Shown: piece by piece, positions 1 through 35,518 of the stretch | Layout of the letters: every line of letters starts with the position of its first letter | Numbering within the stretch: the first letter of the stretch is position 1 | DNA from: a virus | Direction: 5' to 3' (one strand) | DNA: 35,518 nucleotides | Virus record (IMG/VR): IMGVR_UViG_3300007735_000661 | Location: 1-35,518 of that record | Notes under the pieces: model-generated | The model's input: only the letters and a program-made list of their open reading frames with translations | What the model was told of the DNA's origin: nothing | Databases searched by the model: none | Made by a program: the position numbers and the translations under genes

Positions 1-2
1 GC

Positions 3-2297
3 CTTGCAGCGGGTACAAACGGATATATTCTCACAGCAAATTCCGCAGCCACAAATGGAATTGAGTGGGCAGCACCACAAGCCGTTGGAGTATTTGACTC
101 AAGCATTTCATTTGAAGGTGCAACTGCAAATGATTTTGAAACAACATTGCAAGTAACTGATCCAACTGCAGATAGAACAATCACACTTCCAGATGCAAGC
201 GGTACAGTAGCACTTACAAGTGATATTACAGTTTCAGCATCATCAACAAACACATTTTCTAACAAATCAATTGCACTTGGTTCAAACACAGTAACAGGTA
301 CAATTTCTGAGTTTAACTCAGCACTTACAGATGCAGACTTTGCAACAATTGCTGGTTCTGAGACTCTTACAAATAAGACTCTTACATCACCAAATGTTTC
401 AGGTTTATCTATTACAGATGGATCAATTGTATTAGAGGGTGCTACACCAAATGCTTTTGAGACAACACTAACAGTAACTGATCCTACTGCAGATCGTACG
501 ATTACTTTTAAAGACGAGTCTGGAACAGTAGCATTTACATCTGATATTCCTTCACTTTCAGGGTATGTAACTGAATCTGGAACTCAGACTCTTACAAATA
601 AAACATTAACCTCACCTACAGTATCTGGTCTATATCTTTCAGATGGATCATTTGTAGTAGAAGGTTCAACAGACAACACATTTGAAACTACCGTTCAGTT
701 TACAGATCCAACTGCAGATCGTACAATTACAATTCCAAATGTAACAGGTACTGTAGTAACTACAGGAGATACTGGAAGCGTAACAAATACAATGCTTGCA
801 GGATCAATTGCAAACGATAAACTTTCTAACTCTGCAATTACCATTAATGGTACATCAACTTCTCTTGGCGGATCACGCACACTAGGCTCTGATGATATTG
901 CAGAAGGCTCAACTAACAAATACTTCACAGATGAAAGAGCACAAGACGCTGTAGGTAATTCAATTGGAAATGGTCTTGATTATGATGATGCTTCAGGAGC
1001 AATTTCTGTAGATCCATCAGAGTTTGCACTTAACGCTGTTGGAGCACCAACTGGCGATGTTGCAATGGCTACTTACAAGATTACAGGTCTTGGAACACCA
1101 ACAGCAAATACAGATGCTGCTACAAAGGCTTATGTAGACTCAGTAACAGAAGGTCTACATATCCATGAATCTGTAGTTGCAGCAACAACTGCAAACGTAG
1201 CACTAGCAACTGCTCTTGAGAATGGTGATGTACTTGATGGAATTACTCTTGCTACTGGCAATCGTATTCTTATTAAGAACCAAACCACACAGTCTGAAAA
1301 CGGTATTTATGTAGTACAGGCTTCAGGTCAACCATCTCGTGCAACAGATTTTGATACTGCAGCAGAAGTTGACTCTGGTGATTTCGTATTCGTATATTCA
1401 GGAACAGTAAATGCTAGCACTGGTTGGGTACAAACAAATCGTCCAGCAACAATTGGAACAGATGCAATTAACTTTACACAGTTCTCAGGTGCTGGTACAT
1501 ATGGAGCAGGTAACGGATTAACTCTAACTGGTACTACATTTAGTATTAATACAGGAGTTACTGTTGATCTAAATACCGCTCAAACACTAACAAATAAATC
1601 AATTAGTGGTTCAGCAAATACACTTACAAACATTCCAAACAATGCTTTGTCAAACTCTGCAATCACAATCAATGGCACTTCAGTATCACTTGGTGGAACT
1701 CGCACACTTGGAACTGATGATATCTCTGAAGGATCTACAAATAAATACTTTACCGATGAAAGAGCACAGGATGCAATTGGTAACTCTGTAGGAACTGGTT
1801 TATCATACAATGATACAACTGGTGCAATTTCTAACAGCGGTGTAACAGAACTTACTGGAACTTCTAATCAAGTATCAGTATCTGCTTCTACTGGATCAGT
1901 GACATTATCACTACCACAAAATATTAACTCAACAGCAACTCCTACATTCAGTGGTGTAACTGTTGGATCTGTAACACTTACAGATGCTTTGCTTGGAACT
2001 GCTACAGCAACTGCTTCAGATTCAGCAACAACAATTGACTCTTGGGCAGTATCAACATATTCAAGCGCTAAATATATCGTCCAAATGAAAAAGGGTAGCG
2101 ATATTGAAGTAATTGAAGTACTTGTTACAGTTGATGGATCAAACAACGTTTACTTAACAGAATATGCAGATGTAATTAGCAACGCTGTTCTTGGAACAAC
2201 CAATGCTGTATACAGCGGAGGAAATGTTCTTTTACAAGTTACTGGAACTACAGCAGATACTGTTGTTAAAGTAAGCAAGACATATATTGAAGCATAA
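3..2297 (+). CDS. Tail fibre protein, repeat-rich (5' end outside window)
   Basis: The reading frame is open from base 3, so the gene starts before the window; the first internal ATG is at 147, but the repeat pattern begins upstream of it. About 764 residues are visible. They include three copies of a 39-residue module (key string DPTADRTIT), two copies of a 61-residue module (key string STNKYFTDERAQDA), and a 184-residue block (TKAYVD, ATALENGD, NGIYVVQASG, GWVQTN) that recurs in the gene at 2807. The product is rich in Thr, Ser, Ala, Asn and Gly, with no signal peptide, as expected of a trimeric beta-structured receptor-binding fibre. The last ~75 residues look like the compact C-terminal domain seen on other phage fibres. 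The next gene follows after 19 bases. Fibre identity rests on the repeat style and the neighbours; the receptor is unknown. Confidence 0.8.
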   Translation, partial: LAAGTNGYILTANSAATNGIEWAAPQAVGVFDSSISFEGATANDFETTLQVTDPTADRTITLPDASGTVALTSDITVSASSTNTFSNKSIALGSNTVTGTISEFNSALTDADFATIAGSETLTNKTLTSPNVSGLSITDGSIVLEGATPNAFETTLTVTDPTADRTITFKDESGTVAFTSDIPSLSGYVTESGTQTLTNKTLTSPTVSGLYLSDGSFVVEGSTDNTFETTVQFTDPTADRTITIPNVTGTVVTTGDTGSVTNTMLAGSIANDKLSNSAITINGTSTSLGGSRTLGSDDIAEGSTNKYFTDERAQDAVGNSIGNGLDYDDASGAISVDPSEFALNAVGAPTGDVAMATYKITGLGTPTANTDAATKAYVDSVTEGLHIHESVVAATTANVALATALENGDVLDGITLATGNRILIKNQTTQSENGIYVVQASGQPSRATDFDTAAEVDSGDFVFVYSGTVNASTGWVQTNRPATIGTDAINFTQFSGAGTYGAGNGLTLTGTTFSINTGVTVDLNTAQTLTNKSISGSANTLTNIPNNALSNSAITINGTSVSLGGTRTLGTDDISEGSTNKYFTDERAQDAIGNSVGTGLSYNDTTGAISNSGVTELTGTSNQVSVSASTGSVTLSLPQNINSTATPTFSGVTVGSVTLTDALLGTATATASDSATTIDSWAVSTYSSAKYIVQMKKGSDIEVIEVLVTVDGSNNVYLTEYADVISNAVLGTTNAVYSGGNVLLQVTGTTADTVVKVSKTYIEA
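111..227 (+). repeat. 39-codon fibre module, copy 1
   Basis: First of four gapless copies of exactly 117 bases (others at 432-548, 657-773 and 3008-3124). Each encodes an E-G-(A/S)-T start, an FETT or YETT core, DPTADRTIT and a T(S/G)D end. Copies differ mostly at third codon positions, so they are old duplications rather than fresh ones. Confidence 0.85.
432..548 (+). repeat. 39-codon fibre module, copy 2
   Basis: Same length and register as the copy at 111-227. It carries [17 protein letters not shown] and ends in FTSDI. Confidence 0.85.
657..773 (+). repeat. 39-codon fibre module, copy 3
   Basis: Same length and register. It is the most diverged copy in this gene: the segment after DPTADRTIT reads IPNVTGTVVTTGDT. 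Confidence 0.8.
825..1007 (+). repeat. 61-codon fibre module, copy 1
   Basis: 183 bases encoding SNSAITINGTS, SLGG, STNKYFTDERAQDA and GAIS. It matches 1650-1832 without gaps at protein level. Confidence 0.85.
1053..1604 (+). repeat. 184-codon block shared with the gene at 2807
   Basis: 552 bases that align without gaps to 3731-4282. Shared strings are [30 protein letters not shown] or SENG followed by (I/V)[33 protein letters not shown] and AQTL. This is a full duplicated domain in two neighbouring fibre genes. Confidence 0.85.
1650..1832 (+). repeat. 61-codon fibre module, copy 2
   Basis: Gapless partner of 825-1007, with the same STNKYFTDERAQDA core. Confidence 0.85.
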
Positions 2298-2316
2298 TTA
2301 AGAATAGAGGTCGGAA

Positions 2317-2769
2317 GTGGCAACAGTAAATAAAGACTTCAGAGTAAAGCACGGCATAAACGTAGCCGAAGGCGGAATCTTTGGATCAACAGTCACAGTT
2401 GCCACTCCAACTGAAAATAATCATGCAACAACAAAGTTATATGTAGATAGTGCTGTTGGTACACCAACTGTTCCAACAACGCAGCCAGTTTCTCCAGAAG
2501 TTGGAGATTTATGGTTTGACACACTAACAGAGCGTGTACATATTTATTATGGTTCACAATGGATTGCAATTGCAACACTTGAAGATGCAGAAACATTACA
2601 AGACCATATTCACGATACTGCAATTGATGGTACTGGCTTAATTGTTAGTACTTTCATTAGTGGTGGTGCTTATAATGAACCTGGAGTTTTAGTAAGTGCA
2701 GGACTATACAATACTTCAACTTTTGAAGCAACGTATGATGGCGGAACAGCAATAGATAATTTTAACTAA
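2317..2769 (+). CDS. Short tail-fibre-like protein
   Basis: 150 residues starting at GTG, with an AGAGG ribosome-binding site just upstream; no ATG fits as well. The N-terminus (DFRVKHGINV) and the segment ATTKLYVDSA resemble the same segments of long phage fibres. The middle (GDLWFDTLTERVHIYYGSQW) is a motif common in virion fibre proteins. No signal peptide or membrane segment is seen. It lies between two long fibre genes and is probably co-transcribed with the first. It may be an adaptor or a truncated fibre; the specific role is unknown. Confidence 0.7.
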   Translation: MATVNKDFRVKHGINVAEGGIFGSTVTVATPTENNHATTKLYVDSAVGTPTVPTTQPVSPEVGDLWFDTLTERVHIYYGSQWIAIATLEDAETLQDHIHDTAIDGTGLIVSTFISGGAYNEPGVLVSAGLYNTSTFEATYDGGTAIDNFN

Positions 2770-2774
2770 TTATC

Positions 2775-2783
2775 TGTTATAAT
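2775..2783 (+). promoter_or_regulatory. Extended -10 promoter TGTTATAAT
   Basis: A perfect -10 hexamer with TG one base upstream, in the 37-base gap before the fibre gene at 2807. No clear -35 is seen. It belongs to a family of like sites across this window. Confidence 0.6.
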
Positions 2784-2806
2784 ATAACTAAGTATAAGGA
2801 GTAATA

Positions 2807-4894
2807 ATGGCAACCAGAATGCAGCAACGCAGAGGTACTGCAGCGCAATGGACATCAGCAAACCCAGTATTAAATGCTGGCGAAATGGGTTGGGAATCAG
2901 ATACAAATAAATTTAAAATTGGTGATGGCACAAATCACTGGGCAAACTTAGATTATTTTGCCGATATTAATTCCACCGTAAATCCTGCTTTTGGTACAAG
3001 CATTATTTTTGAAGGTGCTACTGCTGATTCTTATGAAACCACACTTCAAGTAACAGACCCAACTGCTGATCGTACAATTACTCTTCCAGACTCAAGTGGT
3101 ACTATTGCTTTAACATCTGATATTGCAGAACTTTCACAAGATGCTATTGATGCTGCTCTTACTGCTGGTACAGGCATAACAAAAACTTATAACGATGCTG
3201 CAAACACATTAACTTTAGCAGTAGATACAACTGTTATTGCTACAAAGGCTGAACTTGCAGAAGTGGCACAAGATTCTATCAATGATGCTCTTGTTGCTGG
3301 TACAGGTATAACAAAAAGTTATAATGATGGAGCAAACACACTGACACTGTCAGTAGATACAACAGCAATTCAGGCTCGTGTAGCAAATGTTTCAGACACT
3401 GAGATTGGATATCTTGATGGTGTAACATCTGCTATTCAAACACAATTAGACGCTAAGTCAACAGCATCAAAAACAGAAACACTTTCAAATAAATCAATTT
3501 CATTAACATCAAATACATTAACTGGAACTACTGCAGAATTTAATACAGCACTTTCAGACTCTAACTTTGTAACTACAGGTGATACTGGTACTGTAACACG
3601 CACTATGATTGCAGATGGCACAATCGCAGATGCAGATATTAATGCTTCTGCTGCAATTGCTCAGTCTAAAATTTCTAACCTAACTACAGACCTTGCAGCC
3701 AAATTAGCACTTGCTGGTGGCACAATGACTGGTGCTATTGCAATGGGAACAAACAAGATCACAGGTCTGGGATCTCCTACAGCAGATGCAGATGCTGCTA
3801 CAAAAGCATATGTAGACGCTGCAACAGCAGGACTTAACGTTCATGCTGCAGTACAGGCTGCTACAACAGCAAATATTACTCTAGCAAGTGCTCTTGAAAA
3901 TGGAGACACACTTGATGGCGTAACTCTTGCTACTGGAAATCGTGTTTTAGTTAAAAACCAAACAGATAAAACAGAAAACGGTGTTTATGTAGTTAAAGCA
4001 TCTGGTGCTCCAGACCGTGCAACAGATTATGATTCAACTCCAGAAGTAGATGCTGGAGACTTTATTTTCGTAGAGGCTGGTACAGTAAATGGAAAAACTG
4101 GCTGGGTACAAACAAATGTTATAACAACTATTGGCTCAGACAATATTGAATTTACCCAATTCTCTGGTGCTGGAACATACTCAGCAGGTACAGGATTAAC
4201 ACTAACTGGAACAACATTTAGTATTAATACTGGAACTACTGTTGATTTGAGTACCGCTCAAACTTTAAGCAATAAATCAATTGCATTAGGATCTAATACA
4301 GTCTCAGGAACAGTTTCTCAGTTTAATGCTGCCCTTACAGACGGAGATTTTGCTACAATTGCTGGTGCAGAAACTCTTACAAACAAAACTCTAACATCTC
4401 CAACATTAACTACACCAGCACTTGGAACTCCAGCATCTGGTGTAATGACAAATGTAACTGGTTTGCCTCTTTCCACTGGTGTTACTGGAACACTGCCAGT
4501 AGCAAACGGCGGTACAGGAATAACATCGCTTGGAACTGGTATTGCTACATTCCTTGGAACACCATCATCTGCAAACCTTGCTTCTGCAATAACAGATGAA
4601 ACTGGTTCTGGATCACTTGTATTTGCATCTTCTCCAACTTTATCAAGTCCAGTAGCAACAACTGCACTTACTCTTAATGCTACAGCAGAACTTAGATTAG
4701 CAGATACAGACTCAAGCCACTATGTTGGTTTTAAGGCTCCAGGAACAGTCTCTACAAATAGAATTTGGACACTTCCTTCAGCAGATGGAACAACTGGACA
4801 AGTTTTGTCAACAAATGGATCTGGAACACTTTCTTGGTCAACTGCGGGTGGTGGCGGAGCAGCATTTAGTGAATTTATGCTAATTGGTGCATAG
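2807..4894 (+). CDS. Tail fibre protein with Mtd-like N-terminal domain
   Basis: 695 residues, ATG start with AAGGAG 7 bases upstream. Residues ~5-45 ([28 protein letters not shown]) match the N-terminal attachment domain of the Bordetella phage major tropism determinant, which is widespread in phage fibres. Then follow one copy of the 39-residue module, two copies of a 37-residue module, the 184-residue block shared with the first fibre gene, and a C-terminal stretch ([36 protein letters not shown]) of a type found in fibres of many unrelated phages. The C-terminus is glycine-rich. It has its own extended -10 promoter and is followed by a non-coding gap with terminators. It is probably a receptor-binding or tail-tip fibre; the division of labour between the two long fibres is not visible. 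Confidence 0.82.
3008..3124 (+). repeat. 39-codon fibre module, copy 4
   Basis: The fourth 117-base copy, here in a different gene. It is closest in protein sequence to the copy at 111-227 ([17 protein letters not shown]). Confidence 0.85.
3128..3238 (+). repeat. 37-codon fibre repeat, copy 1
   Basis: 111 bases encoding [19 protein letters not shown] and VDTT. They align without gaps to 3260-3370. Confidence 0.8.
3260..3370 (+). repeat. 37-codon fibre repeat, copy 2
   Basis: Partner of 3128-3238 ([23 protein letters not shown]). The tandem pair is separated by only 21 bases. Confidence 0.8.
3731..4282 (+). repeat. 184-codon block, second copy
   Basis: Gapless partner of 1053-1604, in the second long fibre gene. 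Confidence 0.85.
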
Positions 4895-4908
4895 CACTTA
4901 TTTAAAAT

Positions 4909-4942
4909 AAAAGTACTAATCTAATTTTTTATTAATACTTTT
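4909..4942 (+). other. Imperfect inverted repeat after the fibre gene
   Basis: AAAAGTACTAAT pairs with ATTAATACTTTT (12 positions, one mismatch) around a 10-base T-rich loop. It lies 15 bases past the fibre stop codon. There is no T-run after the stem on this strand, so it could be a weak terminator, an RNA-stabilising hairpin, or chance in AT-rich DNA. Confidence 0.35.
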
Positions 4943-4977
4943 AAAAAATTAAAGCACTAACTGTAAAGTAAAGATTT

Positions 4978-5008
4978 ACACGCTCTAAACAAGCGTGTTT
5001 TTCTTTTT
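4978..5008 (+). terminator. Rho-independent terminator upstream of the RNR operon
   Basis: A perfect 7-bp stem (ACACGCT with AGCGTGT), a 7-base loop, then TTTTCTTTTT. It separates the fibre transcript from the RNR operon. Confidence 0.75.
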
Positions 5009-5012
5009 AAAT

Positions 5013-5041
5013 TTGTGATATACTTAACACTACTTTATAAT
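5013..5041 (+). promoter_or_regulatory. Promoter region of the B12/RNR operon
   Basis: Two overlapping signals are visible. One is a classical promoter: TTGTGA at 5013-5018, a 17-base spacer, and TATAAT at 5036-5041. The other is TGATATACT at 5016-5024, which fits the extended -10 family seen elsewhere in the window. Either gives a leader of about 40-60 bases before the ATG at 5087. A leader this short leaves little room for a cobalamin riboswitch. Confidence 0.6.
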
Positions 5042-5086
5042 TTTTAAAGTACTTATTATATTTTTTATTAGAAAGTTGGAAATATC

Positions 5087-7117
5087 ATGTCAGACATCTT
5101 TTCTTTTCGTTTACTAGAAGACTTTGTAGCAAAATATAAAGAAGTACAACCTCCATTTGGCTTTTCAGATGCTGGTTCAAACTCTCTTGGTGAGATTACC
5201 TTTATACGCACCTACTCAAGAATGAAAGAAGATGGCAAAAAAGAAAGATGGTTTGAAGTTTGCAAACGTGTAATTGAAGGAATGTACTCAGTTCAAAAAA
5301 ACTGGGCTAAAGAAAACCGTTTGCCATGGAATGATAATAAAGCCCAAAAATCTGCTCAGGAAGCATATGACCGTCTATTTAACCTAAAGTGGACACCTCC
5401 TGGCCGTGGTCTTTGGGCTTTTGGAACTCAGATGACTATGGAAAAACGTAACTCTGCTTCTTTACAAAATTGTGCAATGGTCTCTACTCGTGATATTGAC
5501 CGTAATGATCCAGGAGCCTTATTTGCTTGGGTAATGGATGCATTGATGTTGGGTATTGGAGTAGGATTTGACACAATAGGCGAAGACAAAGAAATTATTA
5601 TTTCTGCTCCTACAGAACCAGAAAATATATGGGACATTCCAGATACTCGTGAAGGTTGGGTAGACTCTGTAAGAATGCTACTAAACTCATATCTACGTCC
5701 TAACCAAGCCATTCAGAAGTTTAACTATAGCCTTATCCGTCCTCTAGGTGCCCCTATAAAAGGGTTTGGTGGGGTTGCTAGTGGTCCAGAACCATTAAAG
5801 GCACTACATGAAAGAATAGATAAAGTAATTGGCGGTAGAGCAGGAGAAAAACTAGATTCTAGAGCAATAGTAGATATTATTAACCTTATTGGTACCTGCG
5901 TTGTTTCTGGTAACGTTCGTCGCTCTGCTACTTTGGCACTTGGTTTGCCAGGAGATGAAACATTTATTAATCTTAAAAATGCAGAGATATTCCCAGAAAG
6001 AAACTCATATGATCCAGAAAAACCAGGATGGGCATGGATGTCAAATAACTCCATTGCTGCAGAGGTTGGAACAAAGTATGAAGACTATGTTGACTTAATT
6101 GCAAACAATGGAGAGCCAGGATTTATTTGGTTAGATGTTGCACGTAACTTTGGAAGACTTGCAGATCCAGCAGATGGAAAAGATTCTCGTGTTATGGGTT
6201 TTAATCCTTGTGCAGAGCAACCGTTAGAGTCATACGAACTTTGTACATTAGTAGAAGTTCATTTAAATCGTCATGAAGATAAAGAAGATTTCTTACGCAC
6301 ATTAAAATTTGCTTATTTATATGGAAAAGCAGTAACTCTTCTTCCAACACATTGGCAAACCACAAATGGAATTATGCAACGTAATCGTCGTATTGGAACA
6401 TCCTTAACAGGTATTGCATCATTTGCAGATACAAAAGGAATGCCAGCATTGCGTGAGTGGATGGATGAAGGGTATGGAAAAATTCGTCAATATGATCACT
6501 CTTACTCAGAATGGTTATGTGTACGTGAATCAATTCGTGTAACTACCGTGAAGCCCTCTGGTTCTGTATCATTACTTTCTGGCGCTACTCCTGGAGTTCA
6601 TTGGGGTCCTGGAGGACCATTCTATCTTCGTGCCGTAAGGTTTGGAAATACAGATCCTATGCTTCATTTATTTAGAGCAGCAGGATATAAAGTTGAAGCA
6701 GACCTTGTATCAGCAAATACTTCAGTAGTATATTTTCCAATCGCATCTGGACATCCAAGATCTGAAAAAGACGTAAGCCTTTTTGAAAAAATTGGTTTGG
6801 CAGCAACTGCTCAAAAATATTGGTCTGACAATGGAGTTTCTGTAACTTTATCATTTAATAAAGAAACAGAAACTAAGCATGTTGCACCAGCATTACATAT
6901 GTATGAGGGTCAACTTAAAGCAGTTTCTTTCTTGCCTATGGGTAATGAGGTTTATCCACAACAGCCATACAATGAAATAACTAGAGAAGAGTATAACTCT
7001 TATGTTGGTAAAATTGCAAAGATTGACTGGTCTGCAATTTATGATGGAGTAGATAATCTAGAAGCACAGGGTGAGGCATATTGCAGCACAGATGCCTGTG
7101 AAATTAAACTTTATTAA
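5087..7117 (+). CDS. nrdJ: Class II adenosylcobalamin-dependent ribonucleotide reductase
   Basis: 676 residues. It reduces ribonucleotides to deoxyribonucleotides using a thiyl radical made from adenosylcobalamin. The layout fits the monomeric RTPR type (Lactobacillus leichmannii enzyme, 739 residues). LQNC (C129) and ELC (C386) are the expected active-site disulfide pair. NPCAEQ gives the radical cysteine C375 and the acid E377. The C-terminal C-X4-C pair (C666, C671) is the expected shuttle that passes electrons from thioredoxin. All key residues are present and no intein interrupts them. ATG start; the upstream gap holds a terminator and promoter. Downstream, 8 bases with AAGGAG lead into the next gene, so this is the first gene of an operon. 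Function is confident; substrate level (di- or triphosphate) and allostery are inferred from the family. Confidence 0.95.
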   Translation: MSDIFSFRLLEDFVAKYKEVQPPFGFSDAGSNSLGEITFIRTYSRMKEDGKKERWFEVCKRVIEGMYSVQKNWAKENRLPWNDNKAQKSAQEAYDRLFNLKWTPPGRGLWAFGTQMTMEKRNSASLQNCAMVSTRDIDRNDPGALFAWVMDALMLGIGVGFDTIGEDKEIIISAPTEPENIWDIPDTREGWVDSVRMLLNSYLRPNQAIQKFNYSLIRPLGAPIKGFGGVASGPEPLKALHERIDKVIGGRAGEKLDSRAIVDIINLIGTCVVSGNVRRSATLALGLPGDETFINLKNAEIFPERNSYDPEKPGWAWMSNNSIAAEVGTKYEDYVDLIANNGEPGFIWLDVARNFGRLADPADGKDSRVMGFNPCAEQPLESYELCTLVEVHLNRHEDKEDFLRTLKFAYLYGKAVTLLPTHWQTTNGIMQRNRRIGTSLTGIASFADTKGMPALREWMDEGYGKIRQYDHSYSEWLCVRESIRVTTVKPSGSVSLLSGATPGVHWGPGGPFYLRAVRFGNTDPMLHLFRAAGYKVEADLVSANTSVVYFPIASGHPRSEKDVSLFEKIGLAATAQKYWSDNGVSVTLSFNKETETKHVAPALHMYEGQLKAVSFLPMGNEVYPQQPYNEITREEYNSYVGKIAKIDWSAIYDGVDNLEAQGEAYCSTDACEIKLY

Positions 7118-7125
7118 GGAGAAAA

Positions 7126-7581
7126 ATGAAAAGAATGTTTTTATCACTAGCAATTATTGTGTTGGCTTTTATTGGATTACAAACGATAAATAAATCAGAT
7201 AATAGTTGTATTAATCTTTATGTTGATTATGGTCAATTAGATGGTGGCACAAAACTAACAAAGTGTATAGATGCATCTACAAAGACAGTTGCTTTAGATG
7301 TTTTAAAAAAGGCTAACCTTGAAATAGAAGGAACCAAAAAATATGGACTAGGCGTTGTCTGTAGAATAAATAATTTGCCAGATGAAAAGGCAGAGTCTTG
7401 TGAAATAATGCCACCAGAAAAAGCATACTGGGCATTAATCATTAAAGAAAAACAAACGATTCCTTTCCCTAGAAAAGAATGGGGTTGGGGACAACTAGCA
7501 ATAGACCAACAATATTTAAATCCAGGAGATTCATTAGGCTTAGTTTGGACTGGACCTAATGGAGAATTAAGGTTTCCATGA
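7126..7581 (+). CDS. Membrane-anchored transcobalamin-C-terminal-like (DUF4430-type) protein
   Basis: 151 residues. Residues ~4-20 form a hydrophobic N-terminal segment after MKR, so the rest should lie outside the membrane; no lipobox is seen. The body follows the transcobalamin C-terminal/DUF4430 pattern: ALDVLKKA at 56-63, EGTKKYG at 68-74, VCRINNLP at 78-85, a second Cys at 92, PPEKAYW at 96-102, WGWGQLAI at 119-126, and NPGDSLGLVW at 132-141. The CRI...C...PP..AYW signature is typical of secreted actinobacterial proteins of this family. In animal transcobalamin this domain closes over bound cobalamin. Four cysteines (28, 47, 79, 92) could form two disulfides. The start has an AAGGAG site. 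It overlaps the next gene by ATGA. The operon position between a B12-using and a B12-activating enzyme supports a B12-related role, but cobalamin binding is inferred. Confidence 0.65.
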   Translation: MKRMFLSLAIIVLAFIGLQTINKSDNSCINLYVDYGQLDGGTKLTKCIDASTKTVALDVLKKANLEIEGTKKYGLGVVCRINNLPDEKAESCEIMPPEKAYWALIIKEKQTIPFPRKEWGWGQLAIDQQYLNPGDSLGLVWTGPNGELRFP

Positions 7582-7742
7582 AGGTTACATATAAGAAATT
7601 TGATAATATAGTGCAGTTTCCTATACAAAAAAGAAAACCTAAAACTGCTGAATATATACTTCAATTAGCCATAAATCTTGTAGCATTACACATAGCAAAC
7701 AATATTACTATTGATATCTGGCGTTCTTTGACAGGACACTAA
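7578..7742 (+). CDS. 54-aa protein of unknown function in the B12 operon
   Basis: Not recognised. Its ATG overlaps the previous stop codon (ATGA), and its TAA overlaps the next ATG (TAATG), so the frame fits the operon to the base and is very likely translated by coupling. AAGG lies 5 bases before the start. The first 22 residues are basic (KKF, KRKPK). The rest (AEYILQLAINLVALHIANN) could form one amphipathic or moderately hydrophobic helix, too polar to be called a membrane segment. No cysteine or metal motif is present. Confidence 0.65.
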   Translation: MKVTYKKFDNIVQFPIQKRKPKTAEYILQLAINLVALHIANNITIDIWRSLTGH

Positions 7743-8236
7743 TGGTTCATTTAACTCGCATATATACAAAAACTGGGGATGATGGAAAAACTTCTACTGC
7801 TACTAATGAACGCATAGACAAAAGCAGTGATTTAATTGAGGCAATTGGAGCGGTAGATGAAGCAAACTCTGCTATAGGTATGGCAACTGAGTTTCATAAC
7901 GATATTATAGATAGAATACAAAATGATCTATTTGATCTAGGTGCAGAACTTTCTGGTGCACCAACAATCGTAATATCAGAAGCAAGAATTACTCATCTAG
8001 AAAATATCATTGATGACTATAACGAATATCTAGAACCACTTCACTCTTTTGTTCTACCTACTGGTGCTATCCATAATGCAAGAACAATTGTTAGAAGGGC
8101 AGAGCGTCAAGTCTGGAAAATAGAGGGTATAAATCCAAATATTGCAAAGTATCTAAACAGGCTTTCAGACTTATTGTTTGTAATGGCAAGATACCACAAT
8201 AAAGGTAATGAAAAGTTATGGGTTCCTAAAAATTAA
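7742..8236 (+). CDS. pduO: PduO-type cob(I)alamin adenosyltransferase
   Basis: 164 residues. It transfers the adenosyl group of ATP to cob(I)alamin, giving adenosylcobalamin, the cofactor of the reductase encoded two genes upstream. Family motifs in order: TKTGDDGKTS at 9-18 (ATP site), GAVDEANS at 36-43, FVLPTG at 103-108, ARTIVRRAER at 113-122, and YLNRLSDLLF at 137-146. F103 lines up with the Phe (F170 in human MMAB) that removes the lower axial ligand of cobalamin. R114, R118, R119 and E121 line up with the conserved Arg/Glu set. The loop between FVLPTG and the Arg motif is about 5 residues shorter than in human MMAB. The start overlaps the upstream stop (TAATG). It is the last gene of the operon; no terminator follows before the next promoter at 8245. 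Confidence 0.93.
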   Translation: MVHLTRIYTKTGDDGKTSTATNERIDKSSDLIEAIGAVDEANSAIGMATEFHNDIIDRIQNDLFDLGAELSGAPTIVISEARITHLENIIDDYNEYLEPLHSFVLPTGAIHNARTIVRRAERQVWKIEGINPNIAKYLNRLSDLLFVMARYHNKGNEKLWVPKN

Positions 8237-8244
8237 TTTCATCC

Positions 8245-8253
8245 TGCTATAAT
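8245..8253 (+). promoter_or_regulatory. Extended -10 promoter TGCTATAAT
   Basis: Lies 9 bases after the pduO stop and 17 bases before the ATG at 8271, with a TAGGAG site between. The upstream bases TTTCATCC resemble those before the site at 21190 (TTTCACCA). Confidence 0.65.
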
Positions 8254-8270
8254 AAGGTTATAGGAGAAAA

Positions 8271-11200
8271 ATGTCTAACCCATCAAATTTATATGCAGAA
8301 AAAATATACTCTGAGCACCCGCTAGTTTTATGGGCATTAGATGACACAGTTGATTATAAAAGTTTAATTTCTGAAGCCCAGCGCAATCTTGCAACTTTGT
8401 GGACACCAACAAATGCTACGCTTGCAGCATCTTTTGAAAATCTAAATGAACCATTTGCAGACAGTCATTTGTCAAGAATTAGGGTTAATGTTCCTGTATC
8501 AGAAACTCTTGAGGCATCAATTATTAGCCCCAATATACTTAATTTCAATACCCTTGCAGATCTTGGAACATTTACCATTGGATCATATTTTTATTCAAAC
8601 AGTTTATTTTTACAAACAGTATCAATAGGTTATGAATACACAGATCCATCAACATCAACTATAGTTCAAAATTTAAAAACTTTCACTAGCACACTTTATC
8701 AAAAATGGGGATTTATTTCTGAAACTTTTGAAATTCCAAATGTTTCTGCACAATTAAGACTTGTAATTAAAATTAAAGTTTTTGAGGGATCAGCAACTTC
8801 AGCAGATAATGAATTCTACATAAATGGTATTACTCTGGGGCAGTGGAATGAAGAATTTAATACATATTCTTTAAATGGAATAACAGAAACTACAGTACCA
8901 TCAAGCATAAGTATTTATGGCGGGTATGATGCAGTAGAAGCACAAGCATATGGAGTTGCAGAAGATTCTGGGTACTATATTACTGAAGGTGGTCTAAAAT
9001 GTAAAAATACAGGTATTCCTTTGGTTTACGGTGCAAGCGGAGTGACAAGATTAGAGCCAAACACTGATGCATCTTTAATACTTCCAGGCAAAGGATTTTT
9101 AAATAAAAAAGGGCAGTACAACGACTATACAATTGAGTTCTGGGCAAGAATAGCAGTAAATACATCTACACCATTTAAAATATTTGGACCAATAGCATCA
9201 GAAGATGGATTGTACGTTGAAGATGGATTCTTAACATTAGTTATTGGTGATCAATTTGCATCACATTTCGTTGGTGAGTGGTTTAGGCCAATGCTTATTC
9301 ATATTCGTTTAATTAGAGACTCTGCATCCTTATTAGTTAATGGTGAAGAAGTTTTATCATTATCTTTAGATACCGCAACGCTAACTCTTCCAGCAGAACT
9401 TGACAATAGCGGAGATAGTCAAGACTGGGTAGGATTCTATGCAAGCAATACGGTATATCCTTTTGAAATTGACTGTGTTGCTATATATTCTTATCAGGTT
9501 CCAGTTACAGTTGCAAAGCGTAGGTGGGTTTATGGCCAAGGAGTTGTTTCTGCAGAAGGAATAAACTCATCATATGGAGGAACAACTGCCTTTATAGATT
9601 ATCCATTTGCAGACTATACATCTAATTATAATTATCCAGATTTTGCTGGCTGGGATCAAGGAAGTTTTGACAACCTAGCAACTAGTCAAACAAGTTTAAG
9701 AACACCAGAATATGCCTTACCAGAAATATTTTTAGGAACAAAGACATTGCAAAATCTATATGATGACAATAAAACTGTACAAGATAACGAATCTGGCCCT
9801 ATTATCACCGATAAGTTTTTATCTTTTAGGCCTAACAATACATGGAACTCAGTTGAGTCGTATATTAATTTTTCAAGATTTAACTTATTATCAAGCGAAG
9901 TTGAGAGTTGTTACGGAGTCTTTAGTTCTCATAACCTAGCCTCAAATGAAATATTATTTAAAATATATAATCCACTAAACAACAATTACTTTACAATTCT
10001 TAAAGATGGAAATTTAATCAAATATTCTTTAACCTATAATGGAACTACGCAATTATTGTTTACTTCTAGCGCCATTACCGCCAATAGCCTTTTTGCAGTT
10101 GGATTTAATATAAAGACATTGTCTGAAAAATTTGGCAGCAACGTAAGTTCATTTTTTGGAAATCAAAGTTCATTAAAAATGTATGTGTGTGGAGATGACT
10201 CTGGAGACTACACTTTTACAGGAAGACTTTATTCTATTGGACTAAGTACAACTTTAAACTCTGCAAAAATAACAAATTACATTGACGCAAATGGCTTTAT
10301 TGAATTAGACAAGGGCCAGCAATTAATTGACCATACAGCCAGTTATACAATCCTTCCATCAGAAGCATATGAGAAATATTTCTTAGACATAGGAGTTGCA
10401 GGATATTGGCAAGACTATCTACCACTTTCTTACTTTGCCCAATTTGTAAAAAATAACAGTGGTCAAGAATTTTATGAAATAGATTTTTTACAATTTAACT
10501 TAGGATATCCAACAACAACCACACTACAGCAAGAATCTGGAACATCTTCTTCTTATTACAATACAGAAGGTGCACAGATAAAAAGTTATGTAACATTTCA
10601 ATATGTTGCAGATGGTGCAAACATTCCGACCTCCTTTGCTAATGAGGAGCCACCAGATGAATATAAAGTGCTTGATTTAAATAATTACCAAGACTGGCAG
10701 ACAACAAGATTTGAAATTTTAAATAACACATTGATCTACCCAATCAAAACCATAGACTTTAACAAAATTGCAATTGTATATAGTCTTGAATTTAATAGTC
10801 GTGGAATTTTAACTAAGCCAATTTTATTAAACAAGTTACAGTTGGCTTCTCAAGCATTTAACGATAATTCTTTTAATCCAGTAGGAACAAGGTTTGGAGT
10901 AGACCTATTCCCATATAAAAAGAATGGCATTTATTTTGACTACAAGTCTAAGAATCCATTTAGTATATATAAAGAAAGCACTCCGTACTTATATCTGACA
11001 AAAACATCTGGAATTGAAGTGCGTGGTGAAATAAATATTCTAGAAAATCGTGGATTAAATCTTCCAATTAATAAAGAATTGGCAACAGACTATAAAGTAA
11101 GCGCTATGCAATTATGGCTAAGATATGATCAAGACACGTTTCCAGCAACAGCAACAGAGATTTTTGAAATTAACCATAAGAGTGGAACCCTAAAGTTTTA

Positions 11201-11735
11201 CTTACAGGCAAACAGCGCCGATCTAGATAGAGGTAGAATATTTGTTTTAAATCAAAACGGTGTTCCCTATAATGGTGTTGGATTTTATTTAAATGGTAGT
11301 TTGGTGAGAGAGCCAGTACTATCTCTTAAAGAGTGGTCCTCAATAGGCGTAGCATTTTTAACATCTCTTATATATAACTCATATCTTGGAAGCATAAATC
11401 TCACGGGTCCAATATTATTTAATAACATTGCATATTATCAGGCAAACAGCCTACAAGAGGTTGAAAGCAGAACGTTTAGACCTTGGTTCCAAGTACTAAC
11501 AGACGGTATCACGACAAATGATTGGCAGTTCTGGTTTAATAACTTTACTTGGGACGGAATGTTAGTAATAGGATCATCAGAGTTCTATGGTATTAACCCT
11601 TCAGATATTTATAAAACATATATAGGCACAAATAAGATAATTGTTGATGATGGAGAAGGACTGGTATATCAGCCTGAAAAATTAAATGTATATGCAGATA
11701 TAGAATGGTCAACTAACGTCTCCACACCAGTATAG
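8271..11735 (+). CDS. Large LamG/concanavalin-like virion surface protein
   Basis: 1154 residues, with no signal peptide, so probably virion-bound rather than secreted. The N-terminus (SNPSNLYAEKIYSEHPLVLWALDD) is a start seen on LamG-like proteins of other tailed phages. Residues ~275-420 form a clear LamG-like unit (YTIEFWARI, HIRLIRDSASLLVNGEEV, WVGFYASNT). Residues ~525-660 and ~940-1060 (MQLWLRYDQD, YLNGSLVREP) look like two more concanavalin-type units, so three in all. Such folds bind glycans, which suggests adsorption or head/tail decoration. It has its own promoter and a TAGGAG site. It is placed between the B12 operon and the head genes, away from the other tail-tip genes. Exact virion location is unknown. 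Confidence 0.7.
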   Translation: MSNPSNLYAEKIYSEHPLVLWALDDTVDYKSLISEAQRNLATLWTPTNATLAASFENLNEPFADSHLSRIRVNVPVSETLEASIISPNILNFNTLADLGTFTIGSYFYSNSLFLQTVSIGYEYTDPSTSTIVQNLKTFTSTLYQKWGFISETFEIPNVSAQLRLVIKIKVFEGSATSADNEFYINGITLGQWNEEFNTYSLNGITETTVPSSISIYGGYDAVEAQAYGVAEDSGYYITEGGLKCKNTGIPLVYGASGVTRLEPNTDASLILPGKGFLNKKGQYNDYTIEFWARIAVNTSTPFKIFGPIASEDGLYVEDGFLTLVIGDQFASHFVGEWFRPMLIHIRLIRDSASLLVNGEEVLSLSLDTATLTLPAELDNSGDSQDWVGFYASNTVYPFEIDCVAIYSYQVPVTVAKRRWVYGQGVVSAEGINSSYGGTTAFIDYPFADYTSNYNYPDFAGWDQGSFDNLATSQTSLRTPEYALPEIFLGTKTLQNLYDDNKTVQDNESGPIITDKFLSFRPNNTWNSVESYINFSRFNLLSSEVESCYGVFSSHNLASNEILFKIYNPLNNNYFTILKDGNLIKYSLTYNGTTQLLFTSSAITANSLFAVGFNIKTLSEKFGSNVSSFFGNQSSLKMYVCGDDSGDYTFTGRLYSIGLSTTLNSAKITNYIDANGFIELDKGQQLIDHTASYTILPSEAYEKYFLDIGVAGYWQDYLPLSYFAQFVKNNSGQEFYEIDFLQFNLGYPTTTTLQQESGTSSSYYNTEGAQIKSYVTFQYVADGANIPTSFANEEPPDEYKVLDLNNYQDWQTTRFEILNNTLIYPIKTIDFNKIAIVYSLEFNSRGILTKPILLNKLQLASQAFNDNSFNPVGTRFGVDLFPYKKNGIYFDYKSKNPFSIYKESTPYLYLTKTSGIEVRGEINILENRGLNLPINKELATDYKVSAMQLWLRYDQDTFPATATEIFEINHKSGTLKFYLQANSADLDRGRIFVLNQNGVPYNGVGFYLNGSLVREPVLSLKEWSSIGVAFLTSLIYNSYLGSINLTGPILFNNIAYYQANSLQEVESRTFRPWFQVLTDGITTNDWQFWFNNFTWDGMLVIGSSEFYGINPSDIYKTYIGTNKIIVDDGEGLVYQPEKLNVYADIEWSTNVSTPV

Positions 11736-11737
11736 TC

Positions 11738-11746
11738 TGATATACT
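11738..11746 (+). promoter_or_regulatory. Extended -10 promoter TGATATACT
   Basis: Directly after the stop codon at 11735. The hexamer ends 7 bases before the ATG at 11754, so transcription would start at or next to that codon. This is the geometry of a leaderless mRNA. Confidence 0.55.
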
Positions 11747-11753
11747 TATGGTT

Positions 11754-12149
11754 ATGGAATCCTTAATTAATCCAAAAACTGGTAAACCTTATGTTAAAAA
11801 TGTACGTCGTCAGGTAATAGATAAGCACTATGACTGGGGTCTTTACGTATATAAGAAATCTAATGGTAAATGGTTTACAGACGACGAAGGCTCAGTTTTA
11901 AATATTCCATCCGACCGTGGAGATCTTACAAAAATTGCAGAATTAAAAAAAGTTGCAATGCACAATGGAGATGATGGACTTGGCCAAGCGGTATTTGTGG
12001 CAGGTTTAACTCAGGTTAGTGAAGAAGAATATTCCGAACAAAAAGCAAGATTAAAAGAAGGATTGATTCCTTCAATGAATGACTTAGGTGCTTGGCATGC
12101 AGCACAGCAGACATTAGAAAAACATGGAAGAGGAGCAATGGATGAGTGA
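11754..12149 (+). CDS. Unknown protein preceding the portal gene
   Basis: 131 residues from the ATG at 11754. An in-frame ATG at 11748 would give 133, but it is only 1 base after the -10 element and would lie upstream of the predicted transcript start. No ribosome-binding site precedes either. The sequence is soluble and charged, with NPKTGKPYVKNVRRQ near the start, YDWGLYVYKK, and a helical tail (WHAAQQTLEKHGRG). It is not recognised. The gene overlaps the portal gene by 8 bases and supplies the portal's ribosome-binding site, so it belongs to the head or packaging module. A small packaging-related protein is possible but not shown. Confidence 0.7.
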   Translation: MESLINPKTGKPYVKNVRRQVIDKHYDWGLYVYKKSNGKWFTDDEGSVLNIPSDRGDLTKIAELKKVAMHNGDDGLGQAVFVAGLTQVSEEEYSEQKARLKEGLIPSMNDLGAWHAAQQTLEKHGRGAMDE

Positions 12150-13746
12150 AGAACAGTATATCCGTGCAAGTCTTAATACAGAAGAAAAAGAAGACAATAT
12201 TTTTAAATCACACGATCCATTCAATAGAAGTTGGGATGTTTTAAAAGATTACGTTGGGCTTGATCAAAACTTTCGTCGTAGAACAACACGCAATTTAACA
12301 AAATATGCAGCACCAGAATTTAACGCTGCCTATTTAGATGCAGCAAATGCAACACCATCTGGAGTAGATGCGGGATCAAAACAAATCAATCCTGGCACGG
12401 TATACAGAAATGGTTACGGACTATTTGACGTAATAACTCCTCCATATAACATGTATGAGTTAGCAAACTTCTATGACACATCATTTGCCAATCATGCTGC
12501 TATTGATGCTAAGGTAGAAAACGTTGTAGGTTTAGGATATCGTTTTGATATTTCAGATAGAACGTTATTAAGGTTTGAAATGAACGAAGATGCAAGTGCG
12601 GTAGACCGTGCTCGTAATCGTATTGAAAGAGCCAAGATCCAATTACGCGACTGGCTAGAAAATTTAAATGATGATGATAGTTTTACAAAAACAATGGAAA
12701 AGGTTTACACAGACCTTCAGGCAACAGGTAATGGTTTTATTGAAGTAGGTAGAACAACTGCTGGAGAGATTGGTTATGTTGGACATATTCCAGCAACAAC
12801 TGTTCGTATAAGACGCCTGCGTGATGGGTTTGTGCAGATTATTGGTCAAAAAGTGGTTTACTTTAGAAACTTTGGGGCAAAGAATGCAAACCCTATGGGT
12901 ACAGATCCACGTCCTAACGAAATTATTCATCTAAAAGAATACTCACCTTTAAACACATTCTATGGTATTCCAGATATTATTGCAGCAATGCCATCTCTTA
13001 TCGGAGATCAACTTGCATCTCAGTATAATATTGACTACTTTGAAAACAAGGCTGTTCCAAGATATGTTGTAACCCTAAAGGGCGCAAAACTTTCAGGTGA
13101 TGCTGAAGATAAAATGTTTAGATTTTTACAGACTGGACTTAAGGCTCAATCACACAGAACTCTATACATTCCGCTTCCTGGAGACACAGAAGGCAACAAG
13201 GTTGAGTTTAAGATGGAGCCAATTGAAAACGGTATCCAAGATGGTTCATTCAAAGAATATCGTAAGCAAAACCGTGACGACATTCTGATTGCACATCAAG
13301 TTCCTATTTCAAAACTAGGTGGTGCAGATTCTGCAGGTATTGCAGCAGCACTTTCTCAAGATCGCACATTTAAAGAGCAGGTATCTCGTCCAGCACAAAG
13401 ACATTTAGAGAAGGTTGTAAACAAGATTATCAGAGAAAAGACAGACATTCTTGAACTTAAGTTTAATGAACTAACTCTAACTGATGAAATTGCACAATCT
13501 CAAATTCTTGAAAGATATGTAAAGACTCAGGTCATGACTCCAAATGAGGCTCGTGAAGCGTTAGACTTGCCACTAAGGGTAGATGGAGATCAGCCTTTTG
13601 TTATGTCTCCAAGACAAGCAACTGATGCTAGAGCAAATTTAGCAGGGGATCGTCAGAGAGATTCAGAAAGAACAAATAACAATTCTGATTCACCAACTAC
13701 AATATCTGGACGCAATGCACAGGGTGAAGGTAGATCGTCTCAATAG
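12142..13746 (+). CDS. Phage portal protein
   Basis: 534 residues. It forms the dodecameric ring at the capsid vertex through which DNA enters and leaves. PBSX/HK97-type features: the N-terminal wing, a conserved core (DDSFTKTMEKVYTDLQATGNGFIEV), IIHLKEYSP followed by YGIPDI, the long pore-helix region (QLASQYNIDYFENKAVPRYV), and the LIAHQVPISKLG segment. The C-terminal ~45 residues are polar and likely disordered. The start is set at 12142, not at the in-frame ATG 18 bases earlier, because AAGAGGAGC lies the right distance before 12142. It overlaps the previous stop by 8 bases. It is followed by a 40-base gap with a promoter. Confidence 0.9.
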   Translation: MSEEQYIRASLNTEEKEDNIFKSHDPFNRSWDVLKDYVGLDQNFRRRTTRNLTKYAAPEFNAAYLDAANATPSGVDAGSKQINPGTVYRNGYGLFDVITPPYNMYELANFYDTSFANHAAIDAKVENVVGLGYRFDISDRTLLRFEMNEDASAVDRARNRIERAKIQLRDWLENLNDDDSFTKTMEKVYTDLQATGNGFIEVGRTTAGEIGYVGHIPATTVRIRRLRDGFVQIIGQKVVYFRNFGAKNANPMGTDPRPNEIIHLKEYSPLNTFYGIPDIIAAMPSLIGDQLASQYNIDYFENKAVPRYVVTLKGAKLSGDAEDKMFRFLQTGLKAQSHRTLYIPLPGDTEGNKVEFKMEPIENGIQDGSFKEYRKQNRDDILIAHQVPISKLGGADSAGIAAALSQDRTFKEQVSRPAQRHLEKVVNKIIREKTDILELKFNELTLTDEIAQSQILERYVKTQVMTPNEAREALDLPLRVDGDQPFVMSPRQATDARANLAGDRQRDSERTNNNSDSPTTISGRNAQGEGRSSQ

Positions 13747-13768
13747 TTGAGAAACTTCTTTAAAGCGG

Positions 13769-13777
13769 TGCTATAAT
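13769..13777 (+). promoter_or_regulatory. Extended -10 promoter TGCTATAAT (near-leaderless)
   Basis: In the 40-base gap between portal and protease genes. The hexamer ends 9 bases before the ATG at 13787, and no ribosome-binding site fits in between. The hexamer is part of the 10-base palindrome TATAATTATA (13772-13781). Confidence 0.6.
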
Positions 13778-13786
13778 TATAACGTT

Positions 13787-15118
13787 ATGTTAACAAATAA
13801 GGCTCATTGGGAAACTAAAGGTGACAATGTTCGCCTTTCAATGCCCATCGGAAAGATAGACGTTGAACGCCGTATGGTGTCTGGTTTTGCAACCCTTGAC
13901 AACGTTGATCGTCAAAATGACATTGTAACAACAGAATCTAGTATAACTGCTTTTAAAAATTTCCGTGGTAATCTTCGTGAAATGCATCAACCAAGTGCTG
14001 TTGGCAAAATTGTTTCTTTTAAAGAAGACAAGTATTTTGATCCAAGTACTAAAAAGTTTTATAGCGGAGTTTATGTTTCTGCTTATGTTTCAAAAGGTGC
14101 ACAGAATGCATGGGAAAAAGTTTTAGACGGAACCTATACTGGTTTTTCAATAGGTGGAAACATCAAAGAGTGGGATGACGCTTACGATGAGAAAATAGAT
14201 AAAACAATTCGTGTAATTAAAACTTATGAATTATCAGAACTTTCTCTTGTAGATAATCCAGCAAATCAATTTGCTAATATTGTTTCTATTGAAAAAATTA
14301 ATGGTCAAAATGTAGTTGATGGCTATTTATCAAAAACAGAAATTGAAAATGTATTTTGGGATTCAGAAAACGGTATTGTTATGGTATCTGATTCTGACTC
14401 TGCAACAAGTCCAGTAAATGGTAATGTAATGCAGAATATTGGCTTTATAGAAAAAAATGATAAAGATACTGAAAAACTAATAAAATTCTTAGTTGATAGT
14501 GCTAAAGGCATTAATACAATTAAGATTACTAAGGAGGTAAATCCAATGACAGAATCAACAGAAGCAGTTCTAGAAACTGTAGTTGAAAATGCAGAGGTTG
14601 CTCCAGAGGCACAAGCAGCAGAGGTAGTGGCAGAAGCAACAGCAATTGTTGCAGATGTAGCAGAAACCCCTGCAGTCGCTGAAGAGGTACCAGCAGTTGA
14701 AGAAACTGCTATTGCTAAATCAGATGACGCTAGTGCAGAATCTTCTGTTGCAAAAGCAGCAGTTGAAGTAGAGAACGCAGTGGAAAAATCCGCTACAGAA
14801 GTTAAAGAAGAAGTTGCTAAGGCAGTTTCAGAAATTAATAATTCTCTTACTAATGCCTTTGGCGATCTTGCTGCAACAATCAAATCTCTTAACGAGAAGG
14901 TAACAGCAGTAACAAAATCTCTTGAAACGGTAACATCTGATGTTAACGGAATTAAGAGCAACTTTAACGAGTTTGGCAAGCGAGTAGATCTTGTAGAACA
15001 AGATACCGCTTTCCGCAAGTCTGGCGATCTAGGCGAGATCGTACAGGAATCACCACAAGTGATTCACAAATCCCTATGGGGCGGTCGTTTCCTCACAAAT
15101 GCCGACCTATTTAACTAA
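13787..15118 (+). CDS. XkdF-like prohead protease fused to a scaffold domain
   Basis: 443 residues. Residues ~15-170 are an XkdF-type prohead serine protease: DNVDRQNDIV near 38-47, MHQP with H67, GTYTGFSIGG with S121, and YELSELSLVDNPAN at 147-160. H67, S121 and an acidic residue in the last motif are the likely catalytic set. Residues ~254-443 are a scaffold: an Ala/Glu/Val-rich low-complexity part to ~350, a coiled-coil-prone part at ~350-405, and a basic/aromatic end (KSLWGGRFLTNADLFN) that could bind the capsid protein. The protease would cut the scaffold during head maturation. The start has no ribosome-binding site but a promoter 9 bases upstream. An internal start at 14546 gives the scaffold alone (see that entry). 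The capsid gene follows directly. Confidence 0.85.
   Translation: MLTNKAHWETKGDNVRLSMPIGKIDVERRMVSGFATLDNVDRQNDIVTTESSITAFKNFRGNLREMHQPSAVGKIVSFKEDKYFDPSTKKFYSGVYVSAYVSKGAQNAWEKVLDGTYTGFSIGGNIKEWDDAYDEKIDKTIRVIKTYELSELSLVDNPANQFANIVSIEKINGQNVVDGYLSKTEIENVFWDSENGIVMVSDSDSATSPVNGNVMQNIGFIEKNDKDTEKLIKFLVDSAKGINTIKITKEVNPMTESTEAVLETVVENAEVAPEAQAAEVVAEATAIVADVAETPAVAEEVPAVEETAIAKSDDASAESSVAKAAVEVENAVEKSATEVKEEVAKAVSEINNSLTNAFGDLAATIKSLNEKVTAVTKSLETVTSDVNGIKSNFNEFGKRVDLVEQDTAFRKSGDLGEIVQESPQVIHKSLWGGRFLTNADLFN
14531..14538 (+). promoter_or_regulatory. Strong internal ribosome-binding site AAGGAGGT
   Basis: An eight-base match to the anti-SD sequence, 7 bases before an in-frame ATG at 14546, inside the protease-scaffold gene. 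It is stronger than the site of almost any other gene here, and the full-length start at 13787 has none. Confidence 0.8.
14546..15118 (+). CDS. Nested scaffold protein (internal in-frame start)
   Basis: 190 residues in the same frame as the protease gene (offset 759 bases, 253 codons), starting MTESTEAVLE. It covers exactly the Ala/Glu-rich, coiled-coil and C-terminal parts without the protease. This is the layout of lambda C/Nu3: a few fused protease molecules plus many free scaffold molecules with the same capsid-binding tail. The strong AAGGAGGT site supports high expression. Whether the internal product is made is inferred. Confidence 0.75.
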   Translation: MTESTEAVLETVVENAEVAPEAQAAEVVAEATAIVADVAETPAVAEEVPAVEETAIAKSDDASAESSVAKAAVEVENAVEKSATEVKEEVAKAVSEINNSLTNAFGDLAATIKSLNEKVTAVTKSLETVTSDVNGIKSNFNEFGKRVDLVEQDTAFRKSGDLGEIVQESPQVIHKSLWGGRFLTNADLFN

Positions 15119-15147
15119 GGTAAAAAATCACTAGGAGGTGAAAAATA

Positions 15148-16293
15148 ATGTCGGAACAAAACACAAACATAGAAAAAAACTATCCAGGTTCAGGAGATGG
15201 CGCAGAGATTAACTCAGCGGGATCTTTAGTATCTGGTGGTGTTGGTGGTGCAACTGGTCTGAATGCTGCAGGAGGATCTGTAGGTTCACAACTTGGTAAC
15301 ACTGCTACTGCAGGATTCGGTGTAACAACTGGAGATAACGCAGTCAATCCAACTGGCAACGCAGGAGGTATTCTACGTCCTGAACAAGCACAACGTTTCA
15401 TTGATTACGTCTGGGATGCAACTGTCCTCGCTAAAGATGGCCGTCGTGTCACCATGAGAGCAAACACCATGGAAATTGAAAAAGTCAACGTCGGAGAGCG
15501 TGTAATTCGTGCAGCATCACAAGGCTCACCAAACTACACAAACACTGGCGCTAGATTTACAAAAGTTGAACTAACAACCAAAAAGATTCGTCTTGATTGG
15601 GAAGTAGCAACAGAAGCACTTGAAGACAATATTGAAGGCGGAGCATTGGAAGATCGTCTAGTACGATTAATGACCAACGCATTCGGTAACGATATTGAAG
15701 ATCTTGCTATTAACGGTGATGGAGCAACAGGAGATTTCTTGTCCATCATGTCTGGTTTCGTAAAGCAAACTCGTGGAACAGTAGGAAATGCTGCTCACGA
15801 TTATGCTGCAACAGTAGCAGACAACAACTTCACCACATCAGTAATGCAAGGCTTGCTATTAGCAATGCCTCGTAAGTACCGTGCACTTAAGAGCAATCTT
15901 AAGTTCTACGCAGGTACTGATGCTTTTGCTGGTATTGTTCGTAACAACGGTACATTAGCAGATGCTATCTCACAAGCGTTCTCTGATCGCACTGGTAGCA
16001 CACAGCAAAACCGTCAAGATTACATGGATGGTGCTGCACAGACATTTGGTAATGCACGAACAACTCGTGTACTAGGTGTAGATGTATTAGAAGTTCCTTA
16101 CTACCCAGCAGGTTATGTTGATTTAACATTCCCTTCTAACCGTGTATGGGGTTTCCAAAGAGACATCACTGTAAACCGTGAATACAAACCAAAGAAAGAC
16201 ACAATTGAATACACAGTATTCGTACGATTTGGTCTTGCTTGGGAAGAACTAGATGCAGTCGCTTATGTTGACTCAGATAGTGCTGATTCCTAA
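15148..16293 (+). CDS. HK97-fold major capsid protein
   Basis: 381 residues. The first ~75 residues are a Gly/Ala/Asn-rich arm (ending near GNAGGILRPEQ), possibly disordered or removed on maturation. The rest fits the HK97 fold: RFIDYVWDATVLAKDGR, a beta-rich E-loop region (KKIRLDWEVATEALEDN), a central helix (EDRLVRLMTNAFGNDIEDLAINGDG), LKFYAGTDAF, and a C-terminal A-domain strand set (VLGVDVLEVPYYPAGY, NREYKPKKDTIEYTVFVRFG). The ribosome-binding site AGGAGGTGA (15133-15141) is the longest in the window. Codon use is richer in C-ending codons than in the fibre genes, as expected for the most abundant virion protein. It follows the scaffold gene by 29 bases; a strong hairpin follows. Confidence 0.93.
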   Translation: MSEQNTNIEKNYPGSGDGAEINSAGSLVSGGVGGATGLNAAGGSVGSQLGNTATAGFGVTTGDNAVNPTGNAGGILRPEQAQRFIDYVWDATVLAKDGRRVTMRANTMEIEKVNVGERVIRAASQGSPNYTNTGARFTKVELTTKKIRLDWEVATEALEDNIEGGALEDRLVRLMTNAFGNDIEDLAINGDGATGDFLSIMSGFVKQTRGTVGNAAHDYAATVADNNFTTSVMQGLLLAMPRKYRALKSNLKFYAGTDAFAGIVRNNGTLADAISQAFSDRTGSTQQNRQDYMDGAAQTFGNARTTRVLGVDVLEVPYYPAGYVDLTFPSNRVWGFQRDITVNREYKPKKDTIEYTVFVRFGLAWEELDAVAYVDSDSADS

Positions 16294-16311
16294 AATATAG
16301 TCATCACGTAC

Positions 16312-16343
16312 TAGGGAGGGCGGCGTAAAAACCGTCCTCCTTA
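16312..16343 (+). terminator. Strong hairpin after the capsid gene
   Basis: A 12-bp stem with two G-U pairs (TAGGGAGGGCGG with CCGTCCTCCTTA) and an 8-base loop, beginning 18 bases past the capsid stop. The T-run after it is poor (TTG), so it may be a partial terminator or a 3' end stabiliser of the capsid mRNA. It is much more GC-rich than its surroundings. Confidence 0.6.
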
Positions 16344-16355
16344 TTGTCATTCTGA

Positions 16356-16364
16356 TGGTATAAT
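16356..16364 (+). promoter_or_regulatory. Extended -10 promoter TGGTATAAT
   Basis: Immediately after the capsid hairpin and 24 bases before the ATG at 16389. It would restart transcription of the connector genes independently of the capsid transcript. Confidence 0.6.
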
Positions 16365-16388
16365 TACAAGTGAACACGGGAGAAAAAA

Positions 16389-16745
16389 ATGAATCTAACA
16401 ATGGATCAATTAAAAGATAAAACAGTAATGGCACTAAAGGCATATGCAAAGAAAAATAATATAGAGTTATTTGAATCAAACACAAAACTTGAAATTTTAG
16501 AGATTTTGGCTAGTTGGATTCCGCCAGAAGTAACAGAAGAAACTGCAGAAAAAGCGGGTAAAAATAAAGATTTAACAAACAAAATAGCATTACACTCAGA
16601 CAGAAATCTTCATATGGATGGTTTGGGAGCATTGAGCGTGGGGTATAACATAGTCTCAAAGGAGGCATCGGAAAAGTGGCTTACTCACAGGTTAGTACGA
16701 ATAGCACAGCCTGAAGAAGTAGCATCTTATTACGCTAAAGTCTAA
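16389..16745 (+). CDS. Small head-module protein with SAP/Rho-N-like N-terminus
   Basis: 118 residues, with GGGAG 6 bases upstream. Residues ~1-45 (MDQLKDKTVMALKAYAKKNNIEL and KLEILEILASW) follow the helix-turn-helix pattern of SAP/HeH or Rho N-terminal domains, often found on small phage head proteins, where they may contact DNA. The C-terminal part (VGYNIVSKEASEKWLTHRLVRIA) is unrecognised and could mediate virion binding. It sits between capsid and connector genes and overlaps the next gene by one base (TAATG). It is possibly a head-decoration or head-completion protein. Confidence 0.6.
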   Translation: MNLTMDQLKDKTVMALKAYAKKNNIELFESNTKLEILEILASWIPPEVTEETAEKAGKNKDLTNKIALHSDRNLHMDGLGALSVGYNIVSKEASEKWLTHRLVRIAQPEEVASYYAKV

Positions 16746-17746
16746 TGTCAACAATTTTACGCCTACCACCGTATCCTTTAACCGTTACATATACAGTTCC
16801 AGACGCTAACGCTAAATACGTTATAGTCATTGAGGATGTTGCAGAGCAATCAGAGATTGCTTCCTATAGAACATCAAATGCCAGCAAGAAGGTTAGTTAT
16901 ATATTGGATGATGATTTTATTAAGTATGATAAATCATATGCTCTAACAATCTATGAAGATTTAGAAGAAAGTGGCATGGTTTTAGCAGATCGTGGAGATA
17001 TAGTTGTTGAAGATAACCTAGAAGTAAAACGTCCATACGTAGATCCTACGCTTCTAGCAGCAGCAAATAATCAAACATCTGCAACAGAAATTGCCAAATA
17101 TGTAGAATATGAAAATTTAGCAAGAACAATTATTGACTCAATAACTGGCGGATTTTATTATGAACGTGAATTTTTAGAAATTGTTGGGCAAGAGGTAGAC
17201 TATATTCCACTTTGGAAAAAAGTACATAAAATATTAAGAGTATACGAAAACACAGAACTAGTTTATGATATATATAATCCTGATGGTCCAACTGTAGGAG
17301 ACTACACATACGTAATTACTAAAGACAAGACCGCACTCACAAAAGATCCAACAGCAGCAGAGGGTGCAATAAATAGAGCAGAACAACGACCAGCAAGAAT
17401 GCCACTTGGAACTTCAGACTCTTTTTCACTTTTTGATACAGAAGACAGTGGAAACACTATGACCGTAACTCCTGGAGTAGCATTTCCAGCAGGAATAGAT
17501 CTTATATTATTATTAGAAACTGGATACAAGGTAGTACCTATTGACATTCAAGATGCTACAAAATTATTAGTTGAAGATATTAGATGTGGCAAGTTAGATT
17601 ATTACAAGAGATACATCAAGAACTACAGCACTGATCAATTTAAGATTGAATACGATAAAAGAATGATTGAGGGTACTGGAAATATTATTGTAGACAAGAT
17701 TTTGTCTAAATATGTAAATAATATTAGCCGTCCTGGAGTGTTGTAA
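16745..17746 (+). CDS. Head-tail connector (adaptor)-like protein
   Basis: 333 residues, TAATG coupling at both ends. Residues ~1-95 look like a beta-sandwich (PYPLTVTYTVPDANAKYVIVIED). Residues ~100-135 (YVDPTLLAAANNQTSATEIAKYVEYENLARTIID) and the C-terminal helices (ATKLLVEDIRCGKLDYYKRY, IVDKILSKYV) fit the helical-bundle adaptor proteins that sit under the portal (gp15/gp6 type). The assignment rests on position and helix pattern; no catalytic motif is expected. The extra N-terminal domain makes it longer than most adaptors. Confidence 0.6.
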   Translation: MSTILRLPPYPLTVTYTVPDANAKYVIVIEDVAEQSEIASYRTSNASKKVSYILDDDFIKYDKSYALTIYEDLEESGMVLADRGDIVVEDNLEVKRPYVDPTLLAAANNQTSATEIAKYVEYENLARTIIDSITGGFYYEREFLEIVGQEVDYIPLWKKVHKILRVYENTELVYDIYNPDGPTVGDYTYVITKDKTALTKDPTAAEGAINRAEQRPARMPLGTSDSFSLFDTEDSGNTMTVTPGVAFPAGIDLILLLETGYKVVPIDIQDATKLLVEDIRCGKLDYYKRYIKNYSTDQFKIEYDKRMIEGTGNIIVDKILSKYVNNISRPGVL

Positions 17747-18195
17747 TGGATGCATGCGAAGTCACAGACTTTATGTTTCCAATGAAGGCTGACATCTACT
17801 TCCCGATTCTTGCACAAGGAGGATACGGCCAACCTACAAAGAACTGGGTATACGATAGAACAATTACTTGTAATGCTACATCTGTAGGTGGATTAGGATC
17901 AGAAGATGTAAAGCCAGATAATTTTTTAAAATATGAAAACAAACTTATTGCAAGAACAAAAGAAGACCCAAGACTTTCTTCAAACAATGCAAATAACGCA
18001 ACAACAAATATACTTATAACAAATATTAGAGATGCATCCGACACTATCATTTACAAAGAAACAGCAGGAGCAAGATCAGGTAAAGGAACAATCTATGAAG
18101 TAGCAACAGTTGAACCTTTTACTGGCCCATTTGGGTATACAGAATATTACAAGATGCTTTGGCGTAGGGCTGAAAATCAGACTGTAGGTGACTAG
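17746..18195 (+). CDS. Head-closure (stopper)-like protein
   Basis: 149 residues. Features: FPMKADIYFPI, a glycine-rich turn, WVYDRTITCNATSV, and a C-terminal strand set (GTIYEVATVEPFTGPFGYTEYYKMLW). This beta-barrel-like pattern and its place after the adaptor fit the SPP1 gp16 class of head-completion proteins that hold the packaged DNA. It starts at a TAATG overlap and ends in a TAGTG overlap with the next gene. Two Cys near residue 4 and in TITC are not an obvious metal site. Function is inferred mainly from order. Confidence 0.55.
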   Translation: MDACEVTDFMFPMKADIYFPILAQGGYGQPTKNWVYDRTITCNATSVGGLGSEDVKPDNFLKYENKLIARTKEDPRLSSNNANNATTNILITNIRDASDTIIYKETAGARSGKGTIYEVATVEPFTGPFGYTEYYKMLWRRAENQTVGD

Positions 18196-18872
18196 TGATA
18201 GCAAGAACAAGTACAACATCCTTTACTAAACAAATGAATAATATTATTAATTATTCTCTTGGATTTTTAGAAGGCGTTGATCGTGGTAAAAAAATATTCT
18301 TTGACAGATTGGGTAAAGGGGCTATTCAAGCATTAGCACAATACATTGATGTGCAAGCCAGAGCCAATCCAAAAGCACTGCATCACGTTTATGAATGGAA
18401 TCAAGTTAGTAGCCCCAGCGCAAGATTATTTAATTTAGACTACACAGTTAGTAATTTAGGACTTTCTGTTAATTCTACATTTAAACAATCAAGAAGTGTT
18501 TCTGAAAATATGACTACCCCTTTTTATAATAAAGCAAAGATCATGGAAGAAGGAATTCCAGTAACAATTACACCAACAAAGTCTAAAGTATTAAAGTTTA
18601 ACGGACCTAATGGAGAAATATTTACAAGCAGACCAATCAAGGTTGAAAATCCAGGTGGAGACTCTGTTGTCGGTGGCTTTGAATCTGCATTTGACGAGTT
18701 TATGACTAGATATTTTAAACAATCTTTTTTAAGGGCATCTGGAGTTTATGACTATATCAAGAAGCCAACACTATATAAGAAAAACTTTAAGTCTGGTTCA
18801 ATAGCGGGTAGAAGTAAAGGAATTGATACAGGATTTAAATGGATAACTAATGCAACAATTGGGGTAGAATAA
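18195..18872 (+). CDS. Neck / head-tail joining protein, putative
   Basis: 225 residues, GTG start overlapping the previous stop (TAGTG); the next in-frame ATG is 39 bases on and less well placed. The N-terminal helical half (MNNIINYSLGFLEGVDRGKKIFFDRL) followed by beta-rich sequence fits the HK97 gp10-like neck proteins by pattern. The C-terminal third is basic (KKPTLYKKNFKSGSIAGRSKG). No membrane segment is seen. The order adaptor, stopper, this gene, tail terminator matches many siphophages, which is the main support. Confidence 0.5.
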   Translation: MIARTSTTSFTKQMNNIINYSLGFLEGVDRGKKIFFDRLGKGAIQALAQYIDVQARANPKALHHVYEWNQVSSPSARLFNLDYTVSNLGLSVNSTFKQSRSVSENMTTPFYNKAKIMEEGIPVTITPTKSKVLKFNGPNGEIFTSRPIKVENPGGDSVVGGFESAFDEFMTRYFKQSFLRASGVYDYIKKPTLYKKNFKSGSIAGRSKGIDTGFKWITNATIGVE

Positions 18873-18876
18873 GACT

Positions 18877-19677
18877 ATGACTATATTAAGTGATACTGGA
18901 TTTCCACCAACATTTTTAAATAAGTATATCTTATCTGAGTTAGAGCATTATGGGCTTATAGCAGCATCAGAAGGATTGAGTCCAATGGTCCCAGCGCAGT
19001 TTCCAACAAACATTGAAGACTTGTATAACGATAGCATTCAGATCAGACAAACAGAAAGTCCTATTTTAATAGTTTACGATAGATTGATGAGATTTAGGCC
19101 TACTCCGTTTTATTTACAAAAGAGAGAGCAACTAATATACTTTATTTACTCTACTGACGTTAGTAAATTAATAGACACTGTTCGTGTTATATCTAATGCC
19201 CTTGATCGTGAAGATTCTTCAGCAGAAGATGTAAACTCATATAACTTTATGAATCCAACCCTAAGTAGTCCTCTAGTTACAGGCCCTGCCAAAACCATAT
19301 CAAACAAGGCACTTACAAGCAATTTTGCTACAATAACAACATCTACAGCCCATGGTTTTGCAGCAGGAGATGCCGTGACAATTACTGGAGTAGATGCTAC
19401 TTTTAATGGTACACATTATGTTAGAAATGTTCCATCAGCAACAACATTTAAGTTTAACAAAACTGCAGCAAATGTTGCCTCAATAGCAGCATCAGGGTCT
19501 GTCTCAAAGCAAGGCTATACCCCATTCAATATTTTGTTCCACAGTACGAGGGTATACCAAGCAGATGAAAGCAGAGACGTAGCAGAACTAGCCTCAGCAA
19601 GAACCCTCTTTGTAAACAAGTTAATTGTTGAGTATGACTATCATATTTCGGTTGACTCAGACTCTAGATATACATAA
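18877..19677 (+). CDS. Tail terminator-like protein with inserted beta domain
   Basis: 266 residues. Residues ~10-130 (FLNKYILSELEHYGL, SPILIVYDRLMRFRP, DTVRVISNALDRED) and ~212-266 (YTPFNILFHSTRVYQ, ARTLFVNKLIVEYDYH) together resemble one tail-terminator/completion fold. Between them, residues ~141-211 form a separate unit: TITTSTAHGF, GDAVTITGVDATFNGTHYV and PSATTFKF. That is a small beta domain found as an add-on in many phage virion proteins. It lies just before the tail tube gene. The start has only a weak ribosome-binding site. Confidence 0.6.
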   Translation: MTILSDTGFPPTFLNKYILSELEHYGLIAASEGLSPMVPAQFPTNIEDLYNDSIQIRQTESPILIVYDRLMRFRPTPFYLQKREQLIYFIYSTDVSKLIDTVRVISNALDREDSSAEDVNSYNFMNPTLSSPLVTGPAKTISNKALTSNFATITTSTAHGFAAGDAVTITGVDATFNGTHYVRNVPSATTFKFNKTAANVASIAASGSVSKQGYTPFNILFHSTRVYQADESRDVAELASARTLFVNKLIVEYDYHISVDSDSRYT

Positions 19678-19684
19678 AAAGCGG

Positions 19685-19690
19685 TATAAT
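19685..19690 (+). promoter_or_regulatory. Possible -10 element TATAAT before the tail tube gene
   Basis: A perfect hexamer 8 bases after the upstream stop, but preceded by CGG rather than TGn, so it is a weaker member of the family. A second candidate, TATACT at 19725-19730, is closer to the start at 19752. The leader between them holds no recognised structure. Confidence 0.4.
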
Positions 19691-19751
19691 TGGTTTTAGA
19701 GGAAACACGCCAAACAACTTAATATATACTTTATGAAAGAGGTTAAATAAT

Positions 19752-20393
19752 ATGCCATATAGCCGTGGTACGTCAAATAACGTTATTGTAGGTGCAGCAG
19801 CATTCTTCATTAACGACAATACCTTGACTCCAACAACTTTAGCATCAGCAGCAGTAATTGATTCAAGTGAGTCTTACAAGACTACACTTTCAAATGCCGC
19901 TACTTATACAAACGTTGGTTACACAATGAACGGCCTTGAATTACAGTTCCAACCAGACTTCGGTGAAGTTCAGGTAGACCAAATTCTTGACGTTGCAAGA
20001 CTATACAAGCAAGGTATGCAAGTAAATCTTGCTACCGCTTTTGCTGAAGCAACTTTAGAAAACTTGCTTGTAGCATTAGCATACTCTGACAGTAAACTTA
20101 CAGGAAATAAAGCAGCATCTACAGGTCAAACACTTAACCTGAGTGCAGGAGACATCGGAGATGTTCCAGTAGAACGAGGAATCGTTGCTGTTGGTCCAGG
20201 ATCTGGTGACCCATCAACATTTGATGTTAAAGAACGCATCTATGCAGCATATCGTGCTCTTTCAATTGAGAACGTAACTGTATCGGCAAAGCGTGATGAA
20301 CCGTCAATGTTTGAGGTTTCATTCCGTCTTCTTCCTGAAGATACTTCAGGTTCATACGGTAAGATCATTGATCGTACCTTTGGACAATCATAA
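19752..20393 (+). CDS. Major tail tube protein
   Basis: 213 residues, ATG with AAAGAGGTT upstream. It stacks in hexameric rings to form the siphovirus tail tube. The pattern fits the family: an N-terminal arm (YSRGTSNNVIVGAAAFFIND), a central beta section (GYTMNGLELQFQPDFGEVQVDQILDVARLYKQG), a helix (AEATLENLLVAL), and a C-terminal sandwich (ERIYAAYRALSIENVTVSAKRDE, MFEVSFRLLPE). Codon use is C-richer than in the fibres, like the capsid gene, which suggests high expression. It stands alone between a promoter region and a strong terminator, so it is expressed as its own unit. Confidence 0.82.
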   Translation: MPYSRGTSNNVIVGAAAFFINDNTLTPTTLASAAVIDSSESYKTTLSNAATYTNVGYTMNGLELQFQPDFGEVQVDQILDVARLYKQGMQVNLATAFAEATLENLLVALAYSDSKLTGNKAASTGQTLNLSAGDIGDVPVERGIVAVGPGSGDPSTFDVKERIYAAYRALSIENVTVSAKRDEPSMFEVSFRLLPEDTSGSYGKIIDRTFGQS

Positions 20394-20408
20394 TCTAAAT
20401 TTAGATTA
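20391..20408 (+). repeat. Perfect 18-base palindrome overlapping the tail tube stop codon
   Basis: TAATCTAAATTTAGATTA is its own reverse complement; its first three bases are the stop codon. It could be a protein-binding operator or form a small hairpin next to the terminator. Confidence 0.7.
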
Positions 20409-20415
20409 ACCTAAG

Positions 20416-20448
20416 ACCCACCTTTAATTAGGTGGGTTTTTTGTTTTG
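20416..20448 (+). terminator. Rho-independent terminator after the tail tube gene
   Basis: A perfect 8-bp stem (ACCCACCT with AGGTGGGT), a 6-base loop TTAATT, and a T-rich tail. It is the best terminator in the window. Confidence 0.9.
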
Positions 20449-20452
20449 CCTG

Positions 20453-20461
20453 TGATAGAAT
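20453..20461 (+). promoter_or_regulatory. Extended -10 promoter TGATAGAAT (near-leaderless)
   Basis: Lies 4 bases past the terminator T-run. The hexamer ends 9 bases before the ATG at 20471, leaving room for at most a couple of leader bases and no real ribosome-binding site. Confidence 0.55.
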
Positions 20462-20470
20462 AGAAAGATT

Positions 20471-21166
20471 ATGGCAACAACCGTTTATAAAAATAAAATA
20501 ATCAAACTTGTTGATGGTACAGAACTAGACATTGTTCCGTTAAAAATAAAATATTTGCGTGAGTTTATGGACGCATTTGAGGATGTTAAAACTGCCAAAG
20601 ATGATGATGAAGCCATAGATTTTTTAGTTGAGTGTGTAAGAATTACAATGAAGCAATATTATCCAGGAATAAAGTTAACAAAATCTGATGTAGAGGATAG
20701 CCTTGATCTGCCAACTATATATACGGTATTAGATATTTCTGCGGGTATAAAGATTAATCAAAAATCTGAAGAAACAGTAAAAGACCAAGCAACAGATAGT
20801 GGCTCTCCTTGGTCAGAGTTAGATCTTGCTAAGATTGAGTCTGAGGTATTTTTGCTGGGTATATGGAAAGACTACAGAGAATTAGAAGAGTCTTTATCTA
20901 TGCCAGAATTAATTGCAACTCTTTCAAGTCGTAGAGAACTTGATTATCAAGAGAAAAAATTCTTGGCTGCAATTCAAGGAGTAGATTTAGATGCTCAGTC
21001 TGGATCTTCAAAAGGACAAAAAGAATGGGAAGACATGAAGGCCAGAGTCTTTAGTCAAGGTAAAGCAAAAGACGGTAATGATATTCTGGCTCTTCAAGGA
21101 CAAAATGCCAGGAGTGCAGGGTTTGGTATTGGTATGGGCTTAGATTACGAAGACCTAACAAAATAA
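20471..21166 (+). CDS. Tail assembly chaperone, long (GT-like) copy
   Basis: 231 residues in one uninterrupted frame. Residues 1-96 are a G-like domain (IIKLVDGTELDIVPLK, FLVECVRITMKQYYPG, LDLPTIYTVLDISAGIK). Residues ~113-231 are a T-like domain (SELDLAKIESEVFLLGIWKDY, RRELDYQEKKFLAAIQG). In lambda and most siphophages the two parts are joined by a programmed frameshift; here they are simply fused. The G-like half has a clear paralogue in the next gene. The product would coat the tape measure protein during tail assembly. The promoter is almost on the start codon. Confidence 0.75.
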   Translation: MATTVYKNKIIKLVDGTELDIVPLKIKYLREFMDAFEDVKTAKDDDEAIDFLVECVRITMKQYYPGIKLTKSDVEDSLDLPTIYTVLDISAGIKINQKSEETVKDQATDSGSPWSELDLAKIESEVFLLGIWKDYRELEESLSMPELIATLSSRRELDYQEKKFLAAIQGVDLDAQSGSSKGQKEWEDMKARVFSQGKAKDGNDILALQGQNARSAGFGIGMGLDYEDLTK

Positions 21167-21189
21167 AATAATAAAAATAAGTTTCACCA

Positions 21190-21198
21190 TGCTATAAT
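21190..21198 (+). promoter_or_regulatory. Extended -10 promoter TGCTATAAT
   Basis: In the 56-base gap between the two chaperone genes, 24 bases before the ATG at 21223, with AGGAGG between. It gives the short chaperone its own transcript. Confidence 0.65.
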
Positions 21199-21222
21199 TG
21201 ACATAACCTATAGGAGGAAATA

Positions 21223-21551
21223 ATGGCAACAACTACGTATGAGGAAACTACTCTTACATTGATTGATGGCACAAAGGTTACAGTACGTCCTCTAAAATCT
21301 CTCTACTTCGTCCGTTTATGAAGAAGTTTGAGGGTGTGGGAGCAGTGGCGGAAGATAACGGCAAGTCTATGGACATTCTTATGGAGTGTGTACAGATTGC
21401 AATGAAACAATACAAGCCAGAACTCTCTGAAGACGTAAAAAAACTAGAGGAGAATATTGATCTCCCAACAGTTTACAAGATCGTAGAAGCAGCATCAGGT
21501 ATTAAACTTGCTGAAGTTTCAGACGTTCTTGGCGTAACTATGGCTGAATAA
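21223..21551 (+). CDS. Tail assembly chaperone, short (G-like) copy in a split frame
   Basis: Starts at the ATG at 21223 with AGGAGG upstream. The frame reads 25 codons to VRPLK and then stops early, at codon 33 (TGA at 21319-21321). A shift of -1 on the A4 run at 21294-21297 continues as ISLLRPFMKKFEGV down to 21551, giving 109 residues. That joined protein aligns without gaps to the long copy over this join (PLKISLLRPFM against PLKIKYLREFM), then LMECVQIAMKQY, IDLPTVYKIVEAASGIK. So one gene is meant, not two. The break may be programmed slippage, a real mutation, or a lost A in an A5 run. Strong expression signals argue that it is functional. Its product matches only the G-like half. Confidence 0.7.
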
Positions 21552-21573
21552 TTTAAAAGAGGTGTGAGACTAA

Positions 21574-24500
21574 ATGGCTGATGTTAATGCTAATATTGGT
21601 ATTAATATTGATTCGTCTAATGCATTAGCACAGTTAAAAGCATTACAACGTCAGATATCACAGTTTCACACCTCAATAGCCAGATCAAGTGAAGCAGCAG
21701 CCCTTGCTCAAAAGGGTTTACAAAAAAATCTTTTAAATAGTATAAATGCTATCGGTTCTTTTACTGCCGAAATGCGTACAGTCAGAACATCTGCAGAATC
21801 TTTTACTAACTCATTAGAAAAAAATAAATTTTCAATGCGTGAGTACTTCCGCTATGCGGGAGCATCCACAAAAACATTTGGAAGGTTGTTCAAATCAGAG
21901 TTTGACACAATTGGCAAGGTAGCCGAAGAACGTACAAAGAGGCTACAAACCCAGTACATTAAGATGGGCCGTGATACCAACGGTGCGATGAAGGCAATGT
22001 CTATCATGCCTACACAGTTGGACATGGGTGACTATACCACTAAAGTTCAGGTAGCAGCACAGAAACAAGCGCTATTTAATCAGTTAATGAAACAAGGATC
22101 TACCAATCTATTAAACTTTGGTAAAAATACACAATGGGCTGGTCGTCAGTTAATGGTTGGTTTTACCCTCCCATTAATGCTTGTAGGATCAACAGCAGTA
22201 AAAACCTTTATGGAAATGGAAGCACAAGCCCTTAGATTTAGAAAAGTTTATGGAGATTTATTTACGCCACAGTCTGAAACTCAAGCAGCATTAGACAATA
22301 TTACAGAATTAGGAAAACAGTTTACAAAGTATGGCGTTGCCGTTTCTACTACTGTTGGTTTGGCAGCAGAGGCTGCAGCAGCAGGTTTTCAAGGTTTAGA
22401 TCTACAGCGTCAAACTACACAAGCAACACGACTCTCTATTCTTGGTCAAATTGATAGTCAAAAAGCACTTGAAACAACCATTTCATTACAAAATGCTTTT
22501 GGTATGTCATCTGAAAGTCTTGCAGATTCTATTAACTTTTTAAACGCAGTAGAAAACCAGACAGTTGTATCTCTTGATGATATTACTACCGCAATTCCAA
22601 AGGTAGCACCAGTTATCCAGCAACTAGGTGGAGATGTAAAAGATTTAACATTCTTTATGGCTGCCATGAAAGAAGGTGGTATTAATGCTTCAGAAGGCGC
22701 CAACGCACTTAAGTCTGGTCTTGCAGCATTAATTAATCCAACTAAAAAAGCATCAGAAATGCTTGCGTCATATGGAATTAACGCAACTGCAATTGTTAAT
22801 AATAATAAGGGTGATCTTAAAGCAACAGTTATTGGTTTTGCAGAAGCATTAAATAGATTAGACCCACTTGCAAGAGCAAGAGCAATTGAACAAATGTTTG
22901 GCAAGTTCCAATTTGCTCGTCTATCAACATTATTTGCTAACGTTGCAAAAGATGGAAATCAAGCATCTCGTGTTCTTGATTTAGCAAATTCTTCTGTAGA
23001 AGATCTTTCGGCTCTATCTGAAAGAGAATTAGGAATGACCGCAGATTCTGCTATGAATAAATTTAAAAAGAGTGTTGAAGATCTTAAAATTGCACTTGTT
23101 CCAGTTGGCGAGGCTTTTTTACAAGCGCTTACACCAATTGTTGAATTTGTTGGCGGAATACTTGAAAAATTTGGCAATCTTTCAGATGGAACAAAAAAAT
23201 TAATTACATTATTAACAGTAGGAATTGGAGCAATAGGTCCAGTACTACTTATGACATTTGGTTTGCTTGCAAACGGTGTTGCAAATATTATCAAACTATT
23301 CTTAACATTACGTGGCGGATATCAAAGACTAACTGGTCAATCACAAATGCTGGGAGAACAAACCCAGTATATGACCATGGAGCAGTTAGATGCAGCAGCA
23401 GCAGCACACTCTCTTAATCAAACACACGCAAACTTAACACAAACATTTACTGCTGAAGTAGCACAAATAAATAAACTTATAGCAGCCTATACCTCAGCAG
23501 CAGGAGCAGCAAGAAACTTTTCAATGAATAACCCTGGAATGATGATGCCAGGACGAGGTGCCAGAAAATTTGCAAACGGTATTGTTTCAGTACCTGGACC
23601 AAGAGGTGCAGGAGATATAGTTCCAGCAATGGTTTCTCCAGGAGAAGCAATTATTCCAGCCAAGATGACAGAAAAATATGCCCCATTAATTCAAGGAATG
23701 ATTGCAGATAATATTCCTGGGTTCCAAATGGGTAAAGGCTTTAGAAATGCAACAATGTTCTTGCCAGAATCAATGAACACTGCTATGGGTCAACCTACTG
23801 GAAGAGGTGTTCCAACAGGAGATGTTACAGGATATCTAGGTGGTGCAGGCGGAGCATCAATGGCTCCACTACTTGCAGTTATTGCAAGAGAAATTAAAGT
23901 TGGACTTAACAATCCTAAGTTTAAGCAAGAGTTTTCAGTTATAGCAAATCTTTTTGCAAAGACAGCAACGGATGCACTAAATAAATCTGGAAAAGAATTT
24001 ATTAAAGATGCAGACCTAGAAGGAATTGTTGTTCCTGCCCTTCGTGATGCAGCAAAAGGAGTTAAGATTGCTGGAAAAGATATTGACGTTGCTCTTGAAA
24101 ATGCTGTTAACCAAATTAGAACTGTGGGACCAGTTGGGGTTGGATCTGGATCTGCGGGATCATTTGGAAGAGTAGCACTTCCAGGATCTTATAGAGGAGC
24201 AAGAGTTCCAGCACAAAGGTTTGCAGCAGAGCAAAATCCACAAATGTTTGCAAGCACAGAGCGTTTTTCACAATCAAAACAAAAAGTTGTAAAATCATTC
24301 CAAACACTAAACCCAGTATTAGACAAATGGGAAACAGCAACAATGTCACATATAACAAGTTCGGTGACAGCAAGTGTTGATGATTTAACCAGACAAATGA
24401 CTCCATATCTTGGAGATGTTGGTGCAAGAATTACCGATGCCGTTACAAAGAAAACAATTAAGGGCGTTGTTAATAGAGCAAAAGTTGCATCACCTTCAAA

Positions 24501-27500
24501 AGAAACAGAGATGGTTGGAGCAAGCATTGCTCAAGGATTTATTGTTGGTGCAGAAAGATATGTAGATGACGCAAGAGTTGTAGGTGGCAAACTTGGATCT
24601 GGAATGGTTCAAACAGCATCTGGGTTATTTGTTCCAGGGGGAACAACTGGTGGAGGAACAAAACCAACAACTTCAGGAGTTAATCTAAAAGATATAGCAG
24701 CAAAAGCAAGAATGAACAGAGAAACACTCTTATCAACACAGCAACAAAAACGTATGTCAGCAATGAACCAAAGAATGGACAGACTAAATAAAGGATTTAT
24801 GGCTGGCACTTTTGCATTGTCTGCCTTATCAGGTGTAGCCTCAATGGCGGGTGGAAACTTAGGAAAGTTCTCTGAGATACTATTTCAAATAACTGGACCA
24901 CTATTTGCACTATCTTCTATTATTCAACTATTAACTGGAAATAAAATAGTTTCAACTATTGCTAGATTTAAACTTGGATTTGGTCTTGCAAGCGTTGCTT
25001 TGTTAGCAGGCGTTGCAATTATAAAACTTGCCAATGATGCAAGAAAGAAAGAACTAGAATATATTTACGGTCTATCAAATGCTATGAAGACTACGACAGA
25101 TCAGGTTAAAACACTTGGCGATTTCTTTAGTGTTGTTCCATCAAAACTTCCATTTGAAAATAGAAACAGAGAAATTGTTAGAAAAGATGTAAGAAGTGCA
25201 AGAGACAGACTAAGAGAAGATTCTGGATTCCAAAAACAATTTGCGCCAACAATTCAAACTTTGTCTAAATCTACAGCGCAAGAAGCACAACTAGCATTTA
25301 CATCTTTAGCATTTAACCTTAAAGCACAAGGTTTTGCTACTGACCAGGTTCAAACAATTGTTGATGCTCTTCGTGAAGAGGCTGGCAAAACAGATGTTAA
25401 GTTAGATGTTAAGTCATTAAACTTTTCTCCAGAATCAATTAAACAACTTCAAACTCAAATTGCTCCATTACTACTAAACCTTGACAAACAAGTTAAGGCT
25501 GGATTAACAAAGGTGGTTAGAGTTGGTGGAGGAAAAGGTGGGTACTCAACACAAATAGTTCAAACAAATGAAGCAAAGAAGGCTCTATCTGAACTTGGTA
25601 CTTTTATTTCAGAAACTTCAAAATCATCTGCTGGAATGTTTAGACTTGGAATTATTAGTGGAACGCAATTTGAAGCAAGTCTTTATGGTGTTTTAGAAAC
25701 AATGAATGGACTTGACGAAGCATCAAGAAAAGTCGCACTTATAGAGATATTTAAAAAACTTGATGTTAATGCAGCCCCGTTCTTAAAAAATCTTCAAACA
25801 GCAAAACAAGAGATGATGTTACTTGCTCTTTTAAGTTCTGGAGCATTGTCAAAAGATAGTCCAACCCTTAGAGCATTAGCATCAACAGATGGAAAAACAC
25901 AGAGCAGAGGAATTAATAGACTAAGAGTAGCCTATGAAAATCTTTTTGGAGCAATTTCTAAAGTAAATGAAGAAGATAAAAAACTTGACGGTGGCGGTAC
26001 CACTGGTGCAGGAAAGCCAAATGCACTACAAGAAAGAATTAAAGCAATTCAGAATCAAACCAATGCATATATTATTTTACGTAATGCAAAAGTTGACGAA
26101 GCCACCGCCACGGAGTTATCTAATGACGCAGAAATTGCATCTTTAGTTATTGCAAATAGTAAGGGTAAATCATTAAAGCAGATCATTGCACTAGTCAATC
26201 AATATAAAGCAGCACTTGCAGGTCAAACAAAAGCAGAGTATCAGTATATGTCTGGACCAAATTTATTCAAGAAGCAATTAGAAAGATCACAGGCTGAAGC
26301 AGACCTTCGTGAAAAACTTATTGATATGCAATTTGCTCCACAAATTAAAAAAGAAAATGATGCATTGGCTGTTCAAGAAAAAAGATTAGCAGATATAAAT
26401 GCACAAATTGAAAAAGTTACAAAATCACAAGTTGAGCCTATTCAGGCAGTAATTGATAGTAACAATCTAGCCCTTGATAAAATTGCATTAAAAGAAGATG
26501 CTATTAATGAAAAATACAATAAACAGGTAGAGGCATTAGATAAGATTGCTTCAATTAATCAAAACATTGCAAATATTCAAAAACAAAGATTATCAATTGC
26601 AGATGCACTTACTCGTGGAGATATTTCAACAGCAGCACAATTAATGCAAGATGCAAGAGCAGAACAGGCACAATCTGCGGTAACTGCACAGAAAGATGTA
26701 CTAACTTCAACTCGTGATGCAGCAATTTCAGCACTTGGAAGAAATGCAATTGAAAAACAAAATAAAGAACTTCAATTACAAATTAATATAATTGAAGCAA
26801 CACAATTAAAAACATTACAAGCGCAGAAACAAACAATTGAAGATACAATTGCATCAATTAACTTAAACATTACAGCACTAAATAATCAAGTTACAGTTAT
26901 AAAAGAAAGTGCACTATATTCTGGAAAAACAAAACAAGATATGGACGACCTTGATGATTTAATTGCTAAAGCAACAGCAGCAGGAATTCCGTTTACAGCA
27001 GAATTATTAAAACAAGCAGGAAGTGCACAGGCATTAGCAGCAGCGCTTGCATCAGCGCTTGCTTTACAAAAACAACTTGGTTCTGGTGCAAAGACAATGG
27101 AAGAAATTAAGGCTGGATATAATGCTGGAACAATTACATCACAAACAATTACCCCAGAACAAAAAGCAGTTGTTTTACAAAGCATTAAAGATTTAAATGC
27201 AAAAATAAAACCACAATTAGAAAAATTACAAAAACTTACAGGTGTAAAGAAAATGTATGGTGGCGTTGTTAAATACATGGCAACTGGTGGAGCCGTTGGT
27301 TCTGATACCATTCCAGCAATGTTAACTCCTGGAGAGTTCATAGTAAACAAAGCAGCATCAAAGGCATATAGACCATTACTTGAAAGAATAAATGAATCTA
27401 AGTATCCTGGAATGCTTGGCGGAGGCGGTATGACTCAGATTCCAGTAAATAACATTTCAACATCTATGAATGACAACTCAACGGCAGTGTATAATTATAA

Positions 27501-27612
27501 TCTAGGATTTAGTATTAATGGCGCTAATGGAAATGCTAAAGATATTGCCAATGCAGTAATGAGAGAAATTAAAAATGTTGATTCACAAAGAATTAGAGGG
27601 CAGAGGCGATAA
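21574..27612 (+). CDS. Tape measure protein
   Basis: 2012 residues, ATG with AGAGGTG upstream. It sets tail length and helps DNA passage; the usual rule of ~0.15 nm per residue gives a tail near 300 nm. Residues ~190-570 match the TP901-type tape measure domain (GRQLMVGFTLPLMLVG, AAEAAAAGFQGLDL, MSSESLADSINFL, AMKEGGINASEGANALK, IGAIGPVLL). Hydrophobic segments lie near 190-210, 535-565, 1070-1125 and 1137-1155. A long coiled coil spans roughly 1590-1800. Two Gly-rich loops carry GD-IVPAMVSPGEAIIP (~670-690) and SDTIPAMLTPGEFIVNK (~1905-1920). No lysozyme or peptidase motif is visible. It follows both chaperones, as usual. Confidence 0.93.
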   Translation: MADVNANIGINIDSSNALAQLKALQRQISQFHTSIARSSEAAALAQKGLQKNLLNSINAIGSFTAEMRTVRTSAESFTNSLEKNKFSMREYFRYAGASTKTFGRLFKSEFDTIGKVAEERTKRLQTQYIKMGRDTNGAMKAMSIMPTQLDMGDYTTKVQVAAQKQALFNQLMKQGSTNLLNFGKNTQWAGRQLMVGFTLPLMLVGSTAVKTFMEMEAQALRFRKVYGDLFTPQSETQAALDNITELGKQFTKYGVAVSTTVGLAAEAAAAGFQGLDLQRQTTQATRLSILGQIDSQKALETTISLQNAFGMSSESLADSINFLNAVENQTVVSLDDITTAIPKVAPVIQQLGGDVKDLTFFMAAMKEGGINASEGANALKSGLAALINPTKKASEMLASYGINATAIVNNNKGDLKATVIGFAEALNRLDPLARARAIEQMFGKFQFARLSTLFANVAKDGNQASRVLDLANSSVEDLSALSERELGMTADSAMNKFKKSVEDLKIALVPVGEAFLQALTPIVEFVGGILEKFGNLSDGTKKLITLLTVGIGAIGPVLLMTFGLLANGVANIIKLFLTLRGGYQRLTGQSQMLGEQTQYMTMEQLDAAAAAHSLNQTHANLTQTFTAEVAQINKLIAAYTSAAGAARNFSMNNPGMMMPGRGARKFANGIVSVPGPRGAGDIVPAMVSPGEAIIPAKMTEKYAPLIQGMIADNIPGFQMGKGFRNATMFLPESMNTAMGQPTGRGVPTGDVTGYLGGAGGASMAPLLAVIAREIKVGLNNPKFKQEFSVIANLFAKTATDALNKSGKEFIKDADLEGIVVPALRDAAKGVKIAGKDIDVALENAVNQIRTVGPVGVGSGSAGSFGRVALPGSYRGARVPAQRFAAEQNPQMFASTERFSQSKQKVVKSFQTLNPVLDKWETATMSHITSSVTASVDDLTRQMTPYLGDVGARITDAVTKKTIKGVVNRAKVASPSKETEMVGASIAQGFIVGAERYVDDARVVGGKLGSGMVQTASGLFVPGGTTGGGTKPTTSGVNLKDIAAKARMNRETLLSTQQQKRMSAMNQRMDRLNKGFMAGTFALSALSGVASMAGGNLGKFSEILFQITGPLFALSSIIQLLTGNKIVSTIARFKLGFGLASVALLAGVAIIKLANDARKKELEYIYGLSNAMKTTTDQVKTLGDFFSVVPSKLPFENRNREIVRKDVRSARDRLREDSGFQKQFAPTIQTLSKSTAQEAQLAFTSLAFNLKAQGFATDQVQTIVDALREEAGKTDVKLDVKSLNFSPESIKQLQTQIAPLLLNLDKQVKAGLTKVVRVGGGKGGYSTQIVQTNEAKKALSELGTFISETSKSSAGMFRLGIISGTQFEASLYGVLETMNGLDEASRKVALIEIFKKLDVNAAPFLKNLQTAKQEMMLLALLSSGALSKDSPTLRALASTDGKTQSRGINRLRVAYENLFGAISKVNEEDKKLDGGGTTGAGKPNALQERIKAIQNQTNAYIILRNAKVDEATATELSNDAEIASLVIANSKGKSLKQIIALVNQYKAALAGQTKAEYQYMSGPNLFKKQLERSQAEADLREKLIDMQFAPQIKKENDALAVQEKRLADINAQIEKVTKSQVEPIQAVIDSNNLALDKIALKEDAINEKYNKQVEALDKIASINQNIANIQKQRLSIADALTRGDISTAAQLMQDARAEQAQSAVTAQKDVLTSTRDAAISALGRNAIEKQNKELQLQINIIEATQLKTLQAQKQTIEDTIASINLNITALNNQVTVIKESALYSGKTKQDMDDLDDLIAKATAAGIPFTAELLKQAGSAQALAAALASALALQKQLGSGAKTMEEIKAGYNAGTITSQTITPEQKAVVLQSIKDLNAKIKPQLEKLQKLTGVKKMYGGVVKYMATGGAVGSDTIPAMLTPGEFIVNKAASKAYRPLLERINESKYPGMLGGGGMTQIPVNNISTSMNDNSTAVYNYNLGFSINGANGNAKDIANAVMREIKNVDSQRIRGQRR

Positions 27613-28247
27613 TGGCTACTAGTGCTTATTTAACGGGTAGACGCAGATATACTAGACCGCAAGGTATATTGTGGTCAAACAATGCTGGAACCCTCTCCAA
27701 TGGCCTATACGTGCCTACTGGAGTAGAGGTAGGAGCCTCTACAACAGAAACAGATCCAAACCTTCTAGATCAGTTTATTATTTTATCTGATCATAATAGA
27801 GGGGATATGCAATTTAATACCCAGCGAATTGAGCAACGCCAAAGAACTATTAATGGTCGCATGCGTTCATATCACATTGCCGATAAATTAACTATGTCTG
27901 TATCTTGGAGCATGCTGCCTTCAAGAGGGTATTCAGGACTACCGAATTTTAACTCAACAACAGGAGTATCACCAAGTGAAGGATCTACAACAGAATACAC
28001 AGCCGATGGTGGAGCGGGTGGAGTAGAACTTCTTGACTGGTATGAGACACATCAAGGTCCATTCTTTATGTACCTTGCTTATGATAAATATACAAACCTA
28101 GAAGGCCAGACTTATGAATATACTGGTTTGAACAGATACAATCAAATCATTGAAGTTTATTTTGCAGATTTTAATTATTCCGTCGTAAAGCGTGGGGCAA
28201 CAAATCATGACCTTTGGAACATATCGGTAACCCTGGAAGAAGTTTAA
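27612..28247 (+). CDS. Distal tail-like protein
   Basis: 211 residues, overlapping the tape measure stop by one base (TAATG) with AGAGG upstream. Features: RRRYTRPQGILWSNN near the start, IILSDHNRGDMQFNTQRIEQRQRT, KLTMSVSWSMLPSRGY, and a C-terminal part (WYETHQGPFFMYLAYDKY, YNQIIEVYFADFNYSVVKRG, WNISVTLEEV) that reads like the first domain of a distal tail or minor tail protein. The position between tape measure and hub is where Dit is encoded in siphophages. Family assignment is by place and pattern only. Confidence 0.6.
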   Translation: MATSAYLTGRRRYTRPQGILWSNNAGTLSNGLYVPTGVEVGASTTETDPNLLDQFIILSDHNRGDMQFNTQRIEQRQRTINGRMRSYHIADKLTMSVSWSMLPSRGYSGLPNFNSTTGVSPSEGSTTEYTADGGAGGVELLDWYETHQGPFFMYLAYDKYTNLEGQTYEYTGLNRYNQIIEVYFADFNYSVVKRGATNHDLWNISVTLEEV

Positions 28248-31200
28248 ATGTTTGAAAGTACCGACCTAAAGAACCACTTTGAAACATCTGGAACAATACA
28301 AACAGAGTCATTAGTTTTGGCTGAGTGGAATATGAATATGCCAGATAATATATTCAAACTTGGCAATTATAGGTACAGATCTCAAGAACAAAACTCTCAA
28401 TTCTTAACAATACCAAATACATTTGATAGCGCAGATGCTGGATTATTTTATACTGGAGCGACAGATGCAGATGTTGTTATTGATGGAGGGTTTGAAAATA
28501 ATGGAACACCACAAACTTTTACATCTATAAAAGAAAAAAATAAACTTTTATACTCTTTAGAAGATTGCATTAAGCCATTTAGACCAAGATCTGGTATCAA
28601 TAAGGCAGTTGCCTTTAAAGGTAAATTTTTATCAAACTCTGGTAGCGACCTTGCTAGAAGGCCAAGATATTACATGGCATCACGCTATGACCAATTTAAA
28701 TATTTTACATCTTTTAGAACTGAAGATGGAATTGAAAGAGGTATTGCTAAAACAATAGTTAATGGTAATTACTATATAGATGATGCTGCGCCGTTTGTAG
28801 TTTATAAAGAAAATGTACCAGCAAACCGAATTATTGTAAAGATGCAAACAAATGTCGGAGATATAAATCTTGGAGACTTTACTGATATATCTAGAACTTT
28901 TGCAGATCCGTTTTTTGGTAATGAAAATAAGACAACTCCAACAAGATGGAAAGTTCAGTACCTTGAAGGAAATAACTGGGTAGATGCTTATGTCTTTACC
29001 GAAAACGATGTGCGTGATAATGGATCTCCAATTATTACTCATGATGGTTATGTTGAATTACAATATAGAATAAAAAATATTCCAATTAATTTTAACGATA
29101 GTTTCATTCATGTTGAGACTCTTTCTTCGTCTACACTTTTACCAGATCAATCAATAAATGGATATGCATATCTAGTTATATCAAACGTGGGAGACGCTGG
29201 AACATACTATGTTTGGAATAGTACCACTGAAACATATGATACATTTACTCCTGCTTACGGATGGGTATTAGGAAGTGAACAGATTGATAATAAGACAACA
29301 TTTGTTACAGACTTAACAAATCCGCTATCATTTCAAGAAACAACAAATGGACAAACTGTTTATAGAGAGTTTCAAAATGTTCGTGGACTAAGAATTGTAG
29401 TAGAAAGAATGAATAAATTTGATTCTACTTTTGACCTAATTGAAATGTCACCAAGACTAGTTGTTGACATATCTGATAAAACAATAGAATATAGTATTAA
29501 AAAAATTCTTTCTGATCTTGGAACATCTACTTTGCCAGTAGGACAGTTGCTTGCTTCAACTGGAAATATATCTTTATTTGATGATGACCAAGCATTTAAT
29601 GACAATAACACTGCTAGCATAATTAGTGACTATGTTCGTAAAAACATTAAGTTTAATTTTTACGAAAAAATATTAAATGTAAGTGGATTTGATTATTGGG
29701 TTCCAATTAAAACACTTTACTCTGATGGCTTTCCACAGGCAGACGTCACTGCTGGAACATTAGAACTATCGCTAAGAGACTTTTACTTCTTTTTAGAATC
29801 TATGCCTGCACCAAGAATGCTAGTGACAGAAGTGTCGCTTAGTTATGCAATTAGTTTAATTCTTGATTACGTTGGTTTTAGCAACTATGCATTTTATAGA
29901 ACAACAAACGAACCAGATCCAATTATTCCGTATTTCTTTATTGCTCCAGATCAGACGGTAGCAGAAGTATTGAATCAACTTGCAGTGTCTACACAAACAG
30001 CAATGTTTTTTGATGAATATAATAATTTTATTGTAATGAGTAAAAACTATATGCTTCCAGACGTAAATGATAGAACTTCTAGCATGACTCTATCTGGATC
30101 TAACAATCAATCTGTTAGCGGTATTGTTGAAAACTTATCTTCTGGGACGCTTCCAAATATTATTTCAATTGCATCTCAAGACAAAAGAGTTTATAACAAT
30201 GGAAAAATTAACTATACAACTAGATATATTCAAAGATCTTATGGATCTATTCGTCAAGCAAGTATGATTGATATAGATAAGACGTGGGTTTATAAGCCAT
30301 CACTTTTATGGGAAGTTTCTGGAACAGATTCAACTAAGACAATTAATGAAATTGCATCTAAGCAAGGCAAGTATGTTTTAGGAGCAATGCCTTTAAACTC
30401 TGATCTCACTGCATCACCACCAAGTGTAGTTGGTCGTAAAATAGTAAATAATGTTTTTGATCTTGGAGAAAACGTTTATTGGCTTACAAGGTATCAAGGA
30501 TATTTTTATTCTAATGGAGAAGTTATTAGATATGATGCTGCACAATTTAACGTTACCCTTGCAATTTGGTATCCAATATTATCAGACGGTATAAACTTAA
30601 ATGAATCCAAGCCAGAAATTGTTTTACCTGGAAGATTGGCACCATCAAGTGTTATTGATGATTTAGATAAAAGAGTTGCAAACGGAGAAATTACAGAAGC
30701 ACAAAAAGGTGAAGAAATTCAAGCATGGAGAGTTTCTCATAGACAAGGTAGTAGCAATGTCTGGATTACTAACAATCAAGAGTATCAAAACTTTTTTAGA
30801 TCGTTACCGTTTAATGGAAAAATATACCCAACTGGTTTGGTAAGAATTTATACAGTTCCATTTTATGAACAAGTTGAAGGAGTTACTCGTTTACAGAATG
30901 GTGCAGTTTATGAGCATGGCCGTGCTCAATTTGGAACAACAATAGCAAGTCACACTGCTGGAATAGATACTTACTGGTCAGATAATTCTTATGTCAGAGG
31001 CTGCGACATGGAAACTCAGTATTTATTTACAACCACTTTGCTTGAAGATATTTCTTTGCCAGCAACAACAACTGGAGCAGCAGGAGTTAACAACTCTAAA
31101 GCCCAGCAGACATCAAGAGGCGGAACCATTAAAAACTTTATGTCTTCAAGTTATACAACGGAAACTCCAGTTAACTCAACTATATCTCCAAAAACTGGAA

Positions 31201-32756
31201 CAATTCAATCATCAGCCTTAGTAATGAATGGGCCAACTTTTGAAACAACTGAGGTTCCAATTGATTTAGTATCTTATGTCTATAAAGAATTAGATAACTC
31301 TTATAAGCATTTTGGAACAAGGATGCGTATTATTGGTAAGATTGAGAACAATGAACGTCGTAGTCAAACACCAAACGGAAGCACAACATACTATCAAGTT
31401 GCTGGAGTCCAGCCAGATCAGCCAGTAAGCATAGGTGGTGGCTCAGGAGGATTAGCAGTATTACTTAATCCAACAACGAACAACGGATATTATTTTGAAA
31501 TTGCTGCATTGACAAGTGACAACATAGAATCATATCTACAATTAGACAAAGACAATCAATCAGATATCTCTATTAACAATGTTGTTTTTTATAAAATTAA
31601 AAAAGACGCTTCTAACAATAATGCAATTCCTATAAAACTTTACGGTGGTCTAGCAAAAATTACAGTTGACGATGGCAGATTTACTGGTCAGTATAGAATG
31701 GCTGGTGAGGAAAATCCGACGGTATACGACTTAGCCGTAGAATATCAAGACATTGGAAAAACAAGAAGATTCTATTTATACATTAATAATCAATTAATTA
31801 AGGTTGTAGACGACACAGATCCGCTTCCAATCTATAACAACATGGCTCCGTTTGTTCGTGGTTCATCTAGAGTTATGTTTGAAAATATTTATGCTTTATC
31901 ACAGAACTATTCTCAAAATACCGTTTTTACAGTTGGAGAAACCCTATCTTCTGCTTTTGGAGATAACGAGATAAGTGCTAGTGAGTCTTTGAGAAAATAT
32001 GCAATGAGCGGTATCGTTCAAGCAACCTACCTATCTGGAATTAGTGCTCAACAACCACCTAAATACAATTTATACTTTGACGAGTTTGGCTCAATAATGA
32101 GAGAGTGTGCTTATTTTGATGTTAAGTATGATCGTGCATACCCTGCACTTTACGCTAAGTTATCCCCAACATTTAATAATATTAAAGGCTACGTCTCATC
32201 TGGGTTTTATGCGGACTCATACGGCGCAGAGTTTTTAATATTTAATGCCACAGACACAGCACTAAACCTTGATGAAACAAGCGGTAACTATTTAAGAATT
32301 CAAGGAGTTACATTTACACAGGACACTACTCACGAGTTAACAGTTGATGAGTACTTTAAAAAGCGTAGTAATTTTTCTAATCCATTACTAACTGGATCTT
32401 CTCAAATTGTTTCTCCGCAAGTTGAAAAACAAAGGTTTGATGAAATTAAAAGAAGTAGGATGATTTATGGAAACAATGAGTTTACTCTTGATACTCCATA
32501 CATACAGACACAAGATGATGCAGAAAATTTAATGGGTTGGATGATAGACAAACTTATGGTTTCTAAAAAATCAGTTGGTTTAAAAATATTTGCAACTCCA
32601 ACAATTCAACTTGGAGACATTGTAACAATTAACTATAAAGATTCTAATGATTTAGATTTAGTCACTTCAGTTGATTCTAGATTTATAGTATATAATATTG
32701 AGTATTCAAGAAAAATAAATGGTCCAGACATGACACTTTATTTAGCGGAGGTATAG
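28248..32756 (+). CDS. Tail hub / tail-associated protein
   Basis: 1502 residues, starting directly after the previous stop codon. No signal peptide. The middle (~525-610: MLVTEVSLSYAISLILDYVGFS, IAPDQTVAEVLNQLAVSTQTAMFFDEYNNFIVMSK) and the end (DDAENLMGWMIDKLMVSKKSVGLKI, IQLGDIVTINYK, FIVYNIEYSR) follow the pattern of hub proteins that form the tail tip ring. A large beta-rich region at ~1020-1230, including LYGGLAKITVDDGRF and RRFYLYINNQLIKVVDD, looks like a LamG-like unit, suggesting carbohydrate contact. It is long for a hub, so binding modules are probably fused in. No peptidase or hydrolase motif is clear. Confidence 0.65.
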   Translation: MFESTDLKNHFETSGTIQTESLVLAEWNMNMPDNIFKLGNYRYRSQEQNSQFLTIPNTFDSADAGLFYTGATDADVVIDGGFENNGTPQTFTSIKEKNKLLYSLEDCIKPFRPRSGINKAVAFKGKFLSNSGSDLARRPRYYMASRYDQFKYFTSFRTEDGIERGIAKTIVNGNYYIDDAAPFVVYKENVPANRIIVKMQTNVGDINLGDFTDISRTFADPFFGNENKTTPTRWKVQYLEGNNWVDAYVFTENDVRDNGSPIITHDGYVELQYRIKNIPINFNDSFIHVETLSSSTLLPDQSINGYAYLVISNVGDAGTYYVWNSTTETYDTFTPAYGWVLGSEQIDNKTTFVTDLTNPLSFQETTNGQTVYREFQNVRGLRIVVERMNKFDSTFDLIEMSPRLVVDISDKTIEYSIKKILSDLGTSTLPVGQLLASTGNISLFDDDQAFNDNNTASIISDYVRKNIKFNFYEKILNVSGFDYWVPIKTLYSDGFPQADVTAGTLELSLRDFYFFLESMPAPRMLVTEVSLSYAISLILDYVGFSNYAFYRTTNEPDPIIPYFFIAPDQTVAEVLNQLAVSTQTAMFFDEYNNFIVMSKNYMLPDVNDRTSSMTLSGSNNQSVSGIVENLSSGTLPNIISIASQDKRVYNNGKINYTTRYIQRSYGSIRQASMIDIDKTWVYKPSLLWEVSGTDSTKTINEIASKQGKYVLGAMPLNSDLTASPPSVVGRKIVNNVFDLGENVYWLTRYQGYFYSNGEVIRYDAAQFNVTLAIWYPILSDGINLNESKPEIVLPGRLAPSSVIDDLDKRVANGEITEAQKGEEIQAWRVSHRQGSSNVWITNNQEYQNFFRSLPFNGKIYPTGLVRIYTVPFYEQVEGVTRLQNGAVYEHGRAQFGTTIASHTAGIDTYWSDNSYVRGCDMETQYLFTTTLLEDISLPATTTGAAGVNNSKAQQTSRGGTIKNFMSSSYTTETPVNSTISPKTGTIQSSALVMNGPTFETTEVPIDLVSYVYKELDNSYKHFGTRMRIIGKIENNERRSQTPNGSTTYYQVAGVQPDQPVSIGGGSGGLAVLLNPTTNNGYYFEIAALTSDNIESYLQLDKDNQSDISINNVVFYKIKKDASNNNAIPIKLYGGLAKITVDDGRFTGQYRMAGEENPTVYDLAVEYQDIGKTRRFYLYINNQLIKVVDDTDPLPIYNNMAPFVRGSSRVMFENIYALSQNYSQNTVFTVGETLSSAFGDNEISASESLRKYAMSGIVQATYLSGISAQQPPKYNLYFDEFGSIMRECAYFDVKYDRAYPALYAKLSPTFNNIKGYVSSGFYADSYGAEFLIFNATDTALNLDETSGNYLRIQGVTFTQDTTHELTVDEYFKKRSNFSNPLLTGSSQIVSPQVEKQRFDEIKRSRMIYGNNEFTLDTPYIQTQDDAENLMGWMIDKLMVSKKSVGLKIFATPTIQLGDIVTINYKDSNDLDLVTSVDSRFIVYNIEYSRKINGPDMTLYLAEV

Positions 32757-32757
32757 T

Positions 32758-33594
32758 ATGTCATTAGACTGGCAGAACTACGAAATACAAAAGTCAAAAC
32801 AATCTGACAACACAATTAGCACTGCTGTAGATGCTGCAAAAACAGCAGAGGCTATAGGCATAGTTGGAGCAGCGCAGGTAGCAGCAAGAGGTGGAGTAAA
32901 CGCTCAAGGATATTTTAATGATGTTCCTGCATATCAACAGTTAACTGCAAATGAAAGAAAATCTGTAACGCTAGCAAATGGCCATATAGATTCTATGGGA
33001 ATGCTTGCAATTTTAAATAGAAAAGAAGCAGAATATTTTGGAAGATCTTCAGACTCTGGGGTTATAAAAGCAACAGCCCCATCATCTGTAAGTATTACAG
33101 CAACACCTCCAGCACCAGAACCAGAAATGTTTTCTGCAAGAATGTTTGAGGCATCACCACCAGTTAAAACAGCGACTTTAGACATTATATTATTTGATGA
33201 AGAGTCTGTTCCTACAGATGGAATGTTTGATCAGATATTTGAAAATATTGGCGGTCAAGAATTAATTAGCATAACAAGATCTGACATTGTTAATGGACAA
33301 AAAATATCATACCAGCCAATCAAAAACCTTTCGGCCATTCAGCAAAGGTATAACCCAAATAACATTCTTAGTCTACAGCAAACCGCAGATAAATTTTTTG
33401 CTGGATTCTCAATTAAACTAGAAGACAAAATTCCAGAAACTGGCAACGGAACTAATGGAGAAAATATATACCTTAACGCAACAGGAGACTTAATTATTGA
33501 ACTTATTAACGTAAATCCTGATGAACAAGTAGAAACACAGATTAGCGTAAGTGGTACAATATATGAAGCAGATCTTGGAGACTACACCTCATGA
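32758..33594 (+). CDS. Minor tail protein, unrecognised
   Basis: 278 residues with a GGAGGT site. The first ~45 residues are helical and polar, then Ala/Gly-rich (GIVGAAQVAARGG). A Pro/Ala linker at ~118-125 (TPPAPEPEMF) separates an N-terminal helical part from a beta-rich C-terminal half (TLDIILFDEESVP, LNATGDLIIELINVNPDEQ, TQISVSGTIYEADLGDY). This layout fits an adaptor between the hub and the fibres. It overlaps the next gene by ATGA. No family is recognised; tail-tip placement comes from neighbours. Confidence 0.6.
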   Translation: MSLDWQNYEIQKSKQSDNTISTAVDAAKTAEAIGIVGAAQVAARGGVNAQGYFNDVPAYQQLTANERKSVTLANGHIDSMGMLAILNRKEAEYFGRSSDSGVIKATAPSSVSITATPPAPEPEMFSARMFEASPPVKTATLDIILFDEESVPTDGMFDQIFENIGGQELISITRSDIVNGQKISYQPIKNLSAIQQRYNPNNILSLQQTADKFFAGFSIKLEDKIPETGNGTNGENIYLNATGDLIIELINVNPDEQVETQISVSGTIYEADLGDYTS

Positions 33595-34751
33595 TAACTA
33601 ATACTGGTAAATCTATTATTGCAAAGTATTTACTTGGCCAGGCACCTGCCTATGCCTCATACATTGCTATTGGTTGCGGGGCTACACCACTAGATACCGC
33701 CGATGCAATAGGCGATTATTCAACAAAAACAAATTTAGATTTTGAAATGTTCCGTGTTCCAATATCTTCTAGAGGTTTCGTAAATGAGAATGGCGTAGAT
33801 AAAATTGTTTTAACAGCAGAACTGCCAACAGAAGAAAGATATGAAATATCTGAAATTGGAATATATTCTGCAGGATCTAATCCATCTGCAGGAGCATATG
33901 ACAGTAAAACAGTATTTGCATTTACACAAACAGAAAACTGGCAATATGTGACAGCAGCATCAGCGGTAGCAATTGACACAGAATCTGCTGCACTGGATGC
34001 TCCAATCTATGACAACGTTATTGCTGTGACAGATCCAGTATTTCAAACAAGCGCAGATAATCCAATATTTTTTAAATCACCAAGAGTTGCAAGATATGAA
34101 AGACCAAGATTTTTAAATAATGTAATTATGATAAAAGGCAATGAGGCTGATCTTGATATTGAATCTGATAGTGGTCCAACACAAGATACTTTTGCAATTG
34201 GAGCGGGATCAAACTATATTAGATTAAGCGGTACAACAGTTGACTTTACAAAAAACTCTCCGACAGACGAATTAAGACTAGCATTTTCAATAATAAATAG
34301 AGATGGAACATACGGGGCTGGTACTCAACCAGAAAGAGCAAGAGTTTTAGTTTCATTTGAAAATACAAGTGGAACAGAGTTTGCAAGGCTTGAAGCAGAA
34401 GTTGCTGATGATAGTAGTGGTGGACAATATGATTTTGCTACAGAAAGATATTTTATTGTAAAAAAACAACTTCAAGAACTATACAGAACATCTGGATTTG
34501 ATTGGAATGCTGTTTCTGTAGTTAAGGTGTACGCATGTGTTATTGATGGAGTTAATCCATCTGGTAACTACTATGTAGCGCTAGATGCTTTAAAATTGGA
34601 AAATGTTGCAACAGTCAATCCACTTTATGGGCTAACAGGGTATTCAGTAATTCAAACTGCAGGTGCAGCAACAATTGTTAAGAGTCCTAATACTAGTAAC
34701 TATGTTGAATTTAGATTTTCAGTAGATCTTTCTAGCGGAAACAATTCATAA
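33591..34751 (+). CDS. Tail-tip / fibre-base protein, putative
   Basis: 386 residues; ATGA overlap with the previous gene and TAATG with the next. The N-terminus (MITNTGKSIIAKYLLGQAPA, YIAIGCGATPL) and the segment ELPTEERYEISEIGIYS match the start of many minor tail proteins of gram-positive and aquatic phages that attach fibres. Residues ~180-325 are beta-rich (TQDTFAIGAGSNYIRLSGTTVDF, ARVLVSFENTSG, YYVALDALKLENV), resembling a jelly-roll or carbohydrate-binding-like unit. Receptor contact is possible but not shown. Confidence 0.6.
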   Translation: MITNTGKSIIAKYLLGQAPAYASYIAIGCGATPLDTADAIGDYSTKTNLDFEMFRVPISSRGFVNENGVDKIVLTAELPTEERYEISEIGIYSAGSNPSAGAYDSKTVFAFTQTENWQYVTAASAVAIDTESAALDAPIYDNVIAVTDPVFQTSADNPIFFKSPRVARYERPRFLNNVIMIKGNEADLDIESDSGPTQDTFAIGAGSNYIRLSGTTVDFTKNSPTDELRLAFSIINRDGTYGAGTQPERARVLVSFENTSGTEFARLEAEVADDSSGGQYDFATERYFIVKKQLQELYRTSGFDWNAVSVVKVYACVIDGVNPSGNYYVALDALKLENVATVNPLYGLTGYSVIQTAGAATIVKSPNTSNYVEFRFSVDLSSGNNS

Positions 34752-35176
34752 TGGCTGATGCAAAAATTAAAAAAGTTATAATTAAAAAAGCATCTTTGCC
34801 AGCATTGAATCATGATAAGGTTGGATACGTTTTTAGATATAGGATTGTTTCTGAAGATAAAAACAGAACGTCTCAATGGTCTCCAATAAATCTTGTACTA
34901 GACAACTCAATTACCAGCGTTGCTGGAGCAGTACAAGTCTCAGCATCAGTTATCAGTGCAGTGTGGGGAGATGAATTAAATAGACCAAAGTATGATGTTT
35001 TTGTTGGATTTGATGGGGCAACAGCGACTTATCATGGCACAACACCGATTCACTCATATCAATTTATTAAGACTGGAACTACAAATGTACGTGTAATCAT
35101 TCAAGTTGAGTCATCTGAAAAAACGCTAAGTGCCAATTTACAAATATACAACTCTGGCCTAGTTTCTTTGGTATAA
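34751..35176 (+). CDS. Fibronectin-type-III-like tail protein
   Basis: 141 residues. KVGYVFRYRIVSEDKNRTSQWSP and the later RPKYDVFVGFDG with SYQF follow the strand order of an FN3-like fold, as in decoration and tail-tip proteins. The first ~15 residues are Lys-rich. The start overlaps the previous stop (TAATG). The last codons overlap the next promoter (TATAAT at 35172-35177 runs through the stop codon). Confidence 0.6.
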   Translation: MADAKIKKVIIKKASLPALNHDKVGYVFRYRIVSEDKNRTSQWSPINLVLDNSITSVAGAVQVSASVISAVWGDELNRPKYDVFVGFDGATATYHGTTPIHSYQFIKTGTTNVRVIIQVESSEKTLSANLQIYNSGLVSLV

Positions 35177-35177
35177 T
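35169..35177 (+). promoter_or_regulatory. Extended -10 promoter TGGTATAAT
   Basis: Overlaps the stop codon of the previous gene and lies 16 bases before the ATG at 35194, with AGGAGG between. This shows the motif is kept even where it must share bases with coding sequence. Confidence 0.55.
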
Positions 35178-35193
35178 AAAATAGGAGGAATAA

Positions 35194-35518
35194 ATGGCAA
35201 AAGTACCACTACCAGAAAGAGGGCAACCTCTTGATGTTACATATTTATATCAATTAATTGAGGCTGTTAATGACCTTTCTACAAACGTTGCCTCTAAACA
35301 GACAAGTAAAACAATTATTGATACAGCAAGTGCAGGTAAAGCAGAGGTGCAAACTTCTAATACAAGAATCGTGGGCGGTTTGGTTGAAGTTGCAAACAAC
35401 TCAACAGTTTCAGCGGGTAACGAAAGAACGTTTACTTATGATTTTAAAGACTTCAAATATCCACCAATAGTATCAGCAACACCAGTTAACACTGGGCAAA
35501 CACCAGCAGGACAAAATG
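35194..35518 (+). CDS. Tail protein, 3' end outside window
   Basis: 108 full codons are visible, frame open to the last base. ATG with AGGAGG 5 bases upstream. The N-terminus (LPERGQPLDVTYLYQLIEAVNDL) is helical, followed by beta-rich sequence (TRIVGGLVEVANN, RTFTYDFKDFKYPPIVSATP) of the kind that begins minor tail or fibre proteins. The family is not recognised. It has its own promoter. Confidence 0.65.
   Translation, partial: MAKVPLPERGQPLDVTYLYQLIEAVNDLSTNVASKQTSKTIIDTASAGKAEVQTSNTRIVGGLVEVANNSTVSAGNERTFTYDFKDFKYPPIVSATPVNTGQTPAGQN

Follow-up and report, generated by a model that had tools for sequence, protein, structure and literature searches.

A conserved four-gene viral operon that probably raises the adenosylcobalamin supply of a phage class II ribonucleotide reductase in freshwater actinobacteria

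Four adjoining genes in the window, by which we mean the whole 35,518-base IMG/VR virus record analysed here (linear, and probably a fragment), probably act as an auxiliary-metabolism operon with which the phage increases the supply of adenosylcobalamin (AdoCbl) to its own class II ribonucleotide reductase (RNR) in B12-auxotrophic freshwater actinobacteria. Many uncultured viruses, probably of the commonest freshwater actinobacteria, have this cassette, in which a B12-dependent RNR is joined by an adenosyltransferase and by a protein whose predicted fold resembles the B12-binding domain of human transcobalamin. It suggests that such viruses collect a scarce vitamin and convert it to the active form in order to replicate. 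If this is true, the cassette would be the first pathway known from a virus to run from capture of a cofactor through its activation to its use, here in phages of B12-auxotrophic bacteria that abound in fresh water. Phages with a B12-dependent RNR are common, and the operon is a concrete candidate answer to the question of where the cofactor comes from in hosts that are unable to make B12; it would tie viral replication to the B12 supply in freshwater bacterioplankton. The genes, in the order RNR, DUF, SM and ATR at 5087-8236 on the plus strand, are as follows.

5087..7117, plus strand: RNR, predicted monomeric adenosylcobalamin-dependent class II ribonucleotide reductase of the RTPR type, 676 aa
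7126..7581, plus strand: DUF, probably exported or membrane-tethered protein of 151 aa with a predicted transcobalamin-type beta-grasp (SLBB) domain
7578..7742, plus strand: SM, conserved micropeptide of 54 aa
7742..8236, plus strand: ATR, predicted PduO-type cob(I)alamin adenosyltransferase, 164 aa

An 8-base gap separates RNR from DUF, DUF and SM share a 4-base ATGA overlap, SM and ATR overlap by 1 base, and the first gene 3′ of ATR begins at 8271. These coordinates and spacings, already given in a preliminary description of the window, match the open reading frames. Median dN/dS is 0.05 for ATR, 0.09 for RNR, 0.25 for DUF and 0.23 for SM, and purifying selection acts on all four genes. Genes for virion parts (portal, prohead protease, major head protein, tape measure) make up most of the window, with the unit in their midst.

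By its sequence, the RNR belongs to the monomeric RTPR group of class II enzymes and would reduce NTPs in an AdoCbl-dependent manner. It matches phrog_367 (3e-142) and aligns with the L. leichmannii RTPR (1L1L; E 5.9e-94), keeping C119, C408, E410, C419, C731 and C736 (1L1L numbering; C119, C408 and C419 are catalytic and C731 and C736 form the redox pair). These six identical positions lie in the motifs SLQNC, NPCAEQ, ELC and YCSTDAC, in agreement with the earlier statement that all the RNR cysteines and NPCAEQ are present. The B12-RNR insertion domain (PF21995, 45.7 bits, cut-off 27) and the RNR alpha domain (PF17975, 111.7 bits, cut-off 26.4) are both recognised, and the score on TIGR02505 (338.0 bits, E 1e-100) is two bits short of the equivalog cut-off of 340.05, on either side of which the scores of its relatives fall. 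The ATR is a member of the PduO-type cobalamin adenosyltransferase family (PF01923, 165 bits, cut-off 24; TIGR00636, 152.7 bits, cut-off 108) and would accordingly be expected to adenosylate cob(I)alamin. It contains GDDGKT, RRAER and NRLSDLLF and retains the ATP and corrin motifs, in agreement with the PduO motifs reported previously. Among solved structures, the M. tuberculosis ATR is its best match (2g2d, 1.4e-33). Family and ATP/corrin motifs are common to the window enzyme and the PduO-type ATRs of M. tuberculosis (2g2d/6wgs), human (MMAB, 2idx) and L. reuteri (PduO, 3ci1), whereas its length of 164 aa, its shortened loops and its place in a phage clade of its own set it apart.

The protein encoded between the two enzymes, DUF, looks exported or membrane-tethered through an N-terminal hydrophobic helix (median KD17 2.39; residues 2-22 in the model), and four cysteines (28, 47, 79 and 92) are invariant. 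An AlphaFold2 model built from 43 diverse homologues without templates reached a pLDDT of 88, and an earlier, weaker model from 37 close homologues (pLDDT 68) returned an identical set of top fold matches. The top 15 rows of the VIA-align comparison are occupied by transcobalamin, intrinsic factor, haptocorrin, isolated transcobalamin (TC) beta-domains and the R. gnavus protein 3u7z; the model matches the cobalamin carriers and 3u7z with Z of 10.4-11.2 over ~95 residues, and the next, unrelated fold reaches 7.1 or less. The modelled elements (E28-36, E42-49, H56-62, the hairpin E67-70/E74-81, E102-107 and E136-141, of which strand 4 is short) form a predicted core of a five-stranded beta-grasp with one helix and a beta-hairpin after the helix, the last being the feature that defines the transcobalamin-like SLBB clade, for whose bacterial members B12 scavenging has been proposed (PMC1796856). 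Of the SLBB signature glycines, G74 before strand 3 is invariant and the glycine after strand 2 occurs in some members only. The ligand-side elements of DUF are the more conserved (rank 2nd of 126 circular shifts), and the conserved residues appear to lie in the elements that match those contacting B12 in transcobalamin (PMC1796856). Because there is a structure of a TC beta-domain by itself with cyanocobalamin (5np4, by title), such a domain alone could bind in principle, and DUF is a likely cobamide binder on the strength of its modelled fold. Nevertheless, proteins with a beta-grasp fold in common need not share a ligand, and the ligand of DUF is the main uncertainty of the whole reading.

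By sequence comparison, DUF matches no Pfam family and no PDB entry. The DUF4430 model (PF14478) gives no gathering-score match in 37 DUF members or in two divergent ones, and DUF is therefore not filed as DUF4430. A profile-profile comparison of the two (hhalign) gave Prob 63% and a score of 32.4 on the raw alignment (95% of the null, 16.9; one degenerate shuffle scored higher), and 19.6-20.0, merely near the top of the null, after gap columns had been stripped; with this modest support, DUF4430 membership from sequence alone was rejected. Thus, of the transcobalamin C-terminal pattern first ascribed to this exported protein, the kinship receives strong support from the predicted fold, but not from a DUF4430 match. 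DUF resembles the transcobalamin-like SLBB clade and DUF4430 in its predicted beta-grasp core, post-helix beta-hairpin and export, and differs from transcobalamin and DUF4430 in that it lacks both a DUF4430 match in Pfam and an alpha/alpha toroid domain, has its four invariant cysteines and is coupled to a 54-aa micropeptide. A search of 84,980 prokaryote genomes yielded 93 pattern matches, none of which was confirmed as a bacterial relative; DUF4430 was found in 0 of 81 Nanopelagicales-order genomes, and a fold search against viral predicted structures returned nothing significant for DUF. Viruses may carry vitamin-capture proteins, and the DUF family was found here in viruses only.

The micropeptide SM, to which the preliminary description had given no role, follows DUF in essentially every copy, and in four loci where automatic calling had missed it an SM-like frame is readable. 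Across 31 diverse members it has 45-60 aa, with a K/R-rich N-terminus, a hydrophobic stretch and a near-invariant tail, IxVWRSxTGH, at the last residue. Its hydropathy is borderline (median 1.64; a value of 1.6 or more is reached by 16 of the 31 and by 26% of control ORFs). SM was consequently not upheld as a clear transmembrane protein, and a membrane helix whose tail faces outward is left as plausible.

The four genes are kept together across viruses. Scans of IMG/VR found 235 relatives of ATR, 110 of DUF and 282 of ATR-B, a second ATR type related to the enzymes of the actinobacterial lineage acI, and the best 80 from each scan were retained. Among the 134 loci left after removal of redundancy, 62 have the order RNR, DUF, SM, ATR and 32 have DUF, SM, ATR; a further 28 have ATR alone (many of these being truncated where the contig stops), 4 have RNR, DUF, SM and 3 have RNR, ATR, DUF. 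When the count was confined to loci with sufficient flank that had been retrieved by DUF only, which hold 52 distinct DUFs, ATR adjoined 50, RNR 37, and one or the other all 52. The arrangement therefore far exceeds chance, and the group of a class II RNR, a DUF-type protein and an ATR, which had been described from a single genome, is indeed conserved in relatives. Fetched conversely with ATR, 47 of 58 loci have DUF beside it. Of the virus records bearing ATR, 21 of 28 also encode an RTPR, and the 7 of 28 that do not are possibly fragments. Counter to the proposed joint role, RNR, DUF and SM are kept without ATR in L109, L300 and L329, and ATR without DUF in L066 and L075-L079.

It is conceivable, if quite improbable, that these genes of nucleotide metabolism stand together in one phage lineage by descent, with no joint function and with a DUF ligand that is not a cobamide. 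Most copies do come from related phages, and beta-grasp domains bind many ligands, as a reviewer cautioned (PMC1796856), but the linkage persists through several kinds of change. ATR-B occupies the same slot in L101, L111, L116, L123 and L126, the ATR type of the window forming a separate supported phage clade (100/95); the RNR of L123 is just 28% identical; the order is RNR, ATR, DUF in L374, L381 and L383; and in L080, L127-L139 and L287 the DUF-SM-ATR block has moved to a different genome region beside DnaE/RecA-like genes, with a divergent RTPR encoded elsewhere where larger records were searched (G001-G003). Through all this change of ATR lineage, RNR divergence, reordering and relocation, 0 of the 52 informative DUF copies stand apart from both enzymes.

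The hosts are probably the commonest freshwater actinobacteria (acI/Nanopelagicales), the host of the window phage being assigned through its relatives. Of 30 relatives, 21 encode WhiB, a regulator found in actinobacteria and actinophages, and among the 80 best cellular matches of ATR-B the overwhelming majority come from Nanopelagicales/acI or freshwater-type actinobacteria, at 70-76% identity. Nanopelagicales are regarded as B-vitamin-dependent (PMC7527133). In sampled acI genomes CbiC was found in 0 of 61, and these hosts thus appear unable to make the corrin ring; class II NrdJ was present in 6 of 6 and a class I RNR exceeded the cut-off in 3 of 61. An ATR of their own is encoded by 39 of 41 acI genomes. 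The idea that the phage ATR compensates for an ATR-less host was rejected on this count, and the need for a phage ATR is not obvious, since the hosts have their own.

These findings bear on the proposal in the preliminary description that the genes form a self-contained viral route which frees the phage from the cofactor state of its host. The combined B12 cassette is supported as one conserved unit, in which RNR and ATR are joined by a protein predicted to fold like a transcobalamin beta-domain; self-containment and independence of the host are not supported. The cassette includes no corrin synthesis, no recognised importer and no recognised cob(II)alamin reductase, so that the host or the water must provide import, cobalt reduction and the vitamin, and the likely hosts make AdoCbl for their own class II RNR without corrin synthesis. 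The cassette would raise capacity while staying dependent on imported B12.

In the mechanism that we propose, DUF, with its helix in the membrane and its transcobalamin-type domain outside, would bind scarce cobamide and deliver it to the host importer, with SM as a possible small membrane companion. Host reductases would then yield cob(I)alamin, which the phage ATR would adenosylate with ATP, and the phage RTPR would use the resulting AdoCbl to convert NTPs into dNTPs for phage DNA. The host would contribute the importer, the reduction of the corrin and, probably, the reductant; the phage would add capacity and no B12 synthesis. For the first step, the chances appear evenly balanced that DUF and SM together are a virus-encoded vitamin-scavenging surface receptor, in which a membrane-tethered transcobalamin-like domain and a micropeptide feed cobamide to the host importer.

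Exclusion is a frequent role of small exported proteins in phages. The enzymes might be an AdoCbl-RNR pair, with DUF and SM accompanying it only through contact with the same B12 system, by capping or blocking a host surface protein (for example, a B12 importer used as receptor) and so excluding superinfecting phages. In favour of this reading, both proteins look membrane-tethered and outward-facing, and dN/dS is higher for DUF (0.25) than for the enzymes (0.05-0.09), a sign of faster evolution. It is nonetheless unlikely, because the fold matches of DUF are specifically cobalamin binders, its conserved residues fall in elements that contact B12 in transcobalamin, and it remains with ATR or RNR across rearrangements. 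Storage of B12 for the infected cell, or its sequestration from competitors, without feeding of an importer, would fit the fold and the linkage of DUF equally well and agrees with a cassette that lacks an importer, but the pairing of DUF with ATR and RNR suggests use, not storage, and we consider this reading very improbable.

Relatives of the RNR occur in 1,190 isolated-phage records, which bears out the remark that phage class II RNRs are common; none of these records contains DUF. Neither DUF (by tblastn) nor SM has a match in 50,697 phage records, and a prophage origin or known isolates as the source of the cassette was rejected. ATR has 15 matches in phage records, all weak (42% identity or less) and mostly on short unannotated contigs; they look like host-type genes, and none comes from a phage of this group. 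Mycobacterium phage Gaia, Actinomycetia phage DSL-LC01 and Thermus phage phiFa encode RTPR/NrdJm kin of the same family and AdoCbl dependence, the window RNR being 61% identical to that of Gaia and 60% to that of DSL-LC01; in these two phages, unlike the window, the genes flanking RNR are not DUF, SM or ATR. Further RNRs of the family come from marine RTPR virioplankton (PMC10547690) and cobaviruses (PMC6775973). For the marine viruses reliance on host B12 was assumed, and possible enhancement of B12 uptake was merely raised in that 2023 study (PMC10547690). A viral 'cobA' cob(I)alamin adenosyltransferase has been listed among the AMGs of wastewater viruses, without this context (PMC11183165). 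B12 goes unmentioned in key papers on the phages of acI and of fresh waters, and no description of such a cassette or of a phage transcobalamin-like protein was found in the open-licence literature, most subscription papers lying outside this scope; within it, the claim that the cassette is undescribed holds.

Within the window, no cobalamin riboswitch was matched by Rfam at gathering thresholds. Two candidate regulatory elements lie ahead of the RNR gene.

4978..4998, plus strand: candidate intrinsic terminator upstream of the unit, a 7-bp stem (ACACGCT/AGCGTGT) followed by a T-run
5013..5041, plus strand: promoter-like site, TTGTGA-17-TATAAT, with 10/12 matches

The counts of terminator-like hairpins and promoter-like sites are not above shuffle expectation, and the promoter-like site is suggestive only. 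The stem of the candidate terminator is kept or lengthened at the same place in the alignment of several relatives.

The 54-aa protein SM belongs to a micropeptide family that has no match in Pfam or NCBIfam, and in which the C-terminal tail WRSxTGH is near-invariant across 31 diverse homologues. In essentially every copy, its gene lies directly 3′ of the gene for the exported transcobalamin-like protein (DUF).

Window 7578-7742: SM, 54-aa protein

PduO-type adenosyltransferases (ATRs) of several divergent lineages are also found without DUF or SM in other phages (loci L386-L407). Among such ATR-bearing records, a monomeric class II reductase (RTPR) is encoded far from the ATR in four (G393-G395 and G399), and a search of G396-G398 found none. 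The ATRs of three MAGs named Bifidobacterium breve (L201, L207 and L236), two of which were included in the ATR tree, group with acI/Planktophila sequences; the species naming of these MAGs looks wrong.

In some phages, an S-adenosylmethionine-decarboxylase-type gene adjoins, or is close to, the DUF-SM-ATR block, and WhiB genes are frequent among the related phages.

L290 5211-5627: S-adenosylmethionine-decarboxylase-type gene, PF02675 match confirmed
L113 1264-1644: putative gene of the same type, resemblance judged by eye
L374 7420-7731: WhiB gene, two genes away from the cassette

The tail-fibre-like protein of the window carries the N-terminal domain of major tropism determinant (Mtd_N).

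Window 2807-4894: tail-fibre-like protein with Mtd_N domain (PF18454, 5.9e-13)
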